A stretch of DNA of 64,000 nucleotides from Pseudomonadota bacterium (GTDB lineage Bacteria > Pseudomonadota > Gammaproteobacteria > Burkholderiales > Thiobacillaceae): assembly GCA_021848725.1 (NCBI GenBank), contig JAJZTS010000006.1, positions 1-64,000 of the forward strand. Reading direction: 5' to 3'. The translations under genes were made by a program, and so were the position numbers. Numbering within the stretch: the stretch's first letter is position 1; the number at the start of each line of letters is the position of its first letter. The notes beneath the pieces are model-generated. The model did not search any database. It was given only the letters and a program-made list of their open reading frames with translations, and had not been told where the DNA came from. Positions 1 through 64,000 of the stretch are shown here, piece after piece.

Positions 1-2
1 AC

Positions 3-335
3 GGTACCGGCATTTTGATCTCCGATAGTGTGGCCAAGGCCATCGGCGACAAGTTGATGTTGCGCCACGTGGACACGGTGCGGGTCAAGGGCAAGCATCT
101 GGGCGTGCCGATCTACACGCCGTGCGACGATGTGCGGCTCAAGGCCATGAGCGAATCGGCCCTGGCCGCTTACCGCGAGGGCGACTGGGAGGCATGCCAA
201 GGCCGCTGGCAGGCGGTGGTCGAGGCCTACCCCGACGACCCGGTGGCCCATGCCTTTCTCGCCCGCTTGCAAAACATGCGTGAGGCGGGCTGGCCCAGTG
301 CTTGGGATGGCGTTACTACACTAGAAAGTAAATGA
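3..335 (+). CDS. Class III adenylate/guanylate cyclase, C-terminal fragment
   Basis: Only the last ~110 residues are inside the window and the frame is open to the left edge, so the gene is partial at its 5' end. The opening residues (GTGILISDSV) followed by a stretch ending DTVRVKGK and a VPIYTPC-like strand match the end of a class III nucleotide cyclase catalytic domain, where this part follows the nucleotide-binding core. After the domain comes a short helical tail (AAYREGDWEACQGRW, then AYPDDPVAHAFLARL) that reads like one TPR unit, common behind CHASE2-type cyclases. The catalytic metal residues lie outside the window, so activity cannot be judged. It would make cAMP or cGMP as a signal. 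Confidence 0.75.
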   Translation, partial: GTGILISDSVAKAIGDKLMLRHVDTVRVKGKHLGVPIYTPCDDVRLKAMSESALAAYREGDWEACQGRWQAVVEAYPDDPVAHAFLARLQNMREAGWPSAWDGVTTLESK

Positions 336-385
336 TTAAAGCGCTTGACTGTCGATGCTAGTTAAGCCAAGTGGGGTTGGGTAAC

Positions 386-417
386 AAAGGGAGGGAAGCC
401 CCCCCTTTTTATTTTTT
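386..417 (+). terminator. Probable rho-independent terminator of the cyclase gene
   Basis: An A/G-rich arm (AAAGGGAGGG) faces a run of seven C followed by a T-rich tract about 50 bases past the cyclase stop. One A:C mismatch weakens the stem, so the call is moderate. Confidence 0.45.
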
Positions 418-443
418 ATGGCTCATGCACAATTCTGGCTCGA

Positions 444-806
444 TTAACCGAGTTGAATAATGGAACAGTTACCAAGACTGTCTGTGAAATAGACAACGCC
501 ATTTATTACATCCAATCGAGGGCCCTGGACGCCAATAGATGTAGTTCCAATAAATCCGGTTATCAGATAAGGGGTGCCAAGTACGGTCGCTACAATTCCA
601 TTGCTCTGTGGTTGAAGCGTGGCGTTCGGATCAATTGCATGTAACGCCGCACTTAGATCAGAAAAAAACTGGATTGCGTTATTTAGTACAAGATTAATGG
701 TCGTCACAGCATAATTAATTCCGCCAACGTCCAATGCATGTGCATTATTGCCAAGCAGAGGAATGGTCAGCATCAACGACGTACGCAATATTTTTTGTAG
801 TTTCAT
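444..806 (-). CDS. Small exported protein of unknown function
   Basis: A 120-residue protein with a clear signal peptide: a KLQKILRT basic start, a hydrophobic LMLTIPLLG core and an AHA-L cleavage region near residue 24. The mature part is about 95 residues, rich in I, V, N and T, with only one Cys near the end. I do not recognise the family. The start is supported by an AAGGGAG ribosome site 7 bases upstream. Its base composition is clearly lower in GC than its neighbours, which hints at acquisition or relaxed constraint. It is transcribed divergently from the exported protein at 1069 and may share regulation with it. Confidence 0.55.
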   Translation of the reverse strand: MKLQKILRTSLMLTIPLLGNNAHALDVGGINYAVTTINLVLNNAIQFFSDLSAALHAIDPNATLQPQSNGIVATVLGTPYLITGFIGTTSIGVQGPRLDVINGVVYFTDSLGNCSIIQLG

Positions 807-900
807 ATAGAGCTCCCTTAATTAAGGTAATTAGGCTGAAAATTTAATTGTCGCTGCCGGCAAGATCAATTCTGCACTGCAGACAGCAGCAATTTTTATA

Positions 901-919
901 GCACATTTTTAAAATGTGC
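901..919. promoter_or_regulatory. Perfect 19-bp inverted repeat between two divergent exported-protein genes
   Basis: Arms GCACATTTT and AAAATGTGC meet around one central T. A T-rich stretch follows on the + side. It lies in the 262-base AT-rich gap between the divergent starts at 806 and 1069, so it could be a regulator site or a weak terminator; the position favours an operator. A perfect -10 hexamer TATAAT is at 1038-1043, just before the right-hand gene. Confidence 0.4.
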
Positions 920-1068
920 GAGATTTTTTGAAAATGAATAAGCGCGCATAGAAATGAAAGAGAGGGTTGAACTTGGGAAGCTTTTTGTAGGAAATAAATT
1001 TGTTTTGCTTGGGCTAAGATGATTTCTATGTCACCTATATAATCAAAATAGCCTAATAGGAGTGGGCG

Positions 1069-1860
1069 GTGACAACATATGTAATCTACTTATCTAGGCT
1101 TGTTTCTATCGCTTCGTTGATATTAGCGAGTGCTTTCGCTGCAGCAGGTAATATTTTCTTTGGCACCTCCGGCGGCGGCTTTGGCGCCGTCGGCAGTTTC
1201 AGCATCACCGGCAGCGCGACCGGCTCGCCGGACAAGCTGACGCTCAAGGCCAAGGTGCAGGTGGCTCCAGAAGATATTGGCAAGCAGGGTGCGATCTACG
1301 TCATTGCTGCGATGCCGGGCATGGTCTTTTTCCGGCAGCCCGACGGTGCTTGGGGCTATTGGGTCGCTGGCGTCTTCCCGGCCAACTTCCAAGGGACGCT
1401 GGGCAGCCATGACATCAACGTCGTTGAAAACTTCAATTTGAGCCTGTTGCCTGGGCTCGATTTCTATGTCGGTTATGGGACAAACCAGGCCGATATGCTG
1501 CTCAATCAAAAATACAGCAAGCTGTCTACGAATACCCAGCCGATTGTCTTGGATGGCGTTTGGGGAATGGTGTCGAGCACCGGCACCTTTTTCGACCTAC
1601 CGCCGCAATACATGGCGTTCGATGGGACCGATACGATGGCGGTCGTGAACAACAATGGCTGCGCGTTCGCGGCAAACTATGTCGCCAGCGGTAATGTCTT
1701 GTCGGTCACGGTTTTGTACAACAATGACAGCACGGCTTGCGGGCCGGACGATGCGCCCGGGGCGATGCATCGATTCGAATTCGCGCTCGGCCAGACCAAT
1801 CTGAGCCTGAAGGCCGGCGATGGCTCCACGGCCTTGTTTCAGAAGATTGTCATTCCATGA
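1069..1860 (+). CDS. Exported protein, unknown, with a META-like C-terminal region
   Basis: A 263-residue protein starting at GTG behind an AGGAG site. Residues 1-26 form a signal peptide (hydrophobic stretch ending AFAAAG). Residues ~45-160 resemble a repeat domain seen in many proteobacterial surface proteins, with a GKQGAIYVIA strand, an aromatic WGYW stretch and a closing FYVGYGTNQADML motif. Residues ~165-263 look like a META/HslJ-type fold: a single GVWGM strand, then a GCAFAANY segment and a second Cys. The family assignment is inference from motif shape. It sits directly before pilU but about 100 bases away, so a shared function is uncertain. Confidence 0.6.
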   Translation: MTTYVIYLSRLVSIASLILASAFAAAGNIFFGTSGGGFGAVGSFSITGSATGSPDKLTLKAKVQVAPEDIGKQGAIYVIAAMPGMVFFRQPDGAWGYWVAGVFPANFQGTLGSHDINVVENFNLSLLPGLDFYVGYGTNQADMLLNQKYSKLSTNTQPIVLDGVWGMVSSTGTFFDLPPQYMAFDGTDTMAVVNNNGCAFAANYVASGNVLSVTVLYNNDSTACGPDDAPGAMHRFEFALGQTNLSLKAGDGSTALFQKIVIP

Positions 1861-1962
1861 TCGGCGCCTTCCTGATGCAAGGGCCTGGGTGGACAAGGCC
1901 GGCTTGGCTGGCGTATTTTTCAGAGCACGGGCGCCATCGGCGCGAGCAAGCATGAGGGCGTG

Positions 1963-3093
1963 ATGAAGACCGATAGCCAGTATTTCAAATTCGTCTCCGG
2001 CCTGTTGAAGCTGATGGTGGACAAGGGCGGCTCCGACTTGTTCGTCACCGTCGGCGCACCGCCGTCGATCAAGCTGCATGGCGAGATGACGCCGGTGAAC
2101 AACACGCCGGTCACCCGCGAGCAGGCCGAGGAACTGGTTGCCTCGGTGATGAACGACAAGCAGCGCCAGGAATTCCAGGAAACGCACGAATGCAACTGGG
2201 CGATCAGCCTGGAGGGCATCGGCCGGTTCCGGATGAACGCCTATGTCCAGCGCGGCATGCCGGGCATGGTCTGCCGCACCATCAACACCACGATCCCGAG
2301 CTTCGACAGCCTGGGCCTGCCGCCGGTGCTGAAGGACGTGATGATGGAAAAGCGCGGCCTGGTCTTGATGGTGGGCGGCACCGGCTCGGGCAAGTCGACC
2401 AGCCTGGCGGCGATGCTCGACCACCGCAACATCAACTCCAAGGGCCACATCATCTCGGTCGAGGACCCGATCGAATTCGTTCACCCGCACAAGGGTTGCC
2501 TGGTCATGCAGCGCGAGGTCGGGGTCGATACCGAGAGCTGGTTCGCCGCGCTGAAGAACACCCTGCGCCAGGCGCCGGACGTGATCCTGATCGGCGAGAT
2601 CCGCGACCGCGACACCATGGACTATGCGATCGCCTTCGCCGAAACCGGTCACCTGTGCCTGGCCACCCTGCACGCCAACAACTCGAACCAAGCGCTCGAC
2701 CGGATCATCAACTTCTTCCCGCCCGACCGGCGCGACCAGTTGCTGATGGACCTGTCGCTCAACCTCAAGGCCTTGGTCTCGCAGCGGCTGATCCCGAAGA
2801 AGGGCGGCGGCCGGGTGCCGGCGGTGGAGATCTTGATCAACTCGCCCTTGATCTCCGACCTGATCCTCAAGGGCGAGGTGCACGACATCAAGCCGATCAT
2901 GGCCAAGTCGCGCGACCACGGCATGCAGACCTTCGACCAGGCCCTGTTCGACCTGGCCATGGCCGGCCAGATCGAGCGCGAGACCGCATTGCGCTATGCC
3001 GATTCGTACAACGAGCTGCGCCTGATGTTCAAGCTGCACGGCGGTGGCGACGGCGACGAGGACGACAAGACCAAAGATCTGTCCATCGTTTAA
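1963..3093 (+). CDS. pilU: Type IV pilus retraction ATPase PilU
   Basis: A 376-residue PilT/PilU-family hexameric ATPase that helps power pilus retraction and twitching. Visible motifs are the Walker A GGTGSGKST at ~132-140, the Asp box region ISVEDPIEF, a Walker B stretch VILIGEIRD, and the His box ATLHANNSNQALDRI. PilU rather than PilT is indicated by the length, the acidic DGDEDD tail and the absence of the PilT C-terminal AIRNLIRE motif. A GTG at 1960 is possible, but the GAGGG ribosome site fits the ATG at 1963 better. pilT is not adjacent, unlike in many relatives. Confidence 0.92.
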   Translation: MKTDSQYFKFVSGLLKLMVDKGGSDLFVTVGAPPSIKLHGEMTPVNNTPVTREQAEELVASVMNDKQRQEFQETHECNWAISLEGIGRFRMNAYVQRGMPGMVCRTINTTIPSFDSLGLPPVLKDVMMEKRGLVLMVGGTGSGKSTSLAAMLDHRNINSKGHIISVEDPIEFVHPHKGCLVMQREVGVDTESWFAALKNTLRQAPDVILIGEIRDRDTMDYAIAFAETGHLCLATLHANNSNQALDRIINFFPPDRRDQLLMDLSLNLKALVSQRLIPKKGGGRVPAVEILINSPLISDLILKGEVHDIKPIMAKSRDHGMQTFDQALFDLAMAGQIERETALRYADSYNELRLMFKLHGGGDGDEDDKTKDLSIV

Positions 3094-3185
3094 GCGGATA
3101 ACCCTGGGCGGGCTGAGGTTGACCCCTTCCAGGCCGGCGCGCAGAATAGCCGGCCCCATACCCCGCCTATCACGGAGATTGCAAA

Positions 3186-3467
3186 GTGGACGAGGCTGAA
3201 CTGACCAAAGAGCAGCAGATTTTGCGCGCGATGCGCAAGACGCTGGGCTCCATCGTGAAGGATACGGCGCCGCGCGACGGCATGGACAGCCCCCTGTCCT
3301 CGGCGACGGTGGAGAACATCCGCATGTGTTTTAGCTTGATCGCGGCGCGCGAGGCCGAATTGGCCGAGGCCCTCGGCTTGTCGCGCAATGAGCGGCCGTT
3401 CTATTCCGACGAGGAGCAGGACGCCAAGGTGCTGCAATTCGCACCAACCGGCAACAAACCGAACTGA
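3186..3467 (+). CDS. Conserved small protein of unknown function
   Basis: A 93-residue soluble, helical, acidic protein starting at GTG behind a GGAG site. It opens with an ELTKEQQILRAMRKTL helix and carries a central AREAELAEALGLS helix. I have seen similar short proteins in betaproteobacteria, sometimes labelled as segregation-related, but I see no motif that would prove it. The stop codon overlaps the start of the next gene (ATGA-type), so the two are translationally coupled and probably act together. Confidence 0.6.
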   Translation: MDEAELTKEQQILRAMRKTLGSIVKDTAPRDGMDSPLSSATVENIRMCFSLIAAREAELAEALGLSRNERPFYSDEEQDAKVLQFAPTGNKPN

Positions 3468-3721
3468 TGGCCGAGTCCATCGCCAGCTTGGTATCGGATG
3501 CCGCTGGTCAGGTGGTCAAGACCAATTATGTCGTAATCTATGCCCCCCAAGTGCGTAACCGTAAGCGCTTTCCGGAAGGCGTGGTGACCGTATATGAATC
3601 GGAGGCCGCCGCCCTGGCGGCCGCCAAGCCCGAGGCGGGCTACCATGCGGCCATCGCCTCCGGCCCTTCCCGCTCTTCCGAAGGGTTCCGCCTGTTTTAT
3701 CTCGTACGTTGGCTCAACTGA
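3467..3721 (+). CDS. Conserved small protein of unknown function, coupled to the upstream gene
   Basis: An 84-residue protein whose ATG shares one base with the preceding stop. It has a mixed strand/helix pattern: a YVVIYAPQVR strand, a VVTVYESEAAALAA segment and an aromatic end FRLFYLVRWLN. There is no signal peptide, membrane segment or cysteine. It appears to be a conserved companion of the upstream 93-residue protein; function unknown. Confidence 0.55.
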   Translation: MAESIASLVSDAAGQVVKTNYVVIYAPQVRNRKRFPEGVVTVYESEAAALAAAKPEAGYHAAIASGPSRSSEGFRLFYLVRWLN

Positions 3722-3728
3722 GCCAGTC

Positions 3729-4277
3729 CTAGCCAGGCAGGCCGAAGCGCTCCAACCAGAGCAGACCCATCACCGTCTTGCCTTCGCAGATGCGGCCATC
3801 GCGTACCATTTCCAGCGCTTCGCTCATCGGTAGCCTGAGGATTTCCAAGAACTCGTCGTGGTCGGGATTGTCGCCGACGTGTTTAAGGCCGGTCGCCCGA
3901 TAGAACACCAGCCGTTCGTCCGAATAGCCGATGCAGGGATAGAACGTTGCCATGTAATGCCAAGCCTCGGCGGCATAACCGGTCTCTTCCAACAGTTCGC
4001 GTTGGGCGCAGTCCAGCTCGCTCTCGTTCGGGTCGAATTTGCCGGCCGGCAGTTCCAGGAAGTCGCGACGTAGGGGATAGCGGTGCTGGCGTTCCAGCAG
4101 GATGTCGCCATTGTCGAACACCGGCACGATCACGGCGGCACCGGGGTGGATCAGGTATTCCCGGCTGGATTCCTTGCCGTTGGGCAGTTGCACCCGGTCG
4201 AGTTTGGCATGTAGCAACCGGCCTTGATAGACGGTCTCGGAATGCAAGGTGTGTTCGGTCAAATCGGCCTGGGCCAT
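3729..4277 (-). CDS. nudF: Nudix hydrolase, ADP-ribose pyrophosphatase type
   Basis: A 182-residue Nudix enzyme. The Nudix box runs from G79 to Y101 with the RELLEETGY core (R93, E94, E97, E98), the metal-binding helix. The LELPAGK entry and the FYPCIGYSDE loop after the box are typical of ADP-ribose/sugar-nucleotide pyrophosphatases, which cut ADP-ribose to AMP and ribose 5-phosphate. The frame is open further upstream, but the ATG at 4277 has a GGAG site and the 182-residue length fits the family. The substrate is inferred from family resemblance. Confidence 0.85.
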   Translation of the reverse strand: MAQADLTEHTLHSETVYQGRLLHAKLDRVQLPNGKESSREYLIHPGAAVIVPVFDNGDILLERQHRYPLRRDFLELPAGKFDPNESELDCAQRELLEETGYAAEAWHYMATFYPCIGYSDERLVFYRATGLKHVGDNPDHDEFLEILRLPMSEALEMVRDGRICEGKTVMGLLWLERFGLPG

Positions 4278-4288
4278 GTCATCGCTCC

Positions 4289-4325
4289 AAAAGAACAGGC
4301 CGCAGCGGCGAGCCGGTGCGGCCTG
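4289..4325 (-). terminator. Terminator of the ompA-like gene
   Basis: Nine-base arms CAGGCCGCA/TGCGGCCTG enclose a 12-base loop, followed on the minus strand by TTCTTTT. It sits just after the ompA-like stop and runs into the leader of the Nudix gene, whose ribosome site begins right behind it. Confidence 0.6.
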
Positions 4326-4344
4326 TGTGGCTGGCAATGCGCGA

Positions 4345-5343
4345 TTATTTCACATGCAGCTCGACGCGGCGGTTCTTGGCGCGGCCCTCGCGCGTGGCAT
4401 TGCTGAAGGCCGGCTTGGTTTCGCCGTAGCCCCGGCTGGCCAGCCGTTCGGCGGCAATGCCGTGGGCAACGAAGAAATCGTAGACCGATTTGGCGCGCCG
4501 CTCGGACAGGCCTTGGTTGTAGGCCTCGGTGCCGATGTTGCAGGTGTGGCCGACGACGTCGACGTTGATGTCAGTGCGGCGCTTGAGCGCGGCGACGGCA
4601 TCGTTCAGGATTGCAATGGCATCGGGGCGCAATTTGGCCGAATCGAACTCAAAGTTGACGCCGTGCAGGATGACAATCACGTCACCCGGTTTGGCCGTGT
4701 CCAGCGCGTTGGTCGGTTGGGCCTTGGCCGGTTCTGCCGCGGGGGCAGGGGCGGCGGCCGGGGTTGCAGCGGGGGCAGGGGCGGCGGCGGGCTGCGGTTT
4801 AGGCTCGGCCTTTTGGCCCAGGGCGATCTGCAGACCGACGTTGACCAGCCAGTCGCCGAAGCCGCCGCCATTGACGCCGGTCAGATTATTGTCGTTCCAC
4901 CGGTAGCGGGCATCGGCGCGCAGGGACAGGCTGTCGTTCAATTGCTTGAGGAAGCCTAAGCCAAGATTGGCCATGAGGCTGTTGTCGGAATCGCCCGGAA
5001 TCTTGCTACGCAGGTAGCCCAGGCCCATCACCGCATACGGCGCAAAGTCGGCATCGCGCTTGAAGAAACGCAGGGCATCCAGGCCTAGACTGTATTGGTC
5101 GTAACTGCCGCCGGCATTGCGGTCCATCGTGTTGTAGCGGGCGCCGAGCTCAAGGTTCCAGTTTTCGTCGAGCACCTTGCCGGCGCCCAGGCCCAGGCCC
5201 CAGCCGTTGTCGGCCTTGCGATCGCCGTCCGGTGAGATATAGCCGATGGAGGGCACTAAATAATATTGATCATCGCCGGCGTGGGCCAACACGCTGGCGC
5301 TGAGGCCTAAGGCGGCCAGTAGCGTTAAGGGTTTCATACGCAT
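4345..5343 (-). CDS. OmpA-family outer membrane protein
   Basis: A 332-residue porin-like protein. Residues 1-22 are a signal peptide ending AHA. Residues ~25-175 form an eight-strand-type beta barrel (YYLVPSIGY, WGLGLGAG and LELGARY strands). Residues ~180-212 are a Pro/Ala linker. Residues ~222-332 are the OmpA C-terminal peptidoglycan-binding domain with NFEFDSAKL, the VVGHTCNIGTEAYNQGLSERRA stretch and a RVELHV end. The usual VxGHTDxxG motif has Cys in place of Asp (GHTCNIG), a small departure. An AGGAGA site supports the start. It would anchor the outer membrane to the wall. Confidence 0.9.
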   Translation of the reverse strand: MRMKPLTLLAALGLSASVLAHAGDDQYYLVPSIGYISPDGDRKADNGWGLGLGAGKVLDENWNLELGARYNTMDRNAGGSYDQYSLGLDALRFFKRDADFAPYAVMGLGYLRSKIPGDSDNSLMANLGLGFLKQLNDSLSLRADARYRWNDNNLTGVNGGGFGDWLVNVGLQIALGQKAEPKPQPAAAPAPAATPAAAPAPAAEPAKAQPTNALDTAKPGDVIVILHGVNFEFDSAKLRPDAIAILNDAVAALKRRTDINVDVVGHTCNIGTEAYNQGLSERRAKSVYDFFVAHGIAAERLASRGYGETKPAFSNATREGRAKNRRVELHVK

Positions 5344-5379
5344 CGCGTTTCTCCTGAGAAAGGTATAGGCAATATAGCC

Positions 5380-5799
5380 TTATTTTTTGAGGGCATCGCG
5401 AATTTCGCGCAGCAACAGGATGTCTTCCGGGGGCGGCGGCGGGGTTGCCGGTGCCGCCGGTTCTTCGCGTTTGAGCCGGTTGATGGCCTTGATGGCGACG
5501 AAGATGGCCAAGGCGACGATGGTGAAGTCGACCAGGGTATTGATGAAGGCGCCATACTTGATCAGCGGGGCACCGGCCTTTTCCGCCAATTCCAGGGTGT
5601 CGTAGGTCTTGTCGCCCAGGTTGATATAGAGCTGCTTGAAATCGACTTCGCCCAGCAGCTTGCCCAAGGGCGGCATGATGATGTCCTTGACCAGGGAATC
5701 GACGATCTTGCCGAAGGCACCGCCGATGATGACGCCGACCGCGAGGTCGATCACATTGCCGCGCATGGCGAATGCCTTGAATTCTTGGACGAATGACAT
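5380..5799 (-). CDS. mscL: Large-conductance mechanosensitive channel MscL
   Basis: A 139-residue inner-membrane channel that opens under high membrane tension to release solutes. It shows the conserved N-terminal [28 protein letters not shown] (amphipathic helix plus pore-lining TM1), a periplasmic loop, TM2 ([19 protein letters not shown]) and a C-terminal helix. A poly-proline stretch (PPPPPE) separates TM2 from the last helix. The start with the GGAGGAG site was preferred over an upstream in-frame ATG. Confidence 0.95.
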
Positions 5800-5860
5800 C
5801 GGGGGCTCCTCCTGATTCATCATTGGGTGGTCTGATTCTGCCACCGCGGCCTGGGGCGGG

Positions 5861-6478
5861 CTAGCGTCGGCGGAAACGGTAGTAGAGAAAGGGCTGGCGG
5901 GTACCGCTCGGGGTCAGGTGCTGTTCGGCGCTGGTTTCGATCAGCCGGAATTTTGCGCCCAGGGTCTCGGCCAGCGCTTCGGCGCTGTAGCGCACCACCG
6001 GCAGGTTACTGCAGCGGTCGGGGCCGTCGGGCGCGAAGGCGGCGAGGATGGCTTGGCCTTGCGGGGCGAGATAGCGGTCGAGCTGGTTGACATAGGCGGC
6101 CCGGTCGGCCGCCTCGGTGAGGAAATGGAATACGGCACGGTCGTGCCAGATGTCCACCTCATGCGTCAGCGTGAAATCGGTGGCATCGGCCTCGACCCAT
6201 TCGATCTTGCCGGCTTGCGGGCCGAGCCGGGCCTGAACGTATTTCAGGGCCGGGGCGGAGATGTCGAGTACGCTGAGCTGGCGATAGCCGCGCTCGAGCA
6301 AGGCATCGACCAGGCGGGAAGCACCGCCGCCGACATCGAGGATGCGGGCGTCGAGCCCCAGGCCGGTTGCCTCGATCAGCGCAAGGGAGCGTTCGGGGAT
6401 GGCCTGATACCAGCCGACCTCCTCGGGCCGCCTATCGTGGTAAACCTTGTCCCAGTGTGCCTTGCGTGCGGGTTCCAT
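5861..6478 (-). CDS. Class I SAM-dependent methyltransferase
   Basis: A 205-residue Rossmann-fold methyltransferase. The SAM-binding motif I is [16 protein letters not shown] (~46-61), motif II is [11 protein letters not shown], and a [10 protein letters not shown] motif follows near residue 112. This set is typical of the small DUF-style methyltransferases with a WHDR signature found next to unrelated genes. The substrate is unknown. It follows nadA by 6 bases on the same strand and is probably cotranscribed with it. Confidence 0.8.
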
Positions 6479-6484
6479 GCCGAA

Positions 6485-7561
6485 TCAGTCGCCGCTCTTG
6501 CCGCGGATATTGATACCGGCTTGGCCGGCGAATTCCAGCATGCGGTTGATCGAACGCACCGCCTTGGCGCCGATCTCGGCCGGCACCTGGATCTCGTTGT
6601 GGCCGGTGGTCAGCGTTTGTTCCAGCCGGCTCAGCCAGTTCATCGCCATCCACGGGCAATGGGCGCAGGAGATGCAGGTGGCGCCGCGGCCGCCGCTGGG
6701 CGCTTCCAAGAGCCGCTTGCCGGGCGCCACTTCGTGCATCTTGTGGAAGATGCCGATGTCGGTGGCGACGATGAAGCTGGGGTTGGGCAACTGCTGCACC
6801 GCGCGGATCAGTTGGGTGGTCGAGCCGACCACGTCGGCCAGCGCGATCACCTCGGCCGGCGATTCCGGATGGACCAGGATGGCGGCCTCGGGGTGCTGGG
6901 CCTTGAGTTCGCGGATGCCGTCGGCCTTGAACTTCTCGTGCACCACGCAAGAGCCCTGCCACAAGACCATGTCGGCGCCGGTGGTCTTCTGCACGTAGTC
7001 GCCGAGATAACGGTCGGGCGCCCAGATGATCTTCTCGCCGCGGTCCTTCAAGTGTTGCACTACCGGCACTGCGATGCTGGAGGTCACCATCCAGTCGGCC
7101 CGGGCCTTCACCGCGGCCGAGGTGTTGGCGTAGACCACCACGGTGCGGTCCGGGTGCCGGTCGCAGAAGGCGGCGAATTCGTCGGCCGGGCAGGACAGGT
7201 CGAGCGAGCACTCGGCGCGCAGGTCTGGCATCAGCACCCGCTTTTCTGGGTTCAGGATCTTGGCCGTCTCGCCCATGAAACGCACACCGGCGACGATGAT
7301 GGTCTTGGCCTTGGCGGCGTGGCCGAAGCGGGCCATCTCCAGCGAGTCGGAGACACAACCACCGGTCTCGATCGCCAGGTCCTGCACTTCGCCGGCGGTG
7401 TAGTAGTGCGCGACCAGCACCGCGTCCTGTTCCCGCATCAGTTGTTTGATGCGGTCCTTCAGCGCGTCGCGTTGCTCGGGTGTGAGCTGTTCCTCGTCGA
7501 TCGGCGGGACATCGGTGACGGCGCGCGCGGGCGGCGGAACGAGGGTTTGGCTGGGAGTCAT
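6485..7561 (-). CDS. nadA: Quinolinate synthase NadA
   Basis: A 358-residue [4Fe-4S] enzyme that condenses iminoaspartate and dihydroxyacetone phosphate to quinolinate in NAD synthesis. Three internally similar segments are visible, with [16 protein letters not shown] at ~48-63. The likely cluster ligands are C118, C205 and C302 (in [10 protein letters not shown]), which match the spacing of C113, C200 and C297 in E. coli. nadB and nadC are not nearby. Confidence 0.95.
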
Positions 7562-7609
7562 GGCTGTGGGTGGCGAACTGGGTGCTAGGGTTGGAAATAA
7601 TAGCTTTTT

Positions 7610-7637
7610 TTGGCCATGGCGCGGGCTGGCATAAAAT
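7610..7637 (+). promoter_or_regulatory. Candidate hda promoter
   Basis: TTGGCC and TAAAAT are separated by 16 bases. The expected transcription start would fall at or near the hda ATG (7644), and no ribosome site precedes that ATG, so the transcript may be leaderless. Confidence 0.35.
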
Positions 7638-7643
7638 AACGCT

Positions 7644-8303
7644 ATGCGTCAGCTCATCCTCGACATCCGCCCCGATGCCCCGCCTCGTTTCGATAACTTC
7701 CTCGCCGGCCGCAATGCCGAGGCGGTGGCCGCTTTGCGTGCGTTGGCCAGCGGTACGGCCAGCGAGGCCTTGATCTATGTTTGGGGCGAGCCGGGAAGTG
7801 GCAAGAGCCACTTGCTGCAGGCCTGCGTAGCGGCTGCGCTGGAACAGGGAAAATCGGCACGCTATGTCGCGCCCGGCGCCAGCTTGCCCGAGGCATTGCC
7901 GGTCTTGCTCGCGGTCGATGCCGTCGATGTGCTCTCGCCCGAGGCGCAGGTGGCGCTATTCAACCTGATCAACCGGGCCCGTGAGGGTGAAGGGTGCATC
8001 GTGGCCGCCGGCGCGCGGGCACCGGCGCAATTGCCCTTGCGGCCCGATCTGACGACGCGGCTAGGTTGGGGTTTGGTGTTCGCCTTGACCGGCTTGGATC
8101 AAGCGGAGCGGACCGCTGCGCTGCAGGCGCGCGCGGCCGCCCGTGGCTTGCAGTTGCCGAGCGAGGTGATGAGCTATCTGTTGACCCATTGCCGGCGTGA
8201 TCTACCGGGCCTGCTGGCCACGGTCGATGCGCTGGACGAATATTCCCTGAGCCGGAAGCGGCCGGTGACCCTGCCGCTGCTGCGCGAGATGCTGCAGGGC
8301 TGA
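7644..8303 (+). CDS. hda: DnaA regulatory inactivator Hda
   Basis: A 219-residue DnaA-like AAA+ protein without the DNA-binding domain IV. The [20 protein letters not shown] start holds the clamp-binding QL-type motif, and Walker A is GEPGSGKSH (48-56). The Walker B region is shortened to [11 protein letters not shown]. The family acts with the sliding clamp to promote ATP hydrolysis by DnaA after initiation. It starts 82 bases from nadA in a divergent arrangement and ends right against the thioredoxin gene on the other strand. Confidence 0.85.
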
Positions 8304-8675
8304 TCAGCCCTCGGCCTGGGCTTCCTTGGCGATCTCTTCGTGCACCTTGGCCATGTCCACTTCGCGGGCGCGGCTCAATAGGTCATCGAAGGCACCGGCC
8401 GGCAGCGCGCCGGCTTGGGAGTAGATGATGACTTTTTCGCGGAAGATCATCAGGGTCGGGATGGAGCGAATCTGGAAATGAGCGGCCAAGGCTTGCTGTT
8501 CTTCGGTGTTGATCTTGGCGAAGGTGATGTCGGCATATTTTTCCGCGGCGGCCTCGAACACCGGAGCAAAGCCGCGGCACGGGCCGCACCAGGGCGCCCA
8601 AAAGTCGAGCACGACGAAGTCGTTGGCGAGGATGGTGTCTTCGAAATTTTCTTCGTTCAATTCCAGGACGGCCAT
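8304..8675 (-). CDS. Thioredoxin-family protein with a CGPC active site
   Basis: A 123-residue cytoplasmic thioredoxin. It has the classic FWAPWCGPC motif (C30, C33), a later RSIPTLMIF cis-Pro loop and no signal peptide. Compared with E. coli TrxA it has a C-terminal extension of about 18 residues (EVDMAKVHEEIAKEAQAEG). The start chosen has a GGAG site; the frame is open upstream. It may be the general thioredoxin or a paralogue; sequence alone cannot tell. Confidence 0.85.
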   Translation of the reverse strand: MAVLELNEENFEDTILANDFVVLDFWAPWCGPCRGFAPVFEAAAEKYADITFAKINTEEQQALAAHFQIRSIPTLMIFREKVIIYSQAGALPAGAFDDLLSRAREVDMAKVHEEIAKEAQAEG

Positions 8676-8760
8676 GGGATGCTCCGGCGGTTGGCTAATC
8701 GGGCCGGCAAACATATCATGATTCATGGGCGCTAACCATGAGCCGTGAGAGGAGAGGGGT

Positions 8761-9273
8761 TTGAAGAACGTCGAGAATTTCCGCCGCGATGTCGAGGCGA
8801 TGGTGGACGAGTTGCGGGCAACCCTGTCGGACTTAGGCTCGGGAGGTCCCGATGAGGCGTCGGTCGTGAGCAATGCCCGCGACCGCTTGCGTTATATCTC
8901 GGCGCTGACCGAGCAGGCGGCGGGGCGGACCCTGACGGCGGCCGAGGCCGTGGCCGAGCGGATCAAGGCCCAGCGTGCGATGGCAGCAAGCTTGGTGAGC
9001 AAGACCCGGTCGGCGGAGATTCGCGCTTTTCTCGAGCGGATGCAGGCGGAGCATGAGGTGACATCGGCCCAATTGACCGAGATCATCCAGGCCCAGGAAT
9101 TCCAGGACCTGGTCGGCCAGGTGGTCAACAAGCTGATGGTCATGGTGCAGAAGATGGAAGACAACTTGGTGCATCTGCTGATCGATGAGGAGCCCGATCC
9201 GCATTTGGCCGGGCCGGCGATGCGCAAAGAAAATCAAGTCAACCAGCAAGATATTGACGACTTGTTCGACTAA
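8761..9273 (+). CDS. cheZ: CheZ-like protein phosphatase
   Basis: A 170-residue, almost wholly helical protein starting at TTG behind a GGAGAGG site. The core signature QEFQDLVGQVV (112-122) matches the CheZ active segment; D116 and Q120 correspond to the metal-coordinating and catalytic residues known in E. coli CheZ. The end (QQDIDDLFD) resembles the CheY-binding C-terminal peptide. CheZ removes phosphate from CheY-P. At 170 residues it is shorter than the ~214 of enterobacteria. No other chemotaxis gene is nearby, so it is an orphan here. Confidence 0.8.
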   Translation: MKNVENFRRDVEAMVDELRATLSDLGSGGPDEASVVSNARDRLRYISALTEQAAGRTLTAAEAVAERIKAQRAMAASLVSKTRSAEIRAFLERMQAEHEVTSAQLTEIIQAQEFQDLVGQVVNKLMVMVQKMEDNLVHLLIDEEPDPHLAGPAMRKENQVNQQDIDDLFD

Positions 9274-9339
9274 TGGGGGACGCAGGTCGAACTTTTTCAC
9301 CTGCAGGCCATCTAGCTAAAGGCTTACAGGAGAAAAAAC

Positions 9340-10260
9340 ATGCTTATCAAGCAGGCCCCGGACATCCAGCCCTCGGAAATCACCGCCGAGACCGTATACC
9401 GCCAACGGCGTCAGTTCATCCGGGCCGCCGCCGCGCTGGCGGCCTTGGCGCTCACGCCGGCTCGGGCCGCCTTGCCGCCCTATAAGAAGAATGCCTACGG
9501 TGGCGGTGAGAGCGCCAATACTTGGGACGAGATCACCCACTACAACAACTTCTACGAGTTCGGTACCGACAAGACCGACCCAGCCAAGTATGCCCATAGC
9601 TTGAAGCCAAGGCCCTGGACCTTGGCGATCGAAGGCGCCTGCCGCAAACCGAAGTCCTGGGATATCGATGCCCTCACGCGCGCTTTCCCCTTGGAGGAAC
9701 GCATCTATCGGCTGCGTTGCGTCGAGGGGTGGTCGATGGTGATCCCCTGGCTCGGTTTCCCGTTGGCCAGTCTGTTGAAGCAGGTAGAGCCGGCAGGCAA
9801 TGCTAAATACGTCGAATTCATCACCCTGCACGACCCGCAGCAGATGCCGGGCCAACGCCAGGCGATTTTGGATTGGCCTTATCGTGAAGGCCTGCGCCTG
9901 GATGAGGCGATGCACCCGCTGACGCTGATGGCGGTGGGGCTCTATGGTCGGGAGTTGCCCAATCAGAACGGTGCGCCCATACGCCTGGTGGTGCCCTGGA
10001 AGTACGGCTTCAAGAGCGCCAAGTCCATCGTCAAGATTCGTCTGGTCGAGCAGCCGCCGATCAGTAGCTGGATGAAGGCCGTGCCAAGGGAATATGGCTT
10101 TTATTCCAATGTGAATCCCGAGGTCGATCATCCGCGTTGGAGTCAGGCCCGGGAGCGGCGCATCGGCGAGTTTCTCAAGCGGCCCACCCTGATGTTCAAC
10201 GGTTATGGCGAGCAGGTGGCCCAACTCTATCGCGGCATGGATCTGCGGAAAAACTTTTAG
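9340..10260 (+). CDS. msrP: Protein-methionine-sulfoxide reductase catalytic subunit MsrP
   Basis: A 306-residue periplasmic molybdoenzyme (YedY) that repairs oxidised methionine in exported proteins. It has a Tat signal with [16 protein letters not shown] (twin Arg at 23-24), the Mo-coordinating Cys at 127 in [10 protein letters not shown], and the [15 protein letters not shown] motif. An ACAGGAG site supports the start. Followed 8 bases later by msrQ. Confidence 0.95.
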
Positions 10261-10268
10261 CAGTGCGA

Positions 10269-10859
10269 ATGGCGCTCTACCGGAATCCTAAAGCTTGGTT
10301 GTTCCTGCTGTGCTTGTATCCCCTGGTCCGGCTGGCTGCGCTGGCATGGACGGGTGGGCTTGGCGCGAACCCGATCGAATTTATTACCCGTTCGCTCGGT
10401 ACGTGGACACTGACCGGCTTGCTGATCACGCTCGCGGTGACGCCGGTTCGCAGGTTGAGCGGCTATGGTGGGGTGCTGCGCTATCGACGTATGCTCGGGC
10501 TGTTTGCCTTCGTCTACGGTATGCTGCATCTGCTGTCATATCTCTGGCTCGACCAGTTCTTCGATTGGCCAGGTATCTTTAAAGATATCCTAAAACGCCC
10601 CTTCATTACTTTCGGCATGGCCGCTTTTATCTTGCTGGTGCCCTTGGCCTTGACCTCGCCCCATGCCGCTATGCGCCGGTTAGGGCGTAATTGGCAACGC
10701 GTGCATTGGTTGATCTACCCAGCCGCGATCGGCGCAGTGTTGCACTATGGTTGGCTGGTGAAGAAGGATCTGACTCAGCCGCTGATCTATGCCGGCATTC
10801 TGGCGCTGCTGCTCGGCACGCGAATTTTTTGGCGCTACAAAAAGACAAAGGCGGGATAA
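10269..10859 (+). CDS. msrQ: Heme-binding membrane subunit MsrQ
   Basis: A 196-residue inner-membrane b-type cytochrome (YedZ) that passes electrons from the quinone or flavin pool to MsrP. Six membrane segments are visible. Conserved His residues occur in the YGMLHLLSYLW segment, in RVHWLIYP and in VLHYGWLV, the expected heme ligands. A GTG at 10263 in the same frame is an alternative start. The stop codon lies in the loop of a strong hairpin. Confidence 0.93.
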   Translation: MALYRNPKAWLFLLCLYPLVRLAALAWTGGLGANPIEFITRSLGTWTLTGLLITLAVTPVRRLSGYGGVLRYRRMLGLFAFVYGMLHLLSYLWLDQFFDWPGIFKDILKRPFITFGMAAFILLVPLALTSPHAAMRRLGRNWQRVHWLIYPAAIGAVLHYGWLVKKDLTQPLIYAGILALLLGTRIFWRYKKTKAG

Positions 10860-10874
10860 ACCCGCCTTTGTCTT
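10841..10874. terminator. Strong shared terminator of msrQ and the H1-like gene
   Basis: A perfect 14-base stem (AAGACAAAGGCGGG and its complement) with an ATAAA loop. On the minus strand it is followed by TTTTTG, so it terminates the H1-like gene well; for msrQ the stem is equally strong but no T tract follows. The msrQ stop codon is inside the loop. Confidence 0.8.
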
Positions 10875-10891
10875 GGGTAACAGCCTGGCTG

Positions 10892-11494
10892 TTACTTCTT
10901 TTTGGCTGCCGGCTTGCGAGCTACCGGCTTACGAGCCACCGGCTTCTTCGCGGCGGTCGTCTTACGAGCCACCGGCTTTTTGGCGGCGGTCGTCTTACGG
11001 GCTACCGGCTTCTTCGCGGCGGTCGTCTTACGAGCCACCGGCTTTTTAGCGGCGGTCGTCTTACGGGCTACCGGCTTTTTAGCGACGGCCTTCTTCGCTG
11101 CGGGTTTCTTGGCGGCTACTTTCTTGGCCACCGGTTTTTTAGCGACGGTTTTCTTCGCTGCGGGTTTCTTGGCTACCGCTTTTTTGGCGGCGGGTTTTTT
11201 CGCGGCCGGTTTTTTAGCGACGGTTTTCTTCGCTGCGGGCTTCTTGGCTACCGCTTTTTTGGCGGCGGGTTTTTTCGCGACGGTTTTCTTCGCTGCGGGC
11301 TTCTTGGCTACCGCTTTTTTGGCGGCGGGTTTTTTCGCGGCCGGTTTTTTAGCGACGGTTTTCTTCGCTGCGGGTTTCTTGGCTACCGCTTTTTTGGCGG
11401 CGGGTTTTTTCGCGGCCGGTTTTTTGGCGGCGGTGGCACTGCTGGTGCTGCTCATCGCGGTTTCAATCGCGCTGCTGGTCGTTTCGGCAGTCAT
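10892..11494 (-). CDS. Histone H1-like Lys/Ala/Pro repeat DNA-binding protein
   Basis: A 200-residue, extremely basic protein. After a Ser/Thr-rich head (~24 residues, starting MTAETTSS) the rest is low-complexity repeat. Residues ~25-125 alternate KKPAAKK, KKAVAKK and KKTVAKK units; residues ~135-190 carry four to five copies of [11 protein letters not shown]; the end is KPAAKKK. It has no globular H1 domain. Related tails occur in Bordetella H1-type and Pseudomonas AlgP/PhaF proteins, thought to compact or organise DNA. A GAGGAG site supports the start. The gene is prone to length change because its DNA is tandemly repeated. Confidence 0.85.
10915..11425. repeat. Tandem coding repeats of the H1-like gene
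   Basis: Two blocks of short direct repeats. The block nearer 10915 has a ~48-base period encoding two variants of the [11 protein letters not shown] unit. The block up to 11425 has 15- to 60-base units encoding [10 protein letters not shown]. Near-identity between copies suggests recent duplication or gene conversion. Confidence 0.8.
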
Positions 11495-11651
11495 ATCGGA
11501 CTCCTCTGTGAAGTTAAGATTGCCTGACTCAAATGCCTGTATCCAAGCATTTCCGCGCATTTCCGCGCGATGTGGCAATTCTAGAACTAAAAATTATTTG
11601 CGCAGCAAGTGTTTATGTGCGAAGGGTGCAACTATTTTCCGCAGTGTGTTA

Positions 11652-12896
11652 TCACGGCAACAACACTTCGTGCGCGAACAATTCTGCAATCGTTTCGCGT
11701 CGACGAATGAGATGCATGCGATCGCCGTCCACCATGACTTCAGCAGCGCGCGCACGCGTGTTGTAGTTGGAACTCATGCTCATGCCATAGGCGCCTGCAG
11801 ACTGGATTGCGAGCAGATCGCCTTCGTCGATAACCAACTCACGATCGTGTCCGAGGAAGTCGCCACTCTCGCAAACCGGGCCGACGATTTCGTAGCGATG
11901 CGTTGAGCCCTGTTTGCTTGTAACCGGCGCGATGTCGTGCCACGCCTCGTAGAGCGCGGGGCGCATCAGGTCGTTCATCGCCGCATCGACGATGGCGAAA
12001 TCCTTGCCTTCGCCATGCTTGAGGTACTCGACCCGCGTCAACAGCAGGCCGGCATTGCCGACCAGCGAGCGGCCGGGCTCGATGATCAGTTTTTGCGGTC
12101 GTCCCTTCAGTTTGCCGAGCAAGGTTTGGGCGTAGTCGACGACGGCGGGCGGCGATTCATCTTGGTAGCGGATGCCGACGCCGCCACCCATGTCGATGTG
12201 TTTTAGCTCGATGCCGTCGGCGGCCAGGGCATCGACCAATTGCAGCACCTTGTCGAGCGCTTCGGCGAAGGGGGCGGTTTCAGTCAATTGCGAGCCGATA
12301 TGGCAATCGATGCCGACCACCTTCAGGTTGGTCATGCCGGCCGCCAAGCGATAGATGCGCAACACTTGGTCGTGGGCAATGCCGAACTTATTGTCTTTGA
12401 GCCCGGTCGAGATATAGGGGTGGGTCTTGGCGTCGACGTTAGGGTTGACCCGCAGGCTGACCGGCGCCACCTTGCCCATTTCGTCGGCGACCCGGTTCAG
12501 GTGATGCAACTCACTTTCGGACTCGACGTTGAAGCAATGGATGCCGGCCTTGAGCGCGGCGCGCATTTCGTCGGCCGATTTGCCTACACCGGAAAACACG
12601 ATCTTGTCCGGGTCGCCGCCGGCCGCCAGCACACGGGCCAGCTCGCCGCCGGAAACGATGTCGAAGCCGGCGCCTAGCCGGGCGAACAGATTCAGAATGG
12701 CCAGATTGGAATTGGCTTTGACCGCATAGCAGATCAAGTGCTCGCGTTCGGCCAGGGCCTGGTCGTATTGGCGGTAGGTCGAGTCCAGGGCGGCGCGGGA
12801 ATAGACATAGGCCGGGGTGCCATGGTTGCGGGCGATTTCATCCAGGGCCACGTCCTCGAAAAAGAGGCGGCCATCGCGTCGAGTCAGCAAATTCAT
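11652..12896 (-). CDS. lysA: Diaminopimelate decarboxylase LysA
   Basis: A 414-residue PLP enzyme catalysing the last step of lysine synthesis, meso-diaminopimelate to lysine. The PLP Lys is K60 in ICYAVKANSN; the glycine-rich phosphate site is DMGGGVGIRY; the EPGRSLVGNAG segment and the partner-subunit Cys motif PVCESGDFLG are all present. The start overlaps the stop of lptM, so the two are coupled. Confidence 0.96.
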   Translation of the reverse strand: MNLLTRRDGRLFFEDVALDEIARNHGTPAYVYSRAALDSTYRQYDQALAEREHLICYAVKANSNLAILNLFARLGAGFDIVSGGELARVLAAGGDPDKIVFSGVGKSADEMRAALKAGIHCFNVESESELHHLNRVADEMGKVAPVSLRVNPNVDAKTHPYISTGLKDNKFGIAHDQVLRIYRLAAGMTNLKVVGIDCHIGSQLTETAPFAEALDKVLQLVDALAADGIELKHIDMGGGVGIRYQDESPPAVVDYAQTLLGKLKGRPQKLIIEPGRSLVGNAGLLLTRVEYLKHGEGKDFAIVDAAMNDLMRPALYEAWHDIAPVTSKQGSTHRYEIVGPVCESGDFLGHDRELVIDEGDLLAIQSAGAYGMSMSSNYNTRARAAEVMVDGDRMHLIRRRETIAELFAHEVLLP

Positions 12897-13009
12897 TTTT
12901 GGCTAGATGTGGTGGATTGAGGCTGGGGTTGATCCGGCAAGTAGAGCGGACCTTTTTTGCCGCAACCGGATAAGGCGATCAACAGGCAGAGCAGGAACAC
13001 TCGAGACAT
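12893..13009 (-). CDS. lptM: Small lipoprotein LptM (YifL family)
   Basis: A 38-residue lipoprotein with a hydrophobic start and the lipobox LSGC at ~13-16, then the family signature GCGKKGPLYLP. In E. coli this protein assists maturation of the LptD outer-membrane LPS translocon. Its position immediately upstream of lysA, with the stop overlapping the lysA start, is common in proteobacteria. Confidence 0.88.
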   Translation of the reverse strand: MSRVFLLCLLIALSGCGKKGPLYLPDQPQPQSTTSSQK

Positions 13010-13059
13010 GGCGGCATCGGTAAAATAGCGGCGACGCTTGAGTTTAGCATGGGGAAAAC

Positions 13060-13377
13060 ATGGACGAACGCGAATACCAAACGCTGGCCGATGCGGCGCT
13101 GGCAAAACTGGAAGACGGTTTGGAGCGGGTGGCGGCCGAGGTGGAATGTGAACGGGTCGGTGGCGGCATTCTAGAGCTCGAGTTCGAGGACGACTCCAAG
13201 ATCATCGTCAACAAGCAGGCTGCGGTGCAGGAGATCTGGGTCGCCGCCCGTAGCGGCGGTTTCCACTATCGCTGGGATGGCAGCCGTTGGTTGGATACGC
13301 GTACCGGCGAGGAGCTGTTCGCGGCGCTCTCGCGTTTTATCGGCGAGCAGGCGGGCGAGCCGGTCAGCCTGGGCTGA
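13060..13377 (+). CDS. cyaY: Iron-sulfur assembly protein CyaY (bacterial frataxin)
   Basis: A 105-residue acidic protein. The first helix carries many Asp/Glu residues (DEREYQTLADAALAKLEDGLE), followed by the sheet with IIVNKQAAVQEIWVAARSGG and a closing FHYRWDGSRWLDTRTGEELF. This matches frataxin, an iron-binding modulator of Fe-S assembly on IscS/IscU. It is divergent from lptM-lysA, as often seen. Confidence 0.92.
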   Translation: MDEREYQTLADAALAKLEDGLERVAAEVECERVGGGILELEFEDDSKIIVNKQAAVQEIWVAARSGGFHYRWDGSRWLDTRTGEELFAALSRFIGEQAGEPVSLG

Positions 13378-13389
13378 CCGCGTTCGCGT

Positions 13390-14787
13390 TCAGCCCAGCG
13401 CCTTGCGCGCCCGGGCGATGGCCGCCTTCACTTGCTCCGGCGCGGTGCCGCCGATGTGCTTGCGGGCGGCGAGCGAGCCTTCCAAGGTAAGCACGGCAAA
13501 GACGTCGTCGGCGATCAGGATCGAGAAGGCTTGCAACTCGGTTAGGCTGAGGTCGGCCAGATCGCAGCCTTTGGTCTCGGCCGCGCGTACGGCGCGGGCC
13601 ACGGCCTCGTGCGCTTCGCGGAAGGGCAGACCCTTCTTCACCAGGTAGTCGGCCAGATCGGTGGCGGTGGCGAAGCCCTCGGCCGCGGCTTGGCGCATGG
13701 CCTCCGGTTTGACCTTGATGCCGGGCACCATCTCGGCCAGCAAGGCTAGGGTGTCGATCAGGGTGTCCGCGGCATCGAATAGCGGTTCTTTGTCTTCCTG
13801 ATTGTCTTTGTTGTAGGCCAGCGGTTGGCCCTTCATCAGCGTGAGCAGCGCAACCAGATGGCCGTTCATGCGGCCGGTCTTGCCGCGCATCAGTTCCGGT
13901 ACGTCCGGGTTTTTCTTCTGCGGCATGATCGAAGAGCCGGTGCAGAAGCGGTCGGCCAGGTCGATGAAGCCGAAGCGCGGCGTCATCCACAGCACCAGTT
14001 CCTCCGAGAAACGGGAGATGTGGGTCATCAGCAGGGCGCCCGCAGCGAGGAATTCGATGGCGAAGTCGCGGTCGGATACGGCATCCAGCGAGTTTTCGCA
14101 TACCGCCTCGAAGCCCAGTTCCTGCGCGACGAAGTCGCGGTCGATCGGGAAGGTGGTGCCGGCCAGGGCGGCGGCACCCAAGGGCAGGCGATTGACCCGG
14201 CGCCGGCAGTCGGTCAAGCGTTCGGTATCGCGCTTGAGCATCTCGAAATAGGCCAGCATGTGATGGCCGAAGGTGACCGGCATTGCCACCTGCAAGTGGG
14301 TGAAGCCGGGCATCACGGTGTCGGCGTGCTGTTCGGCCAGGTCGAGCAACGCGGTTTGCGCTAGCCGCAGCAGGGTCAAGATCTGGTCGATGGCGTCGCG
14401 CAGATACAAGCGGACGTCGGTGGCGACTTGGTCGTTGCGCGAGCGGCCGGTATGCAGCCGCTTGCCGGCGTCGCCGACACGCTCGGTCAGCGCCCGCTCG
14501 ATGTTCATGTGCACGTCTTCCAGGTCGAGCGACCACTGGAATTGGCCGGCCTCGATCTCGCGACCAATCTCGCCGAGCCCGCGTTGAATGGCGGCGAGGT
14601 CGTCCCGGCTCAGGATGCCGGCCTTGTGCAACATCTTGGCGTGGGCCAAGGAACCTTGGATGTCGAACGGGGCCAGGCGCCAGTCGAAGGGGATGGAAGC
14701 GGTATAGCGTTTGACCCGTTCGGATACGGGTTCGGAAAAGCGGCCGGACCAGGTTGAGTTGTTGGCTTGGGCGGTATCGTTGGACAT
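13390..14787 (-). CDS. argH: Argininosuccinate lyase ArgH
   Basis: A 465-residue fumarase-superfamily enzyme splitting argininosuccinate into arginine and fumarate. Seen are the early [23 protein letters not shown] (~113-125), a GFTHLQ motif, and the catalytic signature [12 protein letters not shown] near 278-289. The end KALG is complete. An AGGA site lies ~10 bases upstream, and a perfect palindrome lies 22 bases before the start. Confidence 0.96.
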
Positions 14788-14808
14788 GACGGATTCATCC
14801 TATCGGCG

Positions 14809-14838
14809 ACCGGCAGACATATATATATGTCTGCCGGT
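14809..14838. promoter_or_regulatory. Perfect 30-bp palindrome upstream of argH
   Basis: Each 15-base arm is ACCGGCAGACATATA or its reverse complement, with an alternating AT centre. No T tract follows on the minus strand, so it is not a typical terminator. It lies in the 87-base gap between the thioredoxin-like gene and argH, where it could bind a dimeric regulator or form an mRNA hairpin before argH. Confidence 0.6.
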
Positions 14839-14874
14839 ACAGTTCGCCCGGATTTTACCCTTAACCGGCGAGGC

Positions 14875-15357
14875 TCAGTTACGGGGACCGGTTTGGCGCA
14901 CGATGGCCAAGCCGTTTTCGATGGCCTCGTTGAAGTAGTAGCCGTAGAAATCGACCGTGGACAGGCCGACCAGGGGTTTGACCAGGGGCTTGCCGTCCGG
15001 GGAGAACACAGCCACGGTCGGTACCAGATAAGTGCCATGCTTGTCCGCGAATGCCTGGTGGCTGATCCGGCGGCCGTCGAAGTCGCGCAACATGCGCTCG
15101 CTGCCGATCTCGACCTTGCGCATGACCAGTTTGGTGTCGTATTCCCGGTTGCGGCTGGTCGGGATCATGAACTCGTCGAGCACAACCTTGCAGTAAGGGC
15201 AGTAATTGCTGACGAAGGCGATCATCACGATACCATTGAAAGAACGGGCCAGCGCCGCATCCTTCGCCAGGTCTTCGGCATAGGGCACGCCTTCGGCCAG
15301 GGCGCCGCTGGCAGCCCATGCTAAAATCGCCAACAGAAGCGTATATAGACGTTTCAT
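14875..15357 (-). CDS. Exported thioredoxin-fold protein with a CPYC motif
   Basis: A 161-residue protein with a signal peptide (MKRLYTLLLAILAW...ALA, cut near residue 21). The mature part is a thioredoxin fold with the redox pair in SNYCPYCKVVLDEF and the cis-Pro strand YLVPTVAVFSPDGK. CPYC is glutaredoxin- or DsbA-like. The likely role is periplasmic disulfide exchange or reduction, but the partner is unknown. It is 87 bases upstream of argH on the same strand. Confidence 0.8.
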   Translation of the reverse strand: MKRLYTLLLAILAWAASGALAEGVPYAEDLAKDAALARSFNGIVMIAFVSNYCPYCKVVLDEFMIPTSRNREYDTKLVMRKVEIGSERMLRDFDGRRISHQAFADKHGTYLVPTVAVFSPDGKPLVKPLVGLSTVDFYGYYFNEAIENGLAIVRQTGPRN

Positions 15358-15422
15358 GCAAACCCCGAAATTGACCTCGATGGATTCTGACATTGGCCGC
15401 TTCCCGGCCAAATAGTTCAAAC

Positions 15423-16349
15423 ATGCCGACCCGTATCATCATCGCCACTCGTGAAAGCCAGCTTGCCCTGTGGCAGGCCGAACATATCCGCGCCTGCCTG
15501 CGTGCGCGCTACCCCGATCTGCAAGTGGAGCTGCTTGGCATGACCACCCAGGGCGACCAGATTTTGGATTCGCCTTTGTCGCGCATCGGCGGCAAGGGGC
15601 TGTTCGTCAAGGAGCTGGAGCAGGCCATGGCCGAGGGGCGCGCCGACCTGGCGGTGCACTCGATGAAGGATGTGCCGATGGTGCTGCCCGAGGGCTTCGC
15701 GCTGACTGCGATCACCGAGCGGGAAGACCCGCGCGACGCCTTGATTTCCAACCATTATAAAAACTTGGCCGAGCTGCCGGCCGGGGCGGTGGTCGGCACC
15801 TCCAGCCTGCGCCGCCAGGCCCAGATTCGCGCCCGTTTCCCGCAGTTGAAAATCGAGACCCTGCGTGGCAACGTCAACACCCGGCTGCGCAAGTTGGACG
15901 AGGGCCAGTACGACGCGATCGTGCTCGCCGCGGCCGGTTTGAAGCGGCTGGAACTGGGCCATCGCATCAGCGGCCTGCTGGCGCCGGAAGACAGCCTGCC
16001 TGCGGTTGGGCAGGGCGCCCTGGGTATTGAGATTCGTAGCGACCGCGCCGATCTGGCGCACTTGCTGGCGCCGCTGAACGATGCGAATACCGCGGCCTGT
16101 GTGCGCGCCGAGCGCGAGCTGGGCCGTGTGCTGCAAGGTGGCTGCCAAGCGCCGATCGGTGGCTATGCCGAATTGATCGATGGCCGCTTGCGCTTGCGCG
16201 GCTTCGTGTCCGACTTGGATGGAGTGCGCTTCTACCGCGCCGAGGCCAGCGGTGATCTGTCCGACCCGGAAGCGCTGGGCCAACGGGTCGCCGAGTCTTT
16301 GCTCGAGCAAGGTGCCGACAAGGTCATGGCGGAGCTGCTCGGGCACTGA
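15423..16349 (+). CDS. hemC: Hydroxymethylbilane synthase HemC
   Basis: A 308-residue enzyme that polymerises four porphobilinogens. The family start [17 protein letters not shown], the substrate-binding TSSLRRQAQ (~126-134), and the cofactor Cys C241 in [14 protein letters not shown], which holds the dipyrromethane, are all present. The ATG at 15423 was chosen because it precedes the conserved [10 protein letters not shown] start; no strong ribosome site is seen. It heads hemC-hemD-hemX-hemY. Confidence 0.95.
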
Positions 16350-16350
16350 C

Positions 16351-17115
16351 ATGAGCGCGCTCGCCGGTAAGGGCATCTTGGTGACCCGGCCGCGCGAGCA
16401 AGCGGAACCGTTGCTCGCGCGGTTGCAGGCGGTGGGGGCGCGTGCCATTGCTTTTCCGGCCATCGAGATTGCGCCGCCGCTCGATCGTGCGCGGCTTGAT
16501 GGCCTCATCGACCGTTTGGCCGACTTCGATTGGGTTATTTTCATCAGCCCCACCGCCGTTTCCCGCTTCTACGCCGCCTTGGGCGAACGCGCCCTGCCCA
16601 CCGTGCTGCGCATTGCCGCTGTGGGCGAAGCTTCGGCGCGGGCCTTGCAGCGAAGGGGCGTCGACGGGATTGTTTTTCCCGAGGGCAACGCCGATAGCGA
16701 GGCCTTGCTGGCACTGCCGGCCATGCAGGCCGTGCAGGGGCAAAAGATATTGATCGTGCGCGGCGAGGGCGGCCGCGAGGTGCTGGCCGAGACCTTGCGC
16801 GCGCGCAGTGCCCAGGTGGAGTATGCTGAATGCTATCGCCGCCTGCGCCCGGCGGCCGATGGGGGGCCGATATTGGCCGAATTTCGGCGCGGCGGGATCG
16901 ATGCGATCACGGCGACGAGTGGCGAGGGCGTGAGCAATCTGTTTGCGCTGCTAGGCCCCGAGGGCGAAGGTTTTTTGTGTGACACGCCCTGGTTCGTGCC
17001 GCACGTTCGCATCGCCGCGGCGGCCCGCGTGCTGGGCGCGCAACGGGTGGCGGTGAGCGCGCCCGGGGATGAGGGTTTACTGACAACGCTGGAGGAATGG
17101 TTCGCTCATGGCTAA
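16351..17115 (+). CDS. hemD: Uroporphyrinogen-III synthase HemD
   Basis: A 254-residue two-domain enzyme that cyclises hydroxymethylbilane with inversion of ring D. Early ILVTRPREQAEPLLARL and later SPTAVSRF, LIVRGEGGREVLAETLRARSA and YAECYRR segments match the family. It starts 1 base after the hemC stop and overlaps hemX by 8 bases. Confidence 0.9.
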   Translation: MSALAGKGILVTRPREQAEPLLARLQAVGARAIAFPAIEIAPPLDRARLDGLIDRLADFDWVIFISPTAVSRFYAALGERALPTVLRIAAVGEASARALQRRGVDGIVFPEGNADSEALLALPAMQAVQGQKILIVRGEGGREVLAETLRARSAQVEYAECYRRLRPAADGGPILAEFRRGGIDAITATSGEGVSNLFALLGPEGEGFLCDTPWFVPHVRIAAAARVLGAQRVAVSAPGDEGLLTTLEEWFAHG

Positions 17116-18127
17116 TTCCATGCCCGAGACCGATCGTGCGCCGCGCTCGAGTTGGCAAATGGCAGCCCTGCTGTTGGCGGGGTTGGCGTTGGCCGCTGCC
17201 GGCGGCGCGGCCTGGATGTTCCATGTGCGCATGCAGGCGTTGGAGCTGCAATTGGCTAAGCGCATCGGCGAATTCGACGATGCCAATCGCCAGACCCAAG
17301 CCGCCAGCAAGCAGGCCGGTGCCACCCTGGAGTCGGTGCTGGCGCGCCTCGCGGTGTTGGAGGCGAAATCGCAGGAGGCACAAAACCAGCAGCTTGCCTT
17401 GGCGGCGATGTACCAGGACTTGGCACGTAGCCAAGATGAGCGCGTGCTGGCCGATATTGAGCAAAGCCTGTCGCTGGTGCAGCAGCATTTGCAGTTGGCC
17501 GGTAACGTGCGCGCGGCCTTGATCGCATTAGAGGCTGCCGAACAGCGCTTGAGCCGGCAAGGCAAACCGCAGTTCGCTGCATTGCGCCAAGCCTTGGCGC
17601 GCGATGTCGAGCGCCTACGCTTGCTGCCCATCGCCGACATCACGGCATTGAATGCACGTCTGGATGCCTTGATCGCGAACGTCGATGCGCTGAGGCCGGA
17701 ATTCGAATCCGAGCCGCCGAGCAAGAAGGCCGCTCAGCCGGCGACATCCGGGCCGGTCGACACCGCGACTCGTCTGGGCCGCGAGGTGTGGCAAGAGTTC
17801 AAGCAATTGGTCCGCATCCGCCGGCTGGACCATCCGGACATGCCGTTGCTGACGCCGGAGCAGGCCTATTTTCTGCGCCAGAACCTGAAGCTGCGCTTGC
17901 TTTCTGCGCGGCTGGCCGCGCTGCAAAACGATCAGGCCACATGGAAGGCCGATCTGGATGCCGCCCAGACCTGGGTTGCGCAATACTTCAATCGCAACGA
18001 TCCCTTGACCCGTGCGACGCTGGATAGCCTCAAGCATTTGGCCGGTGTTTCGGTTTCCATCGAGGCGGCCGACATATCGGCCAGCCTCAAGGCCTTGAAT
18101 GAGGCGCGCAAGGGCGTGCGCGGCTGA
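17108..18127 (+). CDS. hemX: HemX-family membrane protein
   Basis: A 339-residue protein with a single membrane helix at ~18-38 (LLLAGLALAAAGGAAWMF), then a coiled coil and an alpha-helical periplasmic domain. It is often annotated as a uroporphyrinogen-III C-methyltransferase, but no SAM-binding motif is visible, so the enzymatic label is not supported by the sequence. It is the usual partner between hemD and hemY and probably organises late heme steps at the membrane. Confidence 0.85.
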   Translation: MANSMPETDRAPRSSWQMAALLLAGLALAAAGGAAWMFHVRMQALELQLAKRIGEFDDANRQTQAASKQAGATLESVLARLAVLEAKSQEAQNQQLALAAMYQDLARSQDERVLADIEQSLSLVQQHLQLAGNVRAALIALEAAEQRLSRQGKPQFAALRQALARDVERLRLLPIADITALNARLDALIANVDALRPEFESEPPSKKAAQPATSGPVDTATRLGREVWQEFKQLVRIRRLDHPDMPLLTPEQAYFLRQNLKLRLLSARLAALQNDQATWKADLDAAQTWVAQYFNRNDPLTRATLDSLKHLAGVSVSIEAADISASLKALNEARKGVRG

Positions 18128-18128
18128 T

Positions 18129-18626
18129 ATGCGGAGCGCACTCTGGATCTTGCTGCTGTTCGGGCTGGCTGTCGTCTTTGTGCTGACCGCCCGGATCGAT
18201 CAGGGTTACGTCTTGATCGTGTATCCACCCTGGCGGGTGGAGCTGTCGTTCATGCTGGCCACGGTGCTGGCGATGCTGTTTTTTTTCATGGCTTACGCCC
18301 TGGTCCGCATCGTCCGTGTGGGCTTGCGCCTGCCGGGTGAGGTCAAGGCGTGGCGGGTCGAACGCCACAAGCGTAAGGCGGGCGATGCCTTGAGCCAAGC
18401 GACCGCGGCCTTGATCGGCGGCGACGCGGCGGCTGCGCGCAAGCTGGCCGATCAAGTGTTGGCGGGCGAGGCGCCGCCATTGGCCGCATTGCTTGCCGCG
18501 CGGGCGGCCTTGGATATGGGCGATCGCGCCGCTGCGCTGGTCTATTTGGCCAAGGCCAAATCGAGCACCGATCGACTGGAACAGGCGCGGGAATGCCTGG
18601 CGCGGCAGGCCGGCGAGGCACAATAA
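18129..18626 (+). CDS. hemY: Short HemY-like membrane protein (N-terminal domain only)
   Basis: A 165-residue protein with two membrane segments (WILLLFGLAVVFVLTA and FMLATVLAMLFFFMAY) separated by YVLIVYPPWRVELS, the HemY N-terminal domain, then helices that look like a single TPR pair (AGDALSQATAALIGGDAAAARKLADQVL). Typical HemY proteins have ~390 residues with more TPRs. Here the frame stops at 18626 and a convergent gene follows in 7 bases. Either a shortened functional form or a C-terminal truncation. Confidence 0.75.
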   Translation: MRSALWILLLFGLAVVFVLTARIDQGYVLIVYPPWRVELSFMLATVLAMLFFFMAYALVRIVRVGLRLPGEVKAWRVERHKRKAGDALSQATAALIGGDAAAARKLADQVLAGEAPPLAALLAARAALDMGDRAAALVYLAKAKSSTDRLEQARECLARQAGEAQ

Positions 18627-18633
18627 CCCGGCT

Positions 18634-19839
18634 TTACACCGCGTGACCGGCCACCCAGCCCGACGACCAAGCCCATTGGAAGTTGTAGCCGCCGAGCCAG
18701 CCGGTCACATCGACCACTTCCCCGATGAAATACAAGCCCGGTACCGCCGAGGCCTCCATGGTTTTGGACGACAAGGCGCGGGTGTCGATGCCACCGAGCG
18801 TGACCTCGGCCTTGGCATAACCGAGGGTGCCGGACGGCATCAAGGCCCAGCCCTTCAGCGCTTCGGCCGCCGCCTGCAGCTCGCGCTTGGTCAATTGCGC
18901 CATGGCCTTGTTGAAACCGAATAGGCTGCACCATTCCTGCGCGAAGCGGCGCGGTAGGGTTTCGGCCAAAACATTGGCGAGCAGGGCATTGCTATGGCGG
19001 TGCGTTTCCAACCAGGTTTGGGCATCGATGCCAGGCAAGAGATCGATGGCGATCGGCTGCTTCTTGTCGCTGCCATATTCCTGCATCTGCCAATAGTTGG
19101 AGACCTGCAGAATGGCCGGGCCGGACAGGCCGCGATGGGTGAGCAGAACGTCTTCGCGGAAGCGCGGCTTGCTGCCCAGGCAGCGGGTCTCTGCCTCGAA
19201 CGAGGCGCCGGACAGGGGCTGCAAACGTTCCAACGTTTCCGGCGCCAGCGCCAGTGGCACCAGGGCCGGCTTCGGTGCGACCACGGGCAGACCGAATTGC
19301 TCGGCCAACTTATAGCCGAAGGGGCTGGCGCCGAGCTTGGGTGCGGCCAAGCCGCCGGTGGCGATCACCAGCGAGGTGCAGCGGAAGCGGCCTTGCGTGG
19401 TGGCCAGTTCGAAGCGCAGGCCGTCGGCCTCGCGCCGTTCGATCCGTTCGACGCCGCAGCCGGTGGCCCACTGCACATTGCCCTGCCCGCATTCGCGCTG
19501 GAGCAGGGCGACGATGTCCTGGGCCGAGTCGTCGCAGAACAACTGGCCATGCTCGCGTTCGTGATAGCGGATGCGGTGACGCTCGACCAGGGCGAGGAAG
19601 TCGCGCGCGGAAAATTGCTTCAGGGCCGAGCGGCTGAAGTGCGGGTTTTGCGACAGGTAGTTTTCCGGGCCGACGTCGCGGTTGCTGAAGTTGCAGCGGC
19701 CGCCGCCGGAGATGCGGATGCGCTCGCCGATCTTGTCGTTGTGGTCGAGCAGCAAGACCCGGCGGCCGCGCTGACCGGCCTGGGCTGCGCACATCATGCC
19801 GGCGGCGCCGGCGCCAATGATGATGACATCGAAGGACAT
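18634..19839 (-). CDS. NAD(P)/FAD-dependent oxidoreductase, YhiN/HI0933 family
   Basis: A 401-residue flavoprotein. The FAD Rossmann motif is IIGAGAAGMMCAAQAGQRG (6-24), then RISGGGRCNFSN (the family hallmark), a mid-protein VIATGGLAAPKLGASPFGYKLAEQFG, and the C-terminal GLYFIGEVVDVTGWLGGYNFQWAWSSG. The family is conserved, but its physiological reaction is not firmly established to my knowledge. Confidence 0.88.
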   Translation of the reverse strand: MSFDVIIIGAGAAGMMCAAQAGQRGRRVLLLDHNDKIGERIRISGGGRCNFSNRDVGPENYLSQNPHFSRSALKQFSARDFLALVERHRIRYHEREHGQLFCDDSAQDIVALLQRECGQGNVQWATGCGVERIERREADGLRFELATTQGRFRCTSLVIATGGLAAPKLGASPFGYKLAEQFGLPVVAPKPALVPLALAPETLERLQPLSGASFEAETRCLGSKPRFREDVLLTHRGLSGPAILQVSNYWQMQEYGSDKKQPIAIDLLPGIDAQTWLETHRHSNALLANVLAETLPRRFAQEWCSLFGFNKAMAQLTKRELQAAAEALKGWALMPSGTLGYAKAEVTLGGIDTRALSSKTMEASAVPGLYFIGEVVDVTGWLGGYNFQWAWSSGWVAGHAV

Positions 19840-19891
19840 GGGGGCGGATTATCCCCGCCGCCAAGACTTGCGGCCAGTCTCGTCGCCCAGC

Positions 19892-20350
19892 TCAGGCCAA
19901 CACGGCGGTCTGATAGGCTGCCAGCAGGCCGGCGTCTTCGATCGAGCCGTGATGGTGAATCTGCCGCCAACGCCGGCCGTCGAAACGATAGATGCGGCTG
20001 GTGCGGATCGCCAGATCAATGTGCCGGCCCGCTCGCTCGAAGTGGCCGCGTTCGCGGCCGGCCGCGCAAAACAGGTCCGATCCGAGCTGCAAGCTGTAAT
20101 CGTAGAACTCGACATAGACCTGGGCCTGGCCGGTGAACAACCGGCGATAGAGCGGCTCGATCTCGGGCCAACCGCGGCGAATGCCGCCCAAGGGGTTGTC
20201 GAGCACGCATTCATCGGTTTGCCAGTTCTGTTGCATCAGCGCCAGGTCGCGGCCGTTGAAGGCGCGGTAGAACTCGGCCAAGGCGCCGAATGGCGTGGCC
20301 GGATCGTTGGTTTCGGCACCAGTGATGGGCATCGTTTCTACCGTCATCAT
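19892..20350 (-). CDS. SnoaL/NTF2-like domain protein
   Basis: A 152-residue protein with the cone-shaped NTF2-like pattern: FGALAEFYRAFNGRDLALM helices, a DECVLDNPLGG loop, WPEIEPLYRRLF and a sheet ending in TSRIYRFDGRRWRQIHHHGSIED. Such folds serve as isomerases, hydrolases or binding proteins. A GGAGG site precedes the first ATG. The start overlaps the end of the upstream tautomerase gene, so they form one operon divergent from a LysR gene. Confidence 0.75.
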   Translation of the reverse strand: MMTVETMPITGAETNDPATPFGALAEFYRAFNGRDLALMQQNWQTDECVLDNPLGGIRRGWPEIEPLYRRLFTGQAQVYVEFYDYSLQLGSDLFCAAGRERGHFERAGRHIDLAIRTSRIYRFDGRRWRQIHHHGSIEDAGLLAAYQTAVLA

Positions 20351-20802
20351 ATCGGCCTCCGCTGGGCTTGGCTGACCCCGTCGTAGCCCCAGTCGCTGCC
20401 CGGCACTTCATGGATGACCACGTAGGCCGGGGTGTCTAGCGGGCCGAGGCAGTCGCTCAGCAAACGCTGGAAATCGGCCAGGAAGACGCTCTTCTCTTCG
20501 GCGCTATTGCTGCCCTGGGTGATCGTGATGTCGGCCATTGCCGCGCAGGCGCCGGTGGGCAAGGGCGAGGCCGCGGCCAGCCAGCGCAGCGGCCGGGCCC
20601 TGCGCGTGCAGTGGCCGCGGGTCGGGATGGGGGTGCCGGCCAGGAACCAGCGCTCGGGCGGCAGGGTTTCCACCGTCACCACGGTGAGGTCGGGCCGCTT
20701 GCGCAGGCGCTCGTTCATCAGTCGAGTCGTGCCTTGGCTCAACTGCCGGATCTGGTGCGGCGACAGGTATTCGCTGGCGACGCGGATATGGATGTAAGGC
20801 AT
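20347..20802 (-). CDS. Fused tautomerase-superfamily protein
   Basis: A 151-residue protein. With the ATG at 20802, chosen for its GGGAG site 6 bases away, the mature protein would begin with Pro, the catalytic base of 4-oxalocrotonate-type tautomerases (MPYIHIRV). Residues ~1-60 are one beta-alpha-beta unit; residues ~92-151 (ADITITQGSNSAEEKSVF... TPAYVVIHEVPGSDWGYDG) are a second. The two units are joined by a roughly 30-residue Arg/Ala-rich linker, longer than usual in fused members. Substrate unknown. Confidence 0.72.
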   Translation of the reverse strand: MPYIHIRVASEYLSPHQIRQLSQGTTRLMNERLRKRPDLTVVTVETLPPERWFLAGTPIPTRGHCTRRARPLRWLAAASPLPTGACAAMADITITQGSNSAEEKSVFLADFQRLLSDCLGPLDTPAYVVIHEVPGSDWGYDGVSQAQRRPI

Positions 20803-20879
20803 GGTCATCTCCCTTGACGATTGGCGGGGCTATTGTTGGCCCCGATTTATCATTCAACAATCCGTTATTTCGTCACATA

Positions 20880-20902
20880 ATTGTTTCCATTATGGAAACA
20901 AT
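20880..20902. promoter_or_regulatory. Perfect LysR-type operator between the LysR gene and the tautomerase operon
   Basis: Arms ATTGTTTCCAT and ATGGAAACAAT around one central base, 11 bases before the LysR start. The core fits the T-N11-A rule for LysR-family binding sites. Its place next to the regulator and facing the divergent operon suggests autoregulation and control of the neighbours. Confidence 0.65.
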
Positions 20903-20913
20903 GGGAGGGCCCC

Positions 20914-21822
20914 ATGCGTTGGCTGACCGAGATGGGGGTGTTCGCCAAGGTGGTCGAGGTCGGCGGTTTCAGCAAGGCGGCCGCTGCGTTGAATTCGACC
21001 CGCTCGGCGGTGAGCAAGCAGGTTGCCCGTTTGGAAGACGGTTTGGGCGTGAAGCTGTTGCATCGCTCCACCCGCGCGATGAGCTTGACCGATGCCGGCC
21101 GGGCGGTATACGAGCAATGTGCGGTGTTGGCCAATGCTGCCGACCAGGCGGTGGCGGCGGCCAGCCGCTTGGTGGCCGCGCCGCGCGGCGTTTTGCGCGT
21201 CAGCGTGTCGACTGCGTTCGGGCCGCGCCATATCGCACCGCTGTTACCGGAGTTCTTGGCGCGTTACCCCGAATTGGAAATCGATCTGGTGCTGGTCGAT
21301 CGCCATGTGGATCTGGCCGAGGAGGGCTTCGATGTGGTGTTACGCCTGACCGATCGGCCGCAACCGAGCTTGGCCGCACGCAAGCTGGCCGACCTGCGTT
21401 TCGTCTTGTGCGCCTCGCCTGACTACCTCGCAGCGCGCGGCAAACCCAGCCGCTTGGAGCAGTTGTCGGCGCACAATTGCGTGCGCCAGCGCTTGAGCGA
21501 GGCCCCCACCCCCTGGCGGTTGGAAGGTCCGCGCGGCTTGGTCGCGCTCGACATCTCGGGCAATGTGTTGGCCACCAGCGGCGATGCCGTGCGTAGCTTG
21601 GTCTTGGCCGGCGCGGGGCTGGGCATCTTGCCGACCTATCTGGCCGGCGACGATCTGCAAGCTGGGCGCCTGGTCCAGGTGCTGCCGCGCTATAAACCGC
21701 TAGGTGGCTTCAATGCGCTGTATGCCTTGTACCTACCGACCCGCCAGGCCAACCCCAAGGTGCGCGCCTTCATCGACTTTCTGATCGAAAAGATCGGCAC
21801 GCCGCCGTATTGGGATGCCTGA
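20914..21822 (+). CDS. LysR-family transcriptional regulator
   Basis: A 302-residue regulator. Residues 1-60 are the winged helix-turn-helix (MGVFAKVVEVGGFSKAAAALNSTRSAVSKQVARLEDGLGVKLLHRSTR), with the recognition helix at ~28-47. The remainder is a periplasmic-binding-like effector domain. The pattern (DVVLRLTDRPQPSLAARKL, GDAVRSLVLAGAGLGILPTYL) is that of the subfamily regulating oxidoreductases and small-molecule catabolism. The ATG with a GGGAGGG site was chosen over the upstream one inside the palindrome. It probably controls the divergent tautomerase/SnoaL pair. Confidence 0.88.
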   Translation: MRWLTEMGVFAKVVEVGGFSKAAAALNSTRSAVSKQVARLEDGLGVKLLHRSTRAMSLTDAGRAVYEQCAVLANAADQAVAAASRLVAAPRGVLRVSVSTAFGPRHIAPLLPEFLARYPELEIDLVLVDRHVDLAEEGFDVVLRLTDRPQPSLAARKLADLRFVLCASPDYLAARGKPSRLEQLSAHNCVRQRLSEAPTPWRLEGPRGLVALDISGNVLATSGDAVRSLVLAGAGLGILPTYLAGDDLQAGRLVQVLPRYKPLGGFNALYALYLPTRQANPKVRAFIDFLIEKIGTPPYWDA

Positions 21823-21830
21823 CCGCTGAA

Positions 21831-22835
21831 TCAGGTGGTTTGGAAGGCGAAGGCGTCGGAGAAGAACTCGTCCTCCGGCAGGCCGTGGCCGAGGCAGGCT
21901 TTGCGCGCCGCGTCGACCATCGCCGGCGCGCCGCAGGCATAGACTTGATAGCCGGCGAGGTTGGCGAAGTCGGCCAGCACGGCATCTTGCACGTAGCCGG
22001 TGCGGCCGGGCCAATCCGTCCCGGCCTGCGACAGTACCGGGATGAAGGTGAAATTGCCATGGATCTGCTGCCATTGGCCGGCTAGCTCGGCCATGTACAT
22101 GTCTTGTAGGGTGCGGGCGCCCCAGTACAGTACCAGCGGCCGGTCGGCCTCGTGATGGAAGGCGTGGTTCAGGATGCTCTTGATCGGCGCGAAACCGGTG
22201 CCGGTGGCGAGGAAGATCGCCGGCTTGTCCGACTCGCGCAGGAAGAAGCTGCCGAGTGGGCCGTTGATGCGCATGATGTCCTTCACTTGCATGGCGTTGA
22301 ACACATGCTCGGTGAATTCGCCGCCGGCGACGTGGCGCACGTGCAGCTCCAGCAGCGCGTCCTCTTCCGGCGCGTTGGCCAGCGAGAAGCTGCGCCGCTT
22401 GCCGTCTTTGAGCAGGAAGTCGATGTACTGGCCGGGCAGGAACTGCAGGCGTTCGTTGGCCGGCAGCTTGAGGAAGAGCTGCATCACGTCGTGGCTCAAA
22501 CGTTCCATGCGCTCGATCCGGCAGGGCAGGGTCTTGACCGGGATGTCCTTGGCTGCTCCGACCTCTTTGACTTCGAGTACCAAGTCGCTCTTCGGCTTGG
22601 CCGAGCAGAACAAGGCCAGGCCGCGATGGCGGTCCTCGTCGCTCAGGCTGCCGGGCTGAATGTCGCCGTAATCGACCTGGCCTTCCAAAATCTTGCCCTT
22701 GCACGCGCCGCAGGCACCGTTGCGGCAGCCATAGGGTAGGGCGAAGCCGGCGTCGAGCGCGGCGGAAAGCACGGTCTGGCCCGCTTCCACGGTAAACTTG
22801 TGGCCACTGGGCTGGATGGTCACCTGATACGACAT
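21831..22835 (-). CDS. Ferredoxin-type NAD(P)H reductase (CDP-6-deoxy-delta-3,4-glucoseen reductase family)
   Basis: A 334-residue protein with an N-terminal plant-type [2Fe-2S] domain (PYGCRNGACGACKGKIL, Cys at ~36, 41, 44 and a fourth at ~77 in ALFCSAKPKSD), then an FAD domain (RRSFSLANAPEED) and an NAD(P) domain (IFLATGTGFAPIKSIL, YACGAPAMVDAAR). It transfers electrons from NAD(P)H to a partner. The name is that commonly given to this family in betaproteobacteria; no sugar-biosynthesis gene is near, so the real partner is unknown. Confidence 0.88.
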   Translation of the reverse strand: MSYQVTIQPSGHKFTVEAGQTVLSAALDAGFALPYGCRNGACGACKGKILEGQVDYGDIQPGSLSDEDRHRGLALFCSAKPKSDLVLEVKEVGAAKDIPVKTLPCRIERMERLSHDVMQLFLKLPANERLQFLPGQYIDFLLKDGKRRSFSLANAPEEDALLELHVRHVAGGEFTEHVFNAMQVKDIMRINGPLGSFFLRESDKPAIFLATGTGFAPIKSILNHAFHHEADRPLVLYWGARTLQDMYMAELAGQWQQIHGNFTFIPVLSQAGTDWPGRTGYVQDAVLADFANLAGYQVYACGAPAMVDAARKACLGHGLPEDEFFSDAFAFQTT

Positions 22836-22864
22836 CCCGAATTCCTCTCGATAAAACTCAAAAA

Positions 22865-23725
22865 ATGCTGCGCATACTCATCATCGGCTGCGGCGACGTC
22901 GGCCTCCGCATCGCTAAACACCTGCAAGGGCGGGCTCGCCTGTATGCCCTGAGCCGTTCGCCCGACGGTCGGGCCGCACTGCGTGCCGCCGGCATCACCC
23001 CGATCGCCGGCGACCTGGACGATCGCAGGAGTCTCAAGCGCATCGCCGGCCTGGCCGACTGGGTGCTGCATCTGGCACCGCCGCCCGGCGAAGGGACAAG
23101 CGACCCACGTACCGCGCGGCTGTTGGCGGCGCTGGGGCGGGGCAGTCTACCACGGGCCCTGACCTACATCAGTACCACCGGGGTTTACGGCGACTGCGCC
23201 GGCGACTTTGTCGCCGAGACGCGTCCCGTCCGGCCGCGCAACGCGCGGGCCAAGCGCCGGGTCGCGGCCGAACGGGCTTTGCGCGCCTGGGGTCTCGGCC
23301 ATGGCGTGCGCGTGAGTATCTTGCGGGCGCCCGGTATCTATGCCGCCGACCGCTTGCCCGCGGAACGCGTGCGCCAAGGCCTGCCCGCCTTGCTGCCGGG
23401 CGAGGACATCTACACCAACCACATCCATGCCGAAGATCTCGCTCGGCTGTGCGTTGTGGCCCTGTTCCGGGGGCGGACCAACCGGCTCTACAACGCGGTC
23501 GACGACAGCGATCACAAGATGGGCGACTGGTTCGATCGGGTGGCCGATCATCTCGGTCTGCCGCGCCCGCCGCGCCTACCGCGGGCCGAGGTCGAGGCGG
23601 CGGTGACCCCGGCCATGCGCAGCTTCCTGGCCGAATCGCGGCGCTTGTCGAATCGGCGCATCAAGGAGGAATTGCGTTTCCTGCTGCGTTACCCGACGGT
23701 AGGCGATGGCTTAAGTCATCGTTAA
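22865..23725 (+). CDS. NAD-dependent epimerase/dehydratase-like protein (YeeZ type)
   Basis: A 286-residue Rossmann-fold protein with ILIIGCGDVGLRIAKHL at 4-20, a YISTTGVYGDCAGDFVAE active-type segment and NAVDDSDHKMGDWFD. It belongs to the short-chain dehydrogenase-like group with SulA/YeeZ homology. Catalytic Tyr-Lys is not obvious, so the activity is unknown. Divergent from the ferredoxin reductase with a 29-base gap. Confidence 0.8.
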   Translation: MLRILIIGCGDVGLRIAKHLQGRARLYALSRSPDGRAALRAAGITPIAGDLDDRRSLKRIAGLADWVLHLAPPPGEGTSDPRTARLLAALGRGSLPRALTYISTTGVYGDCAGDFVAETRPVRPRNARAKRRVAAERALRAWGLGHGVRVSILRAPGIYAADRLPAERVRQGLPALLPGEDIYTNHIHAEDLARLCVVALFRGRTNRLYNAVDDSDHKMGDWFDRVADHLGLPRPPRLPRAEVEAAVTPAMRSFLAESRRLSNRRIKEELRFLLRYPTVGDGLSHR

Positions 23726-23733
23726 GCCTTACG

Positions 23734-24897
23734 ATGCCACGCTGCCGGATTCACACCGATACGATGATGGAAGGCATGAGGCAGACCGAGGGCGGTATCC
23801 AGTTCAGCACGAGCGATGCGCTGGGGCTGGCGCAAGCGCACGATGCATTCCAGGCCTTGCTTGAGGCGCAGGGCCTTGCCCGGCATGTCGAAACAGCGGC
23901 CATGGCCGGTGCCGGCCGGCATGTCATCCGGTTCCATCTGAACGAAGAAACGGCTTCGGCCTGGGCGCCCGATGGCGACACCTTGCGCCTAACCGAAATG
24001 CTTGGGCTCGATAGTCAAACCCACGCAGGCGACCTGGAGAAAGAGATACTGGTCGCCATGCTGCTCGCTCCCGTGGCCTTCGCGTTTCCAAGTTACGATG
24101 AGCTGATTGCCGCGCTGCGCATGCGCCGTTATATCGTCGAGGCGGCATGTAAGACAGAACTGGATTTCCACACCACCGAGGCTGAGCGTCCGGCCGATTG
24201 CTGGGCTTATGTCGAGGATCGGGGCTTTACCGTTTTACCGGGCACGCCGCTGGTCACCGCCTTGCGTAAGGCCACCCAGCCGGCGGTGTCGGGCGCACGC
24301 TATTCGTTTTCCTGCTATCGCGCGACCGAATACGTCATCCTGCTGGGGATCGCGCAGGAGCTAGCCGCCAGCAACCCCGGACTGCTGGCCCGGCTGCAAC
24401 GGCAGTGGGAGTGCGAGCCCATCATGTCGGCCCGGTTTCACGATGTTTTCTTGCGCGAGTACGGCGCCATGGAGGCGCCGTTGCCGATGAAGTATTACGT
24501 GCCCGGCGACCGCCTTTGGTTTCGCAACCCGGACGAGGCCTCGGCGGATGTGGTGGGCTACGAGGGCTCGTGGGTGTTTTATCTCGGCGGCGGCCTGTTC
24601 ACCAATTTTTGGAAATGGGGCGAGCCGTTCACGCTGGCGGCGAAGTGCGTGGAGATCTATCACTGGCGTCATGGCACCTATCGCGACTCGACGGGCGAGC
24701 TGCGAATGGACGAGTCCCGGGTCGAAGCGCATGTCCGCGCTTCGCAGGCCGACCCGGTCGCGCTGGGGCGCATCGTCGAACGCATGCAGCGCTACCGTGA
24801 CCCCAGGGGGGTCTACCGCGATGGCGGCTGCATCGATACCACCCGGGAACACCCGCGCTGGGTCTGTCCCGGCACGGCCGATATCCGGCTGCCCTAG
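23734..24897 (+). CDS. Probable protein-glutamine gamma-glutamyltransferase (Tgl-like)
   Basis: A 387-residue protein. Residues ~118-310 resemble Bacillus Tgl, the spore-coat transglutaminase: YDELIAALRMRRYIVEAA matches the Tgl early helix, YSFSCYRATEYVILLGIA (C194) matches the catalytic-Cys segment, and PGDRLWFRNPDEASADVVGYEGSWVFYLGGG matches the loop that carries the catalytic Glu. The Glu directly before the catalytic Cys in Tgl is Ser here, and the second Glu is shifted (E277). The first ~115 residues and last ~75 are extra. The start is uncertain; 23764 or 23776 are alternatives. Function in crosslinking is inference from motif alignment by eye. Confidence 0.6.
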   Translation: MPRCRIHTDTMMEGMRQTEGGIQFSTSDALGLAQAHDAFQALLEAQGLARHVETAAMAGAGRHVIRFHLNEETASAWAPDGDTLRLTEMLGLDSQTHAGDLEKEILVAMLLAPVAFAFPSYDELIAALRMRRYIVEAACKTELDFHTTEAERPADCWAYVEDRGFTVLPGTPLVTALRKATQPAVSGARYSFSCYRATEYVILLGIAQELAASNPGLLARLQRQWECEPIMSARFHDVFLREYGAMEAPLPMKYYVPGDRLWFRNPDEASADVVGYEGSWVFYLGGGLFTNFWKWGEPFTLAAKCVEIYHWRHGTYRDSTGELRMDESRVEAHVRASQADPVALGRIVERMQRYRDPRGVYRDGGCIDTTREHPRWVCPGTADIRLP

Positions 24898-24975
24898 GCC
24901 CAGCCGGGCTGCGCCGGCGCGGTTGGTTCCGGCGGCGGTGGAGATTACAATGGTCGGAAACACGAGCGAACGACC

Positions 24976-25536
24976 ATGGACAACGCCAACTTTATCGATC
25001 ACTTTCTAATCGCCATGCCGAACATGGTGGACCCCAACTTTGCCGGCGCATTGACCTACGTCTGCGACCATAGCGAGCAGGGTGCCCTGGGCGTGGTGGT
25101 GAACCGGCCTATCGACCTGTCGCTGGAAAAGTTGTTCGAGCAGATCGGCCTGAGCTTGGATGACGAGCGGATCAAGGACAACCCGGTCTATTACGGCGGC
25201 CCGGTGCAGATGGAGCGCGGTTTCGTGCTGCACCGCCCGGTCGGCGAATGGGGCTCCACCTTGTCGGTGCACGATCGGGTCGGCCTGACCACCTCGAAGG
25301 ATATCCTGGAGGCCACGGCGCGCCACGAAGGGCCGGAGCAGATCATCGTCACCCTGGGTTATGCGGGCTGGGCGCCGGGCCAACTGGAGGAAGAGATCAA
25401 GCAGAACGCCTGGCTCACCGTGCCGGCCGACCCGGAAGTCATCTTCGGTCTGCCGCCGGAAGAGCGGCTGTCGGCGGCCATGCATATCCTGGGTATCGAC
25501 ATGTCGATGCTATCGGAAGAGGCCGGGCACGCCTGA
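24976..25536 (+). CDS. algH: YqgE/AlgH family protein (UPF0301)
   Basis: A 186-residue protein with the family start [41 protein letters not shown] and the later [30 protein letters not shown] and [10 protein letters not shown] motifs. The biochemical function is not settled. It heads a long run: its stop overlaps the ruvX start (ATGA), and ruvX in turn overlaps pyrR. Confidence 0.92.
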
Positions 25537-25967
25537 TGCAGTCGAGGCGCGGCACCGTGCTCGCCTTCGACTTCGGCACCAAACGTATCGGCGTCGCGAT
25601 GGGCGAGTGGGAGACCCGGTTGGCACATGCGCTGGAGACCATCGCCGAAGAGGCCAACGACCCGCGCTTTGCCCGCATCGGCGCCTTGATTGCGGAATGG
25701 CGGCCGATCGAGTTGGTGGTGGGTTTACCGCTCAGCCTTGAGGGCGAAGAACACGAATTGACCAAGCGCTGTCGGCGCTTTGCCAATCAGTTGCATGGCC
25801 GTTTCGGCCTGCCGGTGCATCTGGTCGACGAACGCTTGACCTCGGTCGAGGCCGAAGCGCGCTTGGCCGAGGCGGGGGTGTATGGCGAGCGTCGGCGCGC
25901 GTTGACCGATAGCCTGGCGGCAGAACAAATACTTCAGGACTACTTGGCCCATCATGACATTGCCTAA
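25536..25967 (+). CDS. ruvX: Holliday junction resolvase-like protein RuvX (YqgF)
   Basis: A 143-residue RNase H-fold protein with [18 protein letters not shown] (first acidic strand), [31 protein letters not shown] and [13 protein letters not shown] (last Asp). These are the catalytic acidic positions of the family, which is implicated in 16S rRNA 5'-end processing in bacteria. It starts within the algH stop codon. Confidence 0.93.
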
Positions 25968-26454
25968 GCCTACCGAGTTGATCGACCGCCTGGCCGAACA
26001 AATTCGCCCCACCCTCACACCCGATTGCGCCTTGGTCGGCATCCATACCGGTGGTGTCTGGGTCATGGAAGCGCTGGCCCGGCGCCTGGACAGCGACCTG
26101 CCCTGCGGCAGCCTGGACATCGCCTTCTACCGCGACGACTTCTCCCGCATCGGCCTGCATCCGATCGTCAAACCCTCGCAAATCGATTTCGACACGGAGG
26201 GCCGGCGGCTCCTGTTGATCGACGATGTCTTGTATACTGGCCGCACAGTGCGCGCGGCCATGAATCAATTATTCGACTATGGACGCCCCGCCACCATCCG
26301 ACTTGCCGTGTTGGTGGACCGGGGAGGCCGTGAATTGCCGATCTGTCCCGACTTTTCCGGCTATAAACTCGAGATCGCCGACGATCAGCACGTCTCATTG
26401 GTCAAACACGACGACGGTAGCCTGGGTTTTGTGCGGGGGGCGAATCGGATATGA
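25954..26454 (+). CDS. pyrR: Pyrimidine operon attenuator/uracil phosphoribosyltransferase PyrR
   Basis: A 166-residue phosphoribosyltransferase-fold protein. The PRPP motif is [17 protein letters not shown] (~88-104), with [18 protein letters not shown] and a [18 protein letters not shown] tail. In Gram-positives PyrR binds the pyr mRNA; in proteobacteria of this type it sits before pyrB and may have UPRTase activity. It overlaps ruvX by 14 bases and pyrB by 4. Confidence 0.92.
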
Positions 26455-27401
26455 GCGCCAACTTGCAACTCAACGACGACGGCAGCCTGCGCCATCTGCT
26501 CAGCCTCGACGGCCTGCCGGCCCGTATCCTGACCCAGATCCTCGACACCGCCGCGGGTTTCCTCTCGGTCTCCGAACAGGAAGTGAAGAAGGTGCCGCTG
26601 TTGCGCGGCAAGGCCATCTTCAACCTGTTCTTCGAGCCATCCACCCGCACCCGCACCACCTTCGAGATCGCCGCCAAGCGGCTGTCGGCCGACGTGGTCA
26701 ATCTCAATATCGGCGCCTCGTCGCAGAGCAAGGGCGAGACCTTGCTCGACACCGTGGCCAACCTGTCGGCCATGCATGCCGACATGTTTATCGTGCGCCA
26801 CAGCTCGGCCGGCGCCGCCCACTTGATCGCCCGCAACGTGGCCGACCACATCCGGGTGATGAACGCCGGCGACGGCCGCCACGCCCACCCGACCCAGGGC
26901 CTGCTCGACATGTTCACCATCCGCCACTACAAGGGCGGCTTCCACAACCTGCGCATCGCCATCGTCGGCGACATCCTGCATTCGCGCGTCGCCCGCTCGC
27001 AGATCAACGCGCTGACCACGCTGGGCTGCCCGGAGCTGCGCGTGGTCGCGCCCAAGACCCTGCTGCCGCACGATGTCGAGGGCATGGGCGTGCATGTCTA
27101 TCACCGGCTGGAAGAGGGCATCAAGGACGTCGACGTGGTGATGATGCTGCGCCTGCAGAACGAGCGCATGCAGGGCGCACTGTTGCCCAGCCCACAGGAG
27201 TACTACAAATACTGGGGCCTGACGCCGGAGAAGTTGCGCCTGGCCAAACCCGATGCCATCGTCATGCATCCCGGCCCGATGAACCGCGGGGTCGAGATCG
27301 ATTCCGATGTGGCCGACGGCCGGCAGTCGGTGATCCTGCCGCAAGTGACTTTTGGCATCGCCGTGCGCATGGCGGTGATGAGCATCCTGGCGGGCAATTA
27401 A
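26451..27401 (+). CDS. pyrB: Aspartate carbamoyltransferase catalytic subunit PyrB
   Basis: A 316-residue enzyme joining carbamoyl phosphate and aspartate. The carbamoyl phosphate motif [12 protein letters not shown] is at ~61-72; [12 protein letters not shown] (~142) and the aspartate-side [11 protein letters not shown] (~227) are present, as is the closing [12 protein letters not shown]. Translation is coupled to pyrR. The following gene is the dihydroorotase-like subunit that in Pseudomonas forms a complex with PyrB. Confidence 0.96.
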
Positions 27402-27402
27402 T

Positions 27403-28689
27403 ATGAAGATACACATCAAGAATGGCCGCCTGATCGATCCGAAAAACGGCATCGATGCCCAGCAGGACATCTACATCGCCGCCGGCCACATCGTCGGCCT
27501 CGGCCAGGCACCGGCCGATTTCCATGCCAACCGGGTGATCGATGCCGCCGGCCTGGTGGTCTGCCCCGGCCTGGTCGACCTGTCCGCCCGGCTGCGCGAG
27601 CCGGGTTTCGAATACATGGCCACCTTGGAATCCGAGATGCGCGCCGCCGCCGCCGGCGGGGTAACCAGCCTGGCTTGCCCGCCGGATACCGACCCGCCGC
27701 TGGACGAGCCGGGCTTGGTCGAGATGCTGAAGTTCCGCGCCAAGAGCATGCCCGGGCCGCGGGTCTATCCGGTCGGTGCGCTGACCTGGAAGCTCAGGGG
27801 CGAGCGCATCACCGAGATGGCCGAGCTGCACGAGGCCGGGTGCCTGGCCTTCAGCCAGGCCGACACCCCCATCGTCGACACCCAGGTGCTGATGCGCGCG
27901 ATGGAGTACGCCGCCACCTTCGGTTTTCCGGTTTGGCTGCGGCCGCGCGATGGCCATCTGGTCAAGGACGGTGTTGCCCACGACGGTGCCGTCGCCGCCC
28001 GGCTTGGCCTGCCGCCGATTCCGGTCGTTTCCGAGACCATTGCCCTGGCGAGCATCATCTTGTTGGCGAAGACAACCGGCGCCCGGGTGCATGTCTGCCG
28101 CCTGTCGAGCGCGGAAGCCATCGACATGGTGCGCCGAGCCAAGGCCGAGGGTCTGCCGATCAGTTGCGATATCAATGTCCACCACTTGCATCTGACCGAA
28201 TTGGACGTGGCCGACTTCAACCCGAATTGCCACTTGTATCCGCCGTTCCGCAGCCAGCGCGACCGCGATGCGATTCGCGCCGCCGTGGCCGACGGCACGA
28301 TCGATGCGATCTGTTCCGATCATGCGCCGGTCGACGACGATGCCAAGGAGTTGCCGTTCCAAGAGGCCGAGCCGGGCGCGACCGGCGTCGAGTTGCTGCT
28401 GCCGCTGACCTTGCGTTGGGCCCAAGAACAGGGCCGGCCGCTCAGTCAGGCGGTCGATCTCATTACCCGGCGCCCGGCCGAGTTGCTCGGCATCGATACG
28501 GGCCAGCTTGGGCTCGGTGCGCCGGCCGACCTCTGCCTGTTCGATCCTGAAACCTGGTGGCAGGTCACGCGCAAGAGCCTGCATAGCCTGGGCAAGAACA
28601 GCCCCTTCCTGGGCATGGAGGTGCAGGGCCAGGTGCGTTACACCATCATTGACGGACATATCGACTTTGAGCGTCACCACAACCACTAA
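27403..28689 (+). CDS. pyrX: Dihydroorotase-like subunit PyrX (metal site lost)
   Basis: A 428-residue amidohydrolase-fold protein, annotated by many pipelines as dihydroorotase (PyrC). Active type I enzymes have an HxH zinc motif before LREPG; here it reads DLSARLREPG, so both His are replaced (S61, R63). A later His ligand in the HICH-type motif is Arg (HVCR, R233), and the SDHAP motif ends in Val not His. Only the Asp (D306) remains. This matches the noncatalytic PyrC'/PyrX that stabilises PyrB dodecamers. A true pyrC must be elsewhere. One base separates it from pyrB. Confidence 0.9.
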   Translation: MKIHIKNGRLIDPKNGIDAQQDIYIAAGHIVGLGQAPADFHANRVIDAAGLVVCPGLVDLSARLREPGFEYMATLESEMRAAAAGGVTSLACPPDTDPPLDEPGLVEMLKFRAKSMPGPRVYPVGALTWKLRGERITEMAELHEAGCLAFSQADTPIVDTQVLMRAMEYAATFGFPVWLRPRDGHLVKDGVAHDGAVAARLGLPPIPVVSETIALASIILLAKTTGARVHVCRLSSAEAIDMVRRAKAEGLPISCDINVHHLHLTELDVADFNPNCHLYPPFRSQRDRDAIRAAVADGTIDAICSDHAPVDDDAKELPFQEAEPGATGVELLLPLTLRWAQEQGRPLSQAVDLITRRPAELLGIDTGQLGLGAPADLCLFDPETWWQVTRKSLHSLGKNSPFLGMEVQGQVRYTIIDGHIDFERHHNH

Positions 28690-31219
28690 GCGGACGCGCA
28701 AGCCGAGCGCGCGCGGCAAGAAGACCAAGGTGCTACCGGTGGTCGTCAGCGACGGCCTGCGTGCGCCGCTGGCGGCCGAGCAGTTGTATGGCCGCTGCGA
28801 TCTGAAGCAATTGAAATTCAAGACTACGGCCGATCTGCCCGACTTGCCCGGCATCCTCGGTCAGGATCGTGCCATCGAGGCGGCCGGTTTCGGCCTGGCT
28901 ATCCGGCGCGAGGGCTACAACCTATTCGTCATGGGGCCGTCCGGCACCGGCAAGCGCAGCCTGGTCACCCGCTTGTTGGACAAGGCGGCGGCCGAGGGCC
29001 CGGTACCGGGCGATTGGGTCTACGTCCACAACTTCGAGCAGCCGCATAAGCCCAAGGCCATTGCCTTGCCGGTCGGTCGCGGCAAGGAACTCAAGGCCGA
29101 CATGCAGCGGCTGATCGAAGACCTGCTTACTGCGATCCCCGCCCTGTTCGAAAGCGAGGAATACCGTTCGCGCGTCGATCAGGTCGATAACGAATTCACC
29201 GAACGCGAGGCGGCGGCCCTGCGCGAGCTCGGCGCAGAGGCGGAAAAACAGGGCATCGCCCTGCTACGCACCCCCAGTGGTTTCGGTCTGGCACCGGAAA
29301 AGAACGGCGAGGTGCTGTCGCCCGACGATTTCGAGAAGCTGCCGGACAAGGAAAAGCAACGCATCGCCCGTGTGCTGGAAGACCTGCACGAGCGCCTGCA
29401 CAAGGTCATCCGCCAGGCGCCGCAGTGGCTGCGCGAAAAGAAGGAGCGCATCCGCGCGCTGACGCGTGAATTCTCGATGCTGGCAGTGACGCACCAGATC
29501 AGCGAACTGCAAGAGAAGTATCGCGACCTGGCCGAGGTCTGTGCCTATCTCGATGCCGTCGAGAAGGACCTGGTCGATAGTGCCGACGAAATACGCAAGT
29601 CGCAGGAGGGGCCGGTCCAGGTCATGGGCATTACCCTGACGGCGCAGCCGACCTTCCGCCGCTACCAAGTCAACCTGCTGATCGACAATAGCGCGACCGA
29701 AGGGGCGCCGGTGATCTGGCCCGATCACCCCAGTTACCCGAACCTGGTCGGTCGGATCGAACACATCGAACACCTCGGTGCCTTGGTCACCGATTTCAGC
29801 CTGATAAAGCCAGGCGCCTTGCTTCAGGCCAGCGGCGGTTATCTGGTGCTCGATGCGCACAAGCTGTTGACCCAGCCCTATGCCTACGAGGCCCTGAAGC
29901 GGGTTCTGCGCGCGCATAAGTTGCACATCGACAGCCTGGGCCAGATGCTCGGCTTGGCCCATACCGTGTCGCTGGAGCCGCAACCGATTCCGATCGATTT
30001 GAAAGTCGTGCTCCTGGGCGAGCGCCTGCTTTATTACTTGCTGTACGAATACGACCCGGAGTTCCGCGAGTTGTTCAAGGTCGTCGCCGATTTCGACGAT
30101 GAGATGCCGCGCAGCGACGAATCGGTGCAGCACTACTGCCGGCTGGTTGCTACCTTGGGCCGCAAGGATAGCCTGCTGCCTTTCGATCGGTCGGCCTGCG
30201 CCCGCCTGGTCGAGCAGGCGGCGCGCGAGGCCGACGACGCCGAACGCCTATCCAGCAACATCCAGAACCTAGCTGACTTGATGCGCGAGGCCGATCACTT
30301 GGCACGGGCCGAGTTGCACGACAGCGTCAGCGCCGAGCTGGTCCAGGCCGCGCTCGATGCGCGCGAGCGGCGTACCGGCCGGCTCCGTCAGCGTCTACAA
30401 GAACACATTCTGCGCGAAACCATCAATGTGCAGACCAGTGGCGATTGGGTCGGCCAAATCAACGGCCTGTCGGTCATCATGCTGGGCGACAGCCGCTTTG
30501 CCCACCCGACCCGGATCACCGCGACGGTGCGGCTGGGCGAGGGCGAGGTGATCGACATCGAACGCGAGGTCAATCTCGGCGGTTCGCTGCACTCCAAGGG
30601 CGTGCTGACCTTGAGCGCTTTTCTCGCCGCGCGTTATGCCAATGCCTTGCCGCTGTCGCTGTCGGCGAGCCTGGCCTTCGAGCAGACTTATGGCATGGTC
30701 GAGGGCGATTCCGCCTCCATGGCCGAGCTGTGCGCGCTGTTGTCCGCGCTGGGCGATGTGCCGATCAAGCAATCGGTCGCCATGACCGGCTCGGTCGATC
30801 AATATGGCCATATGCAGGCGATCGGCGCGGTGAATGAGAAGATCGAGGGCTTCTTCGACATCTGCCAGGCGCGTGGGCTCGATGGTAGTCACGGTGTGGT
30901 CATTCCGCAGGCCAATGTCAAACACCTGATGCTGCGCAACGATGTGGTCGATGCCTGCGGCAAGGGACAGTTCCATATCTGGCCGGTGAATAACGTCGAC
31001 GAGGCGATGGAGCTCTTGACCGGGCTGCCCGCCGGCCTGCCCGATGCCGAAGGCGTGGTGCCGGAGGGGTCGGTCAATTATCTGGTGGCCTCGCGGCTGA
31101 TTCAGTTTTCGACGTTGCGCCAGGTCTATGCCGGCAAGGTCGCGCCGGCCAGAAAAACCAGCAGTCGGGCCAAACCGAAGAAGCGCACGGCGGCCCCCGC
31201 CAAGAAACGTGGCGCTTAG
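28667..31219 (+). CDS. LonB-like ATP-dependent protease (AAA_32/Lon C-terminal)
   Basis: About 850 residues starting at TTG (no ATG fits before the conserved part; a GTG at 28730 is an alternative). An N-terminal basic tail (TKRTRKPSARGKK) leads to the AAA module with Walker A-like GPSGTGKRS, a long helical insert (~150-300), the VLLGERLLYYLL region, and a Lon protease domain: catalytic Ser near residue ~683 in VEGDSASMAEL and Lys near ~724 in GAVNEKIEGFFD. A Lys/Arg-rich tail follows. The YcbZ/LonB family degrades damaged proteins; substrate unknown. It overlaps pyrX by 23 bases. Confidence 0.85.
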   Translation: MSVTTTTKRTRKPSARGKKTKVLPVVVSDGLRAPLAAEQLYGRCDLKQLKFKTTADLPDLPGILGQDRAIEAAGFGLAIRREGYNLFVMGPSGTGKRSLVTRLLDKAAAEGPVPGDWVYVHNFEQPHKPKAIALPVGRGKELKADMQRLIEDLLTAIPALFESEEYRSRVDQVDNEFTEREAAALRELGAEAEKQGIALLRTPSGFGLAPEKNGEVLSPDDFEKLPDKEKQRIARVLEDLHERLHKVIRQAPQWLREKKERIRALTREFSMLAVTHQISELQEKYRDLAEVCAYLDAVEKDLVDSADEIRKSQEGPVQVMGITLTAQPTFRRYQVNLLIDNSATEGAPVIWPDHPSYPNLVGRIEHIEHLGALVTDFSLIKPGALLQASGGYLVLDAHKLLTQPYAYEALKRVLRAHKLHIDSLGQMLGLAHTVSLEPQPIPIDLKVVLLGERLLYYLLYEYDPEFRELFKVVADFDDEMPRSDESVQHYCRLVATLGRKDSLLPFDRSACARLVEQAAREADDAERLSSNIQNLADLMREADHLARAELHDSVSAELVQAALDARERRTGRLRQRLQEHILRETINVQTSGDWVGQINGLSVIMLGDSRFAHPTRITATVRLGEGEVIDIEREVNLGGSLHSKGVLTLSAFLAARYANALPLSLSASLAFEQTYGMVEGDSASMAELCALLSALGDVPIKQSVAMTGSVDQYGHMQAIGAVNEKIEGFFDICQARGLDGSHGVVIPQANVKHLMLRNDVVDACGKGQFHIWPVNNVDEAMELLTGLPAGLPDAEGVVPEGSVNYLVASRLIQFSTLRQVYAGKVAPARKTSSRAKPKKRTAAPAKKRGA

Positions 31220-31958
31220 TTCCGATATTCGTCGCGTGTTGGTGGCCCTATCCGGCATCGAGGGCGAATGGGCCCATCTCGATGCCGCGATCGATCTGGC
31301 CGAGCGCTTGCAGGCGGAGCTGACCGCGCTGTTCGTCGAAGATGCCGATTTGCTGCGAGCCAGCATGCTGCCTGGTGTGCGCGAGATCGGTCGGGCGAGC
31401 GCGCAATCGCGCCAACTCGAACTTGCGCCGCTGGAGCGCCGCTTGAAAATAGCCGCCGCAGCGGCCGAGACGCGCCTACGTCAGAGCGCGGAACCGCGTG
31501 CTTTGCGCTATTCGTTCCAGGTCATGCGCGGCCGGCCGGTCTCACAATTGCTCGGCCAGGCCGGGCGCCTGGATGCCGTGCTGCTGGCGCCGCCGGCCTG
31601 GGAGCGGCGGCGCCTGGCAGGCAATCGGCCGATTGCAGTTATTTATGATGCGGGTGCCGAGGCGGAACGCGCCCTGGCCATGGCGGCCGGCTTGGCTCGC
31701 GGCACGGGTTCGCCACTGCATGTATTGATCCCCGCTGCTGACGACGCGAGCTATCGACAGCAATTGGCCCAGGCGCGGCAACACGCCGCGGACCTGGGCT
31801 TGAGCGGCGAACGCATCACATCGGCTGCGGCCTTGCCGAACCAGATCAATCGTCTCGGGGCCAGTCTGCTGGTCTTGCATGCGGCCAGCGGTTTCGACGC
31901 GACGACCTTGGATCGCCTGCGCAAGTGCCTCAGCTGCGACCTCCTGGCCCTGCGATAA
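31209..31958 (+). CDS. Universal stress-like protein
   Basis: A 249-residue protein beginning at GTG and overlapping the lonB stop by 11 bases. It opens DIRRVLVALSGIEGEWAHLDAAIDLAERLQAELTALFVED, the typical UspA first strand and helix. A second Usp-like half follows after ~130 (PIAVIYDAGAEAERALAMAAGLARGTGSPLHVLI). The usual ATP-binding G-2x-G-9x-G(S/T) motif is not clear. Probably a tandem Usp fold. Coupling to lonB suggests a stress role. Confidence 0.7.
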   Translation: MALSSDIRRVLVALSGIEGEWAHLDAAIDLAERLQAELTALFVEDADLLRASMLPGVREIGRASAQSRQLELAPLERRLKIAAAAAETRLRQSAEPRALRYSFQVMRGRPVSQLLGQAGRLDAVLLAPPAWERRRLAGNRPIAVIYDAGAEAERALAMAAGLARGTGSPLHVLIPAADDASYRQQLAQARQHAADLGLSGERITSAAALPNQINRLGASLLVLHAASGFDATTLDRLRKCLSCDLLALR

Positions 31959-32035
31959 AAAATATACGCTTGCCAAGCGCGCTCGATAGTGCTGTTATAA
32001 AAACCGAAGTGCAATTAGCAGCAGGGAGTAGCCGC

Positions 32036-32317
32036 ATGCCACAGAAGATTCCCGAGACTCAGCCCGATTACGATAAGACCCGGATCATCGAACGGCCGGA
32101 TGGTTTTTATTGGCTCGACAAAGAATCGAGCGCGCAATACGGGCCTTTCGCCACCTTGTGGGAGGCCGTGCAGGACATGGAATACAGTGCCGAGCCCGAA
32201 GTGGAGGCCGAGGAAGACCTGCACGAAGTGGAAGAAGAGCTTGGCATATCCGACTGGGTCGATCCCGATACCGGCGAACTCGCCGAAGAGACCTTTACCC
32301 ATCTCGAAGACCACTGA
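32036..32317 (+). CDS. Small acidic protein of unknown function
   Basis: A 93-residue acidic protein with an AGGGAG site 7 bases before its ATG. The first half has aromatic DGFYWLDKESSAQYGPF and LWEAVQDMEYS, the second is Glu-rich (EVEAEEDLHEVEEELGI) and ends DWVDPDTGELAEETFTHLEDH. No known domain seen. A possible TTGCCA/TTATAA promoter pair lies in the 78 bases upstream, and a strong terminator follows, so it may be a single-gene unit. Confidence 0.7.
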   Translation: MPQKIPETQPDYDKTRIIERPDGFYWLDKESSAQYGPFATLWEAVQDMEYSAEPEVEAEEDLHEVEEELGISDWVDPDTGELAEETFTHLEDH

Positions 32318-32360
32318 CTGCGCCTATCCAGTGGCTGACGCGCCTCACTCGGGCGCAATT

Positions 32361-32389
32361 GAAAAGGCCGCGCACCGCGCGGCCTTTTC
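32361..32389. terminator. Bidirectional terminator between the small acidic gene and hpf
   Basis: Perfect 13-base stem GAAAAGGCCGCGC and its complement with an ACC loop; T-rich tail on both strands because the stem begins and ends with A/T runs. Confidence 0.85.
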
Positions 32390-32403
32390 TATCGGGCTGA
32401 CGC

Positions 32404-32760
32404 CTATTCTTCGGCAGCGACAGCGCGCGGGCTCTCGTGCGTCTTCACATCGCCGCGCTGCTTGTGGGCGAAGTCTTCCAACTGCCGCTTGGCCGCATCG
32501 AAGGCATCGCGCAGGGCGACATAGACATCCTCGTTCTGGTGATGATTCACCACGATCTCGCTCCCCGGCACGGTGATGTCGATGTCCACCTTGAACTCGT
32601 TGCCCTGGTGTTTGTGTTTGCCGGCGATTTCGACCGTGACGCGGCAGGCGATGATGTGCTGATTGAAGCGATCGAGCTTCTCGGCCTTCTCGCGGATGGC
32701 GGCCTCCAGTGCTTCGGATTGCGGGATATCGCGCAGGGTGATCTGCAGAGGCAGTTTCAT
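32404..32760 (-). CDS. hpf: Ribosome hibernation promoting factor HPF
   Basis: A 118-residue protein of the short HPF/YfiA family: QITLRDIPQSEALEAAIREKAEKLDRF, then the VTVEIAGKHKHQGNEFKVDIDITVPG strand pair and EDVYVALRDAFDAAKRQLEDFAHKQRG. It binds the 30S decoding site and stores ribosomes in a resting state. Starts behind AAGGAG, 24 bases after the CBS gene on the same strand, so the two are probably cotranscribed. Confidence 0.93.
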   Translation of the reverse strand: MKLPLQITLRDIPQSEALEAAIREKAEKLDRFNQHIIACRVTVEIAGKHKHQGNEFKVDIDITVPGSEIVVNHHQNEDVYVALRDAFDAAKRQLEDFAHKQRGDVKTHESPRAVAAEE

Positions 32761-32784
32761 AGCAGCTCCTTCTTTGTGCTGGGG

Positions 32785-33234
32785 TTACTTGCGGGTCGCC
32801 GCTTCGCGCTGGCGTCCGCGGGAAATCAGGCTGGCCATCTCACTCAATTCTTCGGCGAGTAGTTCGAGCAGATCGTCCAAGGTGACGATACCGACGAGCC
32901 AGCCTCCATTATCCACGACTGGCACCCGGCGTACACCCCGGCTGCGCATATAGCGGACGGTTTCGAAGATGCCCTCGCTCTCGCGCACGGTGGCGAGCTC
33001 ACCGGCGGTGATGTCGCCCACGGTCAGGCTGTCCGGGCCGACCCCGGCCGCCACCACCTCGATGGCGATATCGCGGTCGGTCACGATGCCGACCGGCCGG
33101 CGCCGGCCTTCGGCCTGCTCGACCACGACCAGGGTGCCGACATGGTGTTGCCGCATCAGGCGGGCGGCCTCGGGCACAGGCAGGCCGGATTCGGCAATGA
33201 CGACTTCGCGGTTGCAGATCTCGCCGATGGCCAT
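32785..33234 (-). CDS. CBS-domain protein
   Basis: A 149-residue protein of two CBS domains: residues ~9-60 (VIAESGLPVPEAARLMRQHHVGTLVVVE..RPVGIVTDRDI) and ~75-130 (LATVRESEGIFETVRYMRSRGVRRVPVVDNGGWLVGIVTLDDL). Such pairs bind adenosyl ligands as sensors. Followed by hpf, which suggests a link to energy state or growth arrest, but this is inference. The start with an AGGA site was chosen over an upstream in-frame ATG. Confidence 0.85.
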   Translation of the reverse strand: MAIGEICNREVVIAESGLPVPEAARLMRQHHVGTLVVVEQAEGRRRPVGIVTDRDIAIEVVAAGVGPDSLTVGDITAGELATVRESEGIFETVRYMRSRGVRRVPVVDNGGWLVGIVTLDDLLELLAEELSEMASLISRGRQREAATRK

Positions 33235-33304
33235 GGTGTTCGTCCTGTGGGGATGTTGTATTGAGCGGGCTAACAATTTCATTAAAGCCCTTGGCCGGGA
33301 TAAA

Positions 33305-33559
33305 TCAACCGGGCCGTTGCCAGATCAAGGCGCCATCCTTCCAGACCGCGCGCACCCGATGGAAGGGCACGCTGTGGCTGACGCCGTCCGCATCCAGGGC
33401 CTGGAAGCCGAAGTGGTCGGCCGGGTCGAGCCGGACGTCGCGCAGGGGCACCTCGATCACCTTGTCCGCCACCCGGTCGAAATAGCCGATGACGAACTCG
33501 CCCTGGCCGAAGGCCGGATCCCATTGAATCCGATGCAGCAATTCATGAATGGGGGTCAT
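33305..33559 (-). CDS. DUF504-domain protein
   Basis: An 84-residue protein matching the DUF504 pattern: PIHELLHRIQWDPAFGQGEFVIGYFDRV, then VPLRDVRLDPADHFGFQALD and HRVRAVWKDGALIWQRPG. Function unknown, though it often accompanies RNA-related genes. Its start overlaps the end of the decayed homospermidine synthase frame (ATGA). Confidence 0.8.
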   Translation of the reverse strand: MTPIHELLHRIQWDPAFGQGEFVIGYFDRVADKVIEVPLRDVRLDPADHFGFQALDADGVSHSVPFHRVRAVWKDGALIWQRPG

Positions 33560-34235
33560 GTCACCCGGAAGTTCTTGAATTGCCAGGGATCGTCCAAGTC
33601 CAGATCCTCCGGGAAGGGCCGGTTGCGGCCGAGCAAGGGGGCCAGTCGCTGTACACCCCGACCATCTTGCCCAGATAGGGCCGGCACATGGCCAGGATGG
33701 CGCGGAAACCCAGTTCGTCCGGTTCGCGGCTGCCCTGGTCCGGGTGGCGGATCGCCCAGGCCATGGCGGCGACGATGCTGATGGTCACCTGCAGGCTGGT
33801 CGCATTGTTGTAGGGCACCAGCCGCCGGGCCTCCTCGATCGAGAGTTGCGAGCCGTGCCAATAGGCTCCCCTGCCGTGGCCCATGAGCAGCACGCCCAGG
33901 CAGGTATCGAGATAGAGCATGCCGTGCTACTGGCAATATTCGATCAGGGCGAGCGACGAGACATCGAAGGAGACGTTGAGCAGGAAATCGCCGGGCCGGA
34001 GCAGGCCATCCAGGGTGGCGGCGTAATTGGCCGGCGTCAGCGCCAGAGACTTGATCTGGACGCCTAGGGCATGGGCCTCGCCGCTCGGGTCATTGCGCGG
34101 CTCGATGATGGTGATGCGCTCGGGTGTCACCCCCAGGTGGCGCAGCAGCAAGGGCAGCACCCTCTGGCCGATGGAACCGAAACCGACCATCACGATGCGG
34201 CCGGGAAAGGCGGCGTAAGTGGCATCGACACCCAT
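33556..34235 (-). pseudogene. Homospermidine synthase pseudogene
   Basis: Clear remains of homospermidine synthase (NAD-dependent, from putrescine). Residues 1-102 keep the Rossmann start (GRIVMVGFGSIGQRVLPLLLRHLG) and FLLNVSFDVSSLALIEYC. A TAG stop at 33927-33929 interrupts this frame, which then continues in register (MLYLDTC). Next, LDTC is joined straight to the C-terminal LGVLLMGHGRGAYW and LSIEEARRLVPYNNATSLQVT region, losing roughly 250 internal residues. Near 33637-33643 a one-base loss in a C run (minus strand) shifts the end; the right end (FPEDLDLDDPWQFKNF) is in another frame. Three lesions make it nonfunctional. Confidence 0.88.
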
Positions 34236-34283
34236 GTCGCGATCCCCTGTTGTCGATCTGCCCCGTGCTGGCTTCGCGTCGAA

Positions 34284-35045
34284 TCAGCGCAGCAGACGCC
34301 GACGGGTGAAGACGAATGCCGCCCAGAAACCGGCCACGCCGTAGGCGGCGAGAATGAAGGCGTGCCACAGCATATCGTGCGGCAGATGGCCCAACACCAG
34401 TGGCCGGGCCAGGGCGATGGCATGGGTCAGCGGCAGCCAATCGGCTGCGACCTTGAGCCAGTCGGGTAGTTCCGACGGCGGATAGAACACGCCGCCCAAC
34501 AGCACCATGGGCGTGATCGCCAGGGTGAAGTAATAGAGGAAGAAATCGTAGTTGGGCGAGATGGCGTTGATCGCCAGGCCCAGCCCGGCGAAGCACAAGC
34601 CGGTGAGCACGATCACCGGCAGCAGGCCCAGGCTCATGAAGAAGTCGGCCTGCAGGCCCAGGCCCCAGATCACGATCAGGATGGCGATGCCCGACAGCAG
34701 GCTCTTCGACGCGGCCCAAATCCATTCGCCGAGCAGCACGTCGTGGAGGCCGAGCGGGGTGTTGAGGATGGCCGCCCAGGTCTTCTGCACATGCATGCGC
34801 GAGAAGGCCGAATACAGGGTCTCGAAGGTCGCGCTGTTCATCACGCTGTAGCAGACGGTGCCGGCGGCGAGGAAGTTGAGATAGGGCACGCCGCCGATGT
34901 CCGGCAGCAGCCGGCCCAGGCCGTAGCCCAGGCCCAACATATAGAGCATGGGGTCGGCCAGATTACCGAGCAGGGAGGGGATGGCCAGTTTCTTCCAGAC
35001 CAGGAAGTTGCGTTGCCAGACGGGGAGGAAGCGCAGGTTCAGCAC
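34284..35045 (-). CDS. ABC-2 type transporter permease (NodJ-like)
   Basis: A 253-residue membrane protein with six hydrophobic segments. The early WKKLAIPSLLGNLADPMLYMLGLGYGLG, mid FLAAGTVCYSVMNSATFETLYSAFSRM and late TPMVLLGGVFYPPSELPDWLKVAADWLPLTH motifs are those of NodJ-type ABC-2 permeases. It lies downstream of its ATPase, separated by a 209-base repeat region. Substrate unknown. Confidence 0.88.
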   Translation of the reverse strand: MLNLRFLPVWQRNFLVWKKLAIPSLLGNLADPMLYMLGLGYGLGRLLPDIGGVPYLNFLAAGTVCYSVMNSATFETLYSAFSRMHVQKTWAAILNTPLGLHDVLLGEWIWAASKSLLSGIAILIVIWGLGLQADFFMSLGLLPVIVLTGLCFAGLGLAINAISPNYDFFLYYFTLAITPMVLLGGVFYPPSELPDWLKVAADWLPLTHAIALARPLVLGHLPHDMLWHAFILAAYGVAGFWAAFVFTRRRLLR

Positions 35046-35084
35046 TTTAAAGACCTAAATCGTGAAGGCGTATCGAGGTGGCAT

Positions 35085-35193
35085 CCCCTCTCCCTTCGGG
35101 AGAGGGGTGGGGGTGAGGGGGCACGCCCGATAGGGCGCCCTTCGGCGCCCACACCCTCACTTGGCTTCGCCACCCTCTCCCAGGGGGAGAGGG
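35085..35193. repeat. Complex palindromic repeat (nested hairpins)
   Basis: Two CCCTCTCCC/GGGAGAGGG hairpins, a perfect 10-base stem at 35085-35107 and a 9-base stem at 35173-35193, flank an inner GGTGAGGG...CCCTCAC inverted repeat and a CGCCC-rich core. The layout is that of dispersed intergenic palindromic elements; a shorter relative is at 46296-46333. It lies between the ABC ATPase and permease genes. Confidence 0.75.
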
Positions 35194-35254
35194 TTAAGAA
35201 ATTGGGTCTCGGATTCATGCTTATGGTGTCCTTTATGTCTCTGCACTTCACACA

Positions 35255-36169
35255 TCAATCCCTCAGGTCGCGGCCGGTGAGCTTGAGGAAGACATCTTCC
35301 AGGTTGGCCGGCCGGTGCAGGTAGCGCAGATGCGGCATGCCCTCCAGCGCCGCGATCAGCGCTTGCGGCTCGGCGGTGTAGCAGAACAGGGTCTCGCCCA
35401 CCCGCTCGCAGCGCCGGCAATAGCGCTCGGCCAGCTTGTCGCACCAGGTAGTGGCATCTTCGCCGTCGATCTCCACTACATGTGCCTCGACATGCGCGGC
35501 GATCAGTTCGCGCGGCGCGCCCTCGGCGATCAGCCGGCCATGGTCGATGATGCTGATGCGGTCGCACAGCCGCTCGGCCTCTTCCATGAAATGGGTGGTC
35601 AAGAGCAAGGTCTTGCCTTGCGCGGTCAGCCGGCGCAGGCCCTGCCAGATCAGGTGCCGTGCCTGCGGGTCCAGGCCGGTGGTCGGCTCGTCGAGGAAGA
35701 TCACGTCGGGGTCGTTGACCAGGGCGCGGGCCAGGGCCAGGCGCCGCTTCATGCCGCCGGATAGCGCCTCGATCCGGGTATCGGCCTTGCCGGCCAGGCC
35801 GGCGAACTCCAACAGCGCCGGCAGCTGGGCCTCGATCTCCCGCCGGGCGAGGCCGAAGTAGCGGCCGAACACCAGCAGGTTTTCCCGCACGGTGAAATCC
35901 GGGTCCAGGCTGTCCGCCTGCGGCACCACGCCGACCCGGGTGCGCGCCGCGCTGGCCTCGCCCGGCAAGGCATGGCCGAGCAGTTCGATCGAACCGGCAT
36001 CGGCCTCGATCAGGCCCAAGGCCAGGCGCAACGTGGTGGTCTTGCCGGCGCCGTTCGGCCCGAGCAGGCCGTGGCAGGTGCCGGGCGCGAGTTCCAGGTT
36101 CAGCCCGGCCACTACCTCGACCTCGCCATAACGCTTGTGCAGGTCCTTCAGGCTAAGTGTGGCTGGCAT
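35255..36169 (-). CDS. ABC transporter ATP-binding protein (NodI-like)
   Basis: A 304-residue ATPase. Walker A is GPNGAGKTT (~37-45), signature [16 protein letters not shown], Walker [14 protein letters not shown], and H-loop [13 protein letters not shown]-terminal domain of ~80 residues is typical of NodI/DrrA-type exporters. It overlaps the hydrolase stop by 22 bases and works with the permease downstream. Probable export of a small molecule or polymer. Confidence 0.92.
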
Positions 36170-36762
36170 AGGGCGAGCAATTGCTCCTGCAGGGCACGCA
36201 GTTTCTTGTGGAAGAAGTGATCGGCGCCGGCGATCACGTGCAGCGGCACCTGGTGCTTTTGCGCATAGGCCTGCACCGCTGCGAGCGGGATCAGCTCGTC
36301 GACCTCGCCGTGGATGAGGTCGGTGCGGATGGCGGGCGGCTCGAAGGCGTACATCGACACCGCCGGGCCGACCATGACCAGGTGCTCGGCCGGCAGGCGG
36401 CGGGCCACGCGGTGCTGGACATAGGCGCCGAAGGAAAAGCCGTAGAGGTGCAAAGGCAGGTCACCGAACTTGGGGCAGACGAACTCGGCCACCGCCAGCA
36501 GGTCCTCGGTCTCGCCCGCGCCATGGTCGAACTCGCCGTCGCTGTTGCCGACGCCGCGGAAGTTGGGCCGCACCGCGACATAGCCGCACTCCACGGCCGC
36601 CTTAGCCAAGGTGGTGACCACCTTGTTGTCCATGCTGCCGCCATGCAGCGGGTGCGGGTGGGCGATCAGGGCCAGGCCGCGGCGGTTCTCTTCCGGGTCC
36701 TCGATCACCGTCTCCACCGCGCCGCCGTCGGCGCGCTTGATCCTTAATTTGTAGCGTTTCAC
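36148..36762 (-). CDS. Alpha/beta hydrolase (serine hydrolase family)
   Basis: A 204-residue protein from a GTG overlapping the ferredoxin stop (GTGA). It shows the [20 protein letters not shown] and [23 protein letters not shown] segments, the nucleophile elbow YGFSFGAYV (Ser), and a late [10 protein letters not shown] with the catalytic His. The length and motif set match a subfamily of small cytoplasmic hydrolases close to dienelactone hydrolase. Substrate unknown; its coupling to ferredoxin and ABC genes is notable. Confidence 0.82.
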
Positions 36763-37073
36763 TTGATCTGCAGACGCTCGACCGGTTTGCCGTCGCGCAG
36801 ATGCGATTCGACGATCTCGTCGATATCGTGCTCGTCGACATAGGTGTACCAGACCGCATCCGGATAGACCACGCAGACCGGGCCCTGGTCGCAGCGGTCG
36901 AAACAGCCGGCGCGGTTGACCCGGCAAGCGCCGCCCTTGCCGTGTAGGCCGAGTTGCTTGGCGTGCTTCTTGGCGCGCTCGAACATCGCCTCGGCGTTGT
37001 GGTCGGCACAGCAGGCGCCGCCGTCCTCGCGTCGGTTCAGGCAGAAAAACAGGTGGTGCTTGTAGTAGCTCAT
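36759..37073 (-). CDS. Thioredoxin-like [2Fe-2S] ferredoxin
   Basis: A 104-residue protein with the first Cys in LFFCLNRREDGGACC, then the second Cys group in ACRVNRAGCFDRCDQGPVCVVYPD. This spacing is that of thioredoxin-fold [2Fe-2S] ferredoxins like those from Aquifex and Azotobacter. Start ATG at 37073 overlaps the pyrophosphohydrolase stop (ATGA). It would be an electron carrier in an unknown pathway. Confidence 0.87.
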   Translation of the reverse strand: MSYYKHHLFFCLNRREDGGACCADHNAEAMFERAKKHAKQLGLHGKGGACRVNRAGCFDRCDQGPVCVVYPDAVWYTYVDEHDIDEIVESHLRDGKPVERLQIK

Positions 37074-37435
37074 GTCGTCCCACTTCGCTCGTTGTACTTG
37101 GCGCACGACCCCTTCGCGGTCTCGACCGGGTACTTCTGTGCATTGATCGCCAGCTTGTCTTCGGCGGCCTTTAATAAATCGAGGTCCAGGGTGTTGGCCA
37201 GGCTCACCAGATAGATCAGCACGTCGGCCATCTCCTGGCGCACCGCTTCCAGTTTCTCCGGCGGCAGCTTGTGGCTCTGTTCTTCGGTCAGCCACTGGAA
37301 CGGCTCCAGCAACTCGGCCGCCTCCACGATCAGCGCAGCGGTCAGGTTCTTGGGCGAGTGGTACAGCTGCCAGTCGCGCTCGCGGCCGAATTGGCGCACC
37401 GCTTCGGCCAGCTGTTCGATCGTGGTGATGCTCAT
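37070..37435 (-). CDS. MazG-like nucleotide pyrophosphohydrolase
   Basis: A 121-residue protein with the MazG fold: RDWQLYHSPKNLTAALIVEAAELLEPFQWLTEE, then EEMADVLIYL-type motif (RQEMADVLIYLVSLANTLDLDL), the EXXE...EXXD metal-binding pattern. It hydrolyses (d)NTPs to monophosphates, probably house-cleaning. A GGGAG site supports the ATG at 37435. First of five overlapping genes ending at the ABC permease. Confidence 0.87.
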   Translation of the reverse strand: MSITTIEQLAEAVRQFGRERDWQLYHSPKNLTAALIVEAAELLEPFQWLTEEQSHKLPPEKLEAVRQEMADVLIYLVSLANTLDLDLLKAAEDKLAINAQKYPVETAKGSCAKYNERSGTT

Positions 37436-37542
37436 GGCGGCGCTCCCAATGTCGTTGGCCGATTTTACCATCTCGCCCCAAGCCGCCCGGGAACGCCCTC
37501 GGCACCGTATAATGCCAGTCAATTCATGAACTTCGACTAACG

Positions 37543-38628
37543 ATGCAAACCCTCACCGTCGATCTTGGCGAGCGCAGCTACCCCATCCATATCGGGGGCG
37601 GCTTGCTCGATCACGCCGACCTCATCGTGCCGCACCTGGCCCAGCCGCGCGCGGCCATCGTCACCAACACCACCGTCGGCCCGCTCTATCTCGACCGCCT
37701 GAAAAAGACCCTGGAAGGCGCGGGCGTGCAGGTCATCCCCATCGTGTTGCCGGACGGCGAGGTCTACAAGACCTGGGAAACCCTGAACCTGATCTTCGAT
37801 GCGCTGCTCAGCAACCGGGCCGAGCGCAAGACCACGCTGATCGCCTTGGGCGGCGGCGTCATCGGCGACCTCACCGGCTTCGCCGCGGCGTCCTATCAGC
37901 GCGGCGTGCCCTTCATCCAGGTGCCGACCACGCTGCTCGCCCAGGTCGATTCCTCGGTCGGCGGCAAGACCGGCATCAACCACCCGCTGGGCAAGAACAT
38001 GATCGGCGCCTTCTACCAGCCGCAACTCGTGCTGGCCGACACCGACACCCTGAACACCCTGCCCGAGCGCGAGCTGTCCGCCGGCTTGGCCGAGGTCATC
38101 AAGTACGGCCTGATCCGCGACCTGCCCTTCCTCGACTGGCTGGAAGCGAACATGGACCGGCTGGTCGCCCGCGATGCCGAGACGCTGAGCTACGCCATCT
38201 ACCACTCCTGCCGCAACAAGGCCGAGGTGGTGGCGGCGGACGAGCGCGAATCCGGCGTGCGGGCGCTATTGAATTTGGGTCACACCTTCGGCCACGCCAT
38301 CGAGGCCGGCATGGGCTACGGCAACTGGCTGCACGGCGAGGCGGTGGCCGCCGGCACCCTGCTCGCCGCCGACCTGTCCCGGCGCATGGGTCTGATCGCC
38401 GCCGCCGACGTCGCCCGTATCGAGACCCTGTTCCAGCGGGCCAAGCTGCCCACCGTGGCGCCCAAGCTCGGCGCCGAGGCCTATCTCAATTACATGGGCG
38501 TCGACAAGAAGGTCGAGGCCGGCAAGATGCGCTTCGTGCTGTTCAAGCGGGTGGGCGAGGCCTTCGTCACCGGCGATGCGCCGCCCGATCTGCTGCGCCA
38601 GACCCTGACCGAGGCCGTGGCGAAATGA
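37543..38628 (+). CDS. aroB: 3-dehydroquinate synthase AroB
   Basis: A 361-residue enzyme of the shikimate pathway that turns DAHP into 3-dehydroquinate with NAD and Zn. Motifs include [20 protein letters not shown] (NAD), [34 protein letters not shown], and the Zn ligands in [11 protein letters not shown] and [16 protein letters not shown] hexamer is at 37508-37513. The stop overlaps the dGTPase start. Confidence 0.96.
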
Positions 38629-39752
38629 GCAACGGGCGGGCGCCTTTCGCAGCCGACCCCGCCCATAGCCGAGGTCGGCGCTATCCCGAGCCGCCCGCCA
38701 CCCCCCGCACCGAATTCCAGCGCGACCGCGACCGCATCGTCCACTCCACGGCCTTTCGCCGGCTGGAATACAAGACCCAGGTCTTCGTCAATCACGAAGG
38801 CGACCTGTTCCGCACCCGGCTCACCCACAGCATCGAGGTCGCCCAGATCGGCCGCACCATCGCCCGGCTGCTGAGTCTCGACGAGGACCTGACCGAGACC
38901 ATCTCGCTCGCGCACGACCTGGGCCACACCCCGTTCGGCCACGTCGGCCAGGACGTGCTCAACGAATGCATGAAGCCGCACGGCGGTTTCGAGCACAATC
39001 TGCAATCGCTGCGGGTGGTGGACGAACTGGAACAGAAATATGCCGAGTTCGAGGGGCTCAACCTCACCTTCGAGGCGCGCGAGGGCATCCTCAAACATTG
39101 TTCGCCGCGCAACGCGCCGCTGCTGGGCGATGTCGGTCAGCGTTTTCTCGAAGGCAAGCAGCCGTCGTTGGAGGCGCAGATCGCCAACCTCGCCGACGAG
39201 ATCGCCTATAACAACCACGATGTCGACGACGGCCTGCGCTCCGGTCTGATCTCGTTGGAGCAGTTGGAGACCATCGCGCTGTTCCGCCGCCACTTGGTCG
39301 AGGTGCGCGCGCGCTTTCCCGAACTCACCGACCGCCGGCTGATCCACGAAACCGTGCGGCGCATGATCAACAACCTGGTGGTCGATCTGGTGCAGCAGAC
39401 CCAGGCCAATCTGGCCGAGCACAAGCCGCAGTCCATCGAGGATGTGCGCGCTTGCCCGCCGCTGGCGGCGTTCAGTCCGGCGATGAAAGAGGCCCACCTG
39501 GAACTCAAACGCTTCCTGTTCCAGAACCTCTATCGCCACTACCGCGTGGTGCGCATGAGCGAAAAAGCCAAGCGTTTGATCCGCGAACTGTTCGAGGCCT
39601 TCATGGCCAATGCGAAATTATTGCCGCCCGAGTTTCAGGCCCGGGCCGAACAAGACCTGGCGCGCGCGGTGTGCGACTATATCGCCGGCATGACCGACCG
39701 CTATGCTATCCGCGAATACAAACGGATCTTCGATATCGAAGAGCTGGCCTAG
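38625..39752 (+). CDS. dgt: Deoxyguanosinetriphosphate triphosphohydrolase-like protein
   Basis: A 375-residue HD-domain enzyme: [34 protein letters not shown], then [21 protein letters not shown], with the HD motif metal ligands (H, HD, D) and [12 protein letters not shown]. It removes triphosphate from dGTP or other dNTPs, possibly balancing dNTP pools. The start overlaps the aroB stop (ATGA), a pairing common in betaproteobacteria. Confidence 0.93.
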
Positions 39753-39853
39753 GCGACCAAGCTGACCCAGGTCAACAGTACGGCCCAAGTGGCACCGGCC
39801 ATGCTCCATACCAGGGCGGCGATGCACAAGGATTGGTGTCTGCGAAGGTTCAT
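39749..39853 (-). CDS. Predicted membrane microprotein, 34 residues (second of two)
   Basis: A short ORF with ATG at 39853 behind a GAGG site (~7 bases). Translation begins [20 protein letters not shown] and continues with a hydrophobic helix to the end, so one membrane span with a positive N-terminus. It overlaps the dgt stop by 4 bases on the opposite strand and lies 24 bases after the first microprotein. No family recognised; it resembles small oxidase or transporter accessory peptides only in size and topology. Confidence 0.45.
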
Positions 39854-39877
39854 GAGGTGTGCCTCGATGCGTCAGGG

Positions 39878-39982
39878 TTAAACCGCGAACGCGATGGCGA
39901 TGACGCCGGCTAGCCAGGCAAAGGCGGCGTAGAGCCAGAAATCGCAAGCGCGTCGGGTATAAAAATTCAGTATGGCCTGCAA
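39878..39982 (-). CDS. Predicted membrane microprotein, 34 residues (first of two)
   Basis: Starts at TTG behind a strong AGAGGGAG site 7 bases away. The peptide reads QAILNFYTRRACDFWLYAA and then a hydrophobic run ending AFAV, giving one C-terminal membrane helix after a basic, aromatic start. Tandem with a second 34-residue ORF; equal lengths, ribosome sites and topology argue that both are translated. Function unknown. Confidence 0.45.
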   Translation of the reverse strand: MQAILNFYTRRACDFWLYAAFAWLAGVIAIAFAV

Positions 39983-40118
39983 AGGTGTTCTCCCTCTAAG
40001 TGCTTGAACTGCACCGAGGTAGAAGCAGCAAGCGTGCCAATTGTTCATGGATTAGGTTGCAATTGCGTTACAAGGGCCGCGCCTCGGCGCGAGCCAAAAT
40101 AAAAATAGGGAGCAATGA

Positions 40119-41090
40119 ATGGCGGTAACGAAAACTCATCCGGGATTCCGGCGCATGTTTGCACCCGGTCGCTTGACCGTGGGCATGCTGTTTCCGATCG
40201 AGGCCTATAAAGGCGACGTGCCCTTGATGCAAGGCCAGGTCGAACTGGCCCAGTTGGTCGAGCGGCTCGGCTTCGCCGCGCTGTGGTTCCGCGACGTGCC
40301 GCTGCGCGATCCCGACTTCGGCGACGTCGGCCAGATCTACGACCCCTGGGTCTATCTCGGCCTCATCCTGGCACAAACCCAAGACATCGCCTTGGCCACC
40401 GGCAGCATCATCCTGCCGCTGCGTCACCCGCTGCATATCGCCAAGGCCGCGGCATCGGTCGACCGGCTCTCCGGCGGTCGCCTGGTCATGGGCATCGCCT
40501 CGGGTGACCGGCCGGCGGAGTACCCGGCCTTCGCTGTCGATTTCGCCACGCGCGGCGAACGCTTCCGCGACACCTTACGGTACTTCCGCGCGGCGACCGA
40601 GGCCGAGTTTCCCGCCATTGAGACCCCGCTGGGGCGGCTGGACGGCCTCGATCTATTGCCCAAGCCGAGTGCGGGCCATATCCCCGTGTTGGTCACCGGC
40701 CATAGCCAGCAAGAACTGCCGTGGATCGCCGAGCATGCCGACGGCTGGCTCTATTACCCGCGCAGCATCAGCCGCCAGGAACAATCGATCAAGGAATGGC
40801 GCGAGTTGACCCGGCGTTACTGCCCTGGCACGTTCAAACCCTTCGCCCAGTCGCTCTACGTCGATTTGGCCGACGACCCGAACGCCGCGCCTGAGCCGAT
40901 CCATCTCGGCTTCAAGATGGGCCGCAATCTGCTGATCGACCTGCTGCGGCAATTGAGAGAGGTCGGCGTCAACCACGTGGCGATCAACCTCAAATACAGC
41001 AGCCGGCCGGCGGCGGAGGTCTTGGATGAGATCGGCCGGGAGGTCTTGCCGCTGTTTCCAGCGAACGGGGCGGCGGAGGCCGCGCCTTAG
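40119..41090 (+). CDS. LLM-class flavin-dependent oxidoreductase
   Basis: A 323-residue luciferase-like monooxygenase. Features: RLTVGMLFPIEAYKGDVPLMQGQ start, LGFAALWFRDVPLRDPDFGDVGQIYDP, LATGSIILPLRHPLHIAKAAASVDRLSGGRLVMGIASGDRP (FMN/F420 site). It matches the TIGR03571-type group that uses FMN. Substrate unknown. A GGGAGC site precedes the ATG. The 136 bases before it, from 39983, hold the shared 5' region with the microproteins. Confidence 0.85.
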   Translation: MAVTKTHPGFRRMFAPGRLTVGMLFPIEAYKGDVPLMQGQVELAQLVERLGFAALWFRDVPLRDPDFGDVGQIYDPWVYLGLILAQTQDIALATGSIILPLRHPLHIAKAAASVDRLSGGRLVMGIASGDRPAEYPAFAVDFATRGERFRDTLRYFRAATEAEFPAIETPLGRLDGLDLLPKPSAGHIPVLVTGHSQQELPWIAEHADGWLYYPRSISRQEQSIKEWRELTRRYCPGTFKPFAQSLYVDLADDPNAAPEPIHLGFKMGRNLLIDLLRQLREVGVNHVAINLKYSSRPAAEVLDEIGREVLPLFPANGAAEAAP

Positions 41091-41102
41091 CAAGGAAAAC
41101 CG

Positions 41103-41187
41103 GGTCAGCTCAGACTGACCCTGAGGTTTCTAGCAGTCACCCGTCATTCCCGCGAAAACGAAGTTTCAGTGAAGCTAAAGCGGGAAT
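41103..41187. repeat. Dispersed-type palindromic repeat after the LLM gene
   Basis: A small GGTCAG/CTGACC hairpin at 41103-41120 is followed by ATTCCCGC at 41146-41153 and its complement GCGGGAAT at 41180-41187 with a 26-base loop. The CGTCATTCCCGCGAAA form is typical of short repeats scattered through proteobacterial genomes. Confidence 0.6.
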
Positions 41188-41236
41188 CCGGGTGGTTATC
41201 GCACCGCTTTACACACTGCGTAGATTGATTGGCTCA

Positions 41237-41455
41237 CGGTAGACCGTTGGCCGGGGGCGCCCGGCGGCGCGTCACTTTTCTTGCGCGGCCAAGAAAAGTA
41301 ACCCAAAGAAGGCCGCCCCCTTCCGCCGAAACCCCGGCGCCGCTGACGCCATGCAGGCGGCAAAGAACTCGCTTCGCTCAGACAGCTTTCGCCGGCCTTC
41401 GGCTCCCCTGCATGACGCCATCGTCACCGGCGGCATCAGAGGGGATGGGCAAGTC
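41237..41455 (+). repeat. Long repeat, left copy
   Basis: This segment and 41560-41783 are inverted copies of one element. Both contain a GCCCGGCGGCG stretch, an ACTTTTCTT/AAGAAAAGT-type hairpin (ACTTTCTTT in the other copy), an AGTAACC-AAAGAA stretch, and a GCCGGCCTTCGGCTCCCC stretch. I see no coding pattern; the apparent ORFs here are arginine- and proline-rich artefacts. Confidence 0.7.
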
Positions 41456-41470
41456 AACGAATGCGCTGAA

Positions 41471-41486
41471 TTCCCGCTAGCGGGAA
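41471..41486. repeat. Perfect 16-bp palindrome
   Basis: TTCCCGCTAGCGGGAA, between the two inverted repeat copies; its arms match the ATTCCCGC arms at 41146-41187. Confidence 0.7.
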
Positions 41487-41503
41487 TGCGGTATGTTTTG
41501 AGA

Positions 41504-41530
41504 GATGGTTGGCGCGTTGCGCCAACCATC
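41504..41530. terminator. Perfect hairpin in the centre of the inverted repeat pair
   Basis: A 12-base stem GATGGTTGGCGC with loop GTT, followed on the + strand by TGGATTTTGTTTTTTG. It has terminator form, but no adjacent gene clearly uses it; it may be part of the mobile-type repeat. Confidence 0.55.
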
Positions 41531-41559
41531 TGGATTTTGTTTTTTGCTTTTGAATTTAA

Positions 41560-41783
41560 CCTCCCCTCTGTCGCCGCCGTGCGGGGCGCAGTTGCGCGGG
41601 GGAGCCGAAGGCCGGCGAGTTTGTCTGAGCCCGAAGGGCGAGTTGGCGAGCCGCCCGCGCGACTGTGTCACGCACGGGGAAGTCGGCGACAGCGGGGCGT
41701 GCTTTCTTTGGTTACTCTTCTTTGCACGAGCAAAGAAAGTAACCCGCCGCCGGGCGGCTCCCGGCCGATGGTCTAGCGTGTAC
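41560..41783 (-). repeat. Long repeat, right inverted copy
   Basis: Reverse-complement relative of 41237-41455, diverged but with the same block order. The 754-base gap 41091-41844 holds only these repeats and hairpins; no gene is supported there. Confidence 0.7.
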
Positions 41784-41844
41784 AAAGTCACCTGCGTAAT
41801 TTACAACCCATGCGGCGGCTTGCTACGCGAAGCCGCCCTACGCG

Positions 41845-42075
41845 CTATACAGACTCCACAGGGCTGCAATACTCTTCACTAGCTTCATGCCAATCTTTGC
41901 CCTCTTTCCAACAAACAAGCAAAGGATGATCGCCATATCTATCCAATAATTGTTCGATAGTTATTTCTCGTTCGCAAGAAAGCTCTTTAATGAATACTTC
42001 TCCATTATTAGACGTAATCCTGGCGCCTTTTCTTACGATGGCTTTTCCACCCACGCTGAATCCTTCTTGTTTCAT
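41845..42075 (-). CDS. Small protein of unknown function, low GC
   Basis: A 76-residue soluble protein with an AAGGAG site 6 bases before the ATG. It reads MKQEGFSVGGKAIVRKGARI, then a strand VFIKELSCEREITIEQLLDRYGDHPLLVCWKEGKDWHEA. Base composition is far lower in GC than the surrounding genes and it sits beside the repeat cluster, so it may be a recent arrival. No family recognised. Confidence 0.5.
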   Translation of the reverse strand: MKQEGFSVGGKAIVRKGARITSNNGEVFIKELSCEREITIEQLLDRYGDHPLLVCWKEGKDWHEASEEYCSPVESV

Positions 42076-42174
42076 TATTTTCTCCTTCCATTTCAATCTG
42101 TTTGGCTAGTAGGGCTGTGTATACGGGGGCTTGTGTTTCGAAGCGGGTGCGACCTTTGTTACTGAAGGTTTACG

Positions 42175-42864
42175 TTAGCGCATCGGCAACGTCCTCGCCA
42201 CCACCCAAGCCCCCACCTCAACCGCCCCCGCCTTCTTCACCACCTTAGCCAACTCACTCAGGCTCGCCCCCGTAGTCATCACGTCATCGACCAGGGCGAT
42301 GCGTTTGCTGGATAGATCGGCCCTGCACTCGAAGGCGCCGCGAATGTTCTTGCGCCGCTCTTTCAACGGCAGGCTGGCCTGGGGCGGGGCGTCCTTGGCG
42401 CGGGTGCAGGCGGTGAGGGTGACGGGCAGGTCGAGTTGTTTTGCCAAGCGCTTGGCGATCTCGCCGGCCTGGTTGTAGCCGCGCTCTTTCAGCCGCCGGG
42501 GGTGCAAGGGCATGGGGATGACGAGGTCGGGCCGGGTGTCGATTTGGCTGGTGAGTTGTTCGGCCAGAAAGCCGGCGAGCTGTAAGTCCTGGCCGTATTT
42601 ATAGTGTTGCAGCAGGGCGTCGAGCGGATAGCCGTATTGGAAGACGGCGCGGGTGGCATCGAAGGCGGGTGGGTGCTTGAGGCAGCCGCCGCAGGTCTCG
42701 CCCAGCGGGGTGGGCAGGGCGCAGCTCGGGCAGCGCGGCCCGGTCAGACGCGGCAGGTCGGCCAGGCAGCCGGGGCAGAGCACGCTGCCGGTGGTGTCTG
42801 CACCGCACAGCAGGCAAGGTTGGCCGAGGCGCGAAAGCGCAAAATCTAGGCACTTGTTCAACAT
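42175..42864 (-). CDS. comF: ComF-family protein
   Basis: A 229-residue protein. Two zinc-like Cys groups at the N-terminus (CLLCGADTTGSVLCPGC and CPSCALPTPLGETCGGCLKH), then VIPMPLHPRRLKERGYNQAGEIAK and the PRPP-type motif RIALVDDVMTTGASLSELA. In naturally competent bacteria ComF helps DNA uptake. It is divergent from the biotin operon. Confidence 0.93.
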   Translation of the reverse strand: MLNKCLDFALSRLGQPCLLCGADTTGSVLCPGCLADLPRLTGPRCPSCALPTPLGETCGGCLKHPPAFDATRAVFQYGYPLDALLQHYKYGQDLQLAGFLAEQLTSQIDTRPDLVIPMPLHPRRLKERGYNQAGEIAKRLAKQLDLPVTLTACTRAKDAPPQASLPLKERRKNIRGAFECRADLSSKRIALVDDVMTTGASLSELAKVVKKAGAVEVGAWVVARTLPMR

Positions 42865-42942
42865 GTGGCGGATAATAATTGACAGCCTCCCTGGGCTCGC
42901 CGATCATGCGGCGCCTTTTAATTTGTGCGGATTGTCGCCGAA

Positions 42943-43398
42943 ATGTCGGAAAAACACATCGTTACCGCCGCCTCCTGCCTGCGCAGCGCGCGCATCTTCA
43001 ACTACGCCAGCATCATCTCGATCAGCATCTCGACCCTGCTGCTGGTCGTGGCGCTGAACATCAACACCAAGATGAGCTTCCTGCCCTTCGTGTTGTCGGT
43101 GCCGCCGATCATGCTGTGGCTGGCCGGCTCGATCTTCGTCTACGCCGCCATCGCGCATCACCCGGACCCGCGCGTGGTGCACTACAACCGTTGGGCGGGT
43201 TATCGCTATTACGCCATGGTCGGCACCATGGTGGTCGCGGGCCAGCCGCTGTACGGCATCTTCGAAGACGGCCGCGGCATGCTGCTGGTCTGGGGCCTGA
43301 TGGCCCTGGGCATCGTCCCGCTCGGCCTGCGCGACATCGTCCGTGCCGGCCGCGAAGACTGGCAAGACATCGAAGTGGAAACGGGGGTACACGGATGA
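42943..43398 (+). CDS. Four-helix membrane protein of unknown function
   Basis: A 151-residue inner-membrane protein with about four hydrophobic segments ([70 protein letters not shown]). No known family seen. A GTG at 42925 is an alternative start; no clear ribosome site favours either. Its stop overlaps the bioB start, so it may be cotranslated with the biotin operon. Confidence 0.65.
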
Positions 43399-44390
43399 AC
43401 GACCTGGCTGACAACACCCAGCTACAGCAGGGCCGCACGGTGGATTCGGTGCTCGCGCTGTTCGCACTGCCGTTCAACGACCTCTTGTTCCGGGCACAGA
43501 CCGTGCACCGCGCCCACTTCGACCCGAACGCGGTGCAACTGTCCACCCTGCTGTCGATCAAGACCGGCGGCTGTTCCGAGGATTGCGGCTATTGCTCGCA
43601 GTCGGCCCGGCACGGCACCGATGTCGAGAAAGAGAGGTTGTTGGACGTGGCCAAGGTGGTGGAGGCGGCCGAGGCGGCCAAGGCCGGCGGCGCCACTCGC
43701 TTCTGTATGGGCGCCGCCTGGCGCGGCCCGAAGGACAAGGACCTGGAGCCGGTGCTGGACATGGTGCGCCAGGTCAAGGCCCTCGGCTTGGAGACCTGCG
43801 TCACCCTGGGCATGTTGAAAGCGGGTCAGGCCGAGCGGCTGAAGGCGGCCGGCCTCGACTACTACAACCACAACCTCGACACCTCGCCCGAGTTCTACGG
43901 CCAAGTGGTCACCACCCACAGCTATCAGGATCGGCTGGACACCCTGCAAGAGGTGCGCCACGCGGGCCTTGCCGTGTGTTGCGGCGGCATCGTCGGCATG
44001 GGCGAGTCGCGCCGCGAGCGCGCCGGCCTGATCGCGCAGTTGGCCAATCTGAGCCCGCAGCCGGAGTCGGTGCCGATCAATATGCTGGTCAAGGTCGGCG
44101 GCACGCCGATGCAGGACGAGAACGATCTCGACCCGCTGGAGTTCGTCCGCACCATCGCCATCGCCCGCATCGCCATGCCCAAGTCGCACGTGCGGCTGTC
44201 GGCCGGCCGGCGCGAGCTGGGCGAGGGCGTGCAGGCCTTGTGCTTCCTGGCCGGCGCCAATTCCATCTTCTACGGCGACAAGCTGCTGACCACCGGCAAC
44301 CCCGAGGTCGAGGCCGACCAAAGGTTGTTCGCCAAGCTGGGGCTGAAGCCGGAAGTGCATGCCGAGCGCCGCTGCGCCGGCCATGATTGA
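43395..44390 (+). CDS. bioB: Biotin synthase BioB
   Basis: A 331-residue radical-SAM enzyme inserting sulfur into dethiobiotin. The cluster motif [10 protein letters not shown] has C60, C64 and C67; the second cluster region and [14 protein letters not shown], plus the RLSAGRRE motif, are present. Overlaps bioF by 8 bases. First enzyme gene of the biotin operon. Confidence 0.96.
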
Positions 44391-45534
44391 TGAACTCGCC
44401 CGGGCCCTGGCCGAACTCGACGGCCAGGGCCTCAAGCGCCGCCGCCGCAGCGTGGACAGCCCGCCGGGGGCGCGGGTGCGGGTCGACGGCCGCGACTACC
44501 TCTCCTTTTGCAGCAACGACTATCTCGGCCTGGCCAATCACCCGGCGCTGATCGCCGCGGCGCAATCGGCCGCAGCCGAGGCCGGGGTCGGCGCCGGCTC
44601 GGCCCACCTGGTCGCCGGCCATCACCGCCGGCATGACAAGTTGGAACAGGCGCTGGCCGCCTTCGTCGGCCTGCCGGCGGCCCTGCTGTTTTCCACCGGC
44701 TACATGGCCAACATCGGTGTGGTCACCGCCCTGGTCGGGCGCGGCGACGCGGTGTTCGGCGACAAGTTGAATCACGCCTCGCTGGTCGATGCCTGTCTGC
44801 TGTCGCGGGCGGAGCTGACCCGCTATCCGCACGGCGATCTGGCATTTCTCGAGGCCAAACTCCAGGCCTGCGGCGCGAAAAACAAACTGGTGGCGACCGA
44901 TGCGGTGTTCAGCATGGACGGCGACCTCGCGCCATTGCCGGCGCTGCTTGCGCTGTGCGAGCGCTACGACGCCTGGCTGTTGGTCGACGACGCCCATGGC
45001 TTCGGTGTGCTCGGCGCGCAGGGCCAGGGCAGCCTGAATCAGTTCAATCTGCGCTCGGACCGCATCGTCTATATGGCGACCCTGGGCAAGGCGGCCGGCG
45101 TGTTCGGCGCCTTCGTCGCCGGCCACTCGACGCTGATCGACTGGCTGGTGAACAAGGCGCGCACCTATGTCTACACCACCGCGACACCGCCCATGCTGGC
45201 CGCGGCGCTGTCGGCCAGCCTGCAGCAGATCGCGGCCGACGATTGGCGGCGCGCGCGGCTTAAGGAACTGGTCGCGCAACTCAAGGCCGGCCTGGCCGGT
45301 CTGCCCTGGTCGTTGCTGGATTCGGCAACGCCGATCCAGCCGCTGCTGGTCGGCGCCAATCAGGCCGCGCTGCGCCTGGCCGAGGCCCTGCGCGAGCGCG
45401 GCATCCTGATCCCGGCGATCCGGCCGCCGACCGTGCCGCAGGGCACGGCGCGGCTGCGCATCTCGCTGTCGGCCGCGCACGCGCCGGCCGATGTCGAACA
45501 GTTGCTCGGTACCTTGCGGGAGTTGGCCGGATGA
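44383..45534 (+). CDS. bioF: 8-amino-7-oxononanoate synthase BioF
   Basis: A 383-residue PLP enzyme condensing pimeloyl-ACP with alanine. Motifs: [45 protein letters not shown], and the PLP Lys in [15 protein letters not shown]. The start was set at the internal MIDELAR rather than an upstream ATG that would overlap bioB more. Confidence 0.95.
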
Positions 45535-46340
45535 CCCAGCTCACCCTGTTGCACGGCTGGGGCCTGCATGGCGGCATTTGGGCGGCGCTGCGCGCGGCCC
45601 TGCCGGAACAGGCAATGCATGCCCCCGACCTGCCCGGTTACGGCGGTAGCGCCCGCGTGGCGCCGTACACCGCCGAGGCCCTGGCCGATGCCATCGCGCC
45701 CGGTCTGCCCGAGGCCGGGCTGCTGCTCGGTTGGTCGATGGGCGGCATGGTGGCGCTGGCCCTGGCGGCGCGCCATCCGGACAAGGTCAAGGCCCTGGTG
45801 TTGGTTGCGACCACGCCGGCCTATGTCAATCGCACCGGTTGGGACAAGGGCCTGACCCCGCAGCTGCTGGCCGGCTTCGCCGAGGGCGTGCAGACCGATT
45901 ACCGCGCGACCCTGCTGCGTTTTCTGTCCTTGCAAGCGCGCGGCGGCGATGCGGCGCGCGAGGTGATCGGCCGCTTGCGCGAGACGGTGTTCGCCCGCGC
46001 CGAGCCGGATGCCACCGTGCTGGCCGATGGCCTGGAGTTGTTGCGCGCGGTCGATCTGCGCGAGCAGGCGAAACAGGTGCAGGCACCGACCCTGCTGTTG
46101 CACGGCGGCTACGACGGTCTGTGCCTGCCCGCAGCGGCCGAGTGGCTGGCGGATGCCTTGCCCAATGCCCGGCTGGCGCTGCAGGCCAAGGCGGCGCACG
46201 CGCCGTTCCTGTCGCATCCGGAGTGGTTCGTCGAAGAGCTGAAAGGGTTCTTGCATGAGCACGGTGAGAGTAATTCGCGCAGCGAAGCCGCGCCCCTCTC
46301 CCCCATCGGGGGAGAGTTGGGAGAGAGGGAGCGGTCATGA
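45531..46340 (+). CDS. bioH: Pimeloyl-ACP methyl ester carboxylesterase BioH
   Basis: A 269-residue alpha/beta hydrolase that removes the methyl group from pimeloyl-ACP methyl ester. LLHGWGLHGGIW, nucleophile elbow GWSMGGMV (S69), and a C-terminal catalytic His in AKAAHAPFLSHPE. The last ~24 residues (ESNSRSEAAPLSPIGGELGERERS) are encoded by a palindromic repeat inserted at 46286-46336, so the natural end is probably near residue 245. Confidence 0.93.
   Translation: MTQLTLLHGWGLHGGIWAALRAALPEQAMHAPDLPGYGGSARVAPYTAEALADAIAPGLPEAGLLLGWSMGGMVALALAARHPDKVKALVLVATTPAYVNRTGWDKGLTPQLLAGFAEGVQTDYRATLLRFLSLQARGGDAAREVIGRLRETVFARAEPDATVLADGLELLRAVDLREQAKQVQAPTLLLHGGYDGLCLPAAAEWLADALPNARLALQAKAAHAPFLSHPEWFVEELKGFLHEHGESNSRSEAAPLSPIGGELGERERS
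46296..46333. repeat. Palindromic repeat inside the bioH 3' end
   Basis: CTCTCCCCC (46296-46304) and GGGGGAGAG (46308-46316) form a hairpin, followed by GGGAGAGAGGG. It resembles the element at 35085-35193 and is translated as the BioH tail. Confidence 0.7.
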
Positions 46341-47239
46341 ATATGACCGTTAAGCGCGCCATCCGCCGGTCCTTCGAGCGCGCCGCGGCGACCTACGCGG
46401 CGGCGGCCAGCTTGCAGAAGGAGGTGGCCCGCCGCTTGGACGAGCACCTGGACGAGATGAAGATCCAGCCGGCGCGCATCCTCGATGCCGGCTGCGGGCC
46501 GGGCATCGGTTTCGACCACCTGCGCGCGCGCTATCCGCAGGCCGAGCTGATCGGCCTCGATCTCGCCCTTGCCATGCTGCAACAGGCGCGCGGCCACGCG
46601 GTGCCGCCCAGCCTGTTCGGCCGGCTGGCCAAGCTGTGGCAGTCGGTGCCGGAGGTGCGCTATGTCTGTGGCGACATCGAGGCTTTGCCCTTGGCCAAGG
46701 ACAGTGTGGACCTGGTCTGGTCCAACCTGGCCTTGCAGTGGGCGACCGACCTGCCCGCGGCCTTGCGCCAGTTGCAGCGCGTCTTGCGGCCGGAGGGCCT
46801 ACTGCTGTTCAGCAGCTTCGGGCCCGATACCTTGAAGGAGTTGCGTCAGGCCTTCGCCGGCCTCGATGGCTACGGCCACGTCAACCGCTTCATCGACATG
46901 CACGATGTCGGCGACATGCTGGTGCATGCCGGTTTCGCCCAGCCGGTGATGGAGATGGAGCTGATCACCGTCACTTACCCGGACCTGAAAAGCGTGCTGC
47001 GCGAGTTGAAGGAGATCGGCGCCCATACCGTGGTCGAGGGCGGCCGCGGCGGCCTGATGGGCCGGCGCGAGTGGCAACAACTGAGCGAGAACTATGAACG
47101 CTGCCGTAGCGAAGGCCGGCTACCGGCGACCTTCGAGGTGATCTACGGCCATGCCTGGGCCGGGCGCAAAGACAGGCTGGAAGATGGCCGGCAGGTGATC
47201 GAGTTCCAGATTCAACAGCGGAAAGCGGGGCTGCGCTGA
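46337..47239 (+). CDS. bioC: Malonyl-ACP O-methyltransferase BioC
   Basis: A 300-residue SAM methyltransferase that starts biotin synthesis by methylating malonyl-ACP. Motif I is RILDAGCGPGIGFDHL, then AELIGLDLALAMLQQAR, and the WSNLALQWATDLPAALRQLQRVLRPEGLLLFSSFGPDTLKELRQAF stretch typical of BioC. An ATG at 46343 is an alternative start. Overlaps bioH by 4 bases. Confidence 0.94.
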   Translation: MNMTVKRAIRRSFERAAATYAAAASLQKEVARRLDEHLDEMKIQPARILDAGCGPGIGFDHLRARYPQAELIGLDLALAMLQQARGHAVPPSLFGRLAKLWQSVPEVRYVCGDIEALPLAKDSVDLVWSNLALQWATDLPAALRQLQRVLRPEGLLLFSSFGPDTLKELRQAFAGLDGYGHVNRFIDMHDVGDMLVHAGFAQPVMEMELITVTYPDLKSVLRELKEIGAHTVVEGGRGGLMGRREWQQLSENYERCRSEGRLPATFEVIYGHAWAGRKDRLEDGRQVIEFQIQQRKAGLR

Positions 47240-47928
47240 TGCCGGGCATCTTTATCACCGGCACCGATACCGGCGTGGGCAAGACCCTGGTCGCGGCGGC
47301 CTTGCTCGAAGGCCTGAAGGCTCGAGGCGTACAGGCGGTGGGGATGAAGCCGGTGGCGGCGGGCTGCACGCAGGTGGACGGCAGGTGGCTCAACGAGGAC
47401 GTCGCGCTGTTGCAGGCGGCGTCGGCGCTGTCGGCGCCCTTGGAATGGATCAATCCCTATTTGCTGCAGGCGCCGATGGCGCCGCAGATCGCGGCCGAAC
47501 GGGAGGGGCGGCGGATCGAATTGGCGCCGATCGTCGCCGCCTATCGCGGATTGGAGCGGTTGGCGGAGCTGGTGGTGGTGGAGGGCGTGGGCGGCTTTCG
47601 GGTGCCGCTGAACGCGCGGGAAGATACCGCCGATCTGGCCGCGGCCTTGGGCTTGCCGGTGATTTTGGTGGTGGGTATGCGCCTAGGCTGCCTCAACCAT
47701 GCCTTGCTGACGGCCGAGGCCATCGTGGCGCGCGGCTTGAACTTGATGGCTTGGGTCGCCAACCAAATCGACCCGGCCATGCCAGGTTTTGCCGAAAACC
47801 GGCAAGCCTTGTCGGACAGACTCAAGATTCCTTGCCTGGGCACGGTGCTTTGGATGCCCAATTCAGGTGCACAGGCGTTCGCAAAAGACCTTGATCTAGA
47901 AGTGGTATTGGCTTCTGTCGCGGCTTAG
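47239..47928 (+). CDS. bioD: Dethiobiotin synthetase BioD
   Basis: A 229-residue ATP-dependent enzyme making the ureido ring. P-loop GTDTGVGKT (8-16), VVVEGVGGFRVPL and VANQIDPAMPGF are present. Last gene of the operon; it starts in the bioC stop codon. bioA is not in this cluster and must be elsewhere. Confidence 0.94.
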   Translation: MPGIFITGTDTGVGKTLVAAALLEGLKARGVQAVGMKPVAAGCTQVDGRWLNEDVALLQAASALSAPLEWINPYLLQAPMAPQIAAEREGRRIELAPIVAAYRGLERLAELVVVEGVGGFRVPLNAREDTADLAAALGLPVILVVGMRLGCLNHALLTAEAIVARGLNLMAWVANQIDPAMPGFAENRQALSDRLKIPCLGTVLWMPNSGAQAFAKDLDLEVVLASVAA

Positions 47929-47970
47929 AAAGGCGAATAAGCGGTCTTTTTATTGCACAAAAAACAAGCG

Positions 47971-48058
47971 TCTAGAAGGAATATACCTTGTCTAGATATT
48001 GCGTACGGGGTACTTTGCGGCCGCGACGTTTTGTCGCAGACGCCTAAAGATTTCTAGA
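47971..48058. promoter_or_regulatory. Cox operon upstream region with three TCTAGA sites
   Basis: TCTAGA occurs at 47971, 47991 and 48053. The first two bracket AGGAATATACCT, giving a near-symmetric dyad. A possible promoter is TTGTCT (47988-47993), 17 bases, TACTTT (48011-48016). A small GCGAC/GTCGC hairpin lies at 48023-48037. Confidence 0.4.
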
Positions 48059-48098
48059 GACACCCGCTCGCGTCGTTTTGTTTAATTGGAGGATGACT

Positions 48099-49220
48099 AT
48101 GGGACATCGACGCCCGTTGCCCGTCGTGCTCGCCACTTTGCTGGCAGGCTTGGCCTTTCCGGCCCTGGCCGACTATCAATTGAATTTCCCCCCGCCCAAG
48201 ACCGGGCTGGCGCAACAGATCTATGACCTGAACGTCCTGGTCATGTGGATCTGCGTCGGCATCTTTATCGTGGTCTTCGGCGCGATGTTCTATGCCATCT
48301 GGAAGCACCGTAAGTCGGTCGGCCACAAGGCCGAGCAGTTCCACGAGAGCACCACGGTCGAGATCATCTGGACCACGATCCCGTTTCTGATCCTGGTCGG
48401 CATGGCCTGGCCGGCGACCAAGCTCATCATCGAGCAGAAAGACACCAGCAACCCGGATGTCACCGTCAAGATCACCGGTTATCAATGGAAGTGGGAATAC
48501 GATTACCTGCAAGACGGCGTGAAATTCATGAGCGTGCTGTCCACCCCGCGCGACCAGATCGAGAACAAGGCCGCCAAGGGCGCCAACTATCTGCTCGAGG
48601 TCGACGAGCCCATGGTGGTGCCGGTCGGCAAGAAGGTGCGTATGCTGTTCACCGCCAACGACGTGATCCACGCCTGGTGGGTGCCGGCCTTGGGTATCAA
48701 GCAGGACGCAATCCCCGGTTTCATCCGCGATGCCTGGTTCACTGCGAACGAAGTGGGCACTTACCGCGGCCAGTGCGCCGAGCTGTGCGGCAAGGACCAT
48801 GGCTTCATGCCCATCGTGGTCGAAGTAAAATCCGAGGCGGACTACAAGGCCTGGCTGGAAGCCAAGAAGGCCAAGGCGGTTGCGGCCGCAGCCGATGCCG
48901 GCAAGGTCTTCGGCAAGGACGAGCTGATGGCGCGCGGCGCGACGGTCTACAACGCCAACTGCGCCTCTTGCCATATGCCTAACGGTGCAGGTATCCCGGG
49001 CGCATTCCCGGCCATTACCGGCTCCAAGATTGCGACCGGCGCCAAGGAAGGCCATATCGCGATGGCGCTGAACGGCAAGCCGGGCACGGCGATGCCGGCC
49101 TTCGGCCCGCAACTGAACGATGCCGATATCGCGGCGGTGGTGACCTACCAACGTAACGGCCTGGGCAACAGTACGGGCGACCTGGTACAGCCGGCCGACG
49201 TCAAGGCCTTGCGCAAGTAA
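48099..49220 (+). CDS. coxB: Cytochrome c oxidase subunit II (CoxB) with C-terminal cytochrome c domain
   Basis: A 373-residue subunit: signal (~1-24), two membrane helices (~43-67, ~88-110), and a periplasmic CuA domain with ligands H191, C226, E228, C230, H234 and M237. A class I cytochrome c domain follows (CASCH, C288/C291/H292; M332 probable). It accepts electrons from cytochrome c. ATG 48099 fits the GGAGG site at 6 bases; the earlier ATG does not. Confidence 0.95.
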   Translation: MGHRRPLPVVLATLLAGLAFPALADYQLNFPPPKTGLAQQIYDLNVLVMWICVGIFIVVFGAMFYAIWKHRKSVGHKAEQFHESTTVEIIWTTIPFLILVGMAWPATKLIIEQKDTSNPDVTVKITGYQWKWEYDYLQDGVKFMSVLSTPRDQIENKAAKGANYLLEVDEPMVVPVGKKVRMLFTANDVIHAWWVPALGIKQDAIPGFIRDAWFTANEVGTYRGQCAELCGKDHGFMPIVVEVKSEADYKAWLEAKKAKAVAAAADAGKVFGKDELMARGATVYNANCASCHMPNGAGIPGAFPAITGSKIATGAKEGHIAMALNGKPGTAMPAFGPQLNDADIAAVVTYQRNGLGNSTGDLVQPADVKALRK

Positions 49221-49237
49221 TTTAAGGAGACGAATCC

Positions 49238-50806
49238 ATGGAAGCACATGCTATGGAACATGGTCACGGCGCACCGAAAGGCATCACGCGCTGGTTGACC
49301 ACGACCAACCACAAAGACATCGGCACCATGTACCTGTGGTTCGCCGGTGCGATGTTCCTGTTCGCCGGCCTGATGGCGATGGGTATCCGGGCTGAGCTGT
49401 TCCAGCCTGGCATGCAGATCATGAGCCCGGAGTTCTTCAACCAGCTCACTACGCTGCATGGCCTGATCATGGTGTTCGGCGCGATCATGCCGGCCATGGC
49501 GGGGTTCGCCAACTGGCAGATCCCACTGATGATCGGCGCGCCCGACATGGCCTTCCCGCGCATGAATAACTGGAGCTTCTGGATCCTGCCGGCGGCGGCG
49601 ATCCTGCTGGTGCTCTCGATGTTCGTGCCGGGCGGCGCCGTGGCCACCGGTTGGACGCTGTATCCGCCGCTGTATATCCAGGGTGGCATCAGCTACGACT
49701 TGACCATCTTCGCGGTGCACATCCTGGGCGCCTCGTCGATCATGGCCTCGCTCAACATCATCACCACCATCCTCAACATGCGTGCCCCCGGCATGACCAT
49801 GATGAAGATGCCGCTGTTCGTCTGGACCTGGCTGATCACCGCCTTCCTGCTGATCGCGGTGATGCCGGTGCTGGCTGGTGCGGTGACCATGCTGCTGACC
49901 GACCGCAACTTCGGCACCCACTTCTTCGACGCCGCCGGCGGCGGCGACCCGGTGTTGTTCCAGCACGTGTTCTGGTTCTTCGGCCACCCCGAGGTGTACA
50001 TCCTGATCCTGCCGGCGTTCGGCCTGGTCTCGACCGTGATCCCGACCTTCGCGCGCAAGCCGCTGTTCGGCTATTCCTCGATGGTCTATGCCACCGCGTC
50101 GATCGCGATCCTGTCCTTCCTGGTTTGGGCCCACCACATGTTCACCGTGGGTATGCCGACGGCCGGCCAGTTGTACTTCATGTACGCGACCATGTTGATC
50201 GCGGTGCCGACCGGGGTGAAGGTATTCAACTGGGTGGCCACGATGTGGAAGGGCAGCCTGACCTTCGAAACCCCGATGCTGTTCGCCATCGGCTTCGTCA
50301 GCATGTTCACCATCGGCGGCTTCACCGGCCTGGTGCTGGCCATGGCGCCGATCGACATCCAAATGCAGGATACCTACTACGTGGTGGCGCACTTCCACTA
50401 TGTGCTGGTCTCGGGCGCGCTGTTCGCGATCTACGCCGGTGTCTATTACTGGCTGCCGAAGTGGACCGGCCACATGTACAACGAGACCCTCGGCAAGTGG
50501 CATTTCTGGCTGTCGATGATCTCGTTCAACGTGCTCTTCTTCCCGCAGCACTTCCTGGGTATGGCCGGCATGCCGCGCCGGATTCCCGATTACGCGCTGC
50601 AGTTCACCGAGTTCAACCAGATCTCCTCGATCGGCGGCTTCATGTTCGGCGCCAGCCAGATCCTGATGCTGATCGTGATCGTGCAGGCGATCCGCGGCGG
50701 CAAGAAGGCTGAGGCCAAGGTGTGGGAAGGTGCGCAGGGTCTGGAGTGGACCGTGGCTTCGCCGCCGCCTTATCACACCTTCGAGACCGCGCCGGAGGTC
50801 AAGTAA
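49238..50806 (+). CDS. coxA: Cytochrome c oxidase subunit I (CoxA/CtaD)
   Basis: A 522-residue 12-helix subunit. [12 protein letters not shown] start, [20 protein letters not shown] (heme ligand), [20 protein letters not shown] (CuB His, cross-linked Tyr, D-channel Glu), HHMFTVG (CuB His pair), and AHFHYVL. The Glu in GHPEVY marks an A-type oxidase. It reduces O2 and pumps protons. AAGGAG site present. Confidence 0.97.
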
Positions 50807-50904
50807 TGGATAAGGCCCGCGCCAAGAACATCCGCCTGGCTCTGCTGCTGGCGCTGATCCCCGTGGGCCTGTTCGTCCTGACCTTGCTGGGCTACGTCAA
50901 GTGA
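50806..50904 (+). CDS. Cytochrome oxidase small assembly protein
   Basis: A 32-residue single-span peptide (KARAKNIRLALLLALIPVGLF then a short tail) overlapping the coxA stop by 1 base (TAATG) and the Cox11 start. Too short for usual gene finders, but conserved at this position in betaproteobacterial cox operons. Confidence 0.75.
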   Translation: MDKARAKNIRLALLLALIPVGLFVLTLLGYVK

Positions 50905-51434
50905 CGGTAGCGGCCAATCGCGCCAACCAAGTGCTGTTGCGCCGCCTGTTGCTGGTGTCGGTCGCGATGTTCGGTTTCGGTTACGCCATGGTGCCTTTGT
51001 ACAACGTGCTTTGCGATCTGACCGGTTTGAACCGGGGCGAGGTGCAGGCGCTGGCAAAGAACACCCAGGTGGATTATTCCCGGGTGGTCAATGTGCAGAT
51101 GTTGGCCAATGTCCCGGCGTCCGTGCCGGTGCGCCTGATCGCGCCGAGCAAGCCGATGAATGTGCATCCCGGTGAATTGGCGCAGACGGAGTATGAGGTG
51201 GAAAACCTGAGTGACCACGTGCTGGCCACTCAGTCCATTCCGAGCTACAGCCCGCAACTGGCGGCGAAGTACTTCAAGAAGATCGAGTGCTTCTGCTTCC
51301 GCGAGCAGGTGTTGCAGCCGCATGAAAAGCGCAAGCTACCGGTGCTGTTCGTGTTGGATAAGGATGCGCCCAAGGATCTGACTTGGTTGAGCCTGTCCTA
51401 CACCTTATTCGAGAGCCCGAAGGCGGCGCGCTGA
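50901..51434 (+). CDS. ctaG: Cytochrome c oxidase assembly protein Cox11 (CtaG)
   Basis: A 177-residue protein starting at GTG. One N-terminal membrane helix, then a periplasmic Ig-like domain with the Cu(I) motif ECFCF (C130, C132) near residues 129-133. It delivers CuB copper to subunit I. Confidence 0.94.
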   Translation: MTVAANRANQVLLRRLLLVSVAMFGFGYAMVPLYNVLCDLTGLNRGEVQALAKNTQVDYSRVVNVQMLANVPASVPVRLIAPSKPMNVHPGELAQTEYEVENLSDHVLATQSIPSYSPQLAAKYFKKIECFCFREQVLQPHEKRKLPVLFVLDKDAPKDLTWLSLSYTLFESPKAAR

Positions 51435-51437
51435 GCG

Positions 51438-51611
51438 ATGTTTAGAGTATTTAAAGCGGTTTTCTGGAGCTTCTTCGGTGTGCGCAAGGGGCGCGACCTG
51501 GAGGCCGATGCGGCACACATCAAGCCACAGCATGTGATTTTGGCTGGCTTGTTGGGTGGCGCGATTTTTGTCATTTCGTTGGTTCTGTTGGTTAACTGGA
51601 TCACGCACTGA
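51438..51611 (+). CDS. DUF2970 membrane protein
   Basis: A 57-residue protein: FRVFKAVFWSFFGVRKGRDLEAD then one membrane helix at the C-terminus (VILAGLLGGAIFVISLVLLVNW). The family typically lies between cox11 and coxC in betaproteobacteria, as here. Role unknown, probably oxidase-related. Confidence 0.85.
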   Translation: MFRVFKAVFWSFFGVRKGRDLEADAAHIKPQHVILAGLLGGAIFVISLVLLVNWITH

Positions 51612-51625
51612 AAGGGGGAGAACTT

Positions 51626-52477
51626 ATGAGTGCGCAAAGCCATGGTGGTTACTATCTGCCGGCCCCGTCTTACTGGCCGGTTCTCGGCTCCAGCGCCCTG
51701 CTCGGTCTGACGATCGGCGGCGCGCTGTTCATCCACCACGTCGCCGGTGGCGGCTGGATTCTGCTGCTGGGCTTCGCCTTGCTGGTCTGGATGCTGTTCG
51801 GCTGGTTCGGTCAGGTGATCGGCGAGAGCGAGAAAGGCCTGTTCAATAAGCAGGTCGATGTCGGCTTCCGCTGGAGCATGAGTTGGTTCATCTTCTCCGA
51901 AGTCATGTTCTTCTCGGCCTTCTTCGGCGCGCTCTACTATGTGCGCATGCTGTCGGTGCCGGACTTGGCGGCGGGCGACAACGCCTTGCTGTGGCCCGGT
52001 TACACCGGTGGTTGGCCGACCGGCGGCCCAGGTGCCAAGAGCGCCTTCGAGTCGATGAGCGCTTGGGGTATTCCCGCTTGGAACACCCTGATCTTGTTGA
52101 CCTCGGGGGTGACCGTGACTTGGGCGCACTGGGGCTTGAAGAAGGGTAATCGTGGTCAGTTGATCGCGGGCCTGTTCGCGACAGTGGCCTTGGGTCTGAC
52201 CTTCTTGAGCTTGCAGGCCTATGAGTACCACCACGCCTATACCGAGCTGGGCTTGACCTTGGGCTCCGGCGTGTACGGCTCGACCTTCTTCATGTTGACC
52301 GGTTTCCACGGCTTCCACGTGACCCTGGGTACGATCATGTTGATCGTGATCACGGGCCGCAGCCTGGCCGGCCACTTCAAGCCGGAGAGTCACTTCGCGT
52401 TCGAAGCGGTGTCTTGGTACTGGCACTTCGTGGACGTGGTTTGGCTCGGCCTGTTTATCTTCGTCTATTGGCTGTAA
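51626..52477 (+). CDS. coxC: Cytochrome c oxidase subunit III (CoxC/CtaE)
   Basis: A 283-residue seven-helix subunit with the early SYWPVLGSSALLGLTIGGALF, FIFSEVMFFSAFFGALYY and the closing FHGFHVTLGTIML and WYWHFVDVVWLGLF motifs. It supports structure and proton uptake. A GGGGGAG site is 5-6 bases from the start. Confidence 0.96.
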   Translation: MSAQSHGGYYLPAPSYWPVLGSSALLGLTIGGALFIHHVAGGGWILLLGFALLVWMLFGWFGQVIGESEKGLFNKQVDVGFRWSMSWFIFSEVMFFSAFFGALYYVRMLSVPDLAAGDNALLWPGYTGGWPTGGPGAKSAFESMSAWGIPAWNTLILLTSGVTVTWAHWGLKKGNRGQLIAGLFATVALGLTFLSLQAYEYHHAYTELGLTLGSGVYGSTFFMLTGFHGFHVTLGTIMLIVITGRSLAGHFKPESHFAFEAVSWYWHFVDVVWLGLFIFVYWL

Positions 52478-52486
52478 TCCAGCCGC

Positions 52487-52684
52487 CTACAACCGGCCTG
52501 GCGTGATCAGGCCGGTGTAGGCGCCAACCATGAGCAGCAGGAAAAGCCCGAGCGACAAGCCGATGCGCCAAGTGAGGGCCTTGACTGTCCGGTCGCTGCC
52601 GCCCTTGTCCTTGACCAAGTAAATCAGCGCGCTGGCTAGGCTCAGCACAATGATCAGTAGTCCGGCGATTACGATAATGCGCAT
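52487..52684 (-). CDS. Twin-transmembrane protein (DUF2909)
   Basis: A 65-residue protein with two hydrophobic segments (IIVIAGLLIIVLSLASALIYLV and IGLSLGLFLLLMVGAYTGL). Members sit between coxC and the SURF1 gene on the opposite strand in betaproteobacteria. Role unknown. Confidence 0.82.
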   Translation of the reverse strand: MRIIVIAGLLIIVLSLASALIYLVKDKGGSDRTVKALTWRIGLSLGLFLLLMVGAYTGLITPGRL

Positions 52685-52747
52685 GGCATCACTCTCCTTC
52701 CCTTCGGTTGACCGCTGTGCTGTCGGCATTGCGCGGCGGGCTGTGGC

Positions 52748-53473
52748 ATGAAGCTTCCTGCCCGCATTGTAACGTGGTTGCCGGTCGTGGCCGGGCTGCT
52801 GGTTTGCTTGCTGGCCGTGCTGTTGGCGCAATGGCAGCTGGGGCGGGCCGAGCAGAAACGGGCGCTGCAAGCGCGCTGGGATAGCGGCGAACGCCAAGCG
52901 GCCGAGCCGCTGCGCACGCTGCCTGAGCCGTCGGATGCCTGGTTGTATCGGCGGGTGCGCGCGGTTGGCCAATTTGCCGATGGCTATCAGGTCTACTTGG
53001 ACAATCGCCTGCATCAAGGGCATGCCGGCTTTCATGTCGTGGTGCCGCTGCGCATCGCCGATTCCGGCGCGTCGGTGCTGGTCAATCGCGGCTGGCTGCC
53101 CGGCGATCCCGACCGGCGCAACACGCCCTTTGTCGCGGTGCCCCGAGGCCAGGTGGCGGTGGAAGGCATTTTGGTCCGGGCGCAAATGCGTTATCTGGAA
53201 CTTGGCAACGCCACGGTGCAGGGCATGGTCTGGCAGAACCTCGACCTCAAGCGCTACCGCGAGTTGTACCCGCAGCCCTTGCCGGATTGGCTGATCCTGC
53301 AAACCAATGTCGAGTCCGACAATTTGCTGCGCGATTGGCCTAAGCCGGATACCGGCGTCGACAAGCACATCAGCTATGCCGGGCAATGGTTTGCGCTGGC
53401 GGCAACCAGTTTGGCGCTGACCTTGATCTATCTTTGGAGACTCTATCGTGGCCGTAAATCGAGCCCGGCTTAA
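52748..53473 (+). CDS. SURF1-family cytochrome oxidase assembly protein
   Basis: A 241-residue protein with membrane helices at both ends (~8-27 and ~211-231) around a periplasmic domain holding LAQWQLGRAEQKRA, LDNRLHQGHAGFHVVVPLRI, VLVNRGWLPGDPDRR and HISYAGQWFALAATSLAL, all SURF1 marks. It helps heme A insertion into CoxA. Overlaps the next gene by 26 bases. Confidence 0.93.
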   Translation: MKLPARIVTWLPVVAGLLVCLLAVLLAQWQLGRAEQKRALQARWDSGERQAAEPLRTLPEPSDAWLYRRVRAVGQFADGYQVYLDNRLHQGHAGFHVVVPLRIADSGASVLVNRGWLPGDPDRRNTPFVAVPRGQVAVEGILVRAQMRYLELGNATVQGMVWQNLDLKRYRELYPQPLPDWLILQTNVESDNLLRDWPKPDTGVDKHISYAGQWFALAATSLALTLIYLWRLYRGRKSSPA

Positions 53474-54008
53474 GCTGTTGCTGATCCTGACGATCTTCGT
53501 GGCGCCCGTGGTGCTGGCGACGCTGGCCTACAAATATTGGCGGCCGCAGCATTTGTCCAACTACGGCGAGTTGATCGAGGCGGTGGCGTTCAAGCCGACG
53601 GCGCTGGTCCAGGCCTCGGGCCAGGCCTTCGATAGCGCGAGCCTGCAAGGCAAATGGTTGTTCGTTCTGGTGCAGGCGGGCGGCTGCGACCGGGCCTGCA
53701 GCGAGAACCTGTATCTGATGCGCCAAGTACGTTTGGCGACAGGGCGCGATCAGGATCGCATCGAGCGACTGGTCATCACGGCCCAGCCCTTGCCTGAGTC
53801 CTTGCTGAAAGCGCATGCGGGGCTGCAACAGGTGCGCTACACGAACGTGAATACCCTGGGCACACCCTTGGCGCAGCCCGATGCCGCCGGCCACATCTAT
53901 CTGGTCGATCCCTTGGGGCGTTTTGTCTTGCGCTATCCACAGCCGGCCGATGGCAGCAAGATGTTGAAGGATGTGCAGCGTTTATTGAAATACTCCCAGA
54001 TTGGCTAA
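53448..54008 (+). CDS. Membrane-anchored thioredoxin-fold protein of the cox cluster
   Basis: A 186-residue protein from GTG: one N-terminal helix (LLLILTIFVAPVVLATLAY) and a thioredoxin-like domain where the usual Cys pair appears as GGCDRACSEN, similar to Sco-type CxxxC. It is a regular neighbour of SURF1 in betaproteobacteria and may assist copper or thiol handling for oxidase. Function unproven. Confidence 0.75.
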   Translation: MAVNRARLKLLLILTIFVAPVVLATLAYKYWRPQHLSNYGELIEAVAFKPTALVQASGQAFDSASLQGKWLFVLVQAGGCDRACSENLYLMRQVRLATGRDQDRIERLVITAQPLPESLLKAHAGLQQVRYTNVNTLGTPLAQPDAAGHIYLVDPLGRFVLRYPQPADGSKMLKDVQRLLKYSQIG

Positions 54009-54044
54009 TAGCGCCCGCATAATGCCAAGCAATCGAGGTTGAAC

Positions 54045-54935
54045 ATGACTGAAGCCGTGAGCCACCGCATGACTATGGATCGAGTGCGCGACTACTTGGA
54101 GTTGACCAAGCCGAGAGTGGTGGCGCTGATCGCGTTCACTGCCGTCATCGGCATGCTGCTGGCCGTGCCCGGTTGGCCGCCGTTCGGCTTGTTTCTGGCG
54201 TCGACCGTCGGCATCACTCTGGCCGCCGCCGGTGCGGCCGCGTTCAATTGTTTGGTCGAGCGCACCATCGACGCCAAGATGGCGCGTACCCGTGCCCGCG
54301 CCACTGCCCGCGGCGAGGTCGGTACGCCGCAGGCCTTGGTATTCGCCGGTGTGCTGGCCGGGGCGGGGCTGAGCCTGCTTTATGCCTGGGTCAACCCGCT
54401 GACCATGTGGCTGACCTTGCTGACCTTCGTCGGCTATGCCGGCGTCTATACCCTGTTCCTGAAACCGGCGACGCCGCAGAACATCGTGATCGGCGGTGCC
54501 TCGGGCGCGATGCCGCCGGTATTGGGCTGGGCGGCAATGACCGGCGACGTCAGTCACGAGGCCTTGTTGTTGTTCCTGATCATCTTCGCCTGGACGCCGC
54601 CGCATTTCTGGGCGCTGGCCCTGTATCGCAAGGACGACTACGTGCGCTCGGGCTTGCCCATGCTGCCGGTGACCCATGGCGAGGGTTTTACCCGTTTGCA
54701 TATCTTGCTCTACACCATCTTGCTGACCGCGGTCACTTTGCTGCCGTTGGCGGTGAACATGGTGGGCCTGGTGTATGTGGCCTCAGTGTTGGTGCTGGAC
54801 GGTGTCTTTCTCTGGTTCGCCTGGCGCTTGTACCGCGCCTATTCCGATGCGCTGGCCAAGCGCACCTTCGCCTATTCCATCCTCTATCTGAGCCTGTTGT
54901 TCGCGGCCTTGTTGATCGACCATGCCGTCGCCTAA
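54045..54935 (+). CDS. ctaB: Protoheme IX farnesyltransferase (heme O synthase)
   Basis: A 296-residue nine-helix prenyltransferase adding the farnesyl chain to heme B. The Asp-rich motif is changed to [24 protein letters not shown], and the second loop has [30 protein letters not shown], both characteristic. The ATG with GAGG was chosen over a TTG two codons earlier. No ctaA is in the usual slot between the thioredoxin-like gene and this one. Confidence 0.95.
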
Positions 54936-54974
54936 ATCGGCTGCAGACCTGCTGCCTTTCGTCGCATGAATCGC

Positions 54975-54980
54975 TATAAT
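54975..54980 (+). promoter_or_regulatory. -10 element of the Rrf2 gene
   Basis: A perfect TATAAT with no good -35 (CTGCCT at 54952-54957, 17 bases upstream), as expected for a regulated promoter. Rrf2 regulators often repress their own gene. Confidence 0.35.
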
Positions 54981-55008
54981 CGGACACAAATGTCTTGAGG
55001 AGTTGGGT

Positions 55009-55461
55009 ATGGTCTTGTCCCGTACCAGCCAATATGCCATTCAGGCCCTGATCTATATCGCGACCCAGCCGGCGGGCGAGCCGGTATTGAACCGCGATAT
55101 CGCTGAACGCCTCAACGTGCCTTCGGCCTATCTGGCCAAGATCCTGCAGAATTTGTGCAAGCAGGGTTTGCTCGATTCCTTTCGCGGCCGTCTCGGTGGT
55201 TTTTGCTTGCGCGAGGGGATGCACAAAACCAGCTTGATGCAGGCCTTGGCGCTGACCGAGGGCCCCGATTTCACCAAGAGCTGCATCCTTGGGCTGAAAG
55301 ATTGCTCGGATGAGACCGCTTGCCCGATGCACTTCAAGTGGCTGCCGGTGAAAAAGAAGATCATTGCCCTGCTTGAGGATATGACCCTGGAAGACTTGGC
55401 CAAGGCGGTGCAGACCGGCAAATATCGCCTGTCCGATCTGCCTTCCGGTGTTATGGCTTAA
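55009..55461 (+). CDS. Rrf2-family iron-sulfur regulator
   Basis: A 150-residue winged-helix regulator. DNA-binding part: TSQYAIQALIYIAT, IAERLNVPSAYLAKILQNL, RGRLGGFCL. Three Cys C92, C99 and C105 are spaced almost as in IscR and NsrR (C92/C98/C104 in E. coli IscR), so it probably holds a [2Fe-2S] or [4Fe-4S] cluster sensing NO, oxygen or redox. It stands between the aa3 and cbb3 clusters and is a good candidate to control either. SD GAGGAG supports the ATG. Confidence 0.85.
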   Translation: MVLSRTSQYAIQALIYIATQPAGEPVLNRDIAERLNVPSAYLAKILQNLCKQGLLDSFRGRLGGFCLREGMHKTSLMQALALTEGPDFTKSCILGLKDCSDETACPMHFKWLPVKKKIIALLEDMTLEDLAKAVQTGKYRLSDLPSGVMA

Positions 55462-55470
55462 GGCGCCATC

Positions 55471-56058
55471 GTGAAGCGCGTTTTCCTCGCAGCCCTCGCG
55501 TTCTTGCTGCTGCTGGGCTGCGGCCGGCAAGAGCCATCGCCGTTCAAAGGGACCGATATCACCGGCGCGCCGTTCGGCCAACGGCTGGCCTTGCGTGACC
55601 ACAATGGCAAGCCGGTCACCTTGGACAGTTTCAAGGGTAAGGCCGTCGTGCTGTTTTTCGGCTATACCCATTGCCCGGACGTGTGTCCCACAACCTTGTC
55701 GGATCTGAAAGCGGCACTGAAGCTGCTTGGGCCAAAAGCGGCTGGGCGGGTGCAGGTGCTGTTCGTGACGGTCGATCCGGAGCGGGATACGCCCGAGGTA
55801 TTGCGCCAGTATGTGCCTTATTTCGACCCCTCTTTCCTGGGACTGACCGGCACCCCCGAGGAAGTGGCGGAGGCGGCGCGCGAGTTCAAGGTGCACTTCA
55901 GCAAGCACACCGAATCGGGCGCCAGCGGCTATCTGATGGACCATACCGCGGCAAGTTATATCCTTGATCCACAAGGCAGAATCCGCTTGTTCTGGCCTTA
56001 TGGCATGCCGTCCGCCGATATGGCGCACGACCTGAGCCAACTGCTGGAGCAGGCCTGA
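55471..56058 (+). CDS. SCO1/SenC copper chaperone lipoprotein
   Basis: A 195-residue protein from GTG with a lipobox (LLLLGC, Cys17). The thioredoxin-like domain has the copper motif CPDVC (C68, C72) and a distal His in MDHTAASYILD (H158). It loads copper into CuA of coxB or the cbb3 oxidase. 9 bases after the Rrf2 gene. Confidence 0.93.
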   Translation: MKRVFLAALAFLLLLGCGRQEPSPFKGTDITGAPFGQRLALRDHNGKPVTLDSFKGKAVVLFFGYTHCPDVCPTTLSDLKAALKLLGPKAAGRVQVLFVTVDPERDTPEVLRQYVPYFDPSFLGLTGTPEEVAEAAREFKVHFSKHTESGASGYLMDHTAASYILDPQGRIRLFWPYGMPSADMAHDLSQLLEQA

Positions 56059-56089
56059 TTCGGCCTAGTAGCAAATTACCGGTTTTGGC

Positions 56090-56118
56090 TTGCGATCAAG
56101 GTGGGGCGCGGCTATACT
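56090..56118 (+). promoter_or_regulatory. Promoter of the cbb3 (cco) operon
   Basis: TTGCGA at 56090-56095 and TATACT at 56113-56118 with an optimal 17-base spacer. A half FNR-like ATCAA (56096-56100 region) lies within it, but no full TTGAT-N4-ATCAA site is present. Confidence 0.55.
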
Positions 56119-56205
56119 CCCGCGTCTTTTCGTACAGGTATTTTGCCCCGCGCTTAGTTGTCGGGGCGTGGTTTCAATGATGTGGGCAATCCTTTAGGAG
56201 GCGCC

Positions 56206-57651
56206 ATGGCTGCGACCAGCAACCCGGCTACTGAGCAGTACAACTTCGATATCGTCAGGAAATTCTCCATCATGACCCTGGTTTGGGGTGTGGTGGGCAT
56301 GTTGGTCGGGGTCTACATCGCCTCCGAATTGGCCTGGCCTTTCTTGAACTTCGATAGCCCGTTCTTCTCCTTCGGGCGCTTCCGTCCGGTGCATACCAGC
56401 GGCGTGATCTTCGGTTTCGGTGGATCGGCCCTGTTTGCCACTTCCTACTATGTCGTCCAGCGTACCTGCCAGACCCGGCTGTTCGCGCCCGGTCTCGCCA
56501 CCTTTACCTTCTGGGGTTGGCAGGCGGTCATCGTGCTGGCGGCCTTGTCCTATGTCATGGGCTATAGCCAGGGCAAGGAATATGCCGAGATGGAGTGGCC
56601 GATCGATCTGCTGATCGAAGTGATCTGGGTGTCCTACATGGCTGTGTTCATCGGCACCCTGATGAAGCGTAAACAGCCGCACATCTACGTGGCCAACTGG
56701 TTCTACCTGTCGTTTATTTTGGCTACCGCGCTGCTGCACACCTTCAACAACGTCGCTGTCCCGGTCGGTCTGTTTACGATGAAATCGTACAGCCTGTTCT
56801 CCGGCCCGCAGGACGCGATGCTGCAGTGGTGGTATGGCCATAACGCCGTCGGCTTCTTCCTGACCGCCGCCTTCCTTGGCATGATGTATTACTTCGTGCC
56901 CAAGCACGCCGGCCGTCCGGTCTATTCCTATCGCCTGTCCATCGTCCACTTCTGGGCGCTGTCCTTCATGTACATGTGGGTCGGTACTCACCACCTGCAC
57001 TGGACCGCCATCCCGGACTGGACCTCGACCCTGGCCGCCACCTTCTCCATCATGCTGCTGCTGCCGTCCTGGGGCGGCATGATCAACGGCATCATGACCC
57101 TGTCCGGTGCCTGGGACAAACTGCGCACCGATCCGGTGATGCGCTTCATGATCGTGGCCCTGTCGTTCTACGGCATGTCCACCTTCGAAGGTCCCTTGAT
57201 GTCGCTGAAGGACGTCAACGCGCTGTCGCACTACACCGACTGGACCGTCGGCCACGTGCACTCCGGCGCCCTGGGCTGGGTGGCGATGATCTCCTTCGGT
57301 TCGATGTATCACATGATCCCGCGCCTGTGGAACACCCAGCTCTACAGCGTGCGCCTGGTTAACATCCACTTCTGGCTGGCCACCATCGGCGTGTTGTTGT
57401 ACATCACCGCGATGTGGATCTCCGGCATCATGCAGGGTCTGATGTGGCGTGCCTTCGACGACTTCGGCAACCTGCAGTACTCCTTCGTCGAGTCGGTCGC
57501 CGCCATGCATCCGTTCTATGCCATGCGCGCCATCGGCGGCATGTTCTTCCTGACCGGCATGATCCTCATGGCCTACAACTGCTTCATGACCATCCGCCAG
57601 GGGCAGCGTGCCGAGCAGGCCGCGCCCGCTGCCGCAGTGGCAAGCGCCTGA
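56206..57651 (+). CDS. ccoN: Cytochrome cbb3 oxidase subunit I (CcoN)
   Basis: A 481-residue heme-copper oxidase subunit. [54 protein letters not shown] (CuB region), GTHHLHW and [23 protein letters not shown] carry the heme b, CuB and heme b3 histidines. High-affinity O2 reduction. An AGGAGG site supports the ATG at 56206; an earlier in-frame start lacks one. Confidence 0.96.
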
Positions 57652-57669
57652 TTTTCGGAGATCGTTGGA

Positions 57670-58413
57670 ATGTTCAAGTTCAAGCATGAAAGTCTGGAAA
57701 CCAATGCCGGCCTGCTGCTGGTGTTGACCATGCTGGCAATCAGCATTGGCGGTCTGGTGGAAATCGCGCCGCTGTTCATGATCGACACGACCATGGAGAA
57801 AGTGGATGGCGTGCGGCCCTACACCCCGCTCGAACAGCGCGGTCGCGATATCTTCATTCGCGAGGGTTGCTATACCTGCCATTCGCAGATGATCCGTCCC
57901 TTCCGCGACGAGCAGTTGCGCTATGGTCATTATTCGCTGGCCTCCGAGTCCAAGTACGACCACCCCTTCCAGTGGGGCTCGAAGCGGACCGGTCCGGATC
58001 TGGCTCGTGTCGGCGGCAAGTACTCCAACGAATGGCATGTCCAGCACTTGCTCAAACCCACCTCGGTGGTGCCCGAGTCGGTGATGCCGAACTACCCGTG
58101 GCTGCTGAGCACGCCGCTGGATTATTCCGATATCGGCGATCGTATGCGCGCATTGCGCATCACCGGCGTGCCATATTCGACCAATGAGGAAGAGTACAAG
58201 CGCAACGTCGACAAGTTCGGCGAGAAAATTGCCAAAACCCTGCATATCCCAGACGCTCAGAAAAACCTGATCGAGCAGGCCCAGGAAGGCAACTATGACG
58301 GCGATCGCAGCAATGTCAGCGAAATGGATGCGCTGATCGCTTACCTCCAGGTGCTGGGCACCATGGTGGACTTCAGGCAGTACAAGCCTGAGGAATTGGT
58401 GAAATATCGTTGA
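57670..58413 (+). CDS. ccoO: Cytochrome cbb3 oxidase subunit II (CcoO)
   Basis: A 247-residue subunit with a single N-terminal membrane helix and one c-type heme, CYTCH (C67/C70/H71), followed by [16 protein letters not shown] and the [10 protein letters not shown] region. It relays electrons to CcoN. Confidence 0.96.
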
Positions 58414-58414
58414 T

Positions 58415-58600
58415 ATGTTGCAGTGGCTCGCCAACCCGGAAAATACCAAGCCACTTGGTTTGGTTATCTTCTTCATTACCTTTTGCCTGATTGTGGTATG
58501 GGTCTATGGAAGCAAACGGCGCGGCGAGCAACTGGAAGAGCATAGAAATATTCCGTTCTTAGACGAAGAAGACGCATCGAAGGATAAGTCCCATGGTTAA
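58415..58600 (+). CDS. ccoQ: Cbb3 oxidase small subunit CcoQ
   Basis: A 61-residue peptide with one membrane helix (LGLVIFFITFCLIVVWVYG) and an acidic C-terminal tail. It stabilises the CcoN-CcoO-CcoP complex. It starts 1 base after the ccoO stop and overlaps ccoP by 8 bases. Confidence 0.9.
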   Translation: MLQWLANPENTKPLGLVIFFITFCLIVVWVYGSKRRGEQLEEHRNIPFLDEEDASKDKSHG

Positions 58601-59510
58601 CGAGACCTCCCGTACCCCAGCCCAGACGACCGGCCACGTCTGGGATAGCGACTTGCAGGAATACAATAACCCGCTGCCGACTTGGTGGGTTTATGGTTTC
58701 TACGTGACCATCGCGTTCGCGATCACCTACTGGATCATCTATCCCTCCTGGCCGTTCGGCAAAAGCTTTCTGCCTGGCGTGAGCAAGGTCACCTACGTCA
58801 ATGCCGAGGGTAAGGAAGAGTCCTGGCATTGGAATACGCGTGCCAAACTGCTGAAAGAAACGCAGGATGCCGCTGCCCAGCAGAAGCCCTATTACGACAA
58901 GATCGCCAGCCTGCCCTATGACAAGGTCGCCAAGGACCCCGAGCTGTCCAGCTTCGTGCTGTCCGCCGGCAAGGCCATCTTCTCCGACAACTGTGCGCCC
59001 TGCCACCAGGCCGGCGGTCAGGGCAAGATCGGCTATTTCCCGAACCTGACCGATGACGATTGGCTCTACGGCGGTAATTTCGACAAGATCAATGAGACCA
59101 TTACGCATGGCCGCCATGGCTATATGCCGCCTTTTGGCGAATCGCTGGAGCCGGCTCAGATCGATGCCCTGGCCAACTATGTGTTGAGCCTGTCGGGCGA
59201 GAAGGTCAACGCCGTCAAGGCCGCCGAAGGTAACAAGCTGTTCCATTCCCATACGGCGGCTTGTTATTACTGCCATGGCGACAACGCCAAGGGCCGCCAG
59301 GTGGTCGGTTCGGCCAACCTGACCGACAAGGTCTGGCTGTGGGCCGACGTCCCGGGCGCCAAGGATGAGGCGGCCAAGGTTGCCGCAGTCAAGAGCGTCA
59401 TCACCACCGGCCTGAACCGCGGTGTGATGCCGGTGTGGGAAGGCCGTTTGAAGCCGGAACAAATCAAGCTGTTAACGGTCTACGTCCACGAGTTGGGCGG
59501 CGGCAAGTAA
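58593..59510 (+). CDS. ccoP: Cytochrome cbb3 oxidase subunit III (CcoP)
   Basis: A 305-residue membrane-anchored dihaem cytochrome c. One N-terminal helix (WWVYGFYVTIAFAITYWII), then hemes at C134/C137/H138 (CAPCH) and C224/C227/H228 (CYYCH). It accepts electrons from the bc1 complex or cytochrome c. The final ccoNOQP gene. Confidence 0.95.
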   Translation: MVNETSRTPAQTTGHVWDSDLQEYNNPLPTWWVYGFYVTIAFAITYWIIYPSWPFGKSFLPGVSKVTYVNAEGKEESWHWNTRAKLLKETQDAAAQQKPYYDKIASLPYDKVAKDPELSSFVLSAGKAIFSDNCAPCHQAGGQGKIGYFPNLTDDDWLYGGNFDKINETITHGRHGYMPPFGESLEPAQIDALANYVLSLSGEKVNAVKAAEGNKLFHSHTAACYYCHGDNAKGRQVVGSANLTDKVWLWADVPGAKDEAAKVAAVKSVITTGLNRGVMPVWEGRLKPEQIKLLTVYVHELGGGK

Positions 59511-59537
59511 GGCCCAGCTTCCGGTCTGGAACCCGAT

Positions 59538-59566
59538 AAACCCCGGCACGCCGGGGTTTTGATTTT
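59538..59566 (+). terminator. Terminator after ccoP
   Basis: AAACCCCGGC and its complement form a 10-base stem with a 2-base loop, followed by T-rich sequence. It separates ccoNOQP from ccoG, which starts 16 bases later. Confidence 0.8.
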
Positions 59567-59581
59567 GTAGGACGCGCATTA

Positions 59582-61003
59582 GTGCCAGATTCTTCGACAT
59601 CGCAAGAGCTTTACGCCAAACGTATCCCCATCGTGCCGCGCTCGATCAAAGGGCCGTTCAGGAATTTCAAGACCGTTGTTCTACTGCTAGGCTACGTGGT
59701 CTATTTCGGCCTGCCTTGGTTGCCCTGGCATCGGTTGGACGGCGCGCCGCAGGCGGTGATGTTCGATATCCCGGGTCGACGCTACATGCTGTTCGATCTG
59801 GTGGTGCATCCGCAAGAGGTATTCTGGCTTGCGCTCTTGTTGTTCATCGCCGCGGTCTTCCTGTTCTTCGTGACGGCCCTGGTTGGTCGCGCCTTCTGCG
59901 GTTATTTCTGCTTTCAGACCTTGTGGACGGATGCCTTCATCTGGATCGAGCATTTGATCCAGGGCGAGCGGCCGAAGCGGCTGAACCTGATGAACCGGCC
60001 ATGGCGTGACCGGGAAAAACTGATCAAGGTCGGTCTGACTCGTCTGCTCTGGCTGGCCTTGTCGTTCTGGACGGCGCTGACCTTCGTGCTCTATTTCGGC
60101 TACGCGCCGGATCAGGTGTCGGCATTCTTTACCGGCCAAGCCGCCGGTGCGGCCTATATCGCTACGTTGGCGCTGACCATCACCACCTATATGGCGGCAG
60201 GCATGCTGCGCGAACACGTCTGCATGTTCATCTGCCCCTACGGCCGCTTCCAAAGCGCGATGTACGACCCAGGCACGTTGTCGGTGCACTATGACAAGGC
60301 CCGCGGCGAGGGCAGTAACGGCCGGGCCACCGCCCGTGCGGGCTTGCGTAGCCTGGAGGAGCGGCACGCACAGGGCCATGGCGACTGTATCGACTGCGGC
60401 CTGTGCGTGCAGGTTTGTCCGGTCGGCATCGATATCCGCCAAGGCATGCAGTTCAAGTGCATCTCTTGCGGTCTCTGCATCGACGCCTGCAACACCATCA
60501 TGACGAAGATGAGTTATCCGAAGAACCTGATTCGCTACGATTCGGAGACCAATCTCGCCTTGCCACAGCCCAAGCCGGAGCTGCAGATCAAATGGAAGAA
60601 CATCAAGGTGCTGGGCTATGGCGCGTCGGTGGTGCTGATGACGGCCTATCTGATCTATAGCATCGCGACCCGGCAGAGTTTCGAGCACAGCGTGCAGCAG
60701 ATCCGGCAGCCGCTATTCGTCACCCTGTCCGACGGCAGCATCCGCAATCGTTACCAGATCCGTCTGACCAACATTTCCGGCCTGGAAGAAACCTATTCGA
60801 TCGAAGCCCGTGGCTTGCCTGTCGGTGCCTTGGACATTGGCAGCTTCAGCCGGGTCACGATCAAGAATGGCAAGAGCGTCATCGTCCAGGCCAGCGTCAA
60901 GCTCGATCCGGTTCGTGCCCGCAATTTGGACCATTTCGAGTTCGTCATTCGCAACAGTCAAGGCGAAAGCGTGACCGACGAGGCGCGCTTCTTCGCCAAA
61001 TAA
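59582..61003 (+). CDS. ccoG: Cytochrome cbb3 oxidase accessory protein CcoG
   Basis: A 473-residue membrane protein (FixG/RdxA type) from GTG, with about five membrane helices, two 4Fe-4S motifs (CIDCGLCVQVCPVG and CISCGLCIDAC, ~275-305) and a C-terminal periplasmic domain. It probably reduces copper for cbb3 assembly. Confidence 0.94.
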   Translation: MPDSSTSQELYAKRIPIVPRSIKGPFRNFKTVVLLLGYVVYFGLPWLPWHRLDGAPQAVMFDIPGRRYMLFDLVVHPQEVFWLALLLFIAAVFLFFVTALVGRAFCGYFCFQTLWTDAFIWIEHLIQGERPKRLNLMNRPWRDREKLIKVGLTRLLWLALSFWTALTFVLYFGYAPDQVSAFFTGQAAGAAYIATLALTITTYMAAGMLREHVCMFICPYGRFQSAMYDPGTLSVHYDKARGEGSNGRATARAGLRSLEERHAQGHGDCIDCGLCVQVCPVGIDIRQGMQFKCISCGLCIDACNTIMTKMSYPKNLIRYDSETNLALPQPKPELQIKWKNIKVLGYGASVVLMTAYLIYSIATRQSFEHSVQQIRQPLFVTLSDGSIRNRYQIRLTNISGLEETYSIEARGLPVGALDIGSFSRVTIKNGKSVIVQASVKLDPVRARNLDHFEFVIRNSQGESVTDEARFFAK

Positions 61004-61017
61004 CCGAGACCATAGCC

Positions 61018-61788
61018 ATGAATCTGTTCTACACCCTGTTTGGTGGCATGCTGCTGACCGCGCTCGTTTATGGTGGTCTGCGCTATCTCCGCGTCGGAAA
61101 TTTCTGGGCGGCGGTCGCGGCCTCCGGCGGCATGGGTTTCGCCTATATGGTCTATGCCGTGATGTACTGGCCGGGGCTGGATGTGGTGTCGATCCATCTG
61201 GTGGCCTATCCAACCGTGGCCGTGGTGTTGGCGCAACTTTACGATACGCGCAAGGCGCAGCATCTGCATTGGGCGCCCAAGCTGATCGTCGGCCTGTTCC
61301 TGAGCGTCAGCGTCTTGTTCGGCGGTCTGGCCTACATCTCCACCCATGGCCTGCCGCTGGCCGTGGCCCAATGGTTCTTGCCGAATGCTCGGGGCAAGGA
61401 TGTGCATACCGGTTTCGCCGGCGTGGTCGAACACGATCAGGAGGCGGCCAAGGGTATCGGCCAGCATCTCAAGGCCGATCATGCATTGGCTAGCCTGGGT
61501 TGGACCTTGGAAGTACAAGGCCTGGACCGTCTCAGCACATTGCATGAGGGTGAGGTCATCGTGAAGTTGCGCGATCAGTCGAATCAGGGCGTGGACCCGA
61601 CAAGGTTAGGCTTGGCTTTGGGCCGGCCAGGCCAGAAGGCCGGCGCGGTGTCGCCCATGCTGCGGCTTGGCCAAGGCAACTATTCGATTCGTGTCGAACC
61701 GCAACAGAGCGGGACTTGGGTGGCTTATCTAATCATCGAAACGGCCAAGCAAAACATCGCGTTGGAGCACACGATCGAAGTGCATTGA
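61018..61788 (+). CDS. FixH-like membrane protein
   Basis: A 256-residue protein with four hydrophobic segments in the first ~125 residues, then a domain (LGWTLEVQGLDRLSTLHEGEVIVKLRDQSNQGVD, QGNYSIRVEPQQSGTWVAYLIIET) resembling the periplasmic part of FixH/CcoH. It is twice the size of ordinary CcoH, so the N-terminus is an extra module. Placed after ccoG as FixH usually is; assignment moderate. Confidence 0.65.
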   Translation: MNLFYTLFGGMLLTALVYGGLRYLRVGNFWAAVAASGGMGFAYMVYAVMYWPGLDVVSIHLVAYPTVAVVLAQLYDTRKAQHLHWAPKLIVGLFLSVSVLFGGLAYISTHGLPLAVAQWFLPNARGKDVHTGFAGVVEHDQEAAKGIGQHLKADHALASLGWTLEVQGLDRLSTLHEGEVIVKLRDQSNQGVDPTRLGLALGRPGQKAGAVSPMLRLGQGNYSIRVEPQQSGTWVAYLIIETAKQNIALEHTIEVH

Positions 61789-61808
61789 GCACGGCAGGCC
61801 GCCGAAGC

Positions 61809-62708
61809 TCAAGCCGCGTTGTAGGTCTCTTCAAGAAAAAGCTTGGCCTCATCCAGCAGGCCAGGCAAATCGGCCTCGGTCAGGCCGAGCTGGGCCAGGC
61901 AGGCCTCGCCCATCTTTGTCCATTCTTGTGTCTTGTTCATGCCGGTGGCGTTCTGCAGTAGCCATTCGGCCAATTGCGCGATCGCAATCAGGCGCCGGCT
62001 GGCGGCCGGCAGCGAGTGCAGGCCGGCCCGCATCAGGACATAGTCGTGCTGATGCCGGATGGCGAGGCAGGTTGCTTCCGGCAACCACCAGCTTTGTGCC
62101 AGCAAGCAACCGACCAGGGCATGGTTGGTCGGCAGATGGGCCTCTTCCACCTCGGTGAAGGGACGGTCGGCGTCGTTGTTGGCCTCGGTCAGAATGGCCG
62201 GGTAGTTCTCGAACTTGCGCATCATGATCGGGATGCCGCAATCGCGGAACAGGCCGTAGGTGTAGGCGTCGTCGCTCTGCGCGTCGGGGATTTTGCCGAC
62301 CTTCTGCACCAGCCAAGCGGAAAGCTGCGCGGTGCGGTCGGAGGCATCCCAGAACCGTTCCATGTTCTGCCCGCCGGGCAGGACATGACGCAGAATCAGG
62401 CCGGCAATGGTGCGGCCGGCGACGTTCAGGCCCAAGATGACCAGGGCGTCGCGCACGGTGCGGGCCTTATGGCGGTAACCGTAGAACGGCGAATTGGCGG
62501 TTTTCAAAAAACTGGCGGCAAGCCCGACGTCGCGGCTGATCAGGTTGGCGACCCGGTTGAAATCGGGGTCGTCGCTGCGCATTTCCCGGCTGATCTCTTC
62601 CAGGATCGCGGGGCGAGGCGGAATGCCGATCTCCTTGAGCGTGGCCTCGAGCTGGCTGTCGAGTTTGTTCGCGTCGTCGGTCGGCGCGGCTTGGGCAGAT
62701 GAATTCAT
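61809..62708 (-). CDS. HDOD-domain protein
   Basis: A 299-residue protein. HDOD domain at ~20-235: IPPRPAILEEISREMRSDDPDFNRVANLISRDVGLAASFLKTANSPFYG, LGLNVAGRTIAGLILR, and DCGIPIMMRKF. The fold lacks the HD metal pair. Such proteins act in signalling and often pair with c-di-GMP enzymes. Its start overlaps the GGDEF-EAL gene end by 4 bases, so they are coupled. Confidence 0.87.
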   Translation of the reverse strand: MNSSAQAAPTDDANKLDSQLEATLKEIGIPPRPAILEEISREMRSDDPDFNRVANLISRDVGLAASFLKTANSPFYGYRHKARTVRDALVILGLNVAGRTIAGLILRHVLPGGQNMERFWDASDRTAQLSAWLVQKVGKIPDAQSDDAYTYGLFRDCGIPIMMRKFENYPAILTEANNDADRPFTEVEEAHLPTNHALVGCLLAQSWWLPEATCLAIRHQHDYVLMRAGLHSLPAASRRLIAIAQLAEWLLQNATGMNKTQEWTKMGEACLAQLGLTEADLPGLLDEAKLFLEETYNAA

Positions 62709-64000
62709 TGTGCGGCACCTCTTTGTGCTAGCCAATCGTCCAGGTTATCCTCGGCCATGGGTCTGGCCAGGTAATAGCCTTGGATGGCAGTGGCTCCCAT
62801 CTCTTCGAGTATTTGGTATTGCTCTGCGGTCTCCACGCCTTCGGCCACCACGGTCATGTCTAGATCCAAGGCGAGATGGACAATGGCGCGGGCGATGGCG
62901 AACGAGCGCGCGTTATGCGGCAGATCGACGATGAAGGCGCGGTCGAGCTTCAGCTTCTTCGCCGGCAGGTCCTTCAGGCTCGCCAGGCAAGAATAGCCAG
63001 TGCCGAAGTCGTCGATCGCCAATGGAAAGCCGGCATCGAGCGCGGCGTGGATATTGCGTTGGACCACGTCGGAGTTATCCATGAACAAGGACTCGGTGAT
63101 CTCCAGTTCCAGCAATTCCGGTGGGCAGTTCGAACAAGCCAGGGCGGCATAGAGCGCTTGGGTGAACTTGGGTGCAGTCAACTGCGCACGCGAGACGTTG
63201 ACCGCGAGTTTCACCCGCCGTCCAGTCTCCAGCATGTGGGCGACAAAGCGCGCCCCCGTCAGCAGGGTCCATTCGCCCAGGCGCACGATCAAGCCGGTCT
63301 TTTCCGCGACCGGGATGAAGCGGCCGGGCGGGATCATCGTGCCCTCGCAATTGCAGCGCATCAAGGCCTCGATCGCTTCGAGGCTGTTGTCGGCCACCCG
63401 CAGGATGGGTTGGTAATTCAGGGTGAGGCCGCCGTTTTCCAGGGCAACGTGCAAGGCCTCTTCGACCTCCAGCTCTTCGCGGGCGAGCAGCTTGCCCAGG
63501 CGGCCAGGTTGCAGGTCTTCGCCGGCGAAGCGGAATTGGGCGCCGCCATAGCGCTTGGCCTCGAGCTGGGTGGTGTCGGCTCGCTCCAGCAGTTCGCGCG
63601 CGTTTTCTTGCGCCAAGGACAAGGCGATGCCGATACTGACCGAGGGGTATAGCCGCATATTGCCCACATCCAAGGAATGGGACATGGTTGCCAGCAGATC
63701 GCGTGCGATGTGTTCGGCCGTGGCCCGGTCGCAGTTATCCACCACGAGCACGAACTCGTCGCCCCCCATGCGGGCCAAGCGGCCTTGGTTGCCGCTGGCC
63801 AGCGCTAGCCGATTGGCCAACTCGGCGAGCACGCTGTCGCCAGCCAGGTGGCCCAAGGAGTCGTTGATTTGTTTGAAGCGGTCGATATTGAGCCAGAACA
63901 CGGCGACCGGGTGCTTGGGGTCGCGCACATGCCGCATCAGCTCTTCGACGGCGCGCACGCAACCCTCGCGGTCCAGCAGGCCGGTCAGTGAATCGAGCGA
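62705..64000 (-). CDS. GGDEF-EAL domain protein, N-terminus beyond the window
   Basis: Partial at its 5' end; 431 residues are visible. The GGDEF domain (LTGLLDREG, RFKQINDSLGHLAGD, RMGGDEFVLV with the intact GGDEF signature) is followed by an EAL domain with EALMR, FIPVAEKTGLI, LELEITESLF, IDDFGTGYSCL, KLDRAFI and VVAEGVETAEQ, all key motifs present. Potentially bifunctional in c-di-GMP turnover. A sensor part is probably off the window. Cotranscribed with the HDOD gene. Confidence 0.9.
   Translation of the reverse strand, partial: SLDSLTGLLDREGCVRAVEELMRHVRDPKHPVAVFWLNIDRFKQINDSLGHLAGDSVLAELANRLALASGNQGRLARMGGDEFVLVVDNCDRATAEHIARDLLATMSHSLDVGNMRLYPSVSIGIALSLAQENARELLERADTTQLEAKRYGGAQFRFAGEDLQPGRLGKLLAREELEVEEALHVALENGGLTLNYQPILRVADNSLEAIEALMRCNCEGTMIPPGRFIPVAEKTGLIVRLGEWTLLTGARFVAHMLETGRRVKLAVNVSRAQLTAPKFTQALYAALACSNCPPELLELEITESLFMDNSDVVQRNIHAALDAGFPLAIDDFGTGYSCLASLKDLPAKKLKLDRAFIVDLPHNARSFAIARAIVHLALDLDMTVVAEGVETAEQYQILEEMGATAIQGYYLARPMAEDNLDDWLAQRGAAQ

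Follow-up and report, generated by a model that had tools for sequence, protein, structure and literature searches.

The question raised by this locus is what a relative of the Bacillus transglutaminase Tgl does in a Gram-negative lineage, and whether the departures from Tgl described in the initial annotation point to a changed chemistry. The gene lies in the window (the whole stretch of DNA that was analysed, 64,000 nucleotides in length) and has the following outer features.

23734..24897, plus strand: gene of the Tgl family, encoding 387 aa, with a possible start at 23734, 23764, 23767 or 23776
23791..24015, plus strand: N-terminal part of the protein (residues 20-94), not covered by the TGL match; alpha/beta in the predicted model, pLDDT ~81-97 per ten-residue block
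24016..24810, plus strand: TGL domain (PF20085), residues 95-359, by profile match

Translation of the open reading frame (ORF) at 23734-24897 gave 387 residues with no internal stops. The ORF is a real, conserved gene; close relatives in 32 of the 399 genomes of the order, with distant matches in seven more, place it beyond chance. A clear ribosome-binding site was found at none of the four ATG candidates, and the conserved stretch of the protein starts at about residue 20. The upstream ORF stops at 23725 and the next one starts at 24976; recognised by eye, these are presumably an NAD-dependent epimerase-like gene and YqgE, respectively. Elsewhere in the window, at 10691-11906, repetitive plus-strand frames were noted by eye that look antisense to a Lys/Ala-rich, histone-H1-like gene on the minus strand, beside a lysA-like gene at 11652-12896.

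The 387-aa protein was compared with family profiles and with known structures. Pfam returned a single family, PF20085 (TGL), at an E-value of 2.7e-33 and 115.7 bits (cut-off 23.7) across residues 95-359, leaving residues 1-94 and 360-387 outside the match, in agreement with the extra N- and C-terminal regions unlike Tgl that had been described. In NCBIfam (E<=10) the sole return was PRK03187, the Tgl equivalog, at 31.7 bits, far below its cut-off of 307 bits. No NlpC/P60 match was obtained in Pfam at E<=10, and none to the cyanophycinase family (TIGR02069, S51) in the NCBIfam scan at the same threshold. A sequence search of the PDB identified 7c9j at 8e-6, improving to 1e-16 with a profile of 11 sequences, and more weakly 4p8i, both of which are Tgl structures. 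An AlphaFold model was calculated from an alignment of eight sequences and the best of five models was used (pLDDT 76.1, pTM 0.80; the other four had a pLDDT of 59-63), with residues 359-387 falling below 50. When this model was submitted to Foldseek, the sole matches at E<=0.001 were 4p8i (1.6e-5) and 7c9j (1.4e-4), and VIA-align likewise placed 4p8i (Z 14.7, rmsd 3.5, 219 residues aligned) and 7c9j (Z 13.3, rmsd 3.1, 183 residues aligned) ahead of the NlpC protein 6biq (Z 5.1); non-Tgl families all scored Z <=5.1, which is uninformative either way. The Tgl fold rests on the sequence and on one model, since the model of the Polynucleobacter relative was poor, core included (pLDDT 64.8, pTM 0.53). 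Profile and fold thus both place the protein in the TGL family, and a Tgl relative in a Gram-negative lineage is upheld; by its catalytic residues it is not a Tgl-type transglutaminase. The family assignment itself is ordinary, and the real interest of the gene lies in its tie to an open question of cyanophycin metabolism.

Family members were found in 39 of the 399 genomes of the order (33 of the 345 high-quality genomes; 24 of 158 genera) and fall into two branches, the split between which received full support in the tree. Near members, of at least 47% identity, occur in 32 genomes, including that of the window and one with a fragmentary gene (G154); seven genomes have a distant match only, a fragment in one of them (G358), and three (G047, G182 and G365) have both. 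Near members are without a leader, while those of the distant branch are ~420-440 aa long, and a hydrophobic N-terminal leader was recognised by eye in eight of nine, the ninth sequence being truncated. Between the branches, identity is 25-26% in full-length alignments of three members and 30-38% in local matches, and five distant members tested against TGL scored 50-59 bits. Among 398 genomes drawn from the phylum, PF20085 was present in four, that of the window and others, all of the same order. No relative was found in viral_contigs by tblastn (two stretches fitted the pattern, neither of which was confirmed), in plasmids (E<=0.01) or in phages (E<=0.1), and cargo of a virus, phage or plasmid was rejected on these results. 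In G182 (L062) a near member (6409-7557, minus strand) and a leader-bearing member (15685-17001, plus strand) lie ~8 kb apart, with the cph cluster ~1.2 Mb away.

Conservation of the active site was assessed in an alignment of 46 rows, comprising 37 near rows (the window protein included) and nine distant, leader-bearing rows. The gene fragments of G154 and G358 were left out, both genomes still being counted among the 39 carriers, and L032 was dropped as identical in sequence to L003. The features concerned are as follows.

24310..24312, plus strand: codon of Ser193, at the site of Tgl Glu115; Ser in 37/37 near rows, Gly in 9/9 leader-bearing rows
24313..24315, plus strand: codon of Cys194, the presumed nucleophile, at the site of Tgl Cys116; 46/46; starts the predicted helix 194-213
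24502..24534, plus strand: PGDRLWFRNPD loop, residues 257-267
24562..24564, plus strand: codon of Glu277, the displaced Glu, at the site of Tgl Arg185; 46/46
24568..24570, plus strand: codon of Ser279, at the site of Tgl Glu187; 46/46
24652..24669, plus strand: E307-x-x-H310-W-R312 motif; E307 and W311 46/46, R312 45/46, H310 37/37 in near rows only
24823..24858, plus strand: C-terminal GGCIDxxRExxR tail, residues 364-375; model confidence <50

In B. subtilis Tgl, the numbering of which is taken from PMC6490927, Cys116 is reported to pair with Glu187 or Glu115 and R185 to sit at the tunnel entrance; the C116A, E115A and H200A mutants are inactive and E187A retains ~60% (PMC6490927). The HMMER alignment places C116 opposite C194, E115 opposite S193, E187 opposite S279 and R185 opposite E277, with GYEGSW (275-280) facing QWRGEN of 4p8i. 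The central domain therefore follows the Tgl pattern as originally proposed, in the Cys segment (SFSC, 191-194) as in the PGD-NPD loop, and the two residue changes also hold: the Glu beside the Cys is a Ser, and the second catalytic Glu is displaced, E277 standing two residues upstream of the former Glu position. Invariance over 46 rows confirms this description and indicates that Glu277 is strongly constrained. Thirteen residues in total (C194, Y195, N265, D267, E277, G278, S279, K304, E307, W311, G364, G365 and R371) are identical in every row; within the C-terminal tail, C366, D368 and E372 are invariant in the near family only, and the distant branch lacks both H310 and C366. By ungapped count H200 of Tgl corresponds to F292, a region into which MAFFT inserts a gap, so that its register is uncertain, and a His at positions 291-293 is absent from all 46 rows. 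In a Tgl encoded on a 1.44 Mb megaplasmid of Niallia taxi (L080, 511-1392), a Val was noted by eye at Glu187, with Glu115 and the FGHG His retained, so this position is variable in the Bacillaceae too.

The protein might nevertheless be a true transglutaminase, which would crosslink proteins (granule-associated ones, for example) or couple Lys-containing cyanophycin to Gln, much as Tgl hardens the spore coat. Family and fold are those of Tgl, the Cys is present in all 46 rows, the PGD-NPD loop is retained, and a storage or coat role of the spore type would also explain the co-occurrence with a granule polymer described below. However, the E115A and H200A substitutions abolish Tgl activity (PMC6490927), and here the first site is occupied by Ser and the second, within its uncertain register, offers no His; E187 is replaced as well, and the score against the Tgl equivalog is about a tenth of its cut-off. 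A transglutaminase is accordingly considered unlikely, and the invariant, displaced Glu277 would be compatible with the changed chemistry that had been suggested for this sequence.

The strongest clue to function, which the initial annotation did not contain, is a tie to cyanophycin synthesis, which the Tgl-family gene tracks in this order. Cyanophycin synthetase (TIGR02068) was found above cut-off in 38 of the 39 carriers. Among 40 non-carriers, which were genomes with low-numbered handles and not a random draw, it was above cut-off in nine and reached E<=1e-150 in 11; the sole carrier without cphA at E<=1e-150 was G154. The cyanophycin-associated ABC transporter, above cut-off in 133 of the 399 genomes, was present in 36 of 39 carriers, as against 97 of the 360 remaining genomes (p 7e-16 by Fisher's test, uncorrected for kinship and genome size). 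Three carriers have no transporter above cut-off: G122, in which the contig that also carries the Tgl-family gene ends within the transporter stretch; G287, which is 82% complete; and G154. In this last genome the gene survives as fragments 1-242 and 197-244 on two contigs (C47 and C73), as if decaying.

In Polynucleobacter (L035) the order of genes is cyanophycin synthetase (1027.8 bits), the NF052233 transporter (1376.8 bits), DUF1854 (NF052234, 218.6 bits) and then the Tgl-family gene. The gene adjoins a cph cluster in eight loci, in four arrangements.

L033, L035, L036 and G347: Tgl-family gene after DUF1854, same strand
G267 and G352: Tgl-family gene after DUF1854, opposite strand
G331: Tgl-family gene after cphA, opposite strand
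G122: Tgl-family gene after cphA, same strand

Adjacency was thus observed in five of the 32 near carriers and three of the seven named loci, 27 of the 32 near carriers being non-adjacent, and the adjacent loci are scattered over the gene tree, requiring six changes, of which at least two are forced. In the window genome the gene (contig C70) stands apart from the cph cluster, with cphA matches on C25 and C90 and the transporter on C90. On this last contig, NF052233 is matched in two stretches (1040-2149 and 2248-3471 within 1040-3471), the second only being above cut-off, possibly through a frame break or an assembly fault. Neighbourhood clustering identified no constant operon partner, on crude gene calls in which the cph genes became visible only after NCBIfam naming. 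In a survey of 26 cph loci, 20 without an adjacent Tgl-family gene and six chosen for having one, no other family recurred beside the cluster in more than five loci, again on crude gene calls.

It could be argued that the tie is indirect, the two genes being markers of a shared lineage or lifestyle and the target of the enzyme lying elsewhere, as most carriers have the gene away from the cluster, its presence is patchy and the species are related. Against this, the tie to the transporter persists when counted by genus (22 of 24 carrier genera and 38 of 134 others, p 5e-9) and in both branches (29 of 32 near carriers and seven of seven distant-only genomes), and adjacency to the cph cluster was found in several lineages in four different arrangements; an indirect tie is therefore regarded as improbable, and a part for the 387-aa protein in cyanophycin metabolism as probable. 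Since 97 of the 133 ABC-positive genomes are without a family member the gene is dispensable in general, and, as most cph-positive genomes are without one, its candidacy as an answer is limited to certain lineages.

That answer would concern cyanophycin breakdown. In one survey a recognisable cyanophycinase is reported in 2.8% of beta-proteobacterial genomes with cphA1, a result described by the authors as unanticipated and for which unknown isozymes were proposed (PMC10206079); an earlier paper, in which an alternative pathway is implied, makes the same point with a citation from 2002 (PMC5178258), and a two-cphA/ABC cluster without cphB is described in sludge bacteria (PMC10687191). Breakdown enzymes were compared between the 39 carriers and 40 of the 97 ABC-positive non-carriers. 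Cyanophycinase above cut-off was rare alike in both (2/39 and 4/40, p 0.68), so there is no direct complementarity, and simple replacement of cyanophycinase by the Tgl-family enzyme was rejected. The IaaA type (PF01112) was found in 4/39 carriers and 17/40 non-carriers (p 0.0018), a complementary pattern of which genome size and kinship may be the cause, and IadA at E<=1e-40 in none of the 79 genomes. Cyanophycinase, IaaA and IadA were all missing from 34/39 carriers and 20/40 non-carriers (p 0.0006); this set of three does not extend to the M14-like dipeptide hydrolase that PMC10206079 names. Among the titles and abstract openings of the open-access papers listed, none was found that joins cyanophycin with transglutaminase or gamma-glutamyltransferase.

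Taken together, the best reading is that the 387-aa protein is a cytosolic thiol enzyme of the Tgl fold, an acyltransferase or hydrolase, that serves cyanophycin metabolism, to which we assign a probability of about 0.55. Catalysis through Cys194 is very probable. The proposal that the bond attacked is a side-chain amide is more tentative, at somewhat less than even odds: in the manner of Bacillus Tgl acting on Gln, Cys194 would attack the carbonyl of an amide on the side chain of an acidic residue, and the likely substrate would be the Asp side-chain amide to which Arg (or Lys) is joined, either in beta-Asp-Arg dipeptides or in cyanophycin itself. We infer this bond and substrate because the chemistry of Tgl is directed at side-chain amides of acidic residues and every Asp side chain of cyanophycin is amidated with Arg (PMC10206079). 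The acyl-thioester would then be hydrolysed, freeing Arg, or handed to an amine, and Glu277 would be the best acid/base candidate, as both Tgl Glu sites are occupied by Ser. A point against this role is that R185, the Tgl counterpart of Glu277, sits at a tunnel entrance. A catalytically dead Tgl-fold protein, bound to cyanophycin or to a Cph enzyme as a scaffold or regulator, would fit the replacement throughout of both Tgl Glu residues and probably of the essential His, but is improbable, as a dead enzyme would not usually keep its nucleophile Cys and a nearby Glu unchanged in all 46 rows, across branches about one quarter identical. A bolder form of the thiol-enzyme reading, which we regard as speculative and rather doubtful, is that this is one of the long-sought enzymes with which beta-proteobacteria, lacking cyanophycinase, would mobilise or process the polymer, its rewired Cys-Glu active site on a Tgl fold opening isopeptide bonds of Asp side chains in cyanophycin or its dipeptides, and the leader-bearing sisters doing likewise outside the cytoplasm. 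Beta-proteobacteria often carry cyanophycin synthetase, and a cysteine enzyme that co-occurs with it, and is sometimes adjacent, provides a named gene to test.

Among known systems, the cyanophycinases CphB, CphE and CphI are serine peptidases (S51) of an unrelated family, with a Ser in place of a Cys nucleophile, and would share with the 387-aa protein only a biological role, possibly, if cyanophycin cleavage is indeed its function. NlpC/P60 cysteine peptidases are a weak structural match to the model (6biq, Z 5.1), and the position that we take to be that of the His in their Cys-His pair is a Ser in the 387-aa protein. They are given as the fold class of Tgl (PMC6490927, PMC10318531). The closest solved structures are those of the spore-coat transglutaminase Tgl of Bacillus subtilis and Geobacillus (PF20085; 4p8i, 7c9j), with which the protein has in common the profile, the fold (in one predicted model), the Cys heading a helix, the PGD...NPD loop and the strand after G(E/S). 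It differs from Tgl in having Ser at E115 and E187, Glu at R185 and probably Phe or Asn at H200, and in adding a conserved tail at the C-terminus and, at the N-terminus, a domain of ~75 residues. The setting differs as well, with no sporulation and a cyanophycin context; if the preferred reading is true, this would be a case of the Tgl fold operating outside spores and with other catalytic residues.
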